The position numbers and the translations under genes are program-made. The notes beneath the pieces are model-generated. The model searched no databases. It worked only from the letters and a program-made list of their open reading frames with translations, and was not told where the DNA came from. 64,000 nt of DNA from an uncultured Acidobacteriia bacterium (lineage in GTDB: Bacteria > Acidobacteriota > Terriglobia > Bryobacterales > Bryobacteraceae): the NCBI GenBank assembly GCA_903828455.1, contig CAIKMJ010000022.1:62001-126000 (forward strand). Direction: 5' to 3'. Below, one piece after another: positions 1 through 64,000 of this stretch (its first letter is position 1; the number at the start of each line of letters is the position of its first letter).

Positions 1-353
1 TGAAAGTGATCGCGCTCAGCGATCTGATCACCGTGGGCTCCACCGGACCGCGCGCCGATTACGAAGGCGGCGGCAGCTTCGTCGAGTGGCCCGCCGTGCT
101 CGAAAAGGTTCTGAAACTCGATTTCGATACCTGCATTCCGGGCGCCGGCGACATTCTGACGAAGGCCGACGTGGCCGCTTTCAAGGTCAAGATGGATACG
201 CTGGTCAGCCGCGCGCGCGAGGCTGTGCGCAGCGGCGTTCCCAAAGACCAGCTGATGGCGCACATCAGGACGGACGATCTGGGCTGGGCGCCGCGCCTCG
301 CGAGCGTGGACCCGTTTTACGCGGAACTGCAGAAGACCGCGCCGCAGAAGTAA
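1..353 (+). CDS. C-terminal part of a secreted/MBL-fold-type hydrolase or conserved hypothetical protein (5' truncated by window edge)
   Basis: Open frame runs in from the window edge; C-terminus resembles tails of metallo-beta-lactamase-fold proteins (VLKLDFDTCIPGAGDILTKADV). Confidence 0.5.
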   Translation, partial: KVIALSDLITVGSTGPRADYEGGGSFVEWPAVLEKVLKLDFDTCIPGAGDILTKADVAAFKVKMDTLVSRAREAVRSGVPKDQLMAHIRTDDLGWAPRLASVDPFYAELQKTAPQK

Positions 354-1356
354 GCCGCCGCGGCCTTCCTGCCGGAACCGAAGCTTCGCGCATCGCCAGT
401 AAAATCCGGCGCCCCACCGCTTCCACAACCTTCGGCACCACCGCGTTGCCGAACTGCCGGTAAGCCTGCGTGTCGGAAACGACGATGGGCTTTTCTTCGA
501 AGCCCATCAGCCGTCCGCATTCCCGCGGCGTGAGACGTCGCGGCGGCCTGTTTTTACCCTGCGGGACGAGAATCTCCGAGCCGTCTTTGTGATAGCGGGC
601 GCTGAGCGTGCGCGAAATGCCGGCGGGATCGGCGAGCCCGAAGCCGAAACCGTTGCCGCGCGCGCGATGGCCCTCCGCGTAGCGCTGCAGATAGTTCCAG
701 AGGTGCGGCGAGAGCGTGTATTTGGGGTCCGGCAGCGGCTCCAGAATGTCGAGCAAACGCGGCCGCGCGCCATCGGGCGGATCGGGATATTCGAATGCCG
801 GCCGCGTCGGAAAAACGTCTTTGTTGAAACAGACGATGTACACGCGCTCGCGATGCTGCGGCACCCACGCCGCGGCGTCGATGACCCGATCGAAAATCCA
901 GTAATTGAGCTCGTCAAGGCGCGCGCGAATGACCTGCCACGTGCGGCCCTTGTCGTGCGACTTCAGGTTCTTCACGTTTTCGAGGAAAAGCACCGCGGGG
1001 CGTCTGGCTTCCACAATTGCGGCAAGCTGAAAAAAAAGGTTGCCCTGCGTTTCGCACTCGAAGCCGTGCGCCATGCCGAGACTCTGCCGCTTCGAAACTC
1101 CGGCAAGCGAGAACGGCTGGCAGGGGAAACCGGCGGCGAGCAGATCGTGATCGGGAATATCGGCGATGTTGATCCTGCGAATGTCGTCGTGCGGAGTTTC
1201 GCCATACCAGGCGGCGTAGGTCCGTTGCGAATACTTGTCCCACTCGCAGGAAAAGCGGCACGTCCCGCCCAGCTTTTCCAGCGCGCTGCGAAAGCCGCCG
1301 ATGCCGGCAAAGAGATCGATGAAGGTGAACGGCGCGGCCGGCGATCCCGAAGGCAT
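265..1356 (-). CDS. dcm: DNA (cytosine-5-)-methyltransferase
   Basis: FIDLFAGIGGFR, GFPCQPFS (PC catalytic motif), ENVKNL, and QFGNAVVPKVVEAVG motifs of C5 MTases. Confidence 0.93.
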   Translation of the reverse strand: MPSGSPAAPFTFIDLFAGIGGFRSALEKLGGTCRFSCEWDKYSQRTYAAWYGETPHDDIRRINIADIPDHDLLAAGFPCQPFSLAGVSKRQSLGMAHGFECETQGNLFFQLAAIVEARRPAVLFLENVKNLKSHDKGRTWQVIRARLDELNYWIFDRVIDAAAWVPQHRERVYIVCFNKDVFPTRPAFEYPDPPDGARPRLLDILEPLPDPKYTLSPHLWNYLQRYAEGHRARGNGFGFGLADPAGISRTLSARYHKDGSEILVPQGKNRPPRRLTPRECGRLMGFEEKPIVVSDTQAYRQFGNAVVPKVVEAVGRRILLAMREASVPAGRPRRLTSAARSSAVPRKTGPRSRGAAPSPDRPS

Positions 1357-1409
1357 CCTGGAGCCCAGTCTACTATGCGCACGGAACAGAACTGCGCGGA
1401 AATGATGCG

Positions 1410-2693
1410 GTGCGGATGGTGCTTCCGCTCGCAGTAAAATACGCTTTGCGCGTATCGAAATCCGTTTCCGACAATGCCGCGGCGATTCGCCACCGCTTTC
1501 AAAGCGCCACCCCTTTCCGCCATGCCGTGGTGGAAGGCTTCTTTGAACCTCAATTTGCCGAAGAACTGCTGGAGCACTTCCCGCGCTTCGACCCTTCGCG
1601 GGCGCGCAACGAAATCTACGGCGGCGTGTGGGGCAAGGCCGTCAACACGAACATCCGAAGCATCGATCCGGCGTATGCGGAACTCTACGCGACCATCGCT
1701 TCGCAGCCGTTCCTCGATCTGATCGGCGAACTGTCCGGAATTCCCGATCTGCTGCTCGACCCCGCGCTGTTCGGCGGCGGGACCCACGAAAATCTGCACG
1801 GTCAGGATCTCGATCCGCACGTGGATTTCAACTACGACGAGCAAAAGAAGCTGCACCGGCGGCTGAATCTGATCGTGTACCTGAACAAGGGCTGGAAGGC
1901 GGAATGGGGCGGTTCCATCGAGATCCACTCCAACCCGCGAAGGCCGGCGGAGAACCGCATTCAGTCGTACGAGCCGCTGTTCAACCGCGCCGTCTTCTTC
2001 GAAACCAACGAATATTCCTGGCACGGCTTCCCGCGCATCGAACTGCCCGAAGCGGAACGGCACCGGTCGCGGAAATCGATCTCCATCTACCTCTACACGC
2101 GCGAGCGCCCGCGGGAGGAGATCGCGCCGGCGCACGGCACGTTCTATGTGCATCGTCCGCTGCCGCCGCACCTCCGCGCCGGTCACACACTGACGGACGC
2201 CGATATGAAGGATCTGCTGTTTCAGGTGGACCGGCGCGACAAGTGGATCGAGCACTACCAGGCGATGGAACTGGAAAAGGGCCGCGAACTGGCGCGCCTC
2301 GCCGCCTACACAGCGGGCGTGCTCTCGCTCGTGCGCGCGCCGCTCACCGGCTACGTTCTGCAGCAAGGAACATCGCGCGGTATTTTCCCCGATCTCTGGC
2401 TGGCGCCCGAAGCTGCCCTGACGGTGGCGCCGCAGCGTCCGGTCACCGGTCTGACTCTGCGTGGCTGGCGGCCGGCCGAACGCGGCCCGGTGGAAGTTTC
2501 GCTCCGGCTCAACGGCGTAGTCGCCGCAACGGCCACGGTGGCGGGACTGTTTGAAATTCCGATCGCGCCGGCTGCTCCCCCGGACCAGCCATTCACGCTT
2601 GAGATCGCCGCCACCCCCGCGTTCTCACCGGAAAACGATCCGCGCGATATCTGCTTCATCCTGCTCGAACTGCGCGCCGAACACGCCGGCTAA
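1410..2693 (+). CDS. 2OG-Fe(II) oxygenase (prolyl hydroxylase-like)
   Basis: HVDFNYDEQKKLHRRLNLIVYLNKGWKAEWGGSIEI with downstream H...R pattern of 2OG-Fe(II) dioxygenases. Confidence 0.8.
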   Translation: MRMVLPLAVKYALRVSKSVSDNAAAIRHRFQSATPFRHAVVEGFFEPQFAEELLEHFPRFDPSRARNEIYGGVWGKAVNTNIRSIDPAYAELYATIASQPFLDLIGELSGIPDLLLDPALFGGGTHENLHGQDLDPHVDFNYDEQKKLHRRLNLIVYLNKGWKAEWGGSIEIHSNPRRPAENRIQSYEPLFNRAVFFETNEYSWHGFPRIELPEAERHRSRKSISIYLYTRERPREEIAPAHGTFYVHRPLPPHLRAGHTLTDADMKDLLFQVDRRDKWIEHYQAMELEKGRELARLAAYTAGVLSLVRAPLTGYVLQQGTSRGIFPDLWLAPEAALTVAPQRPVTGLTLRGWRPAERGPVEVSLRLNGVVAATATVAGLFEIPIAPAAPPDQPFTLEIAATPAFSPENDPRDICFILLELRAEHAG

Positions 2694-4300
2694 TGCGCCG
2701 GGGCGGACGTTCCGCGCCGCGGATCGTTCGGTTCGAGCGCAAAGCACAGCAGGAACATCGCGCCGGCGACAACGGCCAGGACCCAGTAAACATCGATGTA
2801 GGCGAGCGTGGCGGCCTGCGCCCCCACCTTGCGGTAGATCAGTTCCTGCGCCTGCGGCAGGGCGTTCAGCGATCCCGAGCGATGCAGCCGGTCGGCCAGC
2901 GAATTCACCGCGCCCTGAAAACGCGGGTCGCCCGGCGCTGAACGACTCACCAGTATCGCCTGATGGAACTGCGCGCGCCGCGCCAGCACGCTCGTGACAA
3001 TCGACGTCCCCACGCTGGCTCCGATGTTGCGCATAAAGTTGATCAGCGCCGCCACCGAGTTGCTCTTTTCGCGCGGAATCCCGTTGTACGCCACGGTATT
3101 GGCGGGAATGAAGAGGAATCCAAACGGCACGTATTGCACCATCCTGAGGACCACCGCCGAGCCGAAGCTGATATCCAGATCGATGCGCCGCGTGGAAGCG
3201 TACATAGCCAGCGCGAGCGTCAGCCAGCCGAATCCCATCAGGTACCGCGCCTGCACCCGCGTGGTCAGCCGGCCGACGAAAGGCAGCGCGCCGAGCAGCA
3301 GAAAGCCCGCCGCCGACAGCACCATGCCGGCCGACTGCGCCGTGTAGCCCATCAGACTTTGCAGAAACTGCGGCATCAGCACCGTGCTCGAAAATGAGAG
3401 CACGCCGATCATGAACATCACCAGATTCGACGCCGCGAAATTGCGGTGGCTGAGCAGACGGATATCGATAATCGGGTTCTTGTGATTCCATTCCCGAATC
3501 ACCAGCGCCGTCAGGCAGATGGCGGCGATCGCCATCAGGCTCACGATGAAACGCGAACTCAGCCAGTCGTCCTCCTGGCCCTTGTCGAGAAAAATCTGCA
3601 GCGCGGAAATGCCGAGCACGAGCAGCGAAAAGCCAATGAAATCCGGCCGCGGAATGCCGCCGGAGCGCTTCAGCTTCATATACGGCGGATCCTGCACCAG
3701 CTTCCGGACCAGATAAAGCGTCACGAATCCAACCGGCAGGTTGATCAGGAAGATCCAGCGCCACGAGTAGCTGTCGGTGATCCAGCCGCCCAGCGTCGGG
3801 CCGATGGACGGCGCGAAAACGGCGGTGATCCCGTACAGCGCCACGGCGAGGCCGCGCTCCTCCGGCGGGAAGGAATCGGTGAGGATCGCCTGCGCCATCG
3901 GCTGCAGTCCGCCGCCGCCGGCACCCTGCAGTACGCGGGCGAAAAGCAGCACCCCCAGCGTGGGCGCGATTCCGCACAGCAGCGATGCGAAGGTGAACAT
4001 CACAATGCACGCCATGAAGAAGCGCTTGCGCCCGAACACCGTAACCAGCCACCCGCTGATGGGCAGCACGATGGCGTTGGAAACCAGGTACGACGTCAGG
4101 ACCCAGGTGCTTTCGTCCGTGCTTGCGCCCAGATTTCCGGCAATATGCGGCAGCGCCACGTTGGCGATAGAAGTATCCAGCACTTCCATGAACGCAGCAA
4201 GAGAAACCGAGGCGGCAATCAGCCATCGGTTTGAAGGGGGACGCCAGATTTCGGGCGTCGCCTGTGCTGCCAGTGCCTGGGTACTCACGCGGTTATTCAT
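2690..4300 (-). CDS. DHA2 family (EmrB/QacA-type) MFS transporter
   Basis: FMEVLDTSIANVALPHIAGNLGAS, GWLVTVFGRKRFF, multiple TM helices. Confidence 0.92.
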   Translation of the reverse strand: MNNRVSTQALAAQATPEIWRPPSNRWLIAASVSLAAFMEVLDTSIANVALPHIAGNLGASTDESTWVLTSYLVSNAIVLPISGWLVTVFGRKRFFMACIVMFTFASLLCGIAPTLGVLLFARVLQGAGGGGLQPMAQAILTDSFPPEERGLAVALYGITAVFAPSIGPTLGGWITDSYSWRWIFLINLPVGFVTLYLVRKLVQDPPYMKLKRSGGIPRPDFIGFSLLVLGISALQIFLDKGQEDDWLSSRFIVSLMAIAAICLTALVIREWNHKNPIIDIRLLSHRNFAASNLVMFMIGVLSFSSTVLMPQFLQSLMGYTAQSAGMVLSAAGFLLLGALPFVGRLTTRVQARYLMGFGWLTLALAMYASTRRIDLDISFGSAVVLRMVQYVPFGFLFIPANTVAYNGIPREKSNSVAALINFMRNIGASVGTSIVTSVLARRAQFHQAILVSRSAPGDPRFQGAVNSLADRLHRSGSLNALPQAQELIYRKVGAQAATLAYIDVYWVLAVVAGAMFLLCFALEPNDPRRGTSAPAH

Positions 4301-4500
4301 TTAGGATGCCATCCGCGGCCGCTGCGCCGCTGAACTGCTGTGCCGCTGAAAACGACGAGTTCGGCCCATCCGGCTCTTTGGCGGAAAATCGGCGACGCCA
4401 GGGGTCCCCCGCGCGCGGGCCCCGTTTCAGGCGATAATGAAAGTTGGCGGCAAGCGTCGGGCTGCCGGGGGAGTTCGTAACGACGCACCGCACCCTGTTC

Positions 4501-4926
4501 ATGAATTTCCCGATTCGGGTACTTGTGGCCAAGCCGGGCCTCGACGGACACGACCGCGGGGCCAAGGTGATCGCCCGCGCCCTGCGAGACGCGGGCATGG
4601 AAGTCATTTATACTGGTTTGCGACAGACTCCGGAAATGATTGTCAACGCCGCCCTGCAGGAAGACGTGCAGGTGATCGGGCTTTCGATCCTTTCCGGCGC
4701 GCACAACGCCATCGTGCCCCGGGTGCTGGCGTTGCTTCGTGAAAAGGATATGGCCGGAGTGAAAGTCATCGCCGGCGGCATCATTCCCGACGACGATGCG
4801 CAGGAACTGAAGCGCCAGGGAGTGGCGGCGGTGTTCCAGCCGGGAGCTTCCATGGAGGAGATCGTCGCGGCTGTTCGCGGGGCGGCGCTGTCCGGAATGG
4901 AAACATGTCCGGAGTGGAAACAGTAG
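4501..4926 (+). CDS. cobalamin B12-binding domain protein (methylmalonyl-CoA mutase C-terminal/small-subunit type)
   Basis: [40 protein letters not shown] with DxHxxG B12-binding motif. Confidence 0.9.
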
Positions 4927-5021
4927 TTGGGGAACAAGCGGAAGATCTGAGCCATCGCGCCTGAGGGCGCGGGGCATGAAACACGAAAAGGAGCGCATCG
5001 CAAATTGCGACCTGCGCGACG

Positions 5022-6428
5022 GTGAAAATGGAAAAGCATCTGAAGATCGCGGTCTTTATCGACTTCGACAATATTGAAATCGGCGTGAAGTCGACCCTGC
5101 AGCGCGAGTTCGACGTCTCGATCGTGCTCGAAGCACTGAAAGAACGGGGCGAAATCGTCACCAAGATCGCTTACGCCAACTGGGGCAAGATGGAAAACTC
5201 CACGCGCCAGCTGTCGGAATACGCGGTCCAGATGGTGCAGCGCGACCCCTCGCCGCGCGGCGACAAGAACGGCGCCGACATCAACCTGGCGCTCGATGCG
5301 CTGGAGATGGCCTTCACGCACGACCACATCAACGCATTCGCCATCATCAGCGGCGACAGCGACTTTATCGCTCTCGTCAACAAGCTGAAGCAGTACGACA
5401 AGACGGTCTTCGTGGTCGGCGGCAAGGCGTTTACCAGCACGATTCTGCAGAAGAACTGTCATGAGTTCATCAGCTACGAATCCATGCTGGACGACGGCCG
5501 GCCTTCGCGGCGCGAACACCGCGAGCATCGCGAAAATCGCGAGCCGCGTCCCGCCGAAGCGCAGAACGCACAGGGCGGCGCACCGCCGGCTTCGCACGGA
5601 GCGCCGGCGAACGGCGGCGGCCAGCCGCAGCAGCAACAGCAGCGTCCGCAGCAGGGCGGCGGTGGCGGCGGACAGCGTCGTCCCCCGGCGCTCGATCTGC
5701 ATCAGGCCATGCCGCTGGTGGAGCGCGCGCTTCAGGTGCTGGAGCGGCGCGAGGTTCGTCCGCAGCTGGGTCTGCTGAAATCCACCATGCTGCAGCTCGA
5801 TTCCAGCTTCAGCGAACGGGCTTACGGAGCCGGATCGTTTACCGACTTCATTGAAAAGCTGCGCAAGGCGGATCTGATCCTCGTGACCGGCGGCGAAGGC
5901 CGCTACATGATCCAGCGCAAGCGCAACGGCGCGCCGGAAAAGACGGTTCGTCCGGAAGAGGCGCTTCCGGCGCTCCGCGACGTTCTCGAAAATCACCGGC
6001 TCGAAATGGAAGACGGCGTTACGGCCGACGAACTGGCCGCCTGGGTTCGCGAAGAAGCACCGGCCTTTGACTGGAAGACTTACGGCTTCCAGGAGTTCAC
6101 CGAGTTCCTCAATTTCGCCCAGGACAAGACCGTGGTCCGCGCCGTTCCCGACGAAGCCAATTCGCAGATGATGGTGCACCTTGGCGCCGAGTTCCATCCG
6201 CCGGCCGTGCCCGAACCGGAACCGCTGCCTCCGCTGCCTGAAGAAGGCGAAGAGGAAGAAGAGCCGCAGCCCATCGTGCCCGGCCAGCCCACCGCCGGTT
6301 CGCCGCGCGTCAAGAAGGGCACCAAAAAGGCTGCCGGTCCCGATGTCAACGGCAATGTGGTGCCGCCGCCCAAGCGCCCCCGCAAAGCTGCCGCGCCCCG
6401 CAAGCGGCGTGCTCCGTCCGGTATGTAA
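5022..6428 (+). CDS. NYN-domain (LabA/DUF88-like) putative RNase with C-terminal OST-HTH/LOTUS-like domain(s)
   Basis: AVFIDFDNIEIG..., GADINLALDALE, AIISGDSDFIALVNKLKQYDKTVFVVG; C-terminal OST-HTH-like blocks (LLKSTMLQLDSSFSERAYGAGSFTDFIEKLRKADLI). Confidence 0.87.
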   Translation: MKMEKHLKIAVFIDFDNIEIGVKSTLQREFDVSIVLEALKERGEIVTKIAYANWGKMENSTRQLSEYAVQMVQRDPSPRGDKNGADINLALDALEMAFTHDHINAFAIISGDSDFIALVNKLKQYDKTVFVVGGKAFTSTILQKNCHEFISYESMLDDGRPSRREHREHRENREPRPAEAQNAQGGAPPASHGAPANGGGQPQQQQQRPQQGGGGGGQRRPPALDLHQAMPLVERALQVLERREVRPQLGLLKSTMLQLDSSFSERAYGAGSFTDFIEKLRKADLILVTGGEGRYMIQRKRNGAPEKTVRPEEALPALRDVLENHRLEMEDGVTADELAAWVREEAPAFDWKTYGFQEFTEFLNFAQDKTVVRAVPDEANSQMMVHLGAEFHPPAVPEPEPLPPLPEEGEEEEEPQPIVPGQPTAGSPRVKKGTKKAAGPDVNGNVVPPPKRPRKAAAPRKRRAPSGM

Positions 6429-6491
6429 TTCCGCGGCAACGAAGCGCGCCGCCGCCCCGCGTTTAATCTGGTGACGAGGGCATACATCGAC

Positions 6492-7307
6492 ATGGAAAAC
6501 AAAACTGGTTTCCGGTTGGGGCGGCGCGACTTCCTGCTGGGCATGACGCCGGCGCTGGCTCCGGGCTTTCTGAAGAAGCCCGTCCAGACGCTTTCGGGCG
6601 TCGAATTTCACGTTTATCGCTACAGCCCGGTGGCGTTCCTGCAGAGCCCGCGCCGCTATGTCATTCTGCACGGCGATGAAGACACTGCGCGCGACGTTCT
6701 CTCGTCTTACATGTACGATCACGACGGCATCGCGTTCGTCGTCACCTCAAAAACGCGCGAGGTTGAAATCAGCGGCGCGAAAATCTCTGGCGCGAAGATC
6801 TCTGGCGTAAAAATCTCTGGCGTAAAGATCGATGGCGTAAAGATCGATCCCAACCGCATGTTCTCGCGGCCGGGCGCCGAAAAGAGCATCCGCGGCCTGA
6901 CCCCCGGACTCGATGCGGCCAAGTTGACGAGCACGCTCGATTTTCTCGATCGCCACCGCGAGGCATTCCTGAAAGAACTGCTGCCGCAGAAGGGCAGCCG
7001 CCTCGTGGCGCTGCACAACAACCGCGATTATTCGGTCAACAATGAAATCGCCGACAGCGATGCCAGCTCGATAAAAGAGCCCCGCCTTCCGCAGCACTTC
7101 TTCCTGTGCACCGATGCGAAGGATTACGAGGTGCTGAAGCAGTCCCCCTATAACGTGGTGCTGCAGTCGAAGCCCGATCCCGACGACGGTTCGCTCTCGC
7201 GCCTCGCAGCCCGGCGCGGCGTGCGCTACATCAATCTGGAATGCGCCATCGGCGCGTACGAAGCCCAGCAGGAACGCCTCCGCTGGCTCGACGACCGCCT
7301 GCCCTGA
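6492..7307 (+). CDS. hypothetical protein with twin-arginine-like N-terminus and internal KISG(A/V) pentapeptide repeat
   Basis: ORF with RRDFLLG N-terminus and six 5-aa repeats encoded by a 15-bp tandem repeat. Confidence 0.7.
   Translation: MENKTGFRLGRRDFLLGMTPALAPGFLKKPVQTLSGVEFHVYRYSPVAFLQSPRRYVILHGDEDTARDVLSSYMYDHDGIAFVVTSKTREVEISGAKISGAKISGVKISGVKIDGVKIDPNRMFSRPGAEKSIRGLTPGLDAAKLTSTLDFLDRHREAFLKELLPQKGSRLVALHNNRDYSVNNEIADSDASSIKEPRLPQHFFLCTDAKDYEVLKQSPYNVVLQSKPDPDDGSLSRLAARRGVRYINLECAIGAYEAQQERLRWLDDRLP
6765..6848 (+). repeat. 15-bp in-frame tandem repeat, about 5.6 copies
   Basis: Units GAAATCAGCGGCGCG/AAAATCTCTGGCGCG/AAGATCTCTGGCGTA/AAAATCTCTGGCGTA/AAGATCGATGGCGTA/AAGATCGAT. Confidence 0.95.
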
Positions 7308-7407
7308 TCCTGCCGGCGGCATGCCGCCACGCAAAAGCACTCCCGAATTGTGCGAGAATCGAGACCGGCGCCAGCCAATCTCTTTCAAAGGTTCTCGCAG
7401 GAGTCGC

Positions 7408-8631
7408 ATGACCACGTCCGAACAAAATCGCCGCAAATTCCTCCGGTTTTTGGCAGCCAGTCCGCTGTTTGCCCAGGCTCTGGCAAACCAGGCTCTGGGT
7501 CAGGACGCGGCCGCGCCCACCCCGGCTGCGCCCACCCCGACTGCGAAGGACATTCTGAACGTTTCCGAGTTCGAGCCCCTCGCCCACCGCGCGCTGCCGC
7601 CGGCTCACTGGGGCTATGTCTCCACCGGCGTCGATGACGACGCCACGCTGAAAGCCAACATCGCCGCCTACCAGCGTGTCCAGCTGCGCCCGCACCGGCT
7701 GGTGGATGTTTCGAAGCTCGATACGAAGGTCGAACTGTTCGGCACCACCTGGGATTCGCCGCTCTTCCTCTGCCCCGTCGGCGGTCAGAAGATGTTTCAT
7801 CCCGAAGGCGAAGTGGCCGTGGCGCGCGCCGCCAAGTCGCGCAAAACGCTGCAGGTGCTTTCCACCCAGACGTCCATTTCGGTGGAAGAGGTTGCCGCCG
7901 CGCGCGGCATGGCGCCCTGGTACCAGCTCTACATGCCGGGACGCTGGGAAGACGCCGTGAAGATGGTGAAGCGTGTGGAAGATGCCGGCTGTCCCGTGCT
8001 GGTCTGGACGGTCGATATCTACGCCGGCCGCAACACGGAAACCGCCACCCGGCTGGCGCGCATTGACACGCGCAATTGCTCCGCGTGCCACACCGTTGCC
8101 GCCAACGGCAATACCGGCCGAAAGGAAGGCCACCAGCCCATGTTCACCGGTCTGCAGGGCGGCGTCGTCACAGGCGGGCCCGTTATGGCCGACTGGAGCT
8201 TCGTCGAGCGCCTGAAGAAGATCACCAAAATGAAGATCGTCCTGAAAGGCATCGAGACATCGGAAGACGCCCGCCTCTGCCGCGAAACGGGCGTCGACGG
8301 CATCCTCGTTTCCAACCACGGCGGCCGCTCCGCCGAAGATCTGCGGCCCACCATTCAAAGCCTCCCCGAAGTGATCGAGGCTGCGGGCAAAGACATGACG
8401 GTGATGGTCGATGGCGGCGTGCGCCGCGGCACCGATATCTTCAAGGCCCTCGCACTGGGCGCGAAAGCCGTCGGGATCGGCCGCCCTTACGTCTACGGCC
8501 TTGCCGCATTCGGACAGGACGGCGTCGAAAAAGCAATCGACATCCTGAACGCCGAATTCCAGCGCACGATGCGGCAGTGCGGAACCAAAAGCATCCGGGA
8601 TATCACGAGCGCTTCCGTACGTACCGCATGA
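7408..8631 (+). CDS. FMN-dependent alpha-hydroxy-acid oxidizing protein with Tat signal
   Basis: RRKFLRFLA Tat motif; STQTSISVEEVAAA, KGIETSEDARLCRETGVDGILVSNHGGR, VMVDGGVRRGTDIFKALALGAKAVGIGRPYVYGLA. Confidence 0.92.
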   Translation: MTTSEQNRRKFLRFLAASPLFAQALANQALGQDAAAPTPAAPTPTAKDILNVSEFEPLAHRALPPAHWGYVSTGVDDDATLKANIAAYQRVQLRPHRLVDVSKLDTKVELFGTTWDSPLFLCPVGGQKMFHPEGEVAVARAAKSRKTLQVLSTQTSISVEEVAAARGMAPWYQLYMPGRWEDAVKMVKRVEDAGCPVLVWTVDIYAGRNTETATRLARIDTRNCSACHTVAANGNTGRKEGHQPMFTGLQGGVVTGGPVMADWSFVERLKKITKMKIVLKGIETSEDARLCRETGVDGILVSNHGGRSAEDLRPTIQSLPEVIEAAGKDMTVMVDGGVRRGTDIFKALALGAKAVGIGRPYVYGLAAFGQDGVEKAIDILNAEFQRTMRQCGTKSIRDITSASVRTA

Positions 8632-9824
8632 GCGCGCGCCGCCACCTGCTGCTCGCTTTCGCCGCCGCCATCGGGAGCGCGGCGTCGATGGTGGCGCAGG
8701 TGGCCGCGCCCGCCGCTCCGCGTGTTTTTGAGATCGATGCCGCAACTCTCGCCCGCGTCAAAGCCAGTGCCGACCAGTCCATCGTCCGCCACGCCATAGC
8801 CGATGCCGCGAAGGCACTGAAGACGGAGCCGCATTCGGTCGTCGACAAGAAACAAACTCCGCCGAGCGGCGATAAGCACGACTGGTACACGCAGGCCGGC
8901 TACTGGTGGCCGGATCCCGCCAATCCCAACGGCCCCTACATTCGCCACGACGGCGTTAAAAATCCCGAAAAAGGCGACTTCACCGACGAGTCTTTCTTTC
9001 ACAAAACCGTGGGTGCAGCGCGGACGCTGGCGCTCGCCTTCTACCTGACCGGCAACGAACAATACGCGGCCCGCGCGGCGCTGCTGTTGCGCGCGTGGTT
9101 TCTTGCGCCGGCTACGGCCATGAATCCCAACCTCAACTACGCGCAGTTCGTGCCCAACAGGAACAACGGTCGCCCGGCCGGTATCGTCTCCGCCCGCCGC
9201 ATGCCGGAGGCTGTGGACGCGGTCGGCCTGCTCGCCGGTTCAAAGAACTGGACCGCCGCTGACGATGCGGGAATGAAGGACTGGTTTGCCCGCTACTACT
9301 CCTGGCTGACCACGTCCGAAGCCGGCAAGGCGGAGGCCAGCCATCCAAACAACCACGGCTCCTGGTGCGAAAACCAGATCGCGGCCATCGCGCTGTATCT
9401 GGGCAAAACAGAGGAGGCGCGCAAGACCCTGCTTTCCGTTCGCGACACCCGCATACCCGCGCAGATCGACGCGAAAGGCCTGCAGAAGTACGAGATGGCG
9501 CGCACGAAGTCGTTTTCCTACAGCGCCATGAATCTGCACGCGCTCACCACCCTCGCGGCGGTGGCCCGGCCCCTGGGCATCGATCTCTACCAGCCGCGGA
9601 AGCCCGGCGCACCCGGCATTCTCACCGCCCTCGACGCGCTCCTGCCCTACGATCCACAGCACCCGTGGCCGCACGAACAGATCGAACCGGACCGCGAAGA
9701 TTCGCTTTGCCCGTCGCTTTACTACGCCGCCGGCTACACGCATGACCCGAAGTACAGCGATGCGCTGAAACGCTTCGCGTGCGAGGCATCCGCCGTGGAT
9801 GAAATCGCCGCCCTCGGCAGCTGA
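8628..9824 (+). CDS. alginate lyase family protein
   Basis: DWYTQAGYWWPDPANPNGPYIRHDGVKNPE, NHGSWCENQIAAIALYLG; signal peptide; ATGA overlap with upstream gene. Confidence 0.88.
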   Translation: MSARRHLLLAFAAAIGSAASMVAQVAAPAAPRVFEIDAATLARVKASADQSIVRHAIADAAKALKTEPHSVVDKKQTPPSGDKHDWYTQAGYWWPDPANPNGPYIRHDGVKNPEKGDFTDESFFHKTVGAARTLALAFYLTGNEQYAARAALLLRAWFLAPATAMNPNLNYAQFVPNRNNGRPAGIVSARRMPEAVDAVGLLAGSKNWTAADDAGMKDWFARYYSWLTTSEAGKAEASHPNNHGSWCENQIAAIALYLGKTEEARKTLLSVRDTRIPAQIDAKGLQKYEMARTKSFSYSAMNLHALTTLAAVARPLGIDLYQPRKPGAPGILTALDALLPYDPQHPWPHEQIEPDREDSLCPSLYYAAGYTHDPKYSDALKRFACEASAVDEIAALGS

Positions 9825-9909
9825 AATTTCCGCGACCCATGGTGCAAAACCGGTGTTACTCTCAAATATCACGCTGGAACAAAGCAAATCGCAGAGGAGC
9901 TGGAACTGA

Positions 9910-10251
9910 ATGAGTCTGAAGCTGAATACACGCGACGTGGACGGAGTCATGGTGATCACGGTAGCCGGCCGGATCACCCTCGGCGAAGGTTCAAGCGATA
10001 TCCGTGACAAGGTGCATGAGCTTGCGGCGAACGGAACGAAGAAGATTCTCCTGAACCTCAGCGACGTCACCTATATCGATAGTTCCGGCATCGGCGAACT
10101 GGTTGCTGGTTACACCACCATGGCCGGCGCCGGCGGCACGCTGAAACTGGTCGGGCTGACCAACCGCGTGAAAGATTTGCTGCAGATCACCAAGCTGTAT
10201 ACCGTCTTCGATGTCCATGAAGACGAAGCTCACGCCGTGCGCAGCTTCTGA
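9910..10251 (+). CDS. anti-sigma factor antagonist (STAS domain)
   Basis: ILLNLSDVTYIDSSGIGELVAGYTTMAGAGGTLKLVGL. Confidence 0.92.
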   Translation: MSLKLNTRDVDGVMVITVAGRITLGEGSSDIRDKVHELAANGTKKILLNLSDVTYIDSSGIGELVAGYTTMAGAGGTLKLVGLTNRVKDLLQITKLYTVFDVHEDEAHAVRSF

Positions 10252-10282
10252 ACAGAATGCGCTCCGGCCCTGCTTTCCGGTC

Positions 10283-11968
10283 ATGCCTGATTCCGCCGTA
10301 CTGCTAGTCGAAACCGCCGACAACCCCGGCCGCCCGGAAACCTTCTCGCTTTCCGGCGGCGAAGTTGTCATTGGACGCCGCACCGGCGTCGATTTGCTGC
10401 TCACGCATCCTCTGGTCTCCCGCCGCCACGCGCGCATCGTGCGGGAAGAGCAGGCCGGTGGACCTGTCTTCGTGATTATCGACCTCGAGAGCAGCCACGG
10501 CACTTGGGTCAACGACGCTCGCGTGGATCGTCACGTCCTGCGGCCGGGCGACCGCATCTCTCTCGGCCGCAACGGCATCGAACTGCGTTTCGCCGACGGC
10601 ACGGAGAGCCAGACCGGGGCGCGCACCGGTCCCGGTCTCCTGCAGGAGGCGGAAATCGAACGCGCGGCGCGCCGCCTCGCCGACGTGCTCCCCGAAGCGT
10701 CCGACGATATTCATTCGGAACTGGAAAAGATCTCCTGCCTGCTCGACTTTCACTATTACTTCGGCAAGGCATTTTCCGCCGAGAAGACCTTCCAGCACAT
10801 TTTGAAATCGGCGCTCGGCATCAGCGGCGCCGAACGCGCCTTCATTCTGCGCAAGCAGCAGGGTGGCTTTGCCTACGCGCTGGGGCTGGATCACACCGGC
10901 AATCTGCTGGGCGAATCCGAATTTCAGACGAGCGGCAGCGTTGTGGATCGTGTGGCGGGCGGCGGCCAGCCGGTCTTCATGACGCAGGGTATCCACGGCG
11001 AACTGGCGGGCAGCGAGAGCATCGTTGCCATGAACCTTCGGGCCGTGGCCTGCCTGCCGCTCGAGGCGCTCTCGCAGGAAAGCGACGTGGCTGTAGTCAC
11101 CGGCATCCTGTATCTCGACAGCCGCAAGCACATGCACTCGCTTTCCGGCCTCGACGAAAAACTGCTCACGCGGCTCGCCGGCGAGGCCGGGCACGTGCTC
11201 GAAAAGCTGGAAATGGTGGTGACTCTGGCCGAGCAGCGGCGCATCGAACAGGAGCTCGCCATCGCCGAACAGACCCAGCGCAGTCTCCTGCCCCTTTCTC
11301 TGCCGCAGGCCGAACCGTTCCGGATCCGGGCCTTTTCGCGCGCCACGCGGCAGCTCGGCGGCGATTTCTACGACTTCATCGGCGTCCAGAGCGGCGAACT
11401 CACCGGCCTGCTGGCGGACGTGTCGGGAAAGGGCATCCCGGCGGCGTTACTCAGTTCGCTGACGCTCGGCGCGCTCAACATGGAGTTTCGCTCCGGCCGC
11501 CCGTCCGGCGAAGTCCTCAGCGGCGTCAATAAACTGCTCTGCGGCAAGACCCCGGCTCACCGCTTCGTTACGCTCTTCCTCTTCCAGCTTGGCGCCGATG
11601 GCAGAGGCCACTACATCAGCGCCGGGCACAACCCCGCTTATCTTTTTCGCGGCGCCGCCGGCCACGTGGAGGAACTGCCGTCCGGCTCCCTTCCGCTCGG
11701 CATGTTTCCCTTCACCAGCTACCAGCCCACCCCGCTCGAAGTCGCGCCCGGCGATCTTCTGGTGGTCTATTCCGACGGCCTTACCGAAGCGGAAAACGGC
11801 GCGAAGGAAGAATTCGGCGAGGAACGTCTGCGCGGCATCATTTGCGAGGCGGCTCCGCGTGGCGCCGAATATCTGGAAAGCCGGCTCCTGAGCGAACTCG
11901 ATGCCTTTACTCAGGGCGCCGCGCAGACCGACGACATTACATTCGTGCTGATCGAAAACCGCGCATAG
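10283..11968 (+). CDS. FHA-GAF-SpoIIE/PP2C-type serine phosphatase
   Basis: FHA core VVIGRRTGVDLLLTHPLVSRRHARI; GAF-like middle; SpoIIE QLGGDFYDFIGVQSGELTGLLADVSGKGIPAALL. Confidence 0.92.
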   Translation: MPDSAVLLVETADNPGRPETFSLSGGEVVIGRRTGVDLLLTHPLVSRRHARIVREEQAGGPVFVIIDLESSHGTWVNDARVDRHVLRPGDRISLGRNGIELRFADGTESQTGARTGPGLLQEAEIERAARRLADVLPEASDDIHSELEKISCLLDFHYYFGKAFSAEKTFQHILKSALGISGAERAFILRKQQGGFAYALGLDHTGNLLGESEFQTSGSVVDRVAGGGQPVFMTQGIHGELAGSESIVAMNLRAVACLPLEALSQESDVAVVTGILYLDSRKHMHSLSGLDEKLLTRLAGEAGHVLEKLEMVVTLAEQRRIEQELAIAEQTQRSLLPLSLPQAEPFRIRAFSRATRQLGGDFYDFIGVQSGELTGLLADVSGKGIPAALLSSLTLGALNMEFRSGRPSGEVLSGVNKLLCGKTPAHRFVTLFLFQLGADGRGHYISAGHNPAYLFRGAAGHVEELPSGSLPLGMFPFTSYQPTPLEVAPGDLLVVYSDGLTEAENGAKEEFGEERLRGIICEAAPRGAEYLESRLLSELDAFTQGAAQTDDITFVLIENRA

Positions 11969-11986
11969 TCCGCATCCCCCGCGGCG

Positions 11987-12625
11987 TCAGAAATGGACGC
12001 CGATCAGCAGTTCCGCCTGGTTCAGATTCGACAGTCCGGAGAAGTCCGGCGACCCCTGGTGCGTATAGCGCAGTTCCCCGCTGATCCGGAAAAGCGGCAC
12101 GACCTTCAAATCCACGCCCCCGCCCAGCACCACGCCTGTATTCGACTGCCGCAGCAGCTGACCCACGCCGGAGGTGATGTTCTTCGCCGCCGCCGATATG
12201 TTCGACAGGTGATCGAACGAAAGCCCCGCGCTCACAAACGGCGAGACCTTCGAGTTCGGCACCAGTCGATACTGGCCCAGAATCGGAAACGTCCAGTCCA
12301 TCGCGGAGACATTCGTGATCACGCCCAGCGGACCCGTCGTCGAAAAGCTGTACGGCCGGTACAGGGCGTCCACTTCCACGCGGAAGCCCGCCGGCAGGTT
12401 CACCTGCACCGCCGGGCCAATGGTGAAGTTGGCGCTCTTCGGCAGCGATTTCAGCGTACCCGTATCGTTCGCCGTCACCACATCGGTAAATGGCGCGCCG
12501 CCCAGAACCCCCACGGACATGGCCTGCTGGGCGAAGCAGGAAGTGGCAAGAACGGACGCGAGCAGCACAGGGACGGTGACGGAAACTTTGGGCATGTTTC
12601 TATTCTCGGTGTTTCTATTCTCCAA
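11987..12625 (-). CDS. outer-membrane beta-barrel protein
   Basis: Signal peptide and alternating beta-strand pattern; likely start at MPK (about 12595) or upstream MEN. Confidence 0.75.
   Translation of the reverse strand: MENRNTENRNMPKVSVTVPVLLASVLATSCFAQQAMSVGVLGGAPFTDVVTANDTGTLKSLPKSANFTIGPAVQVNLPAGFRVEVDALYRPYSFSTTGPLGVITNVSAMDWTFPILGQYRLVPNSKVSPFVSAGLSFDHLSNISAAAKNITSGVGQLLRQSNTGVVLGGGVDLKVVPLFRISGELRYTHQGSPDFSGLSNLNQAELLIGVHF
12596..12625. repeat. 15-bp x2 tandem duplication over the start region of the beta-barrel gene
   Basis: gtttctattctcggt | gtttctattctccaa. Confidence 0.9.
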
Positions 12626-13034
12626 TGACGTGCAGCAACACGCTGCGTTTCCGCGATTCCGTCCGGTGCTCGAACAGATAGATCGCCTGCCACATCCCCA
12701 GCGCCATCGCGCCGCGCCGCACCGGAACCGAAATCTGCGTCTGCGTCAGGGTAGCCCGGATGTGCGCCGGCATGTCATCGCGCCCCTCCAGCGTATGGCG
12801 GAACCATGGCGTCGACTCCGGCACGAGCCGTTCATAAAACTCGGCCAGATCTCGAAGCACATCCGGATCCGCATTCTCCTGAATCGTCAGCGACGCCGAA
12901 GTATGCGGCACGAAGACCGTCAGCAGGCCCTCCCGCACGGACTGTTCTCCCAGCCAGCGGGCAACCGGCCCGGTCAGATCGTAAAAGCCCTTGCCGCGGG
13001 TCGCGACACCGAGCTCGCCGTGAGCCTGTTTCAC
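12615..13034 (-). CDS. YjbQ family (UPF0047) protein
   Basis: FVPHTSASLTIQENADPDVLRDL, HTLEGRDDMPAHIRATLTQTQISVPV, LGMWQAIYLFEHR. Confidence 0.92.
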   Translation of the reverse strand: MKQAHGELGVATRGKGFYDLTGPVARWLGEQSVREGLLTVFVPHTSASLTIQENADPDVLRDLAEFYERLVPESTPWFRHTLEGRDDMPAHIRATLTQTQISVPVRRGAMALGMWQAIYLFEHRTESRKRSVLLHVIGE

Positions 13035-13046
13035 CTGCCGGCTCGT

Positions 13047-14900
13047 CTACTCGACGGTGACGCTCTTGGCCAGGTTGCGCGGCTGATCCACGTCGCATCC
13101 GCGCCGCACCGCAATGTGATACGCCAGCAGCTGCAGCGGGACGATCTCAAGAATCGGCGACAGCAGATCCGGAGCGGCCGGAATCTCGATCACCTCATCG
13201 GCAACCTTCCGCACCTCCGTATCGCCCTCGGTGACAATCGCCACAACCTTGCCTTCGCGCGCCTTCACTTCCTGGATGTTGGAAAGCGTCTTCTCCCACA
13301 GCGTGTGGCTCTCGGCGCTGCCCGCCTCGCGGGTCGCCAGCACCACCACCGGCAGGTTCTCATCGATGAGCGCATTCGGCCCGTGCTTCATCTCGCCCGC
13401 CGGATAGCCTTCCGCGTGGATGTACGAAATTTCCTTCAGCTTGAGCGCGCCTTCGAGCGCGATGGGGAAGTGAATGCCGCGGCCGAGGTATAGAAAATCG
13501 GTCACGCGGAAAAACTTCCGCGCCAGCTCTTCGTACTGCGCATCGTGCGAAAGAATCGTCTCCAGCTTGCCCGGAATCCGTACCAGCTCCTGCACGAACT
13601 CGCGCGACGCCTCTTCGCCCATCACGCCGCGAATCTGCCCCAGGTGCGCCGCCAGAATCGCCAGCGCCGTCAACTGGCACGTGAACGCCTTCGTCGATGC
13701 CACGCCGATCTCCGGCCCCGCATGCGTGTAGATCGCGCCCGAAGCCTCGCGCGTGATCATCGAACCCACCACGTTGCAGATGGCGAGCGTCTTCGAACCC
13801 TTCAGCTTCGCTTCCCGCTGCGCCGCCAGCGTGTCGGCCGTCTCGCCGGACTGCGAAATCACCACGGTCAGCACATCGGACGAAACAATGGGATCGCGAT
13901 AGCGGAACTCGCTGCCGTAATCCACTTCCACCGGCATGCGCGCCAGCTTCTCGATCATGAACTTGCCCGCCAGCGCCGCGTGCCAGCTGGTCCCGCAGGC
14001 AATGATCTTCACCTCGCGGAACTGCGCGAACTGCTTCGCCGTGATGTCCATTTCGTCGAGGAAGATACGTCCCGACTCCTGTCCCACGCGCCCCAGCGTC
14101 GTGTCCCGCACCGCTCGCGGCTGCTCAAAAATCTCCTTGAGCATGAAGTGCTTGTAGCCGCCCTTTTCCGCCATGATCGGATCCCACAGCACGTGCTGCA
14201 CCTGGCGATTAATCGGCCGGCCCTTGAAATCGCTGAGCTGCACGCCGTCGGCCGTCAGCACCGCCATGTCGCCATCGGCCAGAAAAAACATGTCGCGCGT
14301 GTGGCTCAGAATCGCGGGCACGTCGGAAGCCACAAAGTACTCGCCCTGCCCGAGGCCGATCACCACCGGAGGACCTTCGCGCGCCACCACAATCTTCACC
14401 GGGTCGCGCCGGCTCAGCACCGCCATCGCGAAGACGCCGCGAATCTGCGTCACCGCCAGCCGCACCGCCTGCTCCAGATTGCCTTCGAAATATTTTTCCA
14501 CCAGATGCGCGATAACTTCGGTATCGGTCTCGGTCTTAAAAACGTGGCCTTCGTTCTGCAGCTGCTCTTTGAGCTGCAGGAAGTTTTCCACGATCCCGTT
14601 GTGCACCACAACAATGTCGCCCGTGCAGTCGCGGTGCGGATGGGCATTCTCTTCGCTCGGACGCCCGTGCGTGGCCCAGCGCGTGTGGCCAATGCCGTAG
14701 TTCCCGTCCACCGGATCCAGCCGCAGCACGTCTTCCAGATTGCGCAGCTTGCCGGAGGCCCGACGAATCCCCAGCGTCTTGTCGTCGCAGTACACGGCGA
14801 TGCCCGCCGAGTCGTAACCGCGGTACTCCAGCCGTTTCAGGCCGTCCACAATAATCGGCACTGCGCGCTGCGGGCCGACGTAACCAACAATTCCGCACAT
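13047..14900 (-). CDS. glmS: glutamine--fructose-6-phosphate transaminase (isomerizing)
   Basis: [38 protein letters not shown] domains; C-terminal [13 protein letters not shown]. Confidence 0.98.
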
Positions 14901-14984
14901 ATATCGATTGTACGGAACGCAGCCACGCGTCCGTTACTGCAATTCGTTATGAGAAATAGGTCGCGGTACCAGCGGGGGAGGGGC

Positions 14985-15725
14985 TTACAGCGTATTTTGC
15001 GATTTTTGCCCGATCAGTGTGCAGCCCGCCAGGCCCACCGCGAACAGAAAGAGCGTGCCGGGCTCCGGGACAGGTTGCAGAATCGCGGCTTCCGATGTAA
15101 TCGTCGGGTAGGCCTGAGTGCCTTCCGCGAACGATACGCCGCTGATCGTAGTCGCGGAGCTGAGGCCGGAAATGTTGCTGAACACGAACGTCGCCGAGCC
15201 CACAATGACCGGCGAATGGCCCGTGATCGACGCACTCAGCGAACCGCCGTTGTACACCGTCTGGCCGTTCGGCAGCTGCGCGAGGATGAGCTGATTGGGC
15301 TGGCCTCCGCTCAGCGCCGTGAGTTCAATGTTGGTGTTGCTGCCGCTGATGTTCTCCCACCGAAGGCTGCCCGCGGAAACCTGCGAGAGCGAGCTGTAGA
15401 CCTGCGTGAGCGTACCGTTGCTGTTGGCCGTGGCCACCTGGCCGCCCGAATAGCTGGTCGGCGTGGTGATCGCTCCGGGCGTGCCGCTCAAAGTGAAATT
15501 GACGCCGGCGATCTCGCCCGTATCGTCCACGGGAGATGTCTGCAGGTTGATGAGCTGAACGGTCAGATCGCCCGTTCCGCCCACGCCCAGACTGTCCAGC
15601 GTAAAGATCGCTTCGTACGAATTGGTCCCCGTGCTGTTGACGTACGTGTACACGGTCGACCCGAAGGCCGGAGCCGAACCAATCAACGCCAGCGCCGAAA
15701 ATGCAAGATACTTTATTGCCTTCAT
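14985..15725 (-). CDS. secreted protein with PEP-CTERM-like sorting signal
   Basis: N-terminal signal peptide; C-terminus VPEPGTLFLFAVGLAGCTLIGQKSQ. Confidence 0.8.
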   Translation of the reverse strand: MKAIKYLAFSALALIGSAPAFGSTVYTYVNSTGTNSYEAIFTLDSLGVGGTGDLTVQLINLQTSPVDDTGEIAGVNFTLSGTPGAITTPTSYSGGQVATANSNGTLTQVYSSLSQVSAGSLRWENISGSNTNIELTALSGGQPNQLILAQLPNGQTVYNGGSLSASITGHSPVIVGSATFVFSNISGLSSATTISGVSFAEGTQAYPTITSEAAILQPVPEPGTLFLFAVGLAGCTLIGQKSQNTL

Positions 15726-15820
15726 GACCCCAGCCTACGGATTATGGGGTCCTAAATCACTAGTACGAGGACTATGTGGCTGATGGCCGACGGTAATACA
15801 GCGAACGGCAGCGCAGCGTC

Positions 15821-16621
15821 TTATCGCTCCGTAAAATGCCGCGAATCCCGCTCATTTTCCACGCAGATCTGCTCCATGATCTCGGTGTTGATCACGAGGA
15901 ACTGCGCAATGTGAACGGTCCACGGCTTCGTATACGCGCCGGGATCGTCCACGGTAATCGCGATATCCATATTGCCGTAGTTCACCCGATGAAAGCGTTC
16001 GGTGACGTGCGCCTGGCTCGTCATCGGACTGCCGTTGCGGTCGAGCCACATGCCGTCCCGCAGGCCGCTCGTCTCCACCACCAGCGTGTCGCCCTCCCAG
16101 TGCCCCGACGAGTAGCCGTAAAACGCGGGCTTCGGATGAACAGGCAAAGCGCGGCCGTCCGTGAAGATCTGCCGCATCGCCTTGTTGCGCTCTTCCAGAA
16201 TCACCAGCAGCCCGGGCGTCTCCACGTACTTCCGCAGGATGGGGAAAATATGCATGCGCGGGGTACCGGTCGGCAGACACGCCGAAGCCGGGTCGTCTTT
16301 ATCGTTCGCCGCCATGCGGGCCTTCACCAGCGCTGCCGATGCCGGCGTATACGGCAGACCGCCGATCGATTGTCCGATGTCCAGAAAGTCATGCGAGAGC
16401 CGCAGATCGGGACAGCCGTAGCTGGGGCAGGGAGCCGTGTTGTCCGCCTCCCAGATGCCGGACAGATCGGGATGCCCGTCCGCTGTGCGCGGCGCCGGCG
16501 CACCCAGATTCGGTGTGCCGGAAGGAGTCTTCGGCACTCCCGCGGTCGGGTGGTCGAGCCACTGCGCGCCACAACTCACCGCGCACAGGGCGGCCACGGC
16601 GAGCGTTCGAAAAAAGGTCAT
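15821..16621 (-). CDS. conserved secreted hypothetical protein (Acidobacteria-typical 'GRPDLSGIW' family)
   Basis: Signal peptide; PRTADGHPDLSGIWEADNTAPCPSYGC motif. Confidence 0.7.
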   Translation of the reverse strand: MTFFRTLAVAALCAVSCGAQWLDHPTAGVPKTPSGTPNLGAPAPRTADGHPDLSGIWEADNTAPCPSYGCPDLRLSHDFLDIGQSIGGLPYTPASAALVKARMAANDKDDPASACLPTGTPRMHIFPILRKYVETPGLLVILEERNKAMRQIFTDGRALPVHPKPAFYGYSSGHWEGDTLVVETSGLRDGMWLDRNGSPMTSQAHVTERFHRVNYGNMDIAITVDDPGAYTKPWTVHIAQFLVINTEIMEQICVENERDSRHFTER

Positions 16622-16622
16622 G

Positions 16623-16664
16623 GCTGCTTCGTTACCGCTGCTTCGCTGCTGCTGCTTCACTACG
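16623..16664. repeat. 14-bp x3 tandem repeat between two minus-strand genes
   Basis: gctgcttcgttacc | gctgcttcgctgct | gctgcttcactacg. Confidence 0.9.
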
Positions 16665-17982
16665 GCTGCTGTTTCCCGCCACCGGCCTTGCCCGGCAGTT
16701 TATTCCACACTTTACTCCAACCCGCGCGAATTTGCGCAATCCAGCCCGCGGTCCGGGATGCCGTGACCTGCGCCGCATCCTTCAGGGAAAGTGAAAACTC
16801 CGGCGCCGGCGTTGCCGCCACGGACTTCTGCGCCGGGCAGGGCTGCTCCGATGCCAGATGCACCGCCGTGCCGGTGAGCGAAAACTCGCGCCGCACGCGC
16901 GCGCCCTCCTTGTTTTCCACGCAGACCGAAAAGCGCGACGGTGCGGCCTGCACCGGGAAATATCCGGTCTGGTGGCGCTGGCTGAACGCGGTCTCGTAGC
17001 GCTTGTGCCGGATGTTCCAGGCGAACACACGTACGGCATCGAAATCGTAAGGCGCACCCAGATGTTCCGACGTCGTCCAGAGCCAGATGGGCTTCACGCC
17101 CTCCCTCTCATTCGTGCTGCCGATGGTGAAGTACGACGTGATGCGGTGCCCTTCCGCGTGCTGGGCAATCTCATCGGGCACCTTCATGTACACCGTGCTG
17201 CTGAGGATCCAGCCGGTGTGTCCGTCGGCCGTGCGAATCAGGGTGAAGTCGTCGAACACCGGCGCCGGCCCGGCAGCCGCGGCCTCTGAATCCGGCTCGG
17301 GAGCGTCTGTCTTCGAAAGGTCGAGCCAGTTCGCGGGTGGCGCGGGCGGCGCGGGCGCGGGCGGCAGCGGGACGTCGGATTTCGCAGTCTTCTCCTTCGC
17401 CGCCTTTGCCTTCTTCGGCGCCTTCGGCAGCGGAGGCAGCAGTTCGCGCTTCGGCGCGGGGCCGCGCTGCGTCACCCGGTGCGACACCACGTCGAACTCC
17501 TCCATCGGCTGAACCTGCACGAAGCTGGTGGCGAGGCGGCTCGGCTCAATGTGGACGTTCACCGTCGCAAAAACAGTGGCCTTTCCCTGCGACGGCAGCC
17601 CCGCCGTTTCCGCGGCCAGAGCCAGCAGGCGCTTCATCTGCGCGGCGTCGAGCAGATCGCGGTCCGTAGCCCAGCCTTCCAGCCCGTTCGGCGTGCGGAC
17701 TTTATACCAGCGCCGCCGCTGCGCCAGAATTTCGAGCCGATCCGCGTGCTTGGCGTGCGCCACCAGGGGAGACTTCAGATCCACGTCGGCATGCAGCCCC
17801 AGCGTCGCCGGTCCGGCGAATGCCTCGCCGATCGCCGGCGCAGGCGAAGGCCCGGAACTGCAGCCGGCCTGAATGACGGCGAGTGCGAGCAGGGCGCACG
17901 CCGTCCGTACGGCTCCTGTGTCCGGCATCGTTCGGGCCGAGTATCTGCGGGTTGAAGGCATTGCGAAGGAGCCGGTGAACAC
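16660..17982 (-). CDS. SH3-domain-containing lipoprotein
   Basis: Lipobox LAVIQAGCSSG; SH3b-like RLEILAQRRRWYKVRTPNGLEGWATDRDL. Confidence 0.75.
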   Translation of the reverse strand: MFTGSFAMPSTRRYSARTMPDTGAVRTACALLALAVIQAGCSSGPSPAPAIGEAFAGPATLGLHADVDLKSPLVAHAKHADRLEILAQRRRWYKVRTPNGLEGWATDRDLLDAAQMKRLLALAAETAGLPSQGKATVFATVNVHIEPSRLATSFVQVQPMEEFDVVSHRVTQRGPAPKRELLPPLPKAPKKAKAAKEKTAKSDVPLPPAPAPPAPPANWLDLSKTDAPEPDSEAAAAGPAPVFDDFTLIRTADGHTGWILSSTVYMKVPDEIAQHAEGHRITSYFTIGSTNEREGVKPIWLWTTSEHLGAPYDFDAVRVFAWNIRHKRYETAFSQRHQTGYFPVQAAPSRFSVCVENKEGARVRREFSLTGTAVHLASEQPCPAQKSVAATPAPEFSLSLKDAAQVTASRTAGWIAQIRAGWSKVWNKLPGKAGGGKQQP

Positions 17983-18024
17983 CGGGCTTCTGAAGTCAGG
18001 TTAACGCAGCGTGGTGCTGCCATT

Positions 18025-18112
18025 CTGACCGGCTGCCACTCTGACTCTCTCCGGCTCTGACCCTCTCCGGTTCTGACCCTCTCCCGCTTTGACCCTCTCC
18101 GGCTCTGATAAG
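18025..18112. repeat. 16-bp tandem repeat, about 5.5 copies
   Basis: Units starting ctga/ttga at 18025, 18041, 18057, 18073, 18089, 18105; consensus ctgaccctctccggct. Confidence 0.93.
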
Positions 18113-18117
18113 CTGGA

Positions 18118-18312
18118 AAAGCTTTCAGCAGCACCGAGGCGCAGTATTTGGGAAGCCGGTGAAAATCCGGCACGGCCCCGCCACTGTAAGCGCCGAGAAT
18201 TTGTCCTGCGGTGAACCCTCCGGAACCCCGCAAAACAGCCACTGTCCCCCAACGGGATGGGAAGGCCGGGCAGATTCGATGACGCGCAAGTCAGGAGACC
18301 GGCCCCGGTGAT
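18118..18312 (+). promoter_or_regulatory. cobalamin (B12) riboswitch
   Basis: GGGAAGCCGGTGAAAATCCGGCACGGCCCCGCCACTGTAA (B12 box) and terminal AGTCAGGAGACCGG; immediately upstream of a TonB-dependent receptor. Confidence 0.95.
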
Positions 18313-18390
18313 TCCGGCTCATGCCCTCCCGGCATCGCGCGGAACCAATGCAAAAAGCGGAAAGGATGGCAGCCAGGGCTGCCTGAATAT

Positions 18391-20604
18391 ATGAAGAATT
18401 TCCACGCCGTTTTCACGGCTGGCGTACTCCTGTGCGCCGCCGCTTCTTTGCCGTTTGCGCCCGTTACGCTTGCGGCGGCTCAAATCAGAGGAACAGTCGT
18501 CGACCCCTCGCGCAGTCCCGTCCCCGGCGCGCAGGTAGCCGCGGTCAACGATGCCGGAGTCATCGTCCGCCAGATCGCCGACGATCGCGGCGGCTTCAAC
18601 TTCAACGTCTCCCCGCTTTACGAAAATTTCCAGCTCCGCGTCACCGCGCCCGGTTTCGCCACCGCCACCGTCGCCGCGGGCACCGCCGAAATCCAGCTGA
18701 CACTCGCGCCGCAGTCCGATTCCATCCAGGTGATTGGCTCCGCCATCGATACCCCGGCCGCGCTGCAGGGTTCGGCCGTGAGCACCATCTCCAGCGCCGA
18801 ACTTCGCCGGCGCAACGAAGCCCAGACCGTTGACCTGCTCCGCGAACTGCCCGGCCTGACCGTCTCGCAAAGCGGCGCCCGGGGATCGCTTGCCAGCCTC
18901 TCCGTGCGCGGCGCCGATCCGAAATACAGCCTCGTGGAGCTCAACGGAATTCCCGTCTCCGGCTTCTATCAGGGCGGCCTCTTCGACTTCTCGCAGCTGC
19001 CGGCCGAGTTCATCTCGGAAATTCAGATCGCGCGCGGCCCGCAATCCGCCGTCAGCGGCTCCTACGCGGCGGGCAGCGTCGTCAACTTCGTCACCCGTTC
19101 GCCGGATAACGGCCCGGCGCTGGACATCCTCGCCGAAGGCGGAACCCATGACGAAAACCGCTTCGCCGCCAGCGGCTCGGGCATGATGAAGGGCTGGGGC
19201 ATCGCCGGCTCGCTCTCCAGCCTGCTCGCCAACGGCCCGGTGAAGAACAGCGACACGCGATCGGACGACGGCTTTCTGATGCTCCAGCATCGCTGGTACA
19301 CGCAGAACCTGTTCGTCTTCGCCAATTTCAATTCCAACAACACCGGCGAACCCGGTCCGTTCGGTTCCAATCCCAAGGGATACTATTCCGGCCTCGACCT
19401 GATCAGCCGCAGCAAAAACAACACCGGCACTTACGGCTTCCACTATCGGAATGACCTCACCGATCGTCTCCGGCTCGACGCAACCGGCGGCGCATATCTG
19501 AACAACAGCGGCTACCTCAGCTCCTACGGCTTCAGCTACAACAAGGATCTGCGACTCTACGCCGAACCGCGCGCCACCTACCAGGTGAACCGCATCCTGA
19601 CGCTGGCCGCCGGCTTCGCCTTCAGCCGCGAAGAAATGCGCAACAGCTACGTCACCGCCGCCAGCAACCGCTTTCTGCTGCGCCGCGACACGGAGGGCAC
19701 GTATGTTGAGGCGCGCCTCGCCCTCACGAGCCGGCTCTTCGTCAACGCCGGCCTGCGCGAAGAGATCATCCGGACCCCGTTCATTCCGGGCGAACCGGCC
19801 GGTTATCCGCCGCGCCCGGCCTTTGCCGCCAATACGGTGACGAAGTCGAATCCGAAGATCTCCGGCTCCTGGCAGTTCGATGCCGCCACGCGTCTGCATG
19901 CCTCTTACGGTACGGGTATCCGGCCGCCCGGCGGCAGCGATCTGGCCTTCACCAACAACCCCGCGCTGCAGCCCGAGACGAGCACCAGCTACGACGCCGG
20001 AATCGAGCGGCGCTTCTTCCACAGCCGCGCCTCGCTCGACGCCTCCTGGTTCCACAGCGATTACCACAACCTCATCGTGAGCCTCGGCGGCTCGCTGTCG
20101 AAGCTCTCCCGTTTCTACACCGACAATCTGGCCAACGCCTTGTCGGAAGGCGTTGAAATGACGGCGCGCCTCCGGCCCTCGTCCTCCATCCTGCTCACCG
20201 GCAATTACCTGTGGCTCGAAACCCAGGCCCTGTCCCTCGATGGCGGCAGCGGACTCGTGCAGCAGTATTACTATCCCGGCCAGCCCCTGCTGCGCCGCCC
20301 CAGGCAGTCCGGCTCCATGCTTGCCACCTGGGACCACGGCCGTCTGGACGTCACCGTGGCCGGGTACATGCGTGGCCGCTCGCTCGACGTCGAACCGAAC
20401 TACGGCGCTTACGGCGGGCGCTACTGGAATGCCGGATTCGCCAACTTCAACATCAATACCAACTACCGCGTGAAGTCTAATCTCACCGCTTACGTAAATC
20501 TGCGCAATGCGCTCGATCGCCGCTACGAGGAAATCTACGGCTTCCCCGCGCCGCTGCTGAACGTCGTGGCGGGCGTAAAATGGAGCCTCGCCTCGGCTCG
20601 CTAA
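18391..20604 (+). CDS. btuB: TonB-dependent vitamin B12 receptor-like outer-membrane transporter
   Basis: Plug domain GARGSLASLSVRGADPKYSLVELNGIPVSG..., carboxypeptidase-regulatory-like N-terminus, beta-barrel C-term; under a B12 riboswitch. Confidence 0.88.
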   Translation: MKNFHAVFTAGVLLCAAASLPFAPVTLAAAQIRGTVVDPSRSPVPGAQVAAVNDAGVIVRQIADDRGGFNFNVSPLYENFQLRVTAPGFATATVAAGTAEIQLTLAPQSDSIQVIGSAIDTPAALQGSAVSTISSAELRRRNEAQTVDLLRELPGLTVSQSGARGSLASLSVRGADPKYSLVELNGIPVSGFYQGGLFDFSQLPAEFISEIQIARGPQSAVSGSYAAGSVVNFVTRSPDNGPALDILAEGGTHDENRFAASGSGMMKGWGIAGSLSSLLANGPVKNSDTRSDDGFLMLQHRWYTQNLFVFANFNSNNTGEPGPFGSNPKGYYSGLDLISRSKNNTGTYGFHYRNDLTDRLRLDATGGAYLNNSGYLSSYGFSYNKDLRLYAEPRATYQVNRILTLAAGFAFSREEMRNSYVTAASNRFLLRRDTEGTYVEARLALTSRLFVNAGLREEIIRTPFIPGEPAGYPPRPAFAANTVTKSNPKISGSWQFDAATRLHASYGTGIRPPGGSDLAFTNNPALQPETSTSYDAGIERRFFHSRASLDASWFHSDYHNLIVSLGGSLSKLSRFYTDNLANALSEGVEMTARLRPSSSILLTGNYLWLETQALSLDGGSGLVQQYYYPGQPLLRRPRQSGSMLATWDHGRLDVTVAGYMRGRSLDVEPNYGAYGGRYWNAGFANFNINTNYRVKSNLTAYVNLRNALDRRYEEIYGFPAPLLNVVAGVKWSLASAR

Positions 20605-20662
20605 CTGCGGGTGCTCGCTGGCTGCAAGTGCTCGCCAGCCGCATCCGCCCCGAACCTTCACC

Positions 20663-21289
20663 ATGAACGAAGACCGATTCGACCAGCCCCGCGTCGCCAT
20701 CAACCGCGTTTACACCAAACGCGGCGACGACGGCTCCACCAGTCTCGCCGGCGGTCAGCGCCTGCCGAAGAACGCCACGCGCATCGAAGCCTACGGAACC
20801 GTGGATGAGCTCAACAGCTTCATCGGCCTCGCGCGCGAGTCAGCCCTGCAGGCGGGCGAGCCCGTTGCCCGCCTCGCGTCCATCCTCCTGCGCGTCCAGC
20901 ACGAACTGTTCAACCTCGGTTCGGAACTGGCCACGCTTCCGGAGGATTTGCATCCCAGGCAGGCGCGCCTCACCGCGCTCGAAACCGAACAACTCGAACG
21001 CGAGCTCGATGAACTGAACGCCGATCTTCCGGAACTGCGCTCCTTCGTGCTGCCGGGCGGTTCGCGCCTGAACGCCGAACTGCACGTCTGCCGCACGGTC
21101 TGCCGCCGCGCCGAGCGGATCGTCGTCGGTCTTGCGGCGGAAGGCGATGCCGTCGCCGACGCCATCCGCTACCTCAACCGCCTCTCCGACGCGCTGTTCG
21201 TCTGGAGCCGCTGGGCGAGCCACCGGCTGGCCGTGCCGGAGATCCTCTGGGAACCCAATCAGAAGCGCGTTAACATAGATGGAGAATAG
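20663..21289 (+). CDS. PduO-type ATP:cob(I)alamin adenosyltransferase
   Basis: VYTKRGDDGSTSLAGGQRLPKNATRIEAYGTVDELNSFIGLAR; AYLNRLSDALFVWSRW-like C-term. Confidence 0.96.
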   Translation: MNEDRFDQPRVAINRVYTKRGDDGSTSLAGGQRLPKNATRIEAYGTVDELNSFIGLARESALQAGEPVARLASILLRVQHELFNLGSELATLPEDLHPRQARLTALETEQLERELDELNADLPELRSFVLPGGSRLNAELHVCRTVCRRAERIVVGLAAEGDAVADAIRYLNRLSDALFVWSRWASHRLAVPEILWEPNQKRVNIDGE

Positions 21290-21293
21290 ACCT

Positions 21294-21833
21294 ATGCAGA
21301 ATCAGAAGCAGTCCCGGCCCGTCGCAATTGGACTCACGCTGCTCAGCGCGCTCGGCCGCCTCGTGCCGCATGCGCCCAACGTCACCCCGCTTGGCGGATC
21401 GTGCCTCTTCGCCGGTTCGCGCGTGAGCGGCGCCATGGCGTACCTGCTGCCGCTCGCCGTCATGATGGCGACCGACCCCTTCGTCGGCGGCTACACCGCT
21501 GCCTCGCCCGTCATCTACGCCGCGTTTCTCATCAACGTCTGGATCGGGCGTACGCTGCTGCGCGAGGCCTCGGCCCGCCGCGTCGGCCTCGCCGCCTTCC
21601 TCTGCAGCGCGCAGTTCTTCGTCCTCACCAACTTCGCCGTCTGGGCCATCGGCCTCGCGCGGCACAGTTCGTTCTATCAGCCCGGCCTCGCCGGCCTGAT
21701 GGCCTGCTATGCGGCCGCGCTCCCGTTCTGGGGCCGGACGCTCGCCGGCGACCTGCTGTTTTCCGGCGCCCTCTTCGGCATGTACGCCCTGCTGAACTCG
21801 CGGACGCAGCTTCGCCAGCCCGCCGCCGCCTGA
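21294..21833 (+). CDS. DUF6580-like integral membrane protein (ECF S-component-like architecture)
   Basis: LGRLVPHAPNVTPLGGSCLFAGSRVSGAMAYLLPLAVMMATDPFVGGY; multiple TM helices. Confidence 0.75.
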   Translation: MQNQKQSRPVAIGLTLLSALGRLVPHAPNVTPLGGSCLFAGSRVSGAMAYLLPLAVMMATDPFVGGYTAASPVIYAAFLINVWIGRTLLREASARRVGLAAFLCSAQFFVLTNFAVWAIGLARHSSFYQPGLAGLMACYAAALPFWGRTLAGDLLFSGALFGMYALLNSRTQLRQPAAA

Positions 21834-21913
21834 CCGTCATCGGCAGCCGCGGCGCGATGTAAGCAACCTTTCACGCCGCAGACACCAAAACGAAAACGTT
21901 GCGTTCGTAGAAT

Positions 21914-22468
21914 GTGGCTACGAACCGCATGACGCTCCGCACAGCGCTCTTTCGTCTCGCCTCCTCTCCACGCCAGGAGATCTTTGAAAAGTGGAACTGG
22001 AAGGCGGCGTTTTTCAGCTCCCTGATCCGCGGCTTCATCTTCCTGTTTGCCAACCTGCGTTCCGGCTGGAAGGCCGCCGCCGGAGCCATGATGGCCGAAT
22101 GGCTCTTCCGCGCCTGCACGTCGGGCTTCTACGGCGCCATCACCCAGAAGCTCGGCGAAGTCGAGCCGGAGTGGGAGGGCATGGCGGGCGCCATGGTCCT
22201 GCTGCCCATCCTGTCGCACTCGCTGGAGTTCCTCGTGCACTGGCTGCGCCACACTCCTCACCTGAAGGTCAGCCTCATCTCCTCCATCACCTTCACCGTC
22301 TTCTCAACTCTCTTTAACCTTTACGCCATGCGCCGCGGCACAATGGTCGTCGGCCGGAACGCTCCCTCCATCGGAGCCGATCTGCGCGCCATGCCCCGCG
22401 TCATCGGCGGATTCCTCGCCGCGCTGCCGCTCTGGACATGGCGCTCGCTCCGGGGCTACGGCGCTTGA
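21914..22468 (+). CDS. hypothetical membrane protein
   Basis: Coding-like ORF with several hydrophobic segments, same strand and spacing as neighbours. Confidence 0.6.
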   Translation: MATNRMTLRTALFRLASSPRQEIFEKWNWKAAFFSSLIRGFIFLFANLRSGWKAAAGAMMAEWLFRACTSGFYGAITQKLGEVEPEWEGMAGAMVLLPILSHSLEFLVHWLRHTPHLKVSLISSITFTVFSTLFNLYAMRRGTMVVGRNAPSIGADLRAMPRVIGGFLAALPLWTWRSLRGYGA

Positions 22469-23757
22469 AAACCCTGCACCTGACCAACGCCTGGCATTCC
22501 TCATCCGGTGGCATCGGTACGTTCTACAAGGCCCTGCTCGAAGCCGCCGAGCAGGAGGAGCACGAAATGCGCCTCGTCGTCCCCGGCGACCGCACGCGCG
22601 TGGAAAACATCGGCCGCTTCTGCCGCATCTACCACATTGAAGCGCCCCGCGCCCCGCTCAACCGCAACTACCGGATGATCTATCCGTACCGCTTTCTCTT
22701 TCCCCGCACCGCCCTGCAGCGCATCCTCAACGACGAACAGCCCGACCTCGTCGAAGTCTCCGAAAAATACACCATGCCGTACCTGGCCGGACTGCTGCGC
22801 ACCCGCCGCCTGCCCGGCGTCCGCGTGCGCCCCGCCGTTGTGGGCCTGAGCTGCGAGCGCATGGACGAAAACTTCTCGGCCTATCTTTCGCAAAACCCCG
22901 GCGGGCGCAAATTCTGCCGCTGGTACATGAAGTGGATCTACTTCCCCATGTTCGATCACCACATCACGGTGTCCGAACACGTTGCCGAAGAGCTCATCGC
23001 CGCTTCCCACGGACACAAAGTCCGCCGCGGCGTCTGGATCGAACCCATGGGCGTCGATTACCAGCGCTTCGGCCACGCGCGTCCGGATCCGCAACTACGC
23101 CGCTCCATGCTGGGCGGCGACCCGCCGCAAGGCGCCGAAAACGCCACCCTGCTTCTCTACGCGGGCCGCCTCGCCCCGGAAAAAAATCTTCCGCTGCTGG
23201 TCGAAACCATGGCTCTGCTCGACCCGCTTCACTTCCGGCTCGCCGTCGCCGGCTCCGGCATGGAGCGCGAGCGCCTCGAAGCCGAATTCGCCCGCCGCGG
23301 CATGCGCAACGTCGTGTTTCTCGGCCACGTCGGAGATCGCGACCGCCTCGCCGGCCTCTTCGCCAGCGCCGACGTCTTCCTCCACCCCAACCCCCGCGAG
23401 CCCTTCGGCATCGCGCCCCTCGAAGCCATGGCCGCCGGACTCGCCCTCGTCGCGCCCCGCTCCGGCGGTGTCATCTCCTACGCCGATCAAAGCAACTCCT
23501 GGCTTGCCGATCCCACCGGCGAAGCCTTCGCCGCCGCCGCGCGCTCCATCCGCGACAATCCCCCGGCCGCCACGCAAAAGCGCATCGCCGCCCGCGCCAC
23601 GGCCGCCCGCCATGACTGGCCCCATGTGACAAAACGCTATCTCAACCTCTACCGCGAACTGAACGCCCTCACCCAGGGACAGTGCGCCTCCGCCAACACT
23701 CGGCCCCGCATCTGGTCCACCGCCGGCGATGCCTTCGGACGCGAGACCGGGGCCTGA
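22438..23757 (+). CDS. glycosyltransferase family 4
   Basis: LTNAWHSSSGGIGTFYKALLEAA; LLLYAGRLAPEKNLPLLVETM; HPNPREPFGIAPLEAMAAGLALVAPRSGGV. Confidence 0.92.
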   Translation: MALAPGLRRLKTLHLTNAWHSSSGGIGTFYKALLEAAEQEEHEMRLVVPGDRTRVENIGRFCRIYHIEAPRAPLNRNYRMIYPYRFLFPRTALQRILNDEQPDLVEVSEKYTMPYLAGLLRTRRLPGVRVRPAVVGLSCERMDENFSAYLSQNPGGRKFCRWYMKWIYFPMFDHHITVSEHVAEELIAASHGHKVRRGVWIEPMGVDYQRFGHARPDPQLRRSMLGGDPPQGAENATLLLYAGRLAPEKNLPLLVETMALLDPLHFRLAVAGSGMERERLEAEFARRGMRNVVFLGHVGDRDRLAGLFASADVFLHPNPREPFGIAPLEAMAAGLALVAPRSGGVISYADQSNSWLADPTGEAFAAAARSIRDNPPAATQKRIAARATAARHDWPHVTKRYLNLYRELNALTQGQCASANTRPRIWSTAGDAFGRETGA

Positions 23758-23866
23758 AGCTGCGCCGCCCCCGCTCGTAACCGGAACTCAACAAGTCGTA
23801 ACGAGAACTCGCCAAATTGTTTCCAGGTCGTAGTTCAAATGTAAAACTGCGCCGCTACGCTGAGGC

Positions 23867-24901
23867 ATGATTTTCCGGCGCCAAATACTTGGCATGCTGG
23901 CTGGCGGCCTCATCTGCCGGCTTTTCGGTGAATCGGATACGGCGGCGTGCGGCGGCCCGGCGGGTGGCGCGGCGCGTTCCGAAGTCGAGCGCCTGCTCGA
24001 AGCAAATTTCGCGGTGACGTCCCATCCCCGCGCCCAGGTCACCGCTTATTCGGCTGGTGCGGTGGTCACCCTGCTCGGCATTCCGGTGTTTTCGCGCGCC
24101 GGTGTCGGCAGCGGTTACGCGGTCGTGGAGGAGGCCGCCTGCCCGGCGGGCAACGGCGTCTCCATCCAGTTCGGCGCCGGCTCGTGGCCTGAATCCGCCC
24201 ACGGACTCAACCGCTTCGGCATCATCCACGAAGTAGCCATTGAAAAGCGCGGAGAGCCGGAGGTCTGCGCCTATTTCGCCTTTATGACCTCGTCCCCCGA
24301 AAAGGACATCACGCAGGCCAAACAGGCGCTGGTGAAGACCGATGGCGAAATCCCCTGCACAGCGGCTCAGGGTCGCGGCGAGCGCGGCGGCTTCGCCTCC
24401 CGTGTCGAGAATCTGACGCTGCCCGCCCGCCTCACCTGGCGCGATGCCGATCAGCTCACCGCCCGCGTTCGCGACGCCGCCGCCGGCTCTCCCTGCGCCG
24501 CCGGCCGCGAAAACGGACACGGCGCGGCCGCCACTTTCCTCTATCTGCTCCGGCGCGCCATGCTCGAAGCCGGCCCCGTCACCCAGGCCAACCTGTTCTT
24601 CAACCGCAAGCAATACACTCTCGACACGCAAAAGGAAGCCGACCCCGCCACCGGCGCCCGGCTCGCCGAGCGGCGCCTCACCTCCGCGCCCGACAGCATC
24701 GTCCGCCTCAGCGCCACCCTCACCAATCGCGCCACCGGCCACGTCACGCCCTTCCGCGTCTGGTACGAACGCGGCTCGGAAAGCGCCCCGCCGCTGCGCT
24801 TCGAATACCAGGTGAAATCGTTTCTGCGGCTGGCATTCGAAGCCGACCCGGCCGCCCCCGCGCCGCCCGTAAAGCTGGTCCTGAAGGAGAGACAGGCATG
24901 A
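23867..24901 (+). CDS. conserved hypothetical protein
   Basis: Coding-like ORF with signal-like N-terminus, translationally coupled (ATGA) to next ORF. Confidence 0.6.
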   Translation: MIFRRQILGMLAGGLICRLFGESDTAACGGPAGGAARSEVERLLEANFAVTSHPRAQVTAYSAGAVVTLLGIPVFSRAGVGSGYAVVEEAACPAGNGVSIQFGAGSWPESAHGLNRFGIIHEVAIEKRGEPEVCAYFAFMTSSPEKDITQAKQALVKTDGEIPCTAAQGRGERGGFASRVENLTLPARLTWRDADQLTARVRDAAAGSPCAAGRENGHGAAATFLYLLRRAMLEAGPVTQANLFFNRKQYTLDTQKEADPATGARLAERRLTSAPDSIVRLSATLTNRATGHVTPFRVWYERGSESAPPLRFEYQVKSFLRLAFEADPAAPAPPVKLVLKERQA

Positions 24902-26031
24902 ACAAATCGCGTGTGCATTTCCACTGGCAGGGCGACGCCGGCTGCGTCTTCCGCTCCGCCGTCTCGCTGCACAGCCATACGCTGCACTCCCGCGAATCGC
25001 TCGATTTCGTGGAGCGCGCCACCAGGAACACGCTGTGGCTCGGCGGCGCCATCCGCCGCCAGATGGACAAGTACAAGGCGCTCAAAGGCCGCGAGGTCGA
25101 GCTGAAACGCGCCTGGTGGACCCCGCCGCTTTCCGCCCGCCAGGCCTGGGCCCTCGAAGCCGGCCAGATCGAAAACGTCCTCCAGAAATCCGCCATGGTC
25201 TCGCTCAGCGACCATGACAACATCGACGCCGCCCTTCATCTGCACGTCCTCAGCGACCGCGAAGCCTGCCCCGTCTCCGTGGAATGGACCGTCCCCTTCC
25301 GCCGCACCTTCTTCCACGTGGGCGTTCACAACATGCCGGCCGCCGAAGCCACCGCCATGATGCGCGAAATGCAGCAGTTCACCGCCGCGCCCGATGAAGC
25401 CCGCGCCGCCGAACTCCTCGCGTGGTTCGCGCGCAACCCGCAGTCGCTCATCGTGCTCAACCATCCCGCCTGGGATGAGAATCACATCGGAGCCGCCGCC
25501 CACCGCGAACATCTCGATGCCTTCACCGCCCTCTACCGGCCCTTCCTTCACGCCTTCGAACTAAACGGTCTGCGCCCCTGGCCCGAAAACCAGGTAGCCG
25601 CGCAGGCTGCCACCGCTGCCGGCCTGCCCGTCATCTCCGGCGGCGACCGTCACGGCCGCGAGCCCAACGCCTGCCTCAACCAGACCAACGCCGCCGACTT
25701 CAGCGAATTCGTCGACGAAGTGCGCCGCGACGGCTGGAGTGACGTGCTCTTCATGCCCCAGTACCGCGAGCCGCTGAAAATGCGCATTCTGGAGAACATG
25801 TGCTCCATCCTCGAAGATGATCCCGGCCACGGCATGGGCTGGGTCCGCTGGAGCGACCGCGTCTTCTATCTCACCGATGAAGGCGATACCAAATCGCTGA
25901 ACCAGTTGTGGACCAAAGGATTTCCCGGAGTCGTGAACCAATTTGTGAGTCTGGTGAATTTACTGAAGCACGGACCAGTCAGGTCGGCGCTGCGCATGGC
26001 ATTGAACGAACGGCAGGAATTTGTACTTTAA
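24898..26031 (+). CDS. PHP-domain-like metal-dependent phosphoesterase
   Basis: SLHSHTLHSRE, SLSDHDN, LNHPAWDENH, SGGDRHGRE metal-ligand-like motifs. Confidence 0.7.
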   Translation: MNKSRVHFHWQGDAGCVFRSAVSLHSHTLHSRESLDFVERATRNTLWLGGAIRRQMDKYKALKGREVELKRAWWTPPLSARQAWALEAGQIENVLQKSAMVSLSDHDNIDAALHLHVLSDREACPVSVEWTVPFRRTFFHVGVHNMPAAEATAMMREMQQFTAAPDEARAAELLAWFARNPQSLIVLNHPAWDENHIGAAAHREHLDAFTALYRPFLHAFELNGLRPWPENQVAAQAATAAGLPVISGGDRHGREPNACLNQTNAADFSEFVDEVRRDGWSDVLFMPQYREPLKMRILENMCSILEDDPGHGMGWVRWSDRVFYLTDEGDTKSLNQLWTKGFPGVVNQFVSLVNLLKHGPVRSALRMALNERQEFVL

Positions 26032-26414
26032 AACCGGCGGGGAAAATAGTTCAAGCAGGGGCGGGAGGCCGTCAGGAATCTGCCCGGCATCCGCAAGACA
26101 CCGTCGATTGGCGTCTGGTTAGCGCACAGCGAACAAATAAATTTGGGCTGTATACTCAGGTGCCTTCGATGTCCGGATTTTATGATTGCAGGAATGCTGT
26201 ACGGCGCCCGCCCCGCTGCTGTTCAGGTGGTTCTATGTAAGCACCTCCGGACCCCAGGATTTACATGCGTCCCGTTGACGCCGACCCGTGATCCCGTTAC
26301 CGTATGACTGGATTGTGCTCCCGCTGTAACAAAAAGTCAACGCACAATTTTAGGGCCATTCATGCGTTTTTTTTGAACGCAATTCCGCGCCGCGAACGCC
26401 CCGCCCGCGCCCTC

Positions 26415-26561
26415 TCAGCGAATCAGCCGCGACGCTTCCACCAGCACGGCCACCACTCCGATTGAGACCAGAGCGATCACGCCGTAACGCATCATGCGTT
26501 CCCGCGGCGGCTCCTCGTGCGCTTCGTCCTTCTGAATTCGTTCGTCCAGGCTCTCAAACAT
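26415..26561 (-). CDS. 48-aa single-TM small membrane protein
   Basis: MFESLDERIQKDEAHEEPPRERMMRYGVIALVSIGVVAVLVEASRLIR preceded by AAGGAGGTTCC Shine-Dalgarno. Confidence 0.6.
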   Translation of the reverse strand: MFESLDERIQKDEAHEEPPRERMMRYGVIALVSIGVVAVLVEASRLIR

Positions 26562-26669
26562 GGAACCTCCTTGGATTGCGTCAATACTACTCCTGCCGAA
26601 TATCAAAGGGAAGGGTTATTTTAGTGATGTGACGAATATCCCACCATCCCACCGCGCGGGCCGAATCCA

Positions 26670-27170
26670 GTGAAGCCCCCCGCGCTCACCGTCCCGCAGA
26701 TTCTGCAACTCGGCCCGCCTGCTTTTCGCACCGTCGTTCCCGCCGCCTGGGCCGACCACAACGGTCACATGAACATCCGCCACTTCACGGCGGCCTTTGA
26801 CGATGCCGGCGATGCCCTCTATCTCCTCATCGGGCTCACGCCGGAATTTCATGCCGCCCGCGGCACCGGAACCTTCGACCTCGAACACCACACCCACTTC
26901 ATCCGCGAAGTGAAAGTCGGCGACGCCGTAGCCGTCTACGTGCGCCCCGTGGCTCGTTCCGCCAAGCGCATGCACTATCTCATGTTTCTGGTGAATGAGA
27001 CGCAGGGTGTGGTCGCGTCCATCTTCGAATGCATCAACAGCTTTATGGATCTCACGCAGCGGAAGACCGCCGCCTATCCGCCCGATCTCGCCGCGCAGCT
27101 CGACGCGTGGATCGCCGCGAGCGCGCACCTCGACTGGCCCGCTCCCGTCTGCGGCGCCATGTCCGCGTAA
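26670..27170 (+). CDS. hotdog-fold acyl-CoA thioesterase family protein
   Basis: AAWADHNGHMNIRHFTAAFDDAGDALY. Confidence 0.85.
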   Translation: MKPPALTVPQILQLGPPAFRTVVPAAWADHNGHMNIRHFTAAFDDAGDALYLLIGLTPEFHAARGTGTFDLEHHTHFIREVKVGDAVAVYVRPVARSAKRMHYLMFLVNETQGVVASIFECINSFMDLTQRKTAAYPPDLAAQLDAWIAASAHLDWPAPVCGAMSA

Positions 27171-27197
27171 CCGCCCGCCTCAGACAGCCTTCCCGCC

Positions 27198-28112
27198 TCA
27201 AACGGCTTTGTTGATATCCCGGTGCGCCACCTTCGCCGGATACCCGGCATCGGCGAGATTCTTTCGAATCTGATCGGCAATCATCACCGAGCGGTGATGC
27301 CCGCCCGTGCACCCGAAGCCGATCGTCAGATAGCTCTTGCCCTCGCGAATATAGTGCGGCAGCAGGTACGTCAGCAGATCGGTGATCTTCGCAATGAATT
27401 CCCCCGTCTGCGGGAACGATCGGATGTACTTCGCCACGCCCGGGTTGCGTCCGGTCAGCTTCTTGAACTTCGGAATGTAGTTCGGATTCGGCAGGAAGCG
27501 GACGTCGAACACCAGGTCGCAGTCCGGCGGCACCCCGTGGCGGAAGCCGAAACTCGTCACGTAGAGCGAAATCTTCGACTCCGTGCTCTCCCCGTGGAAG
27601 CGCTCCCGGATGAACGCCCGCAGGTCATGCACGTTGAACTTCGAACTGTCGATCGTGACATCGGCCAGCGCCCGGATGGGCGCCAGCAGCTTGCGCTCCC
27701 GCGTAATGCTCTCGCGGATCGGCTGATCGGCCGCCAGCGGATGCGGCCGCCGCGTTTCGCTGAAGCGCCGCAGCAGCGTCTCGTCGTCGGCTTCAAGAAA
27801 AATGAGCCGCGTCCGCAGATTGCCGCGAATGCCCCGGAAGATCTCCGGAAACTTGCGCAGCCCCGCCCCTTCCCGCACATCCACCACCAGCGCCGCGTGG
27901 TGGATCGTGGCCGAATTCTGCACCAGCTCCGCAAACGTCGGAATCAGATCGACCGGCAGATTGTCGACCGCGTAGTAACCAAAATCTTCGAGCGAACGCA
28001 GCACGGAGCCCTTGCCCGAACCGCTCATGCCGGTGATGATCACCAGCTCGGCGGCGGGCCGGGCAGCGCGCGGCGCCGCTCGCGGGACCGATTTAGCCCC
28101 GGACTTCTTCAC
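27198..28112 (-). CDS. rapZ: RNase adapter RapZ / YvcJ-type nucleotide-binding protein
   Basis: VIITGMSGSGKGSVLRSLEDFGYYAVDNLPVDLIP; IGFGCTGGHHRSV. Confidence 0.96.
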   Translation of the reverse strand: MKKSGAKSVPRAAPRAARPAAELVIITGMSGSGKGSVLRSLEDFGYYAVDNLPVDLIPTFAELVQNSATIHHAALVVDVREGAGLRKFPEIFRGIRGNLRTRLIFLEADDETLLRRFSETRRPHPLAADQPIRESITRERKLLAPIRALADVTIDSSKFNVHDLRAFIRERFHGESTESKISLYVTSFGFRHGVPPDCDLVFDVRFLPNPNYIPKFKKLTGRNPGVAKYIRSFPQTGEFIAKITDLLTYLLPHYIREGKSYLTIGFGCTGGHHRSVMIADQIRKNLADAGYPAKVAHRDINKAV

Positions 28113-28434
28113 CCGCTTCCAAATCCCGCGGCGTTCGTTTCACGTCGCGCTCCTTTTCGCGCAGCTTGAGCGCCTGCGCTTCCAGTTTCCCCACCGCCGC
28201 ATGAATCGCGGTGAAAAGATCCGTGTCCGACCCGTGCCCCACCAGCTCGTGGTGATGGTACGGAACCGAAATCTCCACTTCGTGCAGATGCCGTTCCACC
28301 TTCAGGATCACGTGGGCATGCGCCTCGCCCCGGCCGTTGTCCAGTATATGGCCGATTTTGGCAAACTCTGCCGTCAGTTTCGTGGTTTGTGCGGGCGACA
28401 GTTCTACGTGGCGCCCCGTGTAAGTGACTTTCAT
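28093..28434 (-). CDS. hpf: ribosome hibernation promoting factor (short form)
   Basis: MKVTYTGRHVELSPAQTTKLTAEFAKIGH...; AHVILKVERHLHEVEISVPYHHHELVG. Confidence 0.9.
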   Translation of the reverse strand: MKVTYTGRHVELSPAQTTKLTAEFAKIGHILDNGRGEAHAHVILKVERHLHEVEISVPYHHHELVGHGSDTDLFTAIHAAVGKLEAQALKLREKERDVKRTPRDLEAGEEVRG

Positions 28435-28442
28435 TTTGTCGT

Positions 28443-30002
28443 CTAGTCCCGGACGCGGCGTTGATGCGTCGACGGGATCTTCATATCCTCACGATACTTC
28501 GCCACCGTGCGGCGGGTTACATCGATGCCCTCCGCCTGCAGCTTCGCCGTGATGACATCGTCCGTCAGCGGATGCCTCGCGTCCTCTTCCTCAATCATCT
28601 TCTTCACCCTGCGCTTCAGCAGCAGGAGCGGCGTGTCGCTGCCGGACCGGCCCTGCACGGCTTCGGAGAAGAAGTACCGCAACTCGTAAACCCCGTGCGG
28701 CGTGTGCGCATACTTGCTCGCCACCGCCCGGCTCACCGTCGAGGGGTGCACGCCCACCTCTTCGGCCACATCTTTAATCATCATCGGCCGCAGCGCGTCG
28801 ATGCCGTACTTCAGAAAATCGCCCTGCCGCCGCCGGATCGTCTCGCACACCCGCAGAATCGTATTCTTGCGCTGCTCGATATTCTTCATCAGCTGAATCG
28901 CCGACGAATACCGCTCCCGCACGTAATCGCGAACTTCCTTGGTCGCCCCCTGGTCGCGCTCCAGCATCTTGCGGTACTGCGCGTTCAGCCGGAGCTGCGG
29001 AATCTCGTCCTCGTTCATCTGGATGATGAACTCTTCGCCGTCGCGGATGAAGTAAACGTCCGGCTCCACCGTCCGCGCGCCCGGTCCGGAAAAACGCACT
29101 CCCGGACGCGGATTCAGCCTCCGGATCATCGCCAGCGCAATGTCGACGTGCTCCTGCGGCCGCCGCAATACCTTCACCAGCTCTTTGATCTGCCGCGTCT
29201 CCAGCAGCCGCAAATGGTCGGAGACAATCTGCCACGCCACCCCGCCCCTGCCGTTGCGGCTCTCAATCTGCAGCAGCAGGCACTCGCGCAGATCCCGCGC
29301 GCCCACGCCCGCCGGATCCAGCGACTGCACCGCCTTGAGCGCCCGCTCCATCACTTCCGCCGAGTAGCTGCCCTGCTCGGCCATCTCATCCAGCGTCGCC
29401 GTCAGGTAGCCGTCTTCATCCAGATTGCCGATAATCATCTCGGCCGCATCCCGCGCCTCGTCGTCCAGCAGGCTCACCGAAAGCTGCGAGCGCAAATAGT
29501 CGGGTAGCGTCTGCGGCGCGGAAAGAAAGGTTTCGAAGGACGGCTTTTCCACCGATTCGGCCGCCGGGCTGCGATACCCCGGGTCCAGATAATCCTCGAA
29601 GAAGGATCCAAAATCAATTTCGTCGAAAGGATCGGTCGTCGACGTGTCGGATGCTTCCGTAATCTCCGGCGCGTCGCTCGGAGCGTCCGCCAGGTTCTGC
29701 GCGGCCTCGGCGGCAGCCAGCTCCGGAGCCTGGCCGTCCAGGTGGATATCCGCCATGTCCAGCAGCGACTGATCGGCCGGATCGGCCGACCGCTCGGCTT
29801 CGAGCAGCGGCTGCAGCTCCTCGGCCGTGATCTCCTCGCCGTCGTCCGTCGCCTCCTCAAGGACCGGGTTTTCCACGATCTCCTGGTTGATCATCTCCTT
29901 CAGCTCCAGCCGGTTGAGCTGGAGCACCGTGACCATCTGGACGAGCCCGGGGGTGAGGATCTGCTTCTGCGCGACTTTGAGCTGAAGCCTGGGGGAAAGC
30001 AT
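28443..30002 (-). CDS. rpoN: RNA polymerase sigma-54 factor
   Basis: N-terminal LQLKVAQKQILTPGLVQMVTVLQLNRLEL; RpoN-box-containing C-term (VTRRTVAKYREDMKIPSTHQRR). Confidence 0.98.
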   Translation of the reverse strand: MLSPRLQLKVAQKQILTPGLVQMVTVLQLNRLELKEMINQEIVENPVLEEATDDGEEITAEELQPLLEAERSADPADQSLLDMADIHLDGQAPELAAAEAAQNLADAPSDAPEITEASDTSTTDPFDEIDFGSFFEDYLDPGYRSPAAESVEKPSFETFLSAPQTLPDYLRSQLSVSLLDDEARDAAEMIIGNLDEDGYLTATLDEMAEQGSYSAEVMERALKAVQSLDPAGVGARDLRECLLLQIESRNGRGGVAWQIVSDHLRLLETRQIKELVKVLRRPQEHVDIALAMIRRLNPRPGVRFSGPGARTVEPDVYFIRDGEEFIIQMNEDEIPQLRLNAQYRKMLERDQGATKEVRDYVRERYSSAIQLMKNIEQRKNTILRVCETIRRRQGDFLKYGIDALRPMMIKDVAEEVGVHPSTVSRAVASKYAHTPHGVYELRYFFSEAVQGRSGSDTPLLLLKRRVKKMIEEEDARHPLTDDVITAKLQAEGIDVTRRTVAKYREDMKIPSTHQRRVRD

Positions 30003-30163
30003 GCCTAAAAGTCCATTATATCCGTCCTCGCCGGAACCGGGGTGCCGAAATGGAACCTGAATTGCTCGGCGCTGAAAATATTATCGGCAGACGCGCCCAA
30101 CGAATCCAGCCCGTTAACCAACGCCAGGTACAAAACAGCCCCGCAATCCGCCACAATCGGGAC

Positions 30164-31036
30164 ATGGCCATGATTTGTTCCGGTTGTGGCGCCCAGCTGC
30201 CGGCGGGCGCGAAGTTTTGCGGAGCCTGCGGAGCCCCCCTCGCGCCCCCCGCCACCTTCGGTGGCGATGCCGCCGCCATGCCGCAGAAGCTCGACTATTC
30301 CATCATCGGCGACAATCTCCAGATGGCCCGCGTCCGCCTCGCCCCCGGCCAGCAGGTTTACGCCGAAGCCGGCCGCATGGTCTACAAAACCCCCAACGTG
30401 GCCTGGGAAACCCGCATGACCGGCGAAACCCTCGGCGACAAGCTGATCGGCGCGCTCAAACGCACGGTCACCGGCGAATCCCTCTTCGTCACTTATTTTT
30501 ACGCCAACGGCCCCGGCGAAGTCGGCTTCGCCGGCAGCTACCCCGGCCGCATTCAGGCCTTCGACCTCATGCCCGGCCAGAGCATTCTGGTCCAGCGCGA
30601 AGCGTTCCTCTTCGCCCAGCCCACCGTCCAGTTCAACGTCGCTCTCGTGAAACGCCTCGGCGCCGGCTTCTTCGGCGGCGAAGGCTTCATTCTCGAACAG
30701 TTCACCGGCCCCGGCGCCGTCTTCATCCACGCCGGCGGCGACTTCCTCGACCTCACGCTCGGCCCCGGCGAAGCCCTGCAGATCGAAACCGGCTGCATCG
30801 TCGCCTTCGACGAATCGGTCAGCTACGACATCGAATTCGTCGGCGGCATCAGGACGGCCCTTTTCGGCGGCGAAGGACTATTCCTCGCCACCCTGACCGG
30901 CCCCGGCCGCGTCGTCATCCAGAGCATGACCCTGCAGCGCATGCGCCGCGAACTCGCCCCCGGCCAGCAGGGCAGCCACGACCGCAATTCAGTCAACGCC
31001 CTCGGCGGCCTCTTCGGCGGCGGCAGCGGCGATTAG
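30164..31036 (+). CDS. AIM24/TIGR00266 family protein with N-terminal zinc ribbon
   Basis: CSGCGAQLPAGAKFCGACG; GGEGFILEQFTGPGAVFIHAGGDFLDLTL. Confidence 0.88.
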   Translation: MAMICSGCGAQLPAGAKFCGACGAPLAPPATFGGDAAAMPQKLDYSIIGDNLQMARVRLAPGQQVYAEAGRMVYKTPNVAWETRMTGETLGDKLIGALKRTVTGESLFVTYFYANGPGEVGFAGSYPGRIQAFDLMPGQSILVQREAFLFAQPTVQFNVALVKRLGAGFFGGEGFILEQFTGPGAVFIHAGGDFLDLTLGPGEALQIETGCIVAFDESVSYDIEFVGGIRTALFGGEGLFLATLTGPGRVVIQSMTLQRMRRELAPGQQGSHDRNSVNALGGLFGGGSGD

Positions 31037-31042
31037 CGCCGC

Positions 31043-31444
31043 TTACGACGCTTCCGCCGCCAGCTCGTCCAGCACCTTCGCGGCCTTCGTCAGATTGTCC
31101 ACGCCGAAGACCACCATCACCAGGTTCGAACCCGGCTCAATCCCGCAGTACGAATAGTCGATGTTGATCTTGTTCTCGCCCAGCACCGCCGCCGCTCGCC
31201 CCAGCTGACCCGGACGGTGCGGCAGCCGCGCCACCACCGCTTCCGTTTCTTCAAAAATCGCCCGCTGGCTCCCCAGCACCGCCTTCGCCGCCGCCGGATC
31301 GTCTACCAGCATCCGCGCCAGACTCTCGCCTTCTTCCACAAACGACTGAAAGGCCAGGATATTCACACCACGCTCCGCCAGCGCAAGGAAGCACTTCCCC
31401 AGCGCGCCCGGCTTGTCCTGAATCGTTACGGTGAATTCTTTCAT
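31043..31444 (-). CDS. ACT-domain protein
   Basis: MKEFTVTIQDKPGALGKCFLALAERGVNILAFQSF; second ACT-like half. Confidence 0.87.
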   Translation of the reverse strand: MKEFTVTIQDKPGALGKCFLALAERGVNILAFQSFVEEGESLARMLVDDPAAAKAVLGSQRAIFEETEAVVARLPHRPGQLGRAAAVLGENKINIDYSYCGIEPGSNLVMVVFGVDNLTKAAKVLDELAAEAS

Positions 31445-31562
31445 TCTCGGCATGCGATTTGAACCCCCTTCGTTTCCGCCAGTCCTGCCACTGAACCCCG
31501 CCCCGCCGCCGCTCCCGAATGGCACCTTGCGTGGCGCGGTAAACTCCCATTTTGGACTATCG

Positions 31563-33905
31563 ATGAAAACCATCCGACGTGTCGCCGTACTGGGGGCCGG
31601 GACCATGGGCTCCCGAATTGCCGCGCAACTGGCCAATGCGCAGATTCCATCGCTGCTGCTCGATATCGTTTTGCCCAACGGCAAGACCCGTGATCAGGCC
31701 GCCCGCAATGGCCTCGAAACAGCTTTGAAGGGACGCCCCGGCGCCTTCTTCACCGCCGATGCCGCCAAACTGGTCACCACCGGCAACTTCGACGACGACC
31801 TCCACCGCATCGCCGAATGCGACTGGATCATCGAAGTCGTCACCGAACGTCTCGACATCAAGCGCGCCCTCTACACGCGCCTGATGGAGCACCGCCGCCC
31901 CGGCGCCATCGTCTCCACCAACACCAGCGGCATCCCGCTCACCAGCATCGCCGAAGGCTATCCCGACGATTTCCGCCAGCACTTCCTCGGCACCCACTTC
32001 TTCAATCCGCCGCGCCACCTGCACCTCTGCGAAATCATTCCCGGCCCCGCCACAAAGCCCGAAATCGTCACCTTCATCTCGGACTTCTGCGACCGCCACC
32101 TCGGCAAAGGCGTCGTGCCCTGCAAGGATACGCCCAACTTCATCGGCAACCGCATCGGCGCCTTCTTCGGCGGCACCATCCAGAAGCTCACCGTCGATCA
32201 CGACCTCACCATCGAAGAGGTCGACGCCCTCACCGGCCCGCTCATCGGCCTGCCGCGCAGCGCCAGCTACCGCCTCCTCGACATCGTCGGCCTCGACGTC
32301 TGGGACCACGTCACCACCAACGTCCACGCCCTCGCCCCCGACGATCCCTTCCGCGACCGCTTCATCTCCACCGACTTCATGCAGCAGATGGTGAAGAACG
32401 GCTGGCTCGGCGACAAGTCCGGCCAGGGCTTCTACAAACGCGTCGGCAAGGAACGTGAAATCCACGCCATCGACCGCAAGACCCTCGAATACCACCCCGC
32501 CCAAAAACCGAAATTCGCCTCGCTCGAACAGACCGCCAAAATCGAGCCCCTCGCCGAACGTCTCAAAGCCATCGTCTCCTTCGACGACAAAGCCAGCCGC
32601 TTCCTCTGGGATCTGCTCAGCGACCACGTCCTCTACGCCGCCTGCATGGTGCCCGACATGTCGGACCGCATCGTCGAAGTCGACCGCGCCATGCGCTGGG
32701 GCTACGCGCACGAAATGGGCCCGTTCGAAATCTGGGACGCGCTCGGCTTCGAACAGACCGCCAAACGCATCTCCGACAGCGGCCGCATGCTCCCCATGTG
32801 CGTCCTCCGCATGCTCGGCGCCGGCGCCAAATCCTTCTACCGCACGGCGGACCGCGACGGCCAGCCCCACACCCGGTACTTCGATCTCGGCGCCGCCGAA
32901 ACCGAGGCCGATGGCTACCGCGAACTCGAACCGCGCCCCGGCATCGTCGTGCTCAGCGACGTGAAGCGCGCGCGCGGCGTGGTGAAACGCAATGCCGGCG
33001 CATCGCTCATCGATCTCGGTGACGGCGTGCTCTGCTGCGAATTCCACACCAAGGCCAACGCCATGGGCGAAGACATTGTCCAGATGGTGAAGGCCGGCCT
33101 CGCGGAGCTCGAATCGAACTTCGCCGCCATGGTGATCGGCAATCAGGGCGAAAACTTCTCGGCCGGCGCGAATCTGCTCGCCGTGCTGCTCGCCGCCCAG
33201 GAACAGGAGTGGGATGAACTCAGCGCCGCCATCCAGCGCTTCCAGCAGATGAACATGTCGCTGAAGTACGCGCCGAAGCCGGTCGTGGCCGCGCCGTTCG
33301 GCCTTGCTCTCGGCGGCGGCTGCGAAATGCCGCTGCACTGCGCGCGCATTCAGGCGTCGGCCGAACTTTACATGGGCCTCGTCGAAGTCGGCGTCGGCCT
33401 CATCCCCGGCGGCGGCGGCTGCAAGGAACTCCTTGCGCGCGGCATCGACCCGAAGCAGGCCTTCGAGCAGATCGGCATGGCGAAGACCTCCGGCAGCGCT
33501 CCGGAAGCGCGCGACCTCGGCTACATGCGCGCCGGCGACGGCATCTCCATGAACCCCGAACGCCTGCTCGATGACGCCAAACAACTGGCCCTCTCGCTCG
33601 TCCCCTCGTACGCCCCCGGCGCGCCGCGCACCGACATCGCCGTCAGCGGCGAAGAAGGTTTCGCGCTCCTGAAGATGGGCGTCTGGACGGCGAAGGAGAG
33701 CGGCAACATTTCCGACTACGATGCCTTCATCGGCGAGAAACTGGCCCACGTCCTCAGCGGCGGCCGCCTCACCGGCACCCCTCAGGTCAGCGAACAGTAT
33801 CTGCTCGATCTCGAGCGCGAGGCCTTCCTCAGCCTCTGCGGCCGCAAGGAAACCCAGGACCGCATCGCCCACATGCTGAAAACGGGGAAACCGCTCCGCA
33901 ACTAA
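31563..33905 (+). CDS. 3-hydroxyacyl-CoA dehydrogenase / enoyl-CoA hydratase fusion
   Basis: RRVAVLGAGTMGSRIAAQLANA; GTHFFNPPRHLHLCEII; crotonase C-term NQGENFSAGANL, GLALGGGCEM. Confidence 0.95.
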   Translation: MKTIRRVAVLGAGTMGSRIAAQLANAQIPSLLLDIVLPNGKTRDQAARNGLETALKGRPGAFFTADAAKLVTTGNFDDDLHRIAECDWIIEVVTERLDIKRALYTRLMEHRRPGAIVSTNTSGIPLTSIAEGYPDDFRQHFLGTHFFNPPRHLHLCEIIPGPATKPEIVTFISDFCDRHLGKGVVPCKDTPNFIGNRIGAFFGGTIQKLTVDHDLTIEEVDALTGPLIGLPRSASYRLLDIVGLDVWDHVTTNVHALAPDDPFRDRFISTDFMQQMVKNGWLGDKSGQGFYKRVGKEREIHAIDRKTLEYHPAQKPKFASLEQTAKIEPLAERLKAIVSFDDKASRFLWDLLSDHVLYAACMVPDMSDRIVEVDRAMRWGYAHEMGPFEIWDALGFEQTAKRISDSGRMLPMCVLRMLGAGAKSFYRTADRDGQPHTRYFDLGAAETEADGYRELEPRPGIVVLSDVKRARGVVKRNAGASLIDLGDGVLCCEFHTKANAMGEDIVQMVKAGLAELESNFAAMVIGNQGENFSAGANLLAVLLAAQEQEWDELSAAIQRFQQMNMSLKYAPKPVVAAPFGLALGGGCEMPLHCARIQASAELYMGLVEVGVGLIPGGGGCKELLARGIDPKQAFEQIGMAKTSGSAPEARDLGYMRAGDGISMNPERLLDDAKQLALSLVPSYAPGAPRTDIAVSGEEGFALLKMGVWTAKESGNISDYDAFIGEKLAHVLSGGRLTGTPQVSEQYLLDLEREAFLSLCGRKETQDRIAHMLKTGKPLRN

Positions 33906-33938
33906 CGGAGCGCTTTCCACGCATCTTTCCGCCGTCTT

Positions 33939-36900
33939 CTATTTGGCGCCCGACAGCTTCCGGTAATACTCGGCCACCGACGCCTGATACCCCGCCGGCA
34001 CCTTCGTCGGATCCGTGTTGCGGATCGCGCCCCCCTGGTTCTCGCTCAGCTCGCGCCGCAGCTGCAGCTCCAGCGCATCCACGCCGCTCAGCAGCTGCTG
34101 GTGCATCTGCTCCACCAGCGCCGGATTCCCCGGGAAGCGGCTCGGATCGAGCTTCCGCATCTCGTCGATCAGCGTCTGCAGCTGTTGCTTCGCCTCCGCG
34201 CTCTCCTGCACCGCCGGACGCAGCTGATTCAGCAGATTCAGACCCTGGTCGATCACTGCCTGGTTATTGGCCGGCGTCGGACCCTGCGGCCGCGCCTCGG
34301 CGTGCTGCCCGGCCCGGCTGTTGCCGCCCGTGTCGAAGTCGCCGAATGCGTTGCCTTCCCGATTCCCGCCGCCCCCCGCCGCGCGGTCGCCCACCTGTCC
34401 GCCCTGCCGCGCGCCGCCGCCACGGCCACCCTGCTGTCCGCCCTGCGCCTGCTGCTGCCCGCCCTGGCCACCCTGCTGGCCACCCTGGCCGCCTTGCTGG
34501 CCACCCTGACCCTGCTGGCCGCCTTTGCCGCCCTGCGCCTGCTGCTGGCCGCCCTGCTGCTGTCCACCCTGCTGTCCGCCCTGTCCCTGCTGACCCTGCT
34601 GCTGACCGGCCTGACCGCCCTGTCCCTGCTGCCCGCGCGTCAGCTGCCCCGTCTGGAACTGCTGTCCGCCCGGCTGACCGGCCCGGCCCGCCTGACCCTG
34701 CCCCTGACCCTGCTGCTGCGATCCCGGCTGCCCGCCGAGCCCCGCCAGCTGATCCCGCAGTTTCGACAGATCGTCCATCGCCCGATTGATCGCCGCGTCG
34801 TTCGATGCCACCTGCGCCGTGCCCAGCGCCCGCGCCGCGTCGCCCACCTGCTGCCCCAGCTTCTGCAGATCGCCCGTCAGCCCCGCTTCAATCTGATCGG
34901 AAAACTGCCCCGTCCGCAGCCCGTCCGAACTCCGCTGCAGCCGCGTCCCCAGATCGTTGCTGTCCAGCCCCTCCAGTGCGCTCCGCAGCTTCGACGTCGC
35001 CGCCGGCTGCGTCGGCGCCAGCTCCCTCGCCGCCGTCCGCAACTGCTGCGTCAGCCGCCCCAGGTCCTCGGTCACCTGCTGGCGATCGTTCACCATCTTG
35101 TCGATGTCCTGCGCCGACGGATACTTCGGCGTCTGCCCCGCCGCCCGCTGCGCTTCCAGCTGCGACGCCAGTTGACGTACGTGATCCGCCTGCTGCTTCT
35201 GCCGCTCCGCCAGTTGCTCGGCCGTTTCCGCCATCGATTTCAGCCGGCCCGCCGCATCCTGCTGCTGCATCCCGCCGAGCAGATCCGTCGCCTGACGCAA
35301 CCGGTCCGCCGCCCGCCGCGCATCCGCCGCGCTCGCATTGCCCGATGCCGCCCGCTTCATGTCGTCACTCGCCTGCTTCAGCCGCTCCAGCGCCTGCTGC
35401 GCCGCCTGCTGCCGGCTGTCCGCTGCCTGTTCCGCCGACTGCTTCCCCGCGCTCGCACTCTGCTGCCCCGCCTGGCCTGCCGACGAACTGCCCGCCTGCC
35501 CCGATGCCGCCCCGCCCGCCTGCCCGCTGCGTCCCGCCTGCGCACTCTGCTGACCTGACTGCTGTCCGGATGCCGACTGCTGGCCCGACTGCTGGCCCGA
35601 TTGCTGTCCCGATTGCTGTCCCGAAGCCGACTGCTGTCCCTTTTGCCCCTGCTGGCTCTGCTGCCCCAGTTGCTGCTCCATCTGCCGCTGCAGCTCTTCC
35701 GCCTCGCGCTGCAGCATCTCCTGCTGCCACTTTTGTTCGGCCGTCTGCACGCCGTTCTTCTGCTGCTGCGAAAGGCTCTCCTCCCGCTTGGCCAGCTCGT
35801 CCAGCTTCTTCAGCGCATCGGCAATCTCCTGCGCCTTCTGCTCCTGCGTCGTCGCCGGAGCCTTCTGGGTCTCGTACTGGTTCTTTTCCATGTCCAGTTC
35901 GAGGTCCACCAGCGCCGCCAGATCGCGCGCCGCTCCGCCACCGCCGCCACCGCCGCCGCCCTGCGCACCCAGCGCAACCTGAATCTGCCGGAACGTGGCT
36001 TCGGCCCGCAGCAGCGACTGCAGCGCCTTCTGCTCGTTCGGAATCGCCTCTTTCCACTTCTGCGCCTGCAGATCCTTCGCCGCCGGTGCCATCGCCTCCG
36101 ACGCCGCAATCATGTCTTTCTGGAACGCGCTGATCGCCTGCACTTCCGTCGTCAGCTCGCGCGCCTGCAGCCGGCCGGAAAGCGTCATCGCCTGATCGTG
36201 CAGCGTCGACTGCGCCTGCGACAGCAGCTTGGAAATCTCCGCCGCCTGCTGCGGGGTCGAACTCTTATCGCTCTGCTGCTTAAACGTCGAGGAAATGATC
36301 TCCTTCTCACGCTGCGAAATCTGGTCGGACTGATTCCCCTTATCCCCGCCGCCGCCACCCCCGCCACCGCCGCCGCCCGCCTGCGACTGCGAAAATTCGC
36401 GCTCGAACGGATCCGCCTGAATGAACATCATGTCCGTGTGCGCCTCGGCATTCGCCACATTGGCGTCCTTCGCCGTCGCATACACGCTCACCAGATCGCC
36501 CGGCACCAGCTTGAAACCCTCCAGCGCGATCGTCGTCGAACCGTCCGCCTCTTTCGCTCCCGGCTTCGACAGCAGATCCACCGCCGTCTCCGGCCCGCCG
36601 TTCACCGAATAGTGCAGCACCATGCCGCGCAGCCCGTACTCATCGGTCGCCCGCGCCGTCAGCGTCACTTCTTCAATCGGACTGGCGTGATAATCGCCCT
36701 TGCCCGGCCTCACCAGCGCAATCTGCGGCGGCGTTGCCTTACGCGCTTCGATGAAGAAGTCCTCGCTCACGCGCACCGGCTGGCCCGCTTCGAGCCCCGC
36801 CACGTGATACACGCCGTCCTTGTCCATCTTCACTTTGCCGCGATAAACGTTGTTCTCCCCGCCCGTCAGCTGCACGGTCTGCCCGCTGTCGAGCTGAATC

Positions 36901-37877
36901 TGCCCGCTCTTCAGCGGACGGTCCGTCGAAACCTCCAGCTCCGCTTCCGTGCCCGTCACCGCCCGCAGATCGCCGCCGCGCTCTTCGATCTCCGGCGGCA
37001 TGCCCGTCCACGTCGGGAAATGATACGTGACGCGAATCTGCTTCACCGACGGCAGATCGCTGACTTTGATATTGAAGTGCTTCGACGTCATCGCGCCGGC
37101 CGTGACGTAGTACTCCACATTCGCATTCAGCCCGGCGAACAGAAACTGATACCCGCCCGCGAAGCTGCCCGCCGCCTGCGGCTGCATCGAAATCTCTTCC
37201 CACTTCGCCGAATTTTCAAAACGCGCGTACAGTTTCACCGCCGGTGAACGCATCCCGGTCGGCAGCGCCGAAATCATCTGATCGGCATGGCGCCGCACCA
37301 CCGTATCGCCCGGACTCACCCGCAGATCGTAAAACGCCGGCTTGTCGCGGTGCTCGCCCGTCCACAGCAGCGACGCCCCGTAGCCCAGAAAACCCGGCCC
37401 CGCCGCGATCATCCAGATCAGCACCCCGCACGCCGCCACGCTCGCGCCCAGCGAAACCCACAGCCGCTGGTCCGTCACCATCTCCTTCGGCTCGGCCGAC
37501 CTCGCCACTTCCAGCGTGTCCCCGGCCAGCAGCTCGATAAACGGATCCCTGCCGTCTTTCTCAACGAACGTCGTCAGCCGCTCCTGGAACTGCGGGAACT
37601 TCGCTTCGGCCGTCCCCACCGCGCGCCGTCGCGTCAGTCTCCGCAGCGGCAGCGCCAGCCCGGCCGCGGCCGCCAGCGCGAGAATCAGAATCAGCGCAAA
37701 ACGCGCCGCCGTCACGCTGCCATGCGAGAACGCCAGCGCGTTGGCAATCGTCACCAGCGCCAGCGTCGCCACCAGCGCGCCGCCGGTCAGGATCGCCGCC
37801 CCGCGCAGCACCGTGCTCCACCGCAGACGTTGCTCCACTTCCGCAATGTACGCGTGCAGCTGTTCGCGATAATTCAT
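33939..37877 (-). CDS. large membrane-anchored coiled-coil protein (DUF4175-like) with Gln/Gly-rich tract
   Basis: N-terminal TM segments, extended helical Q/A/E-rich regions; start MNYREQ with GGAGGTG SD. Confidence 0.8.
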   Translation of the reverse strand: MNYREQLHAYIAEVEQRLRWSTVLRGAAILTGGALVATLALVTIANALAFSHGSVTAARFALILILALAAAAGLALPLRRLTRRRAVGTAEAKFPQFQERLTTFVEKDGRDPFIELLAGDTLEVARSAEPKEMVTDQRLWVSLGASVAACGVLIWMIAAGPGFLGYGASLLWTGEHRDKPAFYDLRVSPGDTVVRRHADQMISALPTGMRSPAVKLYARFENSAKWEEISMQPQAAGSFAGGYQFLFAGLNANVEYYVTAGAMTSKHFNIKVSDLPSVKQIRVTYHFPTWTGMPPEIEERGGDLRAVTGTEAELEVSTDRPLKSGQIQLDSGQTVQLTGGENNVYRGKVKMDKDGVYHVAGLEAGQPVRVSEDFFIEARKATPPQIALVRPGKGDYHASPIEEVTLTARATDEYGLRGMVLHYSVNGGPETAVDLLSKPGAKEADGSTTIALEGFKLVPGDLVSVYATAKDANVANAEAHTDMMFIQADPFEREFSQSQAGGGGGGGGGGGDKGNQSDQISQREKEIISSTFKQQSDKSSTPQQAAEISKLLSQAQSTLHDQAMTLSGRLQARELTTEVQAISAFQKDMIAASEAMAPAAKDLQAQKWKEAIPNEQKALQSLLRAEATFRQIQVALGAQGGGGGGGGGAARDLAALVDLELDMEKNQYETQKAPATTQEQKAQEIADALKKLDELAKREESLSQQQKNGVQTAEQKWQQEMLQREAEELQRQMEQQLGQQSQQGQKGQQSASGQQSGQQSGQQSGQQSASGQQSGQQSAQAGRSGQAGGAASGQAGSSSAGQAGQQSASAGKQSAEQAADSRQQAAQQALERLKQASDDMKRAASGNASAADARRAADRLRQATDLLGGMQQQDAAGRLKSMAETAEQLAERQKQQADHVRQLASQLEAQRAAGQTPKYPSAQDIDKMVNDRQQVTEDLGRLTQQLRTAARELAPTQPAATSKLRSALEGLDSNDLGTRLQRSSDGLRTGQFSDQIEAGLTGDLQKLGQQVGDAARALGTAQVASNDAAINRAMDDLSKLRDQLAGLGGQPGSQQQGQGQGQAGRAGQPGGQQFQTGQLTRGQQGQGGQAGQQQGQQGQGGQQGGQQQGGQQQAQGGKGGQQGQGGQQGGQGGQQGGQGGQQQAQGGQQGGRGGGARQGGQVGDRAAGGGGNREGNAFGDFDTGGNSRAGQHAEARPQGPTPANNQAVIDQGLNLLNQLRPAVQESAEAKQQLQTLIDEMRKLDPSRFPGNPALVEQMHQQLLSGVDALELQLRRELSENQGGAIRNTDPTKVPAGYQASVAEYYRKLSGAK
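34400..34740. repeat. low-complexity Gln/Gly-rich coding repeat
   Basis: Minus-strand translation QQGQQGQGGQQGGQQQGGQQQAQGGKGGQQGQGGQQGGQGGQQGGQGGQQQ. Confidence 0.85.
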
Positions 37878-37950
37878 CACACCTCCAGCGCCGTCGCCGA
37901 CGTTGATAGTAGAAGCATAACTCAATAACAGGAAAGCGCCCGGAGCCGCT

Positions 37951-40005
37951 CTACCCTTCGTCCCGCATGGTTCCCAGGTACCGGCTCGCCAGCACCGATT
38001 CCGCCACGCCCGATGCCAGCACCAGCAGCATCACGTACCACCAAAAGCTCTGCGGAACCTTTTGCGGCCCGCTCTTCCCGCCCGCCGCCGCCCCGGCCCC
38101 CGCTTCCTGCGTCGTCTGCCCGCCCTTGCCCTGCCACAGCGCCAGCGCATCCTCCGGAATCACATCGAGGTTCGATTCCTTCGGATCCGGATTCACCGCC
38201 ACTTCATCCTGCCGCCCGTTCGCCAGCCGCAGCTGATAGTAACCGGCTTCGGTGAGCTGCAGCGACTGCGCCTTCGCCGCCTCCGCCAGCGTCAGCGGCC
38301 GCTTCCCCTGCGGATCGGTCACCTCCACGCCCTGGCCCTTTTCCTTCGCATTGCGCAGCTCAAGGAACGCATCCACCGGCCGCGCCCCGCCCTGCCGCTC
38401 GCTGCCCGCCAGATACCGCGCCGTCTGCTCAATAAACGGCACAAACGCCGGATGCAGCGGAAAATCATTCGTCAGATTGTCCAGCCCGCTCGCAAACAGC
38501 ACCACGCGCCCTTCGCCGATGCGCTTCTCCATCAGCAGCGGCGTCTGGTCGCCCAGCCGCACAATCACCCGCGCCGCCTCCGCGCCCGTCCCCGGGTCCA
38601 CATTCAGCGCGTAGAAGAACTTCACCCCCGGCCATCCCTCGGCCTTCGCCACCGCCGCGTACGACGAATCGCTCGACCCCACCGCCATGTAGTGATCCGG
38701 CACCCGGTTGTAGTCGCGCGTCTCAATCACCCGCCCGCCGAAAATCGGAATCTGCGTCCGCCCGCCCGCCGACGTCCCCGCCGCAATCAGCAAACTCCCG
38801 CCGCCCTTTACGTACTCCGTCAGCGAATGCTCCAGCAGCGCCGGCACATTGTTCACATCGGAAAGCACGATGAACGCGTAGTTCGCCGGCTTCCGGTCCG
38901 CCGCCTCATTCACTCCGATCGATTCCAGAATGAATGCCGACTGCGCCGCCGCCCCCAGCGCCGCCCCCACATACAACTGCGAACGCGACTCGCCGAAATT
39001 ATGGATCAGCAGCGCCTTCTGCGGATCGGTCCGCTGCACCGCAAAACGCCGCAAATCGTCCGCCGCAAATGCATCGCCCGCGTCGATCTTCACCTCGCAC
39101 CGGCTGAACCCGTACGGCACTTCGAGCGACGGAAACTCCACCGTCGCCTTTCCGTTCGCCGGCACCGCCACGCTCTTCGTCGCCGTCGTCTTGCCGTTCA
39201 CCACCAGCGACACCGTGCGCTGCGCCGCCGGCGTCCCGTATCCCGCTATCACCGCCTGCACGTGAACCGGCTTCGCGTCCTTCCCCCAAACCTGCCCCGG
39301 CGCATCCACCGACTCCACCGCCCAGTTCGGCTGCGCCTTCGTCGTCACCGCGTGCGTCACCAGCGTCACATTGCCCGGCAGCGCCATATCGGCAAAATTC
39401 CCCGCCAGCTGGCTGCGCTGCATATCGCTGAACACGTGCAGCTCAATCGGCGTGTGGACCGCTTCTCCCATCGCCCGCATCGCCCTCGCCAGCTCGCCGA
39501 AATTCCCGTGCCCGTCGCCCGGTTCGATCGACTGCACCGCCGCCCGCAGCGCCGCCTCATCCTGCACCGGCTGCGTCATCAGATGCAGCTGCGACCCGAA
39601 CGCCGCCACCTGCCCCCGCGCCGCCCCCTTGCCCGACAGCACCTTCAGCGCTTCCGTCTTCGCATCGTCCAGCCGCGTGTTGCCGCCCGCCGTCGCCGCC
39701 CGCATGCTCAGCGAGTTGTCCACCACCAGCAGCACCAGCCGGTCGCTCGCCAGCGCCGCCGCGTCCCGGCTGATAAACGGATTGGCAAACGCAAAGATCA
39801 GCGCCAGCAGCACCAGCAGCCGCAGCGCCAGCAGCAGCAGATAGTTCAGCCGCCGGTGCCGCGTCGAACTCTGAATTCGCGTCTCGTAAAACATCAGCGA
39901 GCTCACCGGCTTCGGCGTCGTCGTCTGCCGCTTCAGCAGATGCAGATAGAGCGGCAGCGCCACTCCCGCCAGGCCCGCCAGAAACCAGGGCGAAAAGAAT
40001 CCCAT
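37951..40005 (-). CDS. BatA/vWA domain-containing membrane protein
   Basis: N-terminal LAGLAGVALPLYLHLLKR (BatA TM), VLLVVDNSLSMRA. Confidence 0.9.
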   Translation of the reverse strand: MGFFSPWFLAGLAGVALPLYLHLLKRQTTTPKPVSSLMFYETRIQSSTRHRRLNYLLLLALRLLVLLALIFAFANPFISRDAAALASDRLVLLVVDNSLSMRAATAGGNTRLDDAKTEALKVLSGKGAARGQVAAFGSQLHLMTQPVQDEAALRAAVQSIEPGDGHGNFGELARAMRAMGEAVHTPIELHVFSDMQRSQLAGNFADMALPGNVTLVTHAVTTKAQPNWAVESVDAPGQVWGKDAKPVHVQAVIAGYGTPAAQRTVSLVVNGKTTATKSVAVPANGKATVEFPSLEVPYGFSRCEVKIDAGDAFAADDLRRFAVQRTDPQKALLIHNFGESRSQLYVGAALGAAAQSAFILESIGVNEAADRKPANYAFIVLSDVNNVPALLEHSLTEYVKGGGSLLIAAGTSAGGRTQIPIFGGRVIETRDYNRVPDHYMAVGSSDSSYAAVAKAEGWPGVKFFYALNVDPGTGAEAARVIVRLGDQTPLLMEKRIGEGRVVLFASGLDNLTNDFPLHPAFVPFIEQTARYLAGSERQGGARPVDAFLELRNAKEKGQGVEVTDPQGKRPLTLAEAAKAQSLQLTEAGYYQLRLANGRQDEVAVNPDPKESNLDVIPEDALALWQGKGGQTTQEAGAGAAAGGKSGPQKVPQSFWWYVMLLVLASGVAESVLASRYLGTMRDEG

Positions 40006-40896
40006 CTACTTTCGACCTCCGCGCAGACTCAGGTACTCGCGCAGCGCGTTATCCAGCGGCCGGTCCGTCATCAGCCGGCAGTACGCCATCCCCGCCGCCT
40101 GCGTGCGCTCCTGCAGATCCGCCAGATGCGCGTCCACCTTTTGCCGGTACTCCTGCTTGCCGTAATCGGGCGTCACCTGCATCTCCGCCTGCGTCTCCAG
40201 ATCCACCAGAATCGTCGGCCCCTTCAGCGACGGCCGCACATCTTCCGGATCCAGCACGTGAAACAGCACCACTTCGTTCCCGTGATAGCGCAGCGGCTCA
40301 ATGCTGCGGATGATGCTCTCCGGCGACTCCCAGAAATCGGAAATAATCAGCACCATCCCGCGCCGCTTCAGAAACTCCTGGAAGTACCGCATCGGCCTCG
40401 CGAAGTCGGTGCGCGCCCGCGGTTCCGCCTGGTTGAGCGCCGCCAGCAGCCGGTGCAGTTGTCCCTGCCGCGTCGACGGCCGGATGAAATCGCGGATCTC
40501 GTCGTCGAACGTAATCAGCCCCGCCGCATCCCGCTGCCCGTGAATCGCCAGATACAGCAGCGACGCCGCCAGATACCGCGCGTAATCCATCTTGTTCACC
40601 CGGTGCGAGCCGAACTGCATCGAATTGCTCGCATCCAGCAGCACCGTCAGCATGCTGTTGGTCTCGCCGCGAAAACGCTTCAGATACAGCCGTTCGGTGC
40701 GCGCGTAAACGTTCCAGTCCACGTGCCGCAAATCGTCGCCCGCGTTGTACGCCCGGTACTCGGCAAACTCCTGGCTGAAACCGAAATCGGGCGAACGGTG
40801 CAGCCCCGCCACAAACCCGTCGACCACCGTCTTCGCAACCAGATCGAGCCCCGAAATTCCCGCCAGAACTGTCGGATCAAGAAAGCGCTGGATCAT
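40006..40896 (-). CDS. DUF58 domain-containing protein
   Basis: GLHRSPDFGFSQEFAEYRAYNAGDDLRHVDWNVYARTERLYLKRF. Confidence 0.95.
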   Translation of the reverse strand: MIQRFLDPTVLAGISGLDLVAKTVVDGFVAGLHRSPDFGFSQEFAEYRAYNAGDDLRHVDWNVYARTERLYLKRFRGETNSMLTVLLDASNSMQFGSHRVNKMDYARYLAASLLYLAIHGQRDAAGLITFDDEIRDFIRPSTRQGQLHRLLAALNQAEPRARTDFARPMRYFQEFLKRRGMVLIISDFWESPESIIRSIEPLRYHGNEVVLFHVLDPEDVRPSLKGPTILVDLETQAEMQVTPDYGKQEYRQKVDAHLADLQERTQAAGMAYCRLMTDRPLDNALREYLSLRGGRK

Positions 40897-41435
40897 GCCT
40901 CGTTCTCGCCCCCCGGCCGGAATCCGATCCGTCTCTTCGGAGTTACCGGAACTGCCTTCATCCGCCGCACCTCGACCGTCAGGTTGTCGATATCTTCCAC
41001 CAGCACCTCGATCACCGATGCCGCCCGCTCATGCCCCTGCTCCAGCTTCTCGATGCGCGCCGCCAGATCTTTGTTGGCCGCGATCATCTCCCGCAGCCGC
41101 ACAAACGCCCGCGCGATGAAGATATTCATCTGCACCGCGCGCTGGCTCTTCAGCACCGAGGAAAGCATCAGCACGCCATGCTCGGTGAAAACGTAGGGCC
41201 GATACCGCCGCCCGCCCCTTCCAGCCTTTGAAATCACAAAATGTGATCTCAAATCTTCCGCCTCTTCCGCGGTCAGCTGAAACATGAAATCCTCGGGAAA
41301 CCGCTCCAGGTTCCGTCTCACCGCCTGATTCAGCGTCCTCGTCTCCACTTCGTACAGCGCAGCCAGATCCGCATCCGGAATCACCTTCTGCCCGCGGATC
41401 ACCCGAATCAGCGACTCCACCGGCCGCGCCGCCAT
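40893..41435 (-). CDS. ORF6N domain-containing DNA-binding protein
   Basis: IRVIRGQKVIPDADLAALYEVETRTLNQAVRRNLERFPEDFMFQLT; start after the upstream vWA gene, ATGA overlap into DUF58 gene. Confidence 0.92.
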   Translation of the reverse strand: MAARPVESLIRVIRGQKVIPDADLAALYEVETRTLNQAVRRNLERFPEDFMFQLTAEEAEDLRSHFVISKAGRGGRRYRPYVFTEHGVLMLSSVLKSQRAVQMNIFIARAFVRLREMIAANKDLAARIEKLEQGHERAASVIEVLVEDIDNLTVEVRRMKAVPVTPKRRIGFRPGGENEA

Positions 41436-41446
41436 AAGGCTCGCGC

Positions 41447-43765
41447 TCACACAATCCCCCACTTCCGCCGCAGCCACCATTCGCCGAACCGCAGCCCCAC
41501 CAGCAGCAAAAACACCGCCGGCAGATTCCACAATTCCCGCGTCTCCCGCATCGTCACCCCGGCCTCGGAAAACGGAATCGCCGCCGGAAGTTTGCCCAGA
41601 TCCTCGGCCTTCCAGTACTGTCCGCCCGTCTGTGCCGCCAGGTGTTCCAGCAGTTCGCGGTTCTGCTCCGTGTGGAAATTCTCCGCCACCCCGTCCATGC
41701 GCTGGAACGTCAGCACATCGCGCCCCAGTTCCGCCATCTTGCCGGTCTTCGGGTCATGCCGCTGTGCCGTCACTTCCGTCAGATACGAACCCGCCTTCGT
41801 CGCCGACCACGCCGCCTGAAAATGCCCCGGGCTGTCCGGCACCGGCGTCATCTCCACCAGCGCGCTCAGTCCGCCCGGCCCCAGAATGTGCGCTTCCACC
41901 TTTGCATCCGGCGCCGGATTGTACTGCTGATCCCGCACCTCCGCCGTCAGCGCCACCGCGCCGTTATCCAGCAGCATCTGCGCCGGAATCGCCGCCGTCA
42001 CATGCCCCGGCGTATCCGAAACCACCCACCGCAACAATTGCTGCCAGAACAAATCGTGCGCCGTATCGCCCAGCGGCAGGCTCATCTGCCAGCGCCAGCT
42101 TCCGCCCGTCGCCATGATCGCCGTCCGCCCGCGCCCGAAACTCTCGGTAATCAGCAGCGGCAGCTTCTTCCCCTCCGGCGTGATCATATTCGCCAGCACA
42201 TCCGCGCCCGGCTTCGGCGTACCCGGGTCTTCGTAATCCATCAGGTACGGCAGCTTCTTCCACTTCGCCGCATTCGCATCGCGGTCGTCCAGCAGCCGCG
42301 TGATGATGCTGTCCATGCCGGATGGCGCCAGCTCCGCCGTCGTATGCGCCGTGCCGTTCTTCGGATCCGCCTCGCGATGAAACGTCCCCGGCTGCGTCGG
42401 CAGCACCGTCGGCAGCAAATCCGTGATCGACGACGCATTCCACCCGCCGTCCGCCAGCGCAAACTGCCCGCCCAGCATCAGCAGCCCGCCCCCCCGCCGG
42501 TCCACAAACTGCCGGATCAGCTCCTGCTGCGCCGCCGAAAAATAGCCCGCCTCCACCGACCCGATAATCAGCCCCTGGTACCCGAACAAATCCTCCGCCC
42601 GCGTCGGAAAGCCCGCCTCCAGCTCCTTCGGATCGTTTATCCCCTGCCGGTATATCTTCGTCCCGCTCGTCCGGTCAATCGAGGCGATCTGCACCATCCG
42701 GTCATCCGCCTCCGCCTGCCGGATGAACTTGTACTCCCACCGCGGCTCGCCTTCCATATACAGGATGCGCCGCGTCTCCGCGCTCGCCGTCACCGCCCGC
42801 GTCAGCGTATTGTTCGCCGTGCTCTCCTCGCCCGCCAGCGGCGACGCCTCAATCTGCAGCGTCTTCGCGCCCGCTCCGCCCACGTCGAACATCACAATCT
42901 CGGTCTGCTGATTGCCATCCGGCCCCAGCGTCACCGCGTGCGACGCCAGCGCCTTCACCTGCCCGTTCGCCCCCACGTCCCGCACCGTCAGGTTGATCTT
43001 CTGCCCCGCATATCCCCGCTGATGCAGCGTCACCTTCGCCGCCAGCCGTGAATTGGCCAGCGCGCGCGGCGCAATCACCGCATCGTCCAGCTCCACGTCG
43101 TGCCCAGCGTGCTCGCGCCCCAGCCCCACCGTGTGTACCGGAATGTGCCGCGCCCGCAGCGTGTTGATCGCCTCCGTGCTGATCCCGCCCGTGTTGTCGC
43201 CGCCGTCGCTCAGCAGCACCACCGCGCCAATCGGCAAATCGCTGGTCTCCGCGCTCAGCTGCTTCAGGCTGTCGCCGATCCGCGTCGATGGCGCGCTCGT
43301 CTGCAGCTCCTTCAGATCTTCAATCCGCCCCGGCGCCGCATCCACCCGGTACAGCCGCGTCTGGAACGATTTCTTCAGGCTGTCCAGCACCCCGCCCTGC
43401 AGCGCCTTCACCGCCTGCGCCTGCCGCGTCGCGCCGCCTTCCTGAATCCCCATGCTGCGCGAATCGTCCACCAGCACCGCCACAATGTTCTGCTGCGGCT
43501 TCAGCTCCGAAACCGTGATCGCCGGCTGCCACAGCAACACCAGCACCACCGCCGCCAGCAGCGTCTGCATCCCCCAGATCATCCAGGACCGCCACCCGCG
43601 CACCCCCGGCGCCGCCTCCGCCTGCCGCGACCGGATCAGCCACGCCAGCCCCCCAGCCGCCGCCACAATGAGCAGCACCAGCGCCCACTTCGGCCACGCC
43701 CCCAGCAGAGCGAACTGGCCTCGCGAATATACCGACTGCGGATATTTAAAAAGGAACTCGAACAT
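41447..43765 (-). CDS. vWA/glutamine-amidotransferase-like membrane protein
   Basis: NIVAVLVDDSRSMGIQEGG; C-terminal TM; operon context. Confidence 0.88.
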   Translation of the reverse strand: MFEFLFKYPQSVYSRGQFALLGAWPKWALVLLIVAAAGGLAWLIRSRQAEAAPGVRGWRSWMIWGMQTLLAAVVLVLLWQPAITVSELKPQQNIVAVLVDDSRSMGIQEGGATRQAQAVKALQGGVLDSLKKSFQTRLYRVDAAPGRIEDLKELQTSAPSTRIGDSLKQLSAETSDLPIGAVVLLSDGGDNTGGISTEAINTLRARHIPVHTVGLGREHAGHDVELDDAVIAPRALANSRLAAKVTLHQRGYAGQKINLTVRDVGANGQVKALASHAVTLGPDGNQQTEIVMFDVGGAGAKTLQIEASPLAGEESTANNTLTRAVTASAETRRILYMEGEPRWEYKFIRQAEADDRMVQIASIDRTSGTKIYRQGINDPKELEAGFPTRAEDLFGYQGLIIGSVEAGYFSAAQQELIRQFVDRRGGGLLMLGGQFALADGGWNASSITDLLPTVLPTQPGTFHREADPKNGTAHTTAELAPSGMDSIITRLLDDRDANAAKWKKLPYLMDYEDPGTPKPGADVLANMITPEGKKLPLLITESFGRGRTAIMATGGSWRWQMSLPLGDTAHDLFWQQLLRWVVSDTPGHVTAAIPAQMLLDNGAVALTAEVRDQQYNPAPDAKVEAHILGPGGLSALVEMTPVPDSPGHFQAAWSATKAGSYLTEVTAQRHDPKTGKMAELGRDVLTFQRMDGVAENFHTEQNRELLEHLAAQTGGQYWKAEDLGKLPAAIPFSEAGVTMRETRELWNLPAVFLLLVGLRFGEWWLRRKWGIV

Positions 43766-43816
43766 GAACTCGTTGGCTGCCCCTGGTCTCTGTCTGCGCG
43801 TGCGCTCGGTTCATGT

Positions 43817-44605
43817 TCAGTGCGTCATCGAATACGTGATGTAGTTGAGGACGATGCGGAACGCAAGTCCGGAAAACTTCTCCGGATACTCCGGCGTATC
43901 CGCCCACTCCCACGCATCGCCCAGATGCATGTTCGCGCAGATCGCCACCATGATCCGCCCGTGGTCGTCGCGTATCGCCCTCCACAACGGCACGTACCCG
44001 TCTTTCTCATACGTGCGTCCCGTGTTGACGTAAACTTCGCTCGGAATCTGAAACTTCTCGTTGATGTCGTACAGCACGTGGTAGATCTCGTCGTTGTCCT
44101 TCAGATCTTCCACCGGCCGGTCCGGCAGCACCTGCCGCATCCCCGCCATGAAGTGCTGCCAGTCGTCGGTCCCGTGGAAATCGTCCACCATCAGGAACCC
44201 GCCCTTCAGCAGATAATCGTGCAGCCGCTTCGCTTCTTCTTCCGTGAACGTCCACGTGTTCACGTCCACCGCATAAATCCACGGATAGTCGAACAAATGG
44301 TCGCTCGCCAGATCCGTCACATTCAGCGCCGACGGCGAATGGATCCTCGTCAGCCGCCGCAGCGCAATCAGGCAGTCGTTATCCGCCTTCGGATAATCCC
44401 TCGACCACGACCCGCCCCGGCTCCGGTACCCGAAACTGCTCCCGCTCGCATACCCCGACGTGTACTGCAGCCGGCTCCAGTAAAACTCCGACGGCACCAT
44501 CCCGCCGTACGAATAATATTGCTGGCGTCCGTATTGCATCGCGGACAGGCCCGCGCTCAGCACAAGCAGAACAGAAACGGCGGTGACGGCTGGCACCAGC
44601 TTCAT
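43817..44605 (-). CDS. DUF4159 domain-containing protein
   Basis: FTEEEAKRLHDYLLKGGFLMVDDFHG..., VLYDINEKFQIP. Confidence 0.85.
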   Translation of the reverse strand: MKLVPAVTAVSVLLVLSAGLSAMQYGRQQYYSYGGMVPSEFYWSRLQYTSGYASGSSFGYRSRGGSWSRDYPKADNDCLIALRRLTRIHSPSALNVTDLASDHLFDYPWIYAVDVNTWTFTEEEAKRLHDYLLKGGFLMVDDFHGTDDWQHFMAGMRQVLPDRPVEDLKDNDEIYHVLYDINEKFQIPSEVYVNTGRTYEKDGYVPLWRAIRDDHGRIMVAICANMHLGDAWEWADTPEYPEKFSGLAFRIVLNYITYSMTH

Positions 44606-44614
44606 AATTCGAGT

Positions 44615-44650
44615 CCCTCGGACAGCTATAAACCCTCAGACAGCTCTAAA
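44615..44650. repeat. 18-bp x2 tandem duplication in the 5' leader of the DUF4159 gene
   Basis: ccctcggacagctataaa | ccctcagacagctctaaa. Confidence 0.92.
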
Positions 44651-44780
44651 TATGACGACTGCAACGAAGATGATTAGAAGAGTATCAGAACCGTAACAGC
44701 TTCTCCAGCGCGCCGCCCCGATCCCTGATAATCTCGTCTTTCCGGCACCGCGCCGGACCACTGCCCAGGAGGCCATCCCG

Positions 44781-46835
44781 GTGAACCGCTTCGTCGTCTC
44801 TCTCTCCGCCGCTCTCTCTCTCATCGCCCCCGCCGCGCTCCACGCCCGCGTCGCCGGAATCGAGATCGCCTCGCGCGCCCCCGCCTTCGCCGGCCGCACC
44901 TTCGGCAATACCGGCGCCTACGAAAAAATCAAAGGCGTCGCCACCGGCGAAATCGACCCCAAAGATCCCCGCAACGCCCTCATCACCGACCTCGCCCTCG
45001 CCCCCCGCAACGCCCGCGGCCTCGTCGAATACCGCACCAACTTCACCCTCGTCAAGCCCGTCGATATGAGCCGCTCCTCCGGCGTCGTCGTCTACAACGT
45101 CGTCAACCGCGGCCGCCACGGCGGACCCTCCGAATTCCACATCGGCGGCGACCCCGGCGACGGCTTCCTCTATAAGCTCGGCCACACCCTCCTCTGGTCC
45201 GGCTGGCAGGGCGACATCCCGCTCACCACCGACGGCTCCGACCTCGAAGGCATCGACGTCCCCGTCGCCCGCAATCCCGACGGCTCCTCCGTCACCGGCC
45301 CCGTCTGGAACCGCTTCACCGGCGCCACCGGCTCCACCCAGGCCCTCGCCAACACCGCCGGCCGCGCCCCCGCCACGCTCGACACCGCCCAGGCCAGACT
45401 CATCTCCGCCACCTCCGAATCCCCCTCCGGCCTCAAGTCCGGCATCACCGCCATCCCCGCCTCCGACTGGGCCTTCGCCGATTGCCGCACCGTCCCCTTC
45501 CCCGGCACGCCCGACCCCACCCGCCTCTGTCTCAAATCCGGCTTCAACAAGGCGCTCCTCTACGAACTCACCTACACCGCCAAAGATCCCTACGTCCTCG
45601 GCGTCGGCCTCGCCGCCATGCGCGACGTCATCTCCTTCTTCCGCTACTCCGCCGCCGAAACCGGCAGCGGCAGCAACCCCCTCGCCGGCGCCGTCCCCCA
45701 CACCATCTGCACCGGCAGCTCCCAGTCCGGCCGCCTCGAAAAGCAGTTCCTCAACCTCGGTTTCAATGAGGATGAATCCGGCCGCATCGTCTGCGACGGC
45801 ATGAACACCCGCATCGCCGGCATGCTCGGCGGCTTCAACGTCCGCTTCGCCAGCCCCGGCGACATCGCCGAACTCTTCGATCCCGGCGCCGACGGCCCGC
45901 TCTGGTGGTCCGATTACACCGACGCCGCCCGCGCCCACTCCTCCTCGGGCATCCTCCACCGCTGCCAGGCCTCCCACACCTGCCCCCTCATCACCGAAAC
46001 CTACGGCGGCCCCGAAGTCTGGTACACCCACATCACCGTCGGTCTCCTCGGCACCGACGCCAAAGCCGACCTCCCTCTCCCCGCCAACGTCCGCCGCTAC
46101 TACCACCCCGGCACCCCCCACGGCGGCGGCGCCGGCGGCTTTAACCTCGGCACCCCCTCGCCCGACCCCGCCGTCTTCGCCACCAACCCCAACCCCGAGC
46201 GCGAAACCGACCGCGCCCTCTTCGTCGCCCTCACCGACTGGGTCGTCCACAACACCCCTCCCCCTCCCAGCGCCGACCCGCGCCTCGCCGACGGCCTCCT
46301 CGTCCCCCCCACCTCCGCCGCCATGGGCTGGCCCGCCATCCCCAACTCGCCCCGCCCCGACGGCGTCATCAGTCCCGTCCTCGACTACGACTACGGCCCG
46401 GCCTTCCGCTACAACGACGATTCCGGCGTCATCTCCACCGTCCCGCCCCTCGTCCGCCGCACCATTCCCGTCCTCGTCCCCAGGGTCGATGCCGACGGCA
46501 ACGAACTCGGCGGCCTCCCCTCCCTCCTCCACCGCCTCCCCCTCGGTACTTACACCAGCTGGAATCCCATCCCCGACGGCCCGCTCAAAGGCCGCGAGCG
46601 CGCCCTCGCCGCCGGCTACCTGCCCTTCGCCCGCACCAAAGCCGAACGCCTCGCCACCGGCGACCCCCGCCTCTCCATCGAGGAACGCTACCCCGGCGCC
46701 GCCGCCTACTACGCCGCCGCCGTCGCCCAGGCCGCCGACATGGTCAAGCAACGTCTGCTGCTGCCCGAAGACGCCATCCGCCTCCTCGGCCAGTTGATGA
46801 CGGACGTCGAAACCGGCAAGCTCTTCAACCATTAG
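44781..46835 (+). CDS. alpha/beta hydrolase domain-containing secreted protein
   Basis: Signal peptide; CTGSSQSGRLEKQFLNLGFNEDESGRIVCDGM nucleophile-elbow-like region. Confidence 0.78.
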   Translation: MNRFVVSLSAALSLIAPAALHARVAGIEIASRAPAFAGRTFGNTGAYEKIKGVATGEIDPKDPRNALITDLALAPRNARGLVEYRTNFTLVKPVDMSRSSGVVVYNVVNRGRHGGPSEFHIGGDPGDGFLYKLGHTLLWSGWQGDIPLTTDGSDLEGIDVPVARNPDGSSVTGPVWNRFTGATGSTQALANTAGRAPATLDTAQARLISATSESPSGLKSGITAIPASDWAFADCRTVPFPGTPDPTRLCLKSGFNKALLYELTYTAKDPYVLGVGLAAMRDVISFFRYSAAETGSGSNPLAGAVPHTICTGSSQSGRLEKQFLNLGFNEDESGRIVCDGMNTRIAGMLGGFNVRFASPGDIAELFDPGADGPLWWSDYTDAARAHSSSGILHRCQASHTCPLITETYGGPEVWYTHITVGLLGTDAKADLPLPANVRRYYHPGTPHGGGAGGFNLGTPSPDPAVFATNPNPERETDRALFVALTDWVVHNTPPPPSADPRLADGLLVPPTSAAMGWPAIPNSPRPDGVISPVLDYDYGPAFRYNDDSGVISTVPPLVRRTIPVLVPRVDADGNELGGLPSLLHRLPLGTYTSWNPIPDGPLKGRERALAAGYLPFARTKAERLATGDPRLSIEERYPGAAAYYAAAVAQAADMVKQRLLLPEDAIRLLGQLMTDVETGKLFNH

Positions 46836-46852
46836 CCCTGCGAATTCAAACT

Positions 46853-47119
46853 ATGCGAGGCCAAACAGCAATCCGCACACTCACCATCCGTATTCCCGAG
46901 GGCAAGCACGAGCGCTTGCGCAATCTGGCGAAGGCCCGCGGCGTGAGCCTCAACCGCCTCATCGACGAACTCGCCACCGTCGCTCTGGCCGAATACGACA
47001 GCGAAACCCGTTTCCGCGCCATGGCCGCCCGCGGCTCCCGCCAGACCGGACTCGCCCTGCTCGAAAAGCTCGATCTCGAAAAGCTCGATCTTGAAAAGCT
47101 CGATCGCGCGTTTTCCTGA
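46853..47119 (+). CDS. ribbon-helix-helix/antitoxin-like DNA-binding protein with C-terminal LEKLD repeat
   Basis: RTLTIRIPEGKHERLRNLAKARGVSLNRLIDELATVALAEY; LEKLD x3 C-term. Confidence 0.78.
   Translation: MRGQTAIRTLTIRIPEGKHERLRNLAKARGVSLNRLIDELATVALAEYDSETRFRAMAARGSRQTGLALLEKLDLEKLDLEKLDRAFS
47060..47104 (+). repeat. 15-bp x3 in-frame tandem repeat
   Basis: ctcgaaaagctcgat x2, cttgaaaagctcgat. Confidence 0.96.
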
Positions 47120-47222
47120 TCTGCCCAACCCTCCGCGCGCGAGTCACAGCCGCTTTTTGCTGATTGCAAACGACTTCCGCACCTCACTCCGCGCCGTTGC
47201 GCTAAACTGCGGCCGGACCCAT

Positions 47223-47294
47223 GACTTCATCAAGGCGACTTCATCAAGGCGATTTCATCACGGCAAAACTGGCATCACGCCAAAACTGGCTTCG
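47223..47294. repeat. 14-bp x3 tandem repeat followed by 17-bp x2 tandem repeat
   Basis: gacttcatcaaggc x2, gatttcatcacggc; cggcaaaactggcatca | cgccaaaactggcttcg. Confidence 0.93.
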
Positions 47295-47525
47295 TTTTTT
47301 CAAATTGCCACGCGCGCGAATCGGCACACCTTCCGGCGGCAAAAACCGCGCCCGATTCGCCGCATTGTGTGGCTTTCTCGCCTCCGCTGCGCCCGCGGCT
47401 TGGGTTCGTTTTTTCAAATTCCTCCTCAACCCTCAGGATCGTGGCCGCATGACTACACTTCCGCGCCGATGTGTCGCATTTACGCCGCACTTCAGCCCGC
47501 CGGCTTGGGTTCGTTTTTTCAATTT
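47286..47525 (-). repeat. dispersed repeat AATTTGAAAAAACGAACCCA(AGC) x3
   Basis: Plus-strand cores cgttttttcaaatt at 47293 and 47407, cgttttttcaattt at 47512 (spacings 114 and 105 bp). Confidence 0.88.
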
Positions 47526-47662
47526 CCCGCCGCTTCTGCACCCGGTGTCGCACCCCGTGTCGAGTCCCGTGAGGCACCCCGCTGCCCCCGCCAATCCATA
47601 AAGCGATACTATGTTCCACAGACGGAACTCCGTCATCGGCACTTCACAATCGGCACTTCACC

Positions 47663-49120
47663 ATGCAACGACGCGACTTCATGAAAATCGCCGCCGCGGC
47701 CGCCGCCGCCGGCACCCGGCTCCCGGGCCAGCAAATGCAGATGCAGATGCAAACGCCCATGCAGTCCTTCCTCACCCCCTCCGGCCCGCAGGACATTGCC
47801 AAAACCGAGTTCAATCTCCAGATCGCCCCCGTCACCGTCGAACTGGCGCCCAACCGCATCGTCAGCACCGTCGGCTACAACGGCACCTCGCCTGGCCCGC
47901 GCCTGCGGATGAAGGAAGGCGTTCCCGTCACCGTCAACGTCGTCAATGACACGGACGTCCCCGAAACCGTCCACTTCCACGGCCTCCTTATCCCTTCCGA
48001 CGTCGATGGCTCCGAGGAAGAAGGCACCCCCGTCGTCCCCCCGCACGGCAAGCGCAGCTACACCTTCACCCCCACCCCCGCCGGCACCCGCTGGTACCAC
48101 ACCCACACCATGTCGATGGACGACCTCCATCGCGGCAGCTTCACCGGCCAGTTCGGCTTCCTCATCGTCGAAGGCGCCAACAACCCCGGCAATTACGACT
48201 CCGAACACTACCTCGCCCTCCGCGACTGGGAGCCCTACTTCACCAACCAGTCCATGGATAACGACGATCTCGACGCCAACGGCCCCCAGCCCGAGCGGCC
48301 CGCCACCATGGACACCCGCCCCGCCGGCATGGAAGTCGCCTCCGACATCTACTCCATCAACGACAAAGCCCTCGGGGCCGGCGAACCCATCCGCGTCAGC
48401 CAGGGCCAGCGCGTCATGTTCCACTTCCTGAACGCCAGCGCCATTGAGATCCGCCACATCGCCCTGCCCGGCCACCGCTTCAACGTCATTGCGCTCGACG
48501 GCAACCCCGTCCCCGTCCCCGCCGCCGTCGATGTCTTAATGCTCGGCCCCGGCGAACGCATCGATTGCTGGGTCGAAATGAATCATCCCGGCGTCTGGAT
48601 CATGGGCGCTCCCGAAGACGCCGTGCGCGAAGGCGGTCTCGGCATCGTCATCGAGTACGCCAATCAGCACCGCACCCCGCAATGGGTCGCCCCGCCCAAA
48701 TCCAGCTGGGACTACACTATCTTCGGCAAGCCGCCCTCCGGCCCCGCCCCCACCGAACACATCGACATGTTGTTTGAAAAGGTGCCGCGCGGCGCCGGCA
48801 AGTTCAACAGCTTTACCGTCAACGGCAAGCCCTATCCGCATGACGACGAATTTGTGCTGAAGCAGGGCACGCGCTACCGCCTTACCTTTCACAACCGCAC
48901 CGACGACTCGCACCCGATGCACCTGCATCGCCACCAGCTGGAAATCGCCGAAATCTACGGCAAACCAACCTCCGGCGTCATCAAGGACACCGTCGTCGTC
49001 CCCACCTACGGTCGCGCCAGCGTCGACTTCATCGCCGACCAGCCCGGCCTCACGCTCTTCCACTGCCACATCCAGCAGCACATGGACTACGGCTTCAAGG
49101 CAATGTTGCGCTACGCCTGA
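47663..49120 (+). CDS. multicopper oxidase with Tat-like signal
   Basis: HFHGLLIP, WYHTHTMS, HPMHLHRHQ, HCHIQQHMDYG copper ligands. Confidence 0.96.
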   Translation: MQRRDFMKIAAAAAAAGTRLPGQQMQMQMQTPMQSFLTPSGPQDIAKTEFNLQIAPVTVELAPNRIVSTVGYNGTSPGPRLRMKEGVPVTVNVVNDTDVPETVHFHGLLIPSDVDGSEEEGTPVVPPHGKRSYTFTPTPAGTRWYHTHTMSMDDLHRGSFTGQFGFLIVEGANNPGNYDSEHYLALRDWEPYFTNQSMDNDDLDANGPQPERPATMDTRPAGMEVASDIYSINDKALGAGEPIRVSQGQRVMFHFLNASAIEIRHIALPGHRFNVIALDGNPVPVPAAVDVLMLGPGERIDCWVEMNHPGVWIMGAPEDAVREGGLGIVIEYANQHRTPQWVAPPKSSWDYTIFGKPPSGPAPTEHIDMLFEKVPRGAGKFNSFTVNGKPYPHDDEFVLKQGTRYRLTFHNRTDDSHPMHLHRHQLEIAEIYGKPTSGVIKDTVVVPTYGRASVDFIADQPGLTLFHCHIQQHMDYGFKAMLRYA

Positions 49121-49143
49121 TGTGAACTATTGATGTGAACTAT
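49118..49143. repeat. exact 13-bp x2 tandem duplication spanning the multicopper-oxidase stop codon
   Basis: tgatgtgaactat | tgatgtgaactat. Confidence 0.96.
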
Positions 49144-51029
49144 TTCCCGACCGCGATCCCCAGCGAAAGCTGGTGCAGCGCCGTCCCCATCGACTCGCGC
49201 GCCGCGCTCAGCGCCGCCGGGTCGTCCTTGTAGGTGAAGGCATTCGTGATGAAGCTCCGCGCCGCCTTCGTCGCCAGATCCGTGCGGCCGGCTCTCACCA
49301 GCGCGGCCAGGTATTCGTAGTCCTCCATCCCTTCGCGGATCAGCTTCAGCCGCATGCTGGGAATGGCGATCGGTTGCAGTCCGCCGATCTTGTCCACCGT
49401 GCCCGGATAGTACAGCGCGCCGTCTCCGTTGCCGCCCGCGTAGAAGAGGTGGTCCCACGGATCGTCGCCCCAGGCCTCGGTGCCGTAGTAGAGTTCGCCC
49501 TGGATTCGGTAAAGGTAGGCCATCCACTGGAAGATGCGGTTTCTCACCGGGGATGCATCCACCATGTAGGAAGGCCACGTGCTCGCCTTCGGTCCCGGCG
49601 TCCCTTTGTCGTCGCAGTTCTCATGCTGGTCGCACGACTGGTACCACCAGAGCTGCTTGCTCGGCTGCTTCAGCCATTCGTCGTAGGAAGGGCGCTGGTT
49701 CGTTCCGCGCCGCGGGTGAATATGATCCAGAACCGGAGTCAGAATATCGATGTAGTCCAGCACCGCATGCTCTTTGGCCATCGCGATGTTGGTGGTGAGC
49801 AGGATCTGCGTATTCGGAGCCGAGGCGCGAATGCCTTTGGCCGCAGTGCTGAACTGGTCCCAGGTGCAGCCCCCCGGCGGCTCGTCGCAGGCGTAAACGA
49901 AGTAGCCGTCCAGCCAGCCCCTGGCTTTGAAATGGCTGTCCCAGTCCTTCAGATCGGCGCTGTTCACGTTCGGCCGCACCAGGTTGGCGTATTGAATGGA
50001 AGTGAGCCGGGCCCCTTTCAGAATGGTGGGGAGCTTGCCTTCCAGCCCCAGCCCGTAGAGCGTATCGAACCGCGTCCACTGCCCGCCCGGCACGGTCGGA
50101 ATCAGCGCGATCCCGGACATACTCACCCGGTGATCCAGAAACATGGAAGCCGTGAGCACGTGCATGCGGGCGTTGGCGGCTTCGATATCGCCTCCCGCTC
50201 CCGGATACTTGGCCACCGCCGCCGGCCCCGCCGCCTGGCCCAGCGCGGCGTAGCCCATGCCGAATGCGCTTCGCAGTGTCGCCGTGGAAGGCAGCGTAAA
50301 GTTCCACACCTTCAGCCGCACCGGAATTGTGGCCAGCACCTTCGCGCCGTCCTTCACGGTAGCCGTGGCCAGATAGTAGCCGGATTCGGTCGCCGGCGGC
50401 ACAAAGACGTCCACCCACGCGCTGCGCGTCTGGTTCGGCGGCACGGTCTCCGGGAACGCCTTCCGGTCCTGATGGAAGTAGGGATCCCGCGTCGGAATCA
50501 GCGCATCGGGAATCTGCCCTTTCGTGCCGTTGAGATCCGACAGTTTGGTGACGTTCAGGTACGCTTCCCGGTAGACCAGCACATTCCCTTCAGCCGGAAT
50601 CTTCGCGCCCGACTTGCTGTTCACGAAATCGGAAACGCTCACGCTCATCTGCAGCGCCGCGGCCCGCGAACGCACGTGAACCTGAAAGCTTTCGAACTCA
50701 TTGCGCGCCGCCGCGATATCGGCCGTGCGGCCGCTGCCCGGAAACGCGTCGGGCTGGACCTTCGCCATCGAGTCCGTTACCCACACCGTCGGCGTCGCCG
50801 GGTCGGCAAACTCCGGCGCTACCAGTGCCGGCCGCAGCCGCTCGTCCAGCGGGTCCGCCACCTGGGCCGTGGCGGGAACAGCCAGCAGGACGGCCGCAAC
50901 GCCACTCACTGCCAGACTGCAAAGGATCGGGAGCCGCGCCCGGAGAGCCGCCCCTCCGCATGCACGCCCATTCGGGGAATTCGGAAAAGCTCGAAGCATC
51001 ACCATCAGTCTACAACCGGACGGCTTCAC
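49140..51029 (-). CDS. DUF4091 domain-containing (glycoside-hydrolase-like) secreted protein
   Basis: WDSHFKARGWLDGYFVYACDEPPG; GMEDYEYLAALVRAG C-terminal motif. Confidence 0.85.
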   Translation of the reverse strand: MKPSGCRLMVMLRAFPNSPNGRACGGAALRARLPILCSLAVSGVAAVLLAVPATAQVADPLDERLRPALVAPEFADPATPTVWVTDSMAKVQPDAFPGSGRTADIAAARNEFESFQVHVRSRAAALQMSVSVSDFVNSKSGAKIPAEGNVLVYREAYLNVTKLSDLNGTKGQIPDALIPTRDPYFHQDRKAFPETVPPNQTRSAWVDVFVPPATESGYYLATATVKDGAKVLATIPVRLKVWNFTLPSTATLRSAFGMGYAALGQAAGPAAVAKYPGAGGDIEAANARMHVLTASMFLDHRVSMSGIALIPTVPGGQWTRFDTLYGLGLEGKLPTILKGARLTSIQYANLVRPNVNSADLKDWDSHFKARGWLDGYFVYACDEPPGGCTWDQFSTAAKGIRASAPNTQILLTTNIAMAKEHAVLDYIDILTPVLDHIHPRRGTNQRPSYDEWLKQPSKQLWWYQSCDQHENCDDKGTPGPKASTWPSYMVDASPVRNRIFQWMAYLYRIQGELYYGTEAWGDDPWDHLFYAGGNGDGALYYPGTVDKIGGLQPIAIPSMRLKLIREGMEDYEYLAALVRAGRTDLATKAARSFITNAFTYKDDPAALSAARESMGTALHQLSLGIAVGK

Positions 51030-51064
51030 ACATGACCGCGCTCGGAGGTGTCAAAATACACGTG

Positions 51065-51856
51065 ATGACCGTTCTTCTCGTCAACGGCGAAGCCATCGAT
51101 GACTCCTCCGTCCGCCGGGAGACCGCCGCCCTGCTGGAACTGATGGCCGAGAAGATGGAAGGCCAGAACCTGCTGGCCGTTCAGCCTCGTGCCCGCGAGT
51201 GGGCCGAAGAGAACCTCATCGAATCCCTGCTCATGCGCCAGGCCGCGCTCAGCGACCCTTCCACCCTGCCTGCCGAACGGCCCGAGTCCGAGGAAGACGA
51301 AGCGCAACTGCGTGTGGAAACCCTGGTCGCCCGCATCACTTCCCACGCCGCGCCCCCGCGTCATAAGGACATCGTGGAGTACTACCGCAGGCATCGCGAA
51401 GACTTCCGCGAACCCGAACGCGTCCGCGCCGCCCACATCGTCCGCAACGTCGATGAGAACAACACCGAAGCGGCCGCCCGCGCCGCCATCGAACACGCGC
51501 GCGACGAACTGACAAAGGGCCGCCCGTTTGCCGAAGTTGCCGATGAGCTGTCCGATTGCCCCGGCAAAGGCGGCGCGCTCGACCTCTTTCCCCGCGGCGA
51601 AATGGTGCCTGAATTCGATGACGTCGTCTTCGCCCTTGCCGTGAACGAAGTCAGCGGCATCTTCCGCACCGAATTCGGCTTCCACATCGCCACCGTCCTC
51701 GAACGCCACCCCGCCGGCATCAGTCCGCTGGAGAGCGTGAGCGATCGCATCGCGGCCCTGCTCCTCGACGAGAAGAAGGCGAAGCGCCTGCACCAGTATG
51801 TCGATAACCTGCGCGCCCGGGCCGTCATCCGGCGAGGAGCCTTTTCGGCGTCATGA
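51065..51856 (+). CDS. parvulin-type peptidylprolyl isomerase
   Basis: RVRAAHIVRNVDENN...PFAEVADELSDCPGKGGALDLFPRGEMVPEFDDVVFAL. Confidence 0.92.
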   Translation: MTVLLVNGEAIDDSSVRRETAALLELMAEKMEGQNLLAVQPRAREWAEENLIESLLMRQAALSDPSTLPAERPESEEDEAQLRVETLVARITSHAAPPRHKDIVEYYRRHREDFREPERVRAAHIVRNVDENNTEAAARAAIEHARDELTKGRPFAEVADELSDCPGKGGALDLFPRGEMVPEFDDVVFALAVNEVSGIFRTEFGFHIATVLERHPAGISPLESVSDRIAALLLDEKKAKRLHQYVDNLRARAVIRRGAFSAS

Positions 51857-52824
51857 GCGATCTGCTCCGTGCCAAAGCCTGCTGCGCTCCCACGCGGGCC
51901 CGCGCCAGCCAGCTGGTCGATTCGAAGCTCACCTCCGCGTCCCGCCTGCGCGCCCGGTCCGGTTCCACCGACGGCATGGTGAAGCTTGCCGGCGGCCCGT
52001 TCCTCATGGGCACCGATTCGCCCGAAGCGTTCCCGTCCGATGGCGAAGGCCCGGTGCGTGAAGTCTTCGTCGATCCCTTTTACATCGACATCGATCCGGT
52101 CACCAACCACCGCTTCGCCGCCTTCGTCCGCGCGACCGGCTACCGGACCGAAGCCGAGCGCATCGGCTGGTCGTTCGTCTTCGCGGGACACATTCCGCCC
52201 GACCGCTACAAAGAGCTTGTCGTGCGCACGCAGCCCGGCCTGCCCTGGTGGTGCCACATCAAAGGCGCCTGCTGGAACCATCCCTTCGGCCCCGATTCCA
52301 CCATCGCGAATCGCGACGTCTACCCGGTTGTCCACATCAGCTGGAACGACGCCGCCGAATACTGCCGCTGGGCCGGCAAGCGCCTGCCGACCGAGGCCGA
52401 GTGGGAATACGCGGCCCGCGGCGGCCTCGTGCAGAAGACCTATCCCTGGGGCGATGAACTGACCCCCGGCGGCAAACATCTCTGCAACATCTGGCAGGGC
52501 GAGTTTCCGCTTCACGATACAGCCGAAGACGGCTACTCGTTCGTTGCGCCGGTCGACGCGTTCCCGCCCAACGGCTTCGGCCTCAATCTGATCACCGGCA
52601 ACGCGTGGGAATGGTGCAGCGACTGGTTCGATCCGCTCTATCACGCCACCGCCACGCGCACCAACCCCGTGGGACCGGCCTCCGGCACCACGCGCGTCCT
52701 GAAAGGCGGCTCGTATCTTTGCCACCGGTCATACTGCAACCGTTACCGCGTGGCCGCGCGGACGTCGAACACGCCGGACAGCGCCACCACGCACATGAGC
52801 TTCCGGTGCGCCCGCGATATATGA
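51853..52824 (+). CDS. formylglycine-generating enzyme (SUMF1-type sulfatase-modifying factor)
   Basis: VKLAGGPFLMGTDSPEAFPSDGEGPVREVFVDPFYIDIDPVTN; catalytic-Cys region GGSYLCHRSYCNRYRVAART. Confidence 0.95.
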   Translation: MSDLLRAKACCAPTRARASQLVDSKLTSASRLRARSGSTDGMVKLAGGPFLMGTDSPEAFPSDGEGPVREVFVDPFYIDIDPVTNHRFAAFVRATGYRTEAERIGWSFVFAGHIPPDRYKELVVRTQPGLPWWCHIKGACWNHPFGPDSTIANRDVYPVVHISWNDAAEYCRWAGKRLPTEAEWEYAARGGLVQKTYPWGDELTPGGKHLCNIWQGEFPLHDTAEDGYSFVAPVDAFPPNGFGLNLITGNAWEWCSDWFDPLYHATATRTNPVGPASGTTRVLKGGSYLCHRSYCNRYRVAARTSNTPDSATTHMSFRCARDI

Positions 52825-52882
52825 AGCCCGGAAGCACCCGCGCGGCGCATATAATGTCCACTGACATCCGGCAAGGAGCAAC

Positions 52883-54283
52883 ATGACAGACAGACGCACA
52901 TTCCTCAAGGCGGCCATTGCAGCCACGGCCCTCGGAGCCGCGAAGTCGGTCTTTGCGGCGCGGCCGGCGCGGCCGAACATCGTCTTCATCCTGGCCGACG
53001 ATGCCGGCTATGGCGATCTGAGCTGCTTCGGGCGGCCCGATTACAAGACGCCGGTTCTCGACAACCTGGCGAAAGAAGGCATCAAATTCACCGACAACTA
53101 CTCGGCGCCCGTCTGTACGCCGAGCCGTGTTGCGTACCATACCGGCCGCTATCCGCATCGTCTGGAAGTTGGTCTGCGCGAGCCGCTCACGGACGCCAAT
53201 ATGACGCTCGGCATCCCGCCCGGCCACCCGACCGTGGCCTCGCTGCTGAAGGGCAACGGGTACGCGACCACGCACATCGGCAAGTGGAATCTCGGCAACA
53301 CGGTTGAATTCGGCCCGACCACGCACGGCTTCGATGAATTCTTCGGCTTCCTCGCCTCCGCGTCGGATTACTACACGCACAAGAACACTTCCGGCAAGGT
53401 CGACCTCTGGGAAAACGACAAGCCCGCCAACAAGGAAGGCTACCTCACGGACCTGTTCACCGAGCGCGCCGTCGAAGTCATCAAGCGGAAGCACGACAAG
53501 CCCTTCTTCCTCAGCCTCTGCTACAACGCGCCGCACTGGCCGTGGGAAGGGCCGAACGAAAAGCCCGAAGACCACATCGGCGGCATGCAGGGCGGCGGCT
53601 CGCAGCCCAAGTACGCCGAGATGATGAAGGCCATGGACTCGGGAATCGGGAAAGTGCTGGCCGCGCTGAAGGCCGCTAATCTCGACAGGAACACGCTGGT
53701 GGTGTTCGACAGCGATAACGGCGGCGAACGCTGGTCGTACAACTGGCCGTTCTCCGGAATGAAGAATTCACTGCTCGAAGGCGGCATCCGCGTGCCGGCC
53801 ATCGCGCGCTGGACGGGTGTGATCCCGCCCGGCAGATCCACCAATCAGGTGTCGTTCATCTTCGACTGGTCGGCCACCTTCCTCGATGCGACCGGCACGA
53901 AAGACGATCCGAAGTATCCGTTCGACGGCGTCAGTCTGCTGGGCGTCTGCACCGGAGAGAAGCCAGTCTTCGACCGCCCCGTGTTCTTCCGGACCGCGCC
54001 GCGCGGCACCGTGGCCGCCATGGGAGCGATGCGCCTCGGCAAGTGGAAGTTCCTCATCGAGGGAACGCAGGAACACCTGTATGACCTGACCGTCGATCCA
54101 GGTGAAAAGGCCGACGTGAAGGCGCAGCATGCCGATATCTACGCCAGCATGAAGGCCGAGTACGACAAGTGGAACGCGCAGATGCTGCCCAATCCGGCGG
54201 CGGGCGCGGGCAGAGGCGGCGATGCAGCCGCGGCGGGCGCGGGCCGGGCGGGGCGCGGCGCGGCGGCAGCAACACCCGAGTAA
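52883..54283 (+). CDS. arylsulfatase (type I, Cys-type) with Tat-like signal
   Basis: NIVFILADDAGYGDLSCFG; active site SAPVCTPSRVAYHTGRYPHR. Confidence 0.96.
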   Translation: MTDRRTFLKAAIAATALGAAKSVFAARPARPNIVFILADDAGYGDLSCFGRPDYKTPVLDNLAKEGIKFTDNYSAPVCTPSRVAYHTGRYPHRLEVGLREPLTDANMTLGIPPGHPTVASLLKGNGYATTHIGKWNLGNTVEFGPTTHGFDEFFGFLASASDYYTHKNTSGKVDLWENDKPANKEGYLTDLFTERAVEVIKRKHDKPFFLSLCYNAPHWPWEGPNEKPEDHIGGMQGGGSQPKYAEMMKAMDSGIGKVLAALKAANLDRNTLVVFDSDNGGERWSYNWPFSGMKNSLLEGGIRVPAIARWTGVIPPGRSTNQVSFIFDWSATFLDATGTKDDPKYPFDGVSLLGVCTGEKPVFDRPVFFRTAPRGTVAAMGAMRLGKWKFLIEGTQEHLYDLTVDPGEKADVKAQHADIYASMKAEYDKWNAQMLPNPAAGAGRGGDAAAAGAGRAGRGAAAATPE

Positions 54284-54286
54284 AGG

Positions 54287-54322
54287 ACAGGCCCGCTGAC
54301 GACGCTGCCGCCTGGGGCCTGT
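54287..54322 (+). terminator. stem-loop downstream of sulfatase (no clear U-tract)
   Basis: ACAGGCCC ... GGGCCTGT, 8-bp perfect stem starting 4 nt after the stop codon. Confidence 0.35.
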
Positions 54323-54440
54323 TGTCGATTCGCCATGTTTGCGCGCCCGGTGAGGATGCGGCATGTGCCACTCATGCACGGCGAAAGGGTGTGCAAACGG
54401 CATCGACGCGCCAGTCGGGGTGCCAGGCGCAGTTCGTATA

Positions 54441-55568
54441 ATGCAGTTTCCAGTGAAAGACGGGACTGACATGTCCATAAGCGGTCGCGACGAGCGTAGT
54501 GCCGCCTTTTCCGCGCCATCCGAAGGCCGTGAGCGAGCGGCCGCGGTTCCTCCTCCGGCGAACGATGATTCCAGGAGATTGGCCGTGGCGGCCGGCGGAT
54601 TTCTGCTGGGATTCGTGTTGCTGTGGTGCTGCTTCTATCTTTTCTACAAGGGCTTCCCGTACGTTCGGCCCGGCGCCGACCAGGTGACGGAATTCAAGCT
54701 GCGGCTGGTCCGGGAGGGGCATCCGTTCTCATCCGGCCATAAGCGTTTGCGCATGATGGCATTCGGTGACAGCAAGACCCTGGCCGGCTTCGTGCCGGAC
54801 GTGTTCGAACGGACGATGGCGCTGGAGGGCATTGCGGTCGAATCCTACAATCTCGGGCTGCCCGGCGATGTTAAGTATGTGTCGCGGCTTGAGACACTGA
54901 TCGCCCGCGGGGAGGCGCCCGACGTCGCGCTGCTTAGCTTTGCATGGCCGGATACCGATGAGGCAAAACCGGATGCGTTCCACTTCATCGCCGACGACGA
55001 TGTGGTGATGACGCGGATCTTTCCGTTTCGCCGGTTGCCGCGGGATCTGTTTGTCTTCGCGGGTCTCGCGCGGGCGCGGGGAGGGGCGCTGGCGTTCTAC
55101 CGGGAGGCAGAGAGCATTCTGCGCCAGGTCGAGACCGACAGAGGCTATTACTTCATTTCCGGACAAAGCCACTACCCGGGCGACCGGCTGCCCGATGACT
55201 ACAAGGATGCGGACGACACTCCGGCGCTGGCCGAAGTCCGCCACGCGGCCACCAACACGGAAACGTTCCGCCGGCTCAGCCGCGAGCTCGCGGACCACCA
55301 CATTCGCTGCGTCTTCACGCCGCGCTACTTCCGCGAAGGGCAGCGCGCGCCCGTGCCGGACAGCAATACGGCACTGGCGGCTACGCTGAAGGGCAGCGCG
55401 ACCTTCACGCAGGCCGGGCCCGATTACTATCTCTATCCCAACCGCTACTTCTCCGATACGGCGCATCTGAATCGCGAAGGGGCGGCAATCTACACTCGTC
55501 AGCTTGGCGAGCTCATGGCCGGCTGGCTGCGGGAAAACGGGAAGCAGAGCGACGGCCATGCTTTTTAA
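54441..55568 (+). CDS. SGNH/AlgJ-like membrane-anchored hydrolase partner of MBOAT
   Basis: RMMAFGDSKTLAGFVPDVFERTMALEGIAVESYNLGLPGDVKY; C-terminal DTAHLNREGAAIYTRQL. Confidence 0.78.
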   Translation: MQFPVKDGTDMSISGRDERSAAFSAPSEGRERAAAVPPPANDDSRRLAVAAGGFLLGFVLLWCCFYLFYKGFPYVRPGADQVTEFKLRLVREGHPFSSGHKRLRMMAFGDSKTLAGFVPDVFERTMALEGIAVESYNLGLPGDVKYVSRLETLIARGEAPDVALLSFAWPDTDEAKPDAFHFIADDDVVMTRIFPFRRLPRDLFVFAGLARARGGALAFYREAESILRQVETDRGYYFISGQSHYPGDRLPDDYKDADDTPALAEVRHAATNTETFRRLSRELADHHIRCVFTPRYFREGQRAPVPDSNTALAATLKGSATFTQAGPDYYLYPNRYFSDTAHLNREGAAIYTRQLGELMAGWLRENGKQSDGHAF

Positions 55569-57009
55569 TACATTTCAGTTTCTCGTCTTCTTCGTTGTTG
55601 TCCTGACGGTGTTTTTTGCGCTTCCCGCGCGCTGGCGCCACCCTTTTCTGCTGGCCGCCAGCTATTACTTCTACATGTGCTGGAGCACCGGTTACATCCT
55701 CGTGATCTGGGCCATCACGCTGGTGGACTTTGCCGTCGGACTGCTGATTGAAAAGAGCGAGACACTGCTGTCGCGGCGTCTGCTGCTGGGGGGCAGCATC
55801 GTCTGCAACTTCGGTCTGCTGTTCGTACTGAAGTACGCCGATTTTTTCGGGGCCACGCTGAATTCAGCGGGGAGCCGGCTGGGGTTGCCGGTGCACATTC
55901 CGGCACTGCATCTGCTGCTTCCGGTCGGCATCTCTTTTCACACGTTCCAGGCGGTCAGCTACACGATTGAGGTTTACCGAAGGCGGGTTCCGGCCGAGCG
56001 GGACCTGATGAAGTACGCGCTCTATGTGGCGATCTTTCCCCAGATGGTGGCGGGGCCGATCGAGCGGCCTTATAACCTCCTGCCGCAGCTCGATCCGGGG
56101 AAGCGAGTGAGCTTCGAAAGATTCCGTTCCGGACTGCAGACCGCGCTCTGGGGCCTGTTCAAAAAGGCCGTGATCGCCGACCTGTTTTCTTCCGCCGTGG
56201 CAAAGGTGTACGCCTCACCGCAGCGCTTCCCCGGCCCGATACTCGCAATCGCCACGTTCCTGTTCTCCATTCAGATTTACTGCGATTTTTCGGGCTACTC
56301 CGATATCGCCATCGGCATCGCGCGCATGATGGGCTACGATCTGATGATCAATTTCCGCACGCCGTATTTCGCCCGATCGATTGCGGAGTTCTGGCAACGG
56401 TGGCACATTTCTCTTTCGACCTGGTTTCGCGACTATCTGTACATCCCGCTGGGTGGCAATCGTGTGGCGGCCGCGCGCTGGTACGTCAACATCGTCATCG
56501 TGTTTCTGATCAGCGGGTTGTGGCACGGGGCGAACTGGACCTTCGTTCTTTGGGGCGCAGTGCATGGCTTTTATCTGATCGTCGGCGCGGCAACCAGCGG
56601 GCTCCGCGGGCGGCTGAACCTGGCGCTTGGCGTGGTTAACTGGCCGCTGCTTCATCGCGCCGCGCAGACGGGGGTGACGTTCCTGCTGGCGACGGCGGCG
56701 TGGGTCTTCTTTCGCGCGAACTCGGCGCGGGACGCAGTTTACATCCTCCGGCACATTGCGGGTGCCGGGCAGTTTCATCTGACCGATTTATACGGGCTGG
56801 GCGGACTCTTTCGCTTCGAATGGGTGCTGGCCGCGCTGCTGGTGGTTGTGTTGTTCAGCGTGGAGTGGATGATTGTGGCGAGGCCTCCGCTGATCCTGCG
56901 ATTGTGGTCGGAACGGGTGTTCCGGTGGTCGGCGTATTATGCCTGTATTTTCGGCATTGTCTGTTTTGGCGTGTTCAGCCAGGTTCAGTTCATCTATTTT
57001 CAGTTCTGA
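55558..57009 (+). CDS. MBOAT family O-acyltransferase
   Basis: MLFNTFQFLVFFVVVL; FWQRWHISLSTWFRDYLYIPLGGNR; LWHGANWTFVLWGAVHG. Confidence 0.96.
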   Translation: MLFNTFQFLVFFVVVLTVFFALPARWRHPFLLAASYYFYMCWSTGYILVIWAITLVDFAVGLLIEKSETLLSRRLLLGGSIVCNFGLLFVLKYADFFGATLNSAGSRLGLPVHIPALHLLLPVGISFHTFQAVSYTIEVYRRRVPAERDLMKYALYVAIFPQMVAGPIERPYNLLPQLDPGKRVSFERFRSGLQTALWGLFKKAVIADLFSSAVAKVYASPQRFPGPILAIATFLFSIQIYCDFSGYSDIAIGIARMMGYDLMINFRTPYFARSIAEFWQRWHISLSTWFRDYLYIPLGGNRVAAARWYVNIVIVFLISGLWHGANWTFVLWGAVHGFYLIVGAATSGLRGRLNLALGVVNWPLLHRAAQTGVTFLLATAAWVFFRANSARDAVYILRHIAGAGQFHLTDLYGLGGLFRFEWVLAALLVVVLFSVEWMIVARPPLILRLWSERVFRWSAYYACIFGIVCFGVFSQVQFIYFQF

Positions 57010-57090
57010 CGCCGGAAGCCGACGGCGGCAGCGCCGTTGTCATGCAATATTCACACACGGGTCCGGGCCTTTTTTTGTATCATTCCTGCA

Positions 57091-57432
57091 ATGGACCAGA
57101 TGGATATTGAGCAGGAACCCTCGCGGATTGCGGACGTCACCGTCTTCCGGCTGAAGGGCCCGTTCACACTGACAACGATGTTTGCCTTTCAGACGACGCT
57201 GCGCAGCCCGGACGTAAAGGGCGCAATCGTTGACCTCTCCGGCGTGCCGTACATGGACTCGGCGGGGCTGGGAGTTCTGCTGGGTCAGTTTGCACACTCG
57301 CAGCGGGACGGCGTGAAGTTCGGCATCGCCGGCATCAGTCACCGGGTCCACACGATCTTCGAGATCACCCACACGGACACGATTCTGCCGATCTTCTCCA
57401 CCGTGGCGGAAGCGGAAGAGAAACTGGCGTAA
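57091..57432 (+). CDS. anti-sigma factor antagonist (STAS domain)
   Basis: GAIVDLSGVPYMDSAGLGVLLGQFAHSQRDGVKFGIAGIS. Confidence 0.92.
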   Translation: MDQMDIEQEPSRIADVTVFRLKGPFTLTTMFAFQTTLRSPDVKGAIVDLSGVPYMDSAGLGVLLGQFAHSQRDGVKFGIAGISHRVHTIFEITHTDTILPIFSTVAEAEEKLA

Positions 57433-57440
57433 AGCGCCGC

Positions 57441-58445
57441 TTACTTTCGTTCCAGCACTGCAAGGACGGGGCGCTCACCGGACGCTTTGCCTGTAATGGG
57501 CGCGCGCGGCAGTGAGGAATCGCCGGGCTCCATCACGAACGTCTGATCCAGCGAATACCAGGGCGCGGCATCGTTGCCGCCATCGTTGCCGCCATCGTTG
57601 CCGGCATCCGGACCGCCATCCGGACCGGCAGCAATGCCGGCGTCCGGGGCGGGTTCGTTCTCGTGGCGCTTGTAGTTGCCCACCAGCGCGGCGGTGACGC
57701 CGAACTGCACGTCGGTATCGATATTCGGATCGTCTGGTGAATAGACCTGCGAGATGTGCGTCTTGAAGCCGTCCTTGCGGATCAGAAAGTGCACGTGGGC
57801 GGGCCGCATGTTGTGCCGTCCCTGGGCGCGCAGCAGCCTGCCGACGGGGCCCTCGACCGGGATGGGATAGCCGGCCGGGCGGATGCTGCGGAAGCGGATC
57901 CGGCCGTCACTGCCGGTGATGAACTTGCCGCGCAGGTTCATATTGGCCTGGCCGGGGTCCTGGTTTTCGTAAAAGCCTTCGGTGGAGGAGTGCCAGACGT
58001 CGACCTCGGCGCCGGCGATGGGATTGCCCGCCGGATCCTGCACAGTTGCCGTGACGAACATGGGCTCGCCGGGCGTGGGCGAGCGAACGATGGAGCCGCC
58101 GTCTTCGGTCAGCGGCGATTCCGGACGCCAGAACGGGCCGAGCAGATTGGCCGTGGTCTCGGTCTGCCCGTTGTTGCCGTTGTTGAGCAGGCAGACGAGA
58201 GTGGACAAACCAAGCGAGCCGCACATCACCACGACTTCGTTATGGGATTCATTGGTGAGCCGGCCCATCTCCGCCACGAGGGCGCAGGCTTCGCGGAATT
58301 CGCCTTCGGTCAGGCGGACTTCGCGGGCGAAATCGTGCAGATGGCGAACCAGGGCGGAGAGAAGCTCGCGCGTGCGCGGGTCCGGCGCGCGCTCCACTTC
58401 CTTGAGCACGGCCGTGGTGACTTCCTGCTGATTGTGTATGATCAT
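57441..58445 (-). CDS. intradiol ring-cleavage dioxygenase (catechol/hydroxyquinol 1,2-dioxygenase-like)
   Basis: LLGPFWRPESPL, AEVDVWHSSTEGFYENQDPGQANMNLRGKF, MRPAHVHFLIRKDGFKTHISQVYSPDD. Confidence 0.94.
   Translation of the reverse strand: MIIHNQQEVTTAVLKEVERAPDPRTRELLSALVRHLHDFAREVRLTEGEFREACALVAEMGRLTNESHNEVVVMCGSLGLSTLVCLLNNGNNGQTETTANLLGPFWRPESPLTEDGGSIVRSPTPGEPMFVTATVQDPAGNPIAGAEVDVWHSSTEGFYENQDPGQANMNLRGKFITGSDGRIRFRSIRPAGYPIPVEGPVGRLLRAQGRHNMRPAHVHFLIRKDGFKTHISQVYSPDDPNIDTDVQFGVTAALVGNYKRHENEPAPDAGIAAGPDGGPDAGNDGGNDGGNDAAPWYSLDQTFVMEPGDSSLPRAPITGKASGERPVLAVLERK
57567..57650. repeat. 12-bp tandem repeat, about 7 copies, in the C-terminus of the dioxygenase
   Basis: ggcatcgttgcc gccatcgttgcc gccatcgttgcc ggcatccggacc gccatccggacc ggcagcaatgcc ggcgtccggggc. 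Confidence 0.92.
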
Positions 58446-59227
58446 CGGGCGGTTTCCCTCCACCAGGCAGGCAGGGCGGCGATGGAATCGATGACGGCGT
58501 CCGGGCGCACGGCGCCGGCGAGGTCCGACGGACGGAACTTGCCGGTCCGCACCATGGCGCCTTTCAGGCCCGCCTGCTGGGCACCGCCGACGTCGGTGAC
58601 AATGTCGTCGCCCAGCATGAGGAGCTCTTGCCTCGCGAGTCCGAGTCGCGCCGCCGCTTCGCCGAAGAAGGCTTCGGAGGGCTTGCCGAAGACGAGCGGC
58701 CTGCGGCCGGTGGCGTGCTCGAGCAGCGCCACGAAGGGAGCGGTGTCGAGCGAAAGTCCGTCGCGATCCTTCCAGAACCGCGTCATGCCGAGCGCGATCA
58801 GCGTGGCGTCGGGATCGGAGTGCAGCAAACGGAAGGCGCGGTTGATGGTGGCGAAGTCCCACCTTTCGGCGAGGTCGCCGACAACGACGTGCCGCGCTCC
58901 CGATTCCGCGCCTTCGGGAACCCGCGCAATGCCTTCGAACGCCTGTTGCGCCGCGGGTTTGACGAACAGAGCCACGGGCTCGCCGGGACGCTGCCGGAGC
59001 CAGGCGGCCGCAACGTCGCAGGGCGTCAGGATGTCATCTTCACTGCCGGGAATGCCGAAGCGCGCCAGCTTCTCCGCCAGAGAAGCGCGGGGATGCGACG
59101 TGGTGTTAGTCACGAACAAGTGCGGGATTCCCTGCTGGCGCACCCAGCGAATCGCTTCCGCCGCGCCGGGGATGGGGTCTTCGGCGTGATACAGCACGCC
59201 ATCCATGTCGAAGAGCAGGCCGCGCAT
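58442..59227 (-). CDS. HAD-IIA family hydrolase (NagD-like)
   Basis: MRGLLFDMDGVLYHAEDPIPGAAEAIRWVRQQGIPHLFVTNTTS; MLGDDIVTDVGGAQQAGLKGAMVRTGKF. Confidence 0.93.
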   Translation of the reverse strand: MRGLLFDMDGVLYHAEDPIPGAAEAIRWVRQQGIPHLFVTNTTSHPRASLAEKLARFGIPGSEDDILTPCDVAAAWLRQRPGEPVALFVKPAAQQAFEGIARVPEGAESGARHVVVGDLAERWDFATINRAFRLLHSDPDATLIALGMTRFWKDRDGLSLDTAPFVALLEHATGRRPLVFGKPSEAFFGEAAARLGLARQELLMLGDDIVTDVGGAQQAGLKGAMVRTGKFRPSDLAGAVRPDAVIDSIAALPAWWRETAR

Positions 59228-59240
59228 ACCGGGTGTCTGG

Positions 59241-60239
59241 CTAGCCGCCGATGGCGTACATGGGGCGCGGCGGGGGGACGAACTTCGTGCTGTTGATCTG
59301 ATGGCCGATCCACTTGTCCGCAACGCAGCGACGGATGGCGGCGGCGATCGCGGCGTCGCCTGCGCCGGAGCGCAGCAGAGCCTTCACGTCGGTCTCTTCA
59401 ATGGCGAACAGGCAGTAGCGGATCTTGCCGTCCGAGGTGAGGCGCAGACGGTTGCAGTTCAGGCAGAACGGCTTGCTGACGGACGCGATGAAGCCGAGCC
59501 GGCCGCCGCCATCGGCATACGCATAATCGGTGGCGGGCGCGCGCGGATCGCGGTCCGGCACGGCCACCAGCGGGCCGATCTCGCGTTCGATCATGGCGAT
59601 CATCTCATCCGCCGTCAGGACCTTGCCGCGGCCCCAAAGCTCCTGCGAATCGAGCGGCATGAACTCGATAAAGCGCGGCTCGAAGCCCCGCTCGCGGCAG
59701 AAGCGCGCCATCGGGATGATGTCCGGTTCGATGAGATTCTTCACCGCGACTACGTTGAACTTGATGCGCTCGAAGCCCGCCGCCACGGCTGCTTCGATGC
59801 CGGCGAGGACGCGCGGCAGGTCGTCGCGGCGCGTGATCTTCCGGAAGCGTTCGCGGTCCAGCGTATCGAGATGGATGTTGAGACGCCGCAATCCGGCGGC
59901 GTAGAGCGCGGCTGCGTGCTGCTCCAGCAGAACGCCGTTCGTGGTGAGGGCAATTTCGCGGATGCCCGGAACCGCCGCCAGCATGCGGATCAGATCGGGC
60001 AGATCGCGCCGGACGAGGGGTTCGCCGCCGGTGAGACGCAGCTTGGTGACGCCGAGGCCGGCGGCCACGCGCACGAAGCGCTCGATCTCTTCGTAGCGCA
60101 GGATCTCGTTATGGCTGACGTAATCGCCGCCCTCTTCCGGCATGCAGTAGAAGCAGCGGATGTTGCAGCGGTCGGTGACGCTGATGCGCAGGCTGTCATG
60201 CACACGATCGAAGCCGTCAACGAGAGGGGCGCTGCTCAC
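59241..60239 (-). CDS. moaA: GTP 3',8-cyclase MoaA
   Basis: DSLRISVTDRCNIRCFYCMPEEG; LRLTGGEPLVRRDL; C-terminal FCLNCNRLRLTSDGKIRYCLF. Confidence 0.97.
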   Translation of the reverse strand: MSSAPLVDGFDRVHDSLRISVTDRCNIRCFYCMPEEGGDYVSHNEILRYEEIERFVRVAAGLGVTKLRLTGGEPLVRRDLPDLIRMLAAVPGIREIALTTNGVLLEQHAAALYAAGLRRLNIHLDTLDRERFRKITRRDDLPRVLAGIEAAVAAGFERIKFNVVAVKNLIEPDIIPMARFCRERGFEPRFIEFMPLDSQELWGRGKVLTADEMIAMIEREIGPLVAVPDRDPRAPATDYAYADGGGRLGFIASVSKPFCLNCNRLRLTSDGKIRYCLFAIEETDVKALLRSGAGDAAIAAAIRRCVADKWIGHQINSTKFVPPPRPMYAIGG

Positions 60240-60300
60240 AGGGGTCCGTTCACCGTCACTTCAGCATAGTTCACTTCAGCGATGTACACCTGGCGGGCGC

Positions 60301-61233
60301 TTATTTCACCGCCAGCATTCGCTCGATGGGGCGCAGCGCGCGCTCCATCAGGGCGGGCTCCAGTTCCACGCGCGGCTCCAGCGTGAGGAGGGCGTCGCGC
60401 AGTTTCTCCATGGTGTTGAGGCGCATCCACGGGCACTCGCTGCAGTTGCAGTTTTCGTTTGCCACGTAGTGGAATTTCGCCGCCGGGTTGACGCGTTCCA
60501 GGGAATACTGTACGCCGCTTTCCGTCATCACGATGAATTCGCGCGCCGGGCTTTTGCCGCAGTATTCGATGATGGCGGAGGTGGAGCCGATGAAATCGGC
60601 GTGGCGCAGCACGGCTTCCGGGCATTCGGGATGGGCCACCACGATGGCTTCCGGATACGCCGCTTTGGCATCCAGCAGACGCCGCGCGGGAAACGTATTG
60701 TGCACGACGCAGGAGCCCTGCCAGATCTTCATGTTTTCCCGGCCGGTCTGCTGCTTCACGTAGTTGCCGAGATTCTTGTCGGGCAGGAAGAGGATGGGCT
60801 TTTCCGCCGGGATGGAATTCACGATGTTGACGGCATTGCGCGACGTGCACACGATATCGGACTCCGCCTTCACTTCGGCGGACGTATTGATGTAGCTCAC
60901 CAGCACATAATCCGGATTGCGCCGGCGGAATTCGCGGATCGGCTCGGGAGGGCAGCCTTCCACCAGACTGCAGCTGGCGCCGGCGTCGGGCACGATCACC
61001 GTGCGGGTGGGGTTGAGGATCTTCGCCGTTTCCGCCATGAACCAGACGCCGCACATGGCGATGACGTCGCCTTCCGCTTCACGCGCCTTGCGGGCCAGTT
61101 CGAGGCTGTCGCCGATGACGTCGGCAACCGCCTGAATTTCAGCTTCCTGGTAATGGTGGGCGAGCAGAATGACCTTTTTGGCGCGCTTCAGCTCCAGTAT
61201 TTCTTCGGCAATGTCTAATGTTGATGAAACCAT
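60301..61233 (-). CDS. nadA: quinolinate synthase
   Basis: VILLAHHYQEAEIQAVADVIGDSLELAR; CGVWFMAETAKIL; NENCNCSECPWMRLNT. Confidence 0.97.
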   Translation of the reverse strand: MVSSTLDIAEEILELKRAKKVILLAHHYQEAEIQAVADVIGDSLELARKAREAEGDVIAMCGVWFMAETAKILNPTRTVIVPDAGASCSLVEGCPPEPIREFRRRNPDYVLVSYINTSAEVKAESDIVCTSRNAVNIVNSIPAEKPILFLPDKNLGNYVKQQTGRENMKIWQGSCVVHNTFPARRLLDAKAAYPEAIVVAHPECPEAVLRHADFIGSTSAIIEYCGKSPAREFIVMTESGVQYSLERVNPAAKFHYVANENCNCSECPWMRLNTMEKLRDALLTLEPRVELEPALMERALRPIERMLAVK

Positions 61234-61294
61234 GGGGGGAGTACTGCTCTGTTTCATTTTAGCAACCGTTTCACGGGTGTTACATCATAAGACA

Positions 61295-62638
61295 GTGCGG
61301 GTAGTCCTGATCTCGACTTACGACCTTGGGCGGCAGCCCTTCGGACTGGCTTCTCCGGCGGCCTGGCTGCGCGCCGAGGGCCACGAGGTGATCACGGCCG
61401 ACCTTTCCCGCGAGCACCCGCCGATCGAGGCCGTTCGCGCCGCCGACTGGGTCTGTTTCCACCTGCCGATGCACACGGCCACGCGCCTCGCCGCGCCGCA
61501 GATTCAGGCAGCGCGGAGACTGAATCCGACCGTTCGCATTGCCTGCTACGGGCTTTATGCGCCGATGAACGAAGCGCTGTTGCGCTCGCTGGGCGCTGAC
61601 GCGATTATCGGCGGTGAGTTCGAGAGCGCACTGGCGGACGCGGTGGCGGGCCGCGGTGGCGGCGCTTCGGTGGTGATGGACCGCCTGCCGTTCCGCACGC
61701 CGGACCGCAGCGGGATGCCGGCGCTGGCACGCTACGCGAGGGTGAAGCGCGACGGCGTCGATACGGTGGCCGGCTACACCGAAGCTTCGCGCGGCTGCAA
61801 ACATCTGTGCCGCCACTGCCCGATCGTGCCGGTCTACGAAGGCCGCTTTCGGGTGGTGCCGCGCGAGGTGGTGATGGCCGATATCCGGCAGCAGATCGCG
61901 GCCGGCGCGGGCCACATCACGTTCGGCGATCCCGACTTTCTGAACGGCCCGGCGCATGCCCGCGCGATTGTGGCGGCGCTGCATGACGAGTTTCCCGAGG
62001 TGACGTGGGACGCGACCATCAAGGTGGAGCATCTGCTGCGGCACCGCGAGCTGCTGCCGGAGTTTCGCCGCACCGGCTGCCTGTTCGTTACCAGCGCGGT
62101 GGAATCGCTGGATGATGCGCTGCTTGCGCGGCTCGGCAAGGGCCACACGCGGACCGGTTTTATTGAAGCGCTGGGAGTGATGCGGGCGTGCGGGATTGCG
62201 ATGATTCCGACGTTCGTCGCGTTCACGCCGTGGACGTCGATGGATGCCTACCGCGATCTGCTGCGGGCGGTGCGCGATCTGGAGCTGATCGAAAACGTGG
62301 CGCCGGTGCAGTTCGCGGTGCGGCTGCTGATTCCGGACGGGTCGAAGCTGCTGGAGATGGAAGATCTGGAGCACGGCGACTTCAGCGCGGCGGCGCTGGT
62401 GTGGAAGTGGAAGCATCCGGACCCGGAAATGGACCGGCTTGCCGCCGATCTGCAGGTGCTGATTCACGAGGCGGAGAAGCGCGGCGAGCGGCGGGCGGCG
62501 ATCTTCGGCGCCGTGTGGCAGCGCGTGTTCGACGAGCTGCCGGATTTTCATCTGCCGGACCGTTCGACAATCCCGTATCTGACCGAGCCGTGGTTCTGTT
62601 GAGCGGAGCCGGGGGAGGAGCAGTTGGCTCTTCTATAG
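61295..62638 (+). CDS. CUAEP-tail radical SAM selenoprotein (Sec at in-frame TGA 62600-62602), putative B12-binding-type N-terminus
   Basis: Radical SAM GCKHLCRHC (CX3CX2C); read-through of TGA gives ...YLTEPWFCUAEPGEEQLALL*, ending TAG 62636-62638; candidate SECIS hairpin downstream. GTG start 61295 proposed. Confidence 0.85.
62614..62634 (+). promoter_or_regulatory. candidate bacterial SECIS element
   Basis: Stem GAGGAGC (62615-62621) / GCTCTTC (62627-62633), one internal G-U plus an outer G-U, apical loop AGUUG with G at second position, about 19 nt from the UGA. Confidence 0.65.
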
Positions 62639-62654
62639 ATCTGCAGCGGCGGGC

Positions 62655-63356
62655 TTAATCGTAACGCTCATAAACGACGCGCTTCCGGTCGAAGCCCATC
62701 GCTTTGAATTGCGCGCGCAGATCGTCGACCATCTCGCGCATGCCGCACAGGTAGACGTCGATATCGCGCCGCTCGCCCGCGGCGGCGATCGCATGGGCCT
62801 GCACGCGGCCGGTGAGTCCGGCCCATCCGGCGTGTGGCTGCGTCAGCGCCGGCTGGTAGGTGAAGTTTGGATGCGCGGCGCTCAGGGCGCGGAACTCGGC
62901 ATCGTAGAGCAGGCCCTGCCGATGGCGCGCGCCGAAGATCAGTGTGAACTGTGTTGCCGGATATGCCGCCACGGCCGCCGCCAGCATGGGGCGAAACGGC
63001 GCGATGCCCGTGCCGACGGCTACAAAGACGGAGTCCGACGGCGGCTTGCGCAGCGTGAATCCGCCCCACGGGCCGGTGAACTCGATTTCATCGCCGGGCC
63101 GCAGCGAAAAGAGGAACGGCGTGAAGCGCCCGCCTTCCACGCAGTTCGCGCAGAGGGCAAGGGTTGCGCCGCCGGCCGCTGAGGCGTGCGGATGCGAAGC
63201 GATCGAGTACGCCCGCGTGACCTTGTTGCCGTCGATGGTCTGCGTGAGCGAAACGAACTGGCCCGGCTCGAAGCGGCCGGTCCATTCGTCGCAAGCGAAC
63301 TCGAAGTGAGCCGTGCGCGGCGCCAGTTCGCGTACCGATGCCAGACGCGCTCTCAA
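62655..63356 (-). CDS. FAD-binding ferredoxin/flavodoxin-NADP reductase-like protein
   Basis: FEPGQFVSLTQTIDGNKVTRAYSIASHP; VAVGTGIAPFRPMLAAAV; DVYLCGMREMVDDL. Confidence 0.92.
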   Translation of the reverse strand: MRARLASVRELAPRTAHFEFACDEWTGRFEPGQFVSLTQTIDGNKVTRAYSIASHPHASAAGGATLALCANCVEGGRFTPFLFSLRPGDEIEFTGPWGGFTLRKPPSDSVFVAVGTGIAPFRPMLAAAVAAYPATQFTLIFGARHRQGLLYDAEFRALSAAHPNFTYQPALTQPHAGWAGLTGRVQAHAIAAAGERRDIDVYLCGMREMVDDLRAQFKAMGFDRKRVVYERYD

Positions 63357-63715
63357 CCCTGGAGTTCCTTGGCCCGGCCGGCCAGAATGGTGCTCAGCGC
63401 GGGATGGCCGTCGAGCGGGGGAGCGACGCGCATCGCGACGTTGTATTTGGCCGAGAACTCTTCCACCAGCTTCGGCAGATCGCGCTTGAGATGAATCCCC
63501 AGCGTGAGGAAGTACGGGACGACGAGAATTTCGCCGTAGCCTTCGGCGGCCAGTTTAGCCACGGCTTCGCCGAGTTGCGGCGGAAAATCGAGAAACGCGG
63601 TTTCATAGCGCTCCCAGGCGCCCTGCCGCGCGGCGTCGGCGGCCACCGCGCGCACGGCGTCATTGGCCGATTCCACACTCGACCCGTGGCCGAAAACGAT
63701 GATGGCGGTTCGCAT
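63353..63715 (-). CDS. CbiX/SirB-type chelatase domain protein (single domain)
   Basis: TAIIVFGHGSSVESANDAVRAVAADAA; GYGEILVVPYFLTLGIHLKRDLP. Confidence 0.88.
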   Translation of the reverse strand: MRTAIIVFGHGSSVESANDAVRAVAADAARQGAWERYETAFLDFPPQLGEAVAKLAAEGYGEILVVPYFLTLGIHLKRDLPKLVEEFSAKYNVAMRVAPPLDGHPALSTILAGRAKELQG

Positions 63716-63753
63716 AAATTCGTTAGATGCGCGAGCCGGGCCGAAGCTTCGGG

Positions 63754-63990
63754 CTACAGAATAATTCGCGGCCGGTCGGGTTCGGGCTGCGCGGCGCCGG
63801 CGCGGCCGAGGGGCCGGTAGAATCCGCCCAGAAAATCGACAAACGCGCGGCTCTTCTTTCGCCCGTTGTTCTGCGCGCGTTCGATGCGCTGCAGGAAGAC
63901 GAGCACGCCGAGCACGGCCGAGTCCGGAACGCTGGTGCCGCCGGTAGCTTCGGTCTCTTTGGAGCGAACTTCCTCGATCTTGTTCTGCAC
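63754..63990 (-). CDS. hypothetical protein (possibly truncated at window edge)
   Basis: Short ORF in consistent strand context; no recognised domain. Confidence 0.4.
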   Translation of the reverse strand: MQNKIEEVRSKETEATGGTSVPDSAVLGVLVFLQRIERAQNNGRKKSRAFVDFLGGFYRPLGRAGAAQPEPDRPRIIL

Positions 63991-64000
63991 GGAACCGGCG

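Follow-up and report, generated by a model that had tools for sequence, protein, structure and literature searches.

A short DNA word kept almost letter-perfect in clusters and across a Bryobacterales genome: a candidate docking site for a DNA-binding protein

We examined the 543-bp gap that separates a HicB-like RHH gene from a multicopper oxidase gene in a 64,000-nucleotide stretch of DNA (the window), which is contained in a 4.4-Mb draft genome of 80 contigs (G000, here called the own genome; its taxonomy was deduced from relatives that carry names). The original prediction held that this gap lacks a convincing open reading frame, that it is dense in short repeats, and that it carries three minus-strand copies of a dispersed motif spaced 114 and 105 bp apart. 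All of this was borne out: a home-made codon-usage gene caller, which supplied all gene calls in this work, called zero genes in the gap, and the repeats and the three motif copies were located at the positions listed in Table 1. The threefold 14-mer repeat is separate from the dispersed motif. Two other features of the window may be recorded here. The 3′ end of the RHH gene (47060-47108) contains three 15-bp tandem repeats, CTCGAAAAGCTCGAT, which encode an LEKLD repeat, and the sole Rfam match in the window is a cobalamin riboswitch (RF00174; 94.7 bits; 18120-18321, plus strand).

Table 1. The motif-bearing gap, its parts and its flanking genes (window coordinates)
Feature	Position	Strand	Remarks
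HicB-like RHH gene	46853-47119	+	Left neighbor of the gap; ends at 47119
Noncoding gap holding the motif cluster	47120-47662	.	543 bp, from the RHH gene to the multicopper oxidase gene
GA(C/T)TTCATCA(A/C)GGC x3	47223-47264	+	GACTTCATCAAGGC-type 14-mers; ordinary short tandem repeat
CATCACG(G/C)CAAAACTGG x2	47256-47289	+	CATCACGGCAAAACTGG; short tandem repeat
Core copy 3 (minus-strand order)	47287-47304	-	TTTGAAAAAACGAAGCCA
Spacer, core copies 2-3	47305-47400	-	Diverged from spacer 1-2
Core copy 2	47401-47418	-	TTTGAAAAAACGAACCCA(AGCCG)
Spacer, core copies 1-2	47419-47505	-	Alignable to the spacer of copies 2-3
Core copy 1	47506-47522	-	(AA)TTGAAAAAACGAACCCA(AGCCG)
Degenerate GTGTCGCACCCCG-type repeat	47542-47581		Within the gap
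ATCGGCACTTCAC(A/C) x2	47635-47662	+	Abuts the multicopper oxidase ATG
Multicopper oxidase gene	47663-49120	+	Right neighbor of the gap; ATG at 47663

With up to three mismatches allowed, the motif matched the 64-kb window 3 times (expectation, 0.24), a count not attained in any of 100 shuffles. The window cores are identical except at the C/G position, despite the diverged spacers between them, and core copy 1 begins with AATTG instead of TTTG at its 5′ end. The two spacers, although much diverged, are still recognizably homologous (z of 3.7; 0 of 500 mononucleotide shuffles). The cluster thus looks like an old tandem duplication of ca. 105 bp in which the spacers have drifted while the core was kept; three independent insertions at this locus are disfavored, given that the spacers appear to be a homologous remnant of that duplication.

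The motif is by no means confined to this gap. GAAAAAACGAA(C/G)CCA occurs 75 times in the own genome, whereas its reversed control is absent; the core of this main form is GAAAAAACGAASCCA. Absence of the motif from the rest of the genome, which would have counted against the original prediction, is thereby contradicted. A second or sister form, GCACGTTCGAA(C/G)CCA, contributes approximately 20 further copies (searched as TTTGCACGTTCGAASCCA, it gave 22 matches with at most two mismatches and 0 in controls). The own genome holds about 75 to 100 copies in total. TTGAAAAAACGAANCCA was found as 37 exact and 21 one-mismatch matches (0 for the reversed control), and in all 58 of these the free position was C or G. 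The consensus may be written RATTTG(MAMRNN)CGAASCCA(AWTT). Direct reading of sequence covered 1.66 Mb from the own genome and ca. 0.4 Mb (399 kb) from one sister species, G009. Both forms fit TTTG-N6-CGAASCCA. In the former sample, the gap is six nucleotides in 31 cases, seven in 1 and five in none, and the most overrepresented 11-mers come from the motif (AAACGAACCCA, for example, was seen 25 times versus 0.36 expected). Another overrepresented word in this sample, GGCGACACGCTGGTG, is possibly coding. In an alignment of 71 A-form copies, information was confined to about RATTTG-CCA and the flanks were near background, with the logo collapsing outside ca. 20 bp. Of the original suggestion of a short interspersed element, therefore, the interspersed character stands, but there is no SINE-like body, the only sequence common to the copies being a core of 18 to 20 bp between nearly random flanks.

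Within arrays, this core is kept almost letter-perfect while the spacers drift. Three in-register arrays showed 6 changes in 255 core positions versus 75 in 587 spacer positions (P = 3e-7, which is optimistic because the units are related). The 1.66-Mb sample contained 32 exact cores versus 12 with a single mismatch, 8 of the latter falling at two tolerant positions that also vary in the C form. None of the single mismatches fell at C8, A10, A11, S12, C13, or C14 (numbered from G1), so that six of the eight letters in CGAASCCA were free of them. As a control, 30 scrambled 15-mers yielded 0 exact copies. Relaxing single motif positions in the 399-kb G009 sample added almost no copies. The near absence of one-step derivatives speaks against a decaying repeat, of which more such derivatives would be expected.

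Neighboring cores less than 600 bp apart lie head to tail in 51 cases and in opposite orientation in 2, whereas more distant neighbors are randomly oriented (6 versus 5). The periods of the clusters are many (21, 32/33, 37, 42, 62, 84 to 90, and 105 to 122 bp), and the flanking genes, as judged by eye, are convergent, divergent, or tandem without rule. At some loci (C61/C20, C3/C14, and L054/L106), the flanks around the core are 70 to 94% similar, which implies that longer segments have been copied. The cores on contigs C61, C20, C3, and C14 of the own genome, with flanks 90 to 94% similar, lie near contig ends; this suggests that the assembly was interrupted there by a longer repeat. Short tandem repeats numbered 1.1 per kb in 12 motif-bearing gaps versus 0.55 in 334 gaps, although the former are too few to support a conclusion. 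Several familiar explanations were considered and set aside. In a CRISPR array, the repeats are identical and the spacers are unique and about 30 bp long; here, the spacers within arrays are homologous and the periods range from 21 to 122 bp. Judged by eye only, the C form would suit a sigma-54 promoter (GG-N10-GC) on the opposite strand; the main A form, however, has no such GC, and the occurrence in arrays also argues against this reading. Viral contigs gave 6 single A-form matches, near the estimated chance level, and 0 C-form matches, and a phage or virus origin was rejected. So was a regulatory site conserved with the multicopper oxidase, since the orthologous loci examined in sister genomes carry no such motif cluster; nor do the hydrolase homologue loci examined there.

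A scan that took a single genome for each species and looked for pairs of cores at most 33 bp apart returned 18 stretches, 16 of them in Acidobacteriota metagenome-assembled genomes (MAGs), mostly Bryobacterales; the remaining two, from Lachnospiraceae, look like chance. In a survey of 257 genomes from the order, GAAAANNCGAASCCA showed strong enrichment in the own genus and in genera g33, g79, and g67, weaker enrichment in g19, g40, and g78, and control-level counts in most other genera. The highest count in any relative is 89, compared with 75 to 77 in the own genome, and controls in the sister species are near zero. The distribution is nevertheless patchy even within the genus: G000, G002, G004, G005, G007, G009, G011, G013, G015, and G016 are motif rich (as are g33, g79, and g67), while G003, G006, G012, G014, G017, and G018 are motif poor, several of the 19 genus members having only 0 to 6 matches. 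These members either do without the system or spell it in a form that can no longer be recognized. TTTGACGGAACGAASCCA (3 copies in G012) and TTTGGCCACACGAACCCA (G014 and G017) may be additional dialects of motif-poor species. Dialects at the NN positions are evident among the motif-rich species; the own genome has AA in 75 of 77 copies, G009 mainly AG, G011 mainly TC and AG, and G016 AA, TA, and AT.

In two samples from sister species, predicted genes contain 29 of 43 and 11 of 24 sites, with both strands and every frame represented. A GFVFS reading is shared by about half of the in-gene sites in the former set, partly in paralogous families, so that these are not all independent. The motif-poor members of the same genus argue against coding composition as an explanation for the in-gene sites, although GFVFS-type frames do account for about half of one set. 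At three orthologous places between species, the core was kept and the neighboring bases had changed. Furthermore, in two cases an in-gene site lines up ungapped with a motif-free homologue, which points to an origin by substitution rather than insertion.

A long asymmetric word that has fixed internal spacing, is conserved almost perfectly, occurs on both strands and within as well as outside genes, and comes in dialects shows the pattern of a DNA site that is read by a protein. We give about an even chance to the possibility that the motif is a chromosomal docking site for a sequence-specific DNA-binding protein, most likely a chromosome-organizing factor. The motif would then be a double-stranded recognition site, under purifying selection, for one candidate protein with many chromosomal targets. 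Clusters would presumably grow through local tandem duplication and be retained through cooperative binding at adjacent sites. Our guess is that such a protein might organize the chromosome, in the manner of Noc at NBS, SlmA at SBS, or MatP at matS (about one site per 60 kb), in preference to regulating the neighboring multicopper oxidase or HicB-like gene. Against a docking site stand the near absence of the motif from several members of the genus, the copying of longer segments implied by the similar flanks, the lack of a palindrome (unlike Noc sites), and the fact that 27 of 32 cores (84%) in the 1.66-Mb sample are intergenic, as expected of a gene-avoiding repeat; approximately 20% of this sequence is intergenic, although array members are not independent.

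These intergenic cores are equally what might be expected of the most serious rival, which we regard as clearly less probable than a docking site: a very small dispersed repeat, or the core of a nonautonomous mobile repeat, in which candidate machinery places copies of a unit of ca. 18 bp, or of larger mosaics, between genes, with subsequent tandem duplication giving rise to arrays. The many array periods and the homologous flanks at different loci also fit, as does a ca. 380-nucleotide interspersed repeat in a bog_105 MAG that contains paired cores. This repeat, present at L067, L069, L072, L074, and L084, is 70 to 88% identical between loci, carries its cores 37 to 38 bp apart along with conserved AAATATTCA...GTGAATTTTTCCC modules, and has no Rfam match. 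However, decayed copies are almost absent although the spacers are old and diverged, and the in-gene sites of sister species occur in every frame, the two that align ungapped to site-less homologues included. Nor is the classical REP machinery apparent. REPs are imperfect palindromes, and REPINs are inverted doublets linked to RAYT (PMC3116915). The motif resembles REP, REPIN, and BIME elements (PMC3116915) in being ca. 20 bp long, mostly extragenic in its own genome, and clustered. In place of a palindromic, foldable core, however, there is only a weak TTYG-N6-CGAA inverted repeat with a mean folding z near 0; 51 of 53 close neighbors are head to tail rather than inverted; and the RAYT gene (Y1_Tnp, PF01797) had 0 matches in the own genome and in three other genomes with the motif (G002, G009, and G013). 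On these grounds, we rejected a REP/RAYT repeat. Another system for comparison is the cyanobacterial small dispersed repeats (SDR), reportedly described by Elhai in 2008 (cited in PMC3116915) as very short units in intergenic DNA; the motif shares the small size, the dispersal, and the intergenic setting, but its nearly all-or-none core and the in-gene sister sites argue against insertion.

By analogy with DUS and USS, which promote uptake through a minor pilin receptor, the motif might also be a tag by which self-DNA is recognized during uptake, read by a competence pilin and spelled in species dialects, although we think this rather improbable. Species dialects, sites both in and out of genes, and the patchy family distribution are in its favor. 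So are two inverted core pairs in sister species (G011:C807:2357-2388, starts 2357/2374, and G009:C93:70189-70225, starts 70189/70211; 2 and 7 bp apart, respectively), which would fold into terminator-like hairpins like those of paired uptake sequences; such pairs are typical of DUS at terminators (PMC3630211). Indeed, like the DUS of Neisseriaceae (PMC3630211), the motif is a short fixed word that occurs on both strands, inside and outside genes, with occasional inverted pairs and with species dialects that vary at one or two positions. But whereas DUS and USS number hundreds to thousands per genome, and DUS thousands (PMC3630211), the motif reaches only about 90 copies, has 13 to 18 defined positions, and forms head-to-tail intergenic arrays, and relaxing single positions in the sister sample recovered almost nothing more. 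In a broader form, the idea is that the motif might be a lineage-specific DNA “password” with species dialects by which cells or a chromosome-bound machine recognize their own chromosome, either as an uptake tag or as a new chromosome-organizing code with a coevolving reader; this we consider possible but on the unlikely side. To our knowledge, such a system would be unlike any in Acidobacteriota.

Still less probable is that the copies are neutral relics, produced by tandem duplication and segment copying from a sequence that is young by chance. In favor, the cluster in the window is a tandem duplication that has diverged, and gaps of this kind often hold short tandem repeats, but neutrality is already disfavored by the core-spacer test, and the fixed spacing, the strict C/G position, and the family-wide recurrence of the word also run counter to it. 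We can all but dismiss a structured or multimodule RNA, as originally suggested, or a small repeat protein (FEKTNPS/NLKKRTQ): although the 21- and 42-bp periods of a few arrays preserve one frame, the 37-, 32-, 89-, and 85-bp periods break any frame; over 71 copies the mean folding z showed no excess (+0.16 downstream, +0.15 upstream, and +0.05 antisense); and there was no Rfam match at an E value of ≤1. The original prediction was right that conservation lies in the nucleotides and not in one frame.

Our literature search found no paper containing the core sequence or the FEKTNP peptide; in the passages of the Solibacter genome paper that were consulted, many short repeats are reported, the present motif not among them. 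The Bryobacterales belong to a phylum with few genetic tools, hence the value of a comparative handle, and the motif, with its sister dialects and patchy distribution, offers one toward a reader protein and its function. Short words that are letter-perfect throughout a genome are often handles of uptake, recombination, segregation, or division. MatP, for example, is a single DNA-binding protein whose matS sites are strongly conserved and number in the tens per chromosome. Chromosome sites of the Noc, SlmA, and MatP type are spread unevenly with respect to the origin or terminus. Noc of Bacillus subtilis has about 70 binding sites (NBS) per chromosome (PMC4331003). The NBS are palindromic, unlike the motif, which is asymmetric and clustered. 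Nevertheless, like the NBS (PMC4331003) and the SlmA sites, the motif comprises tens of strongly conserved sites, and as far as can be judged from sequence, both its number and its conservation fit this class.
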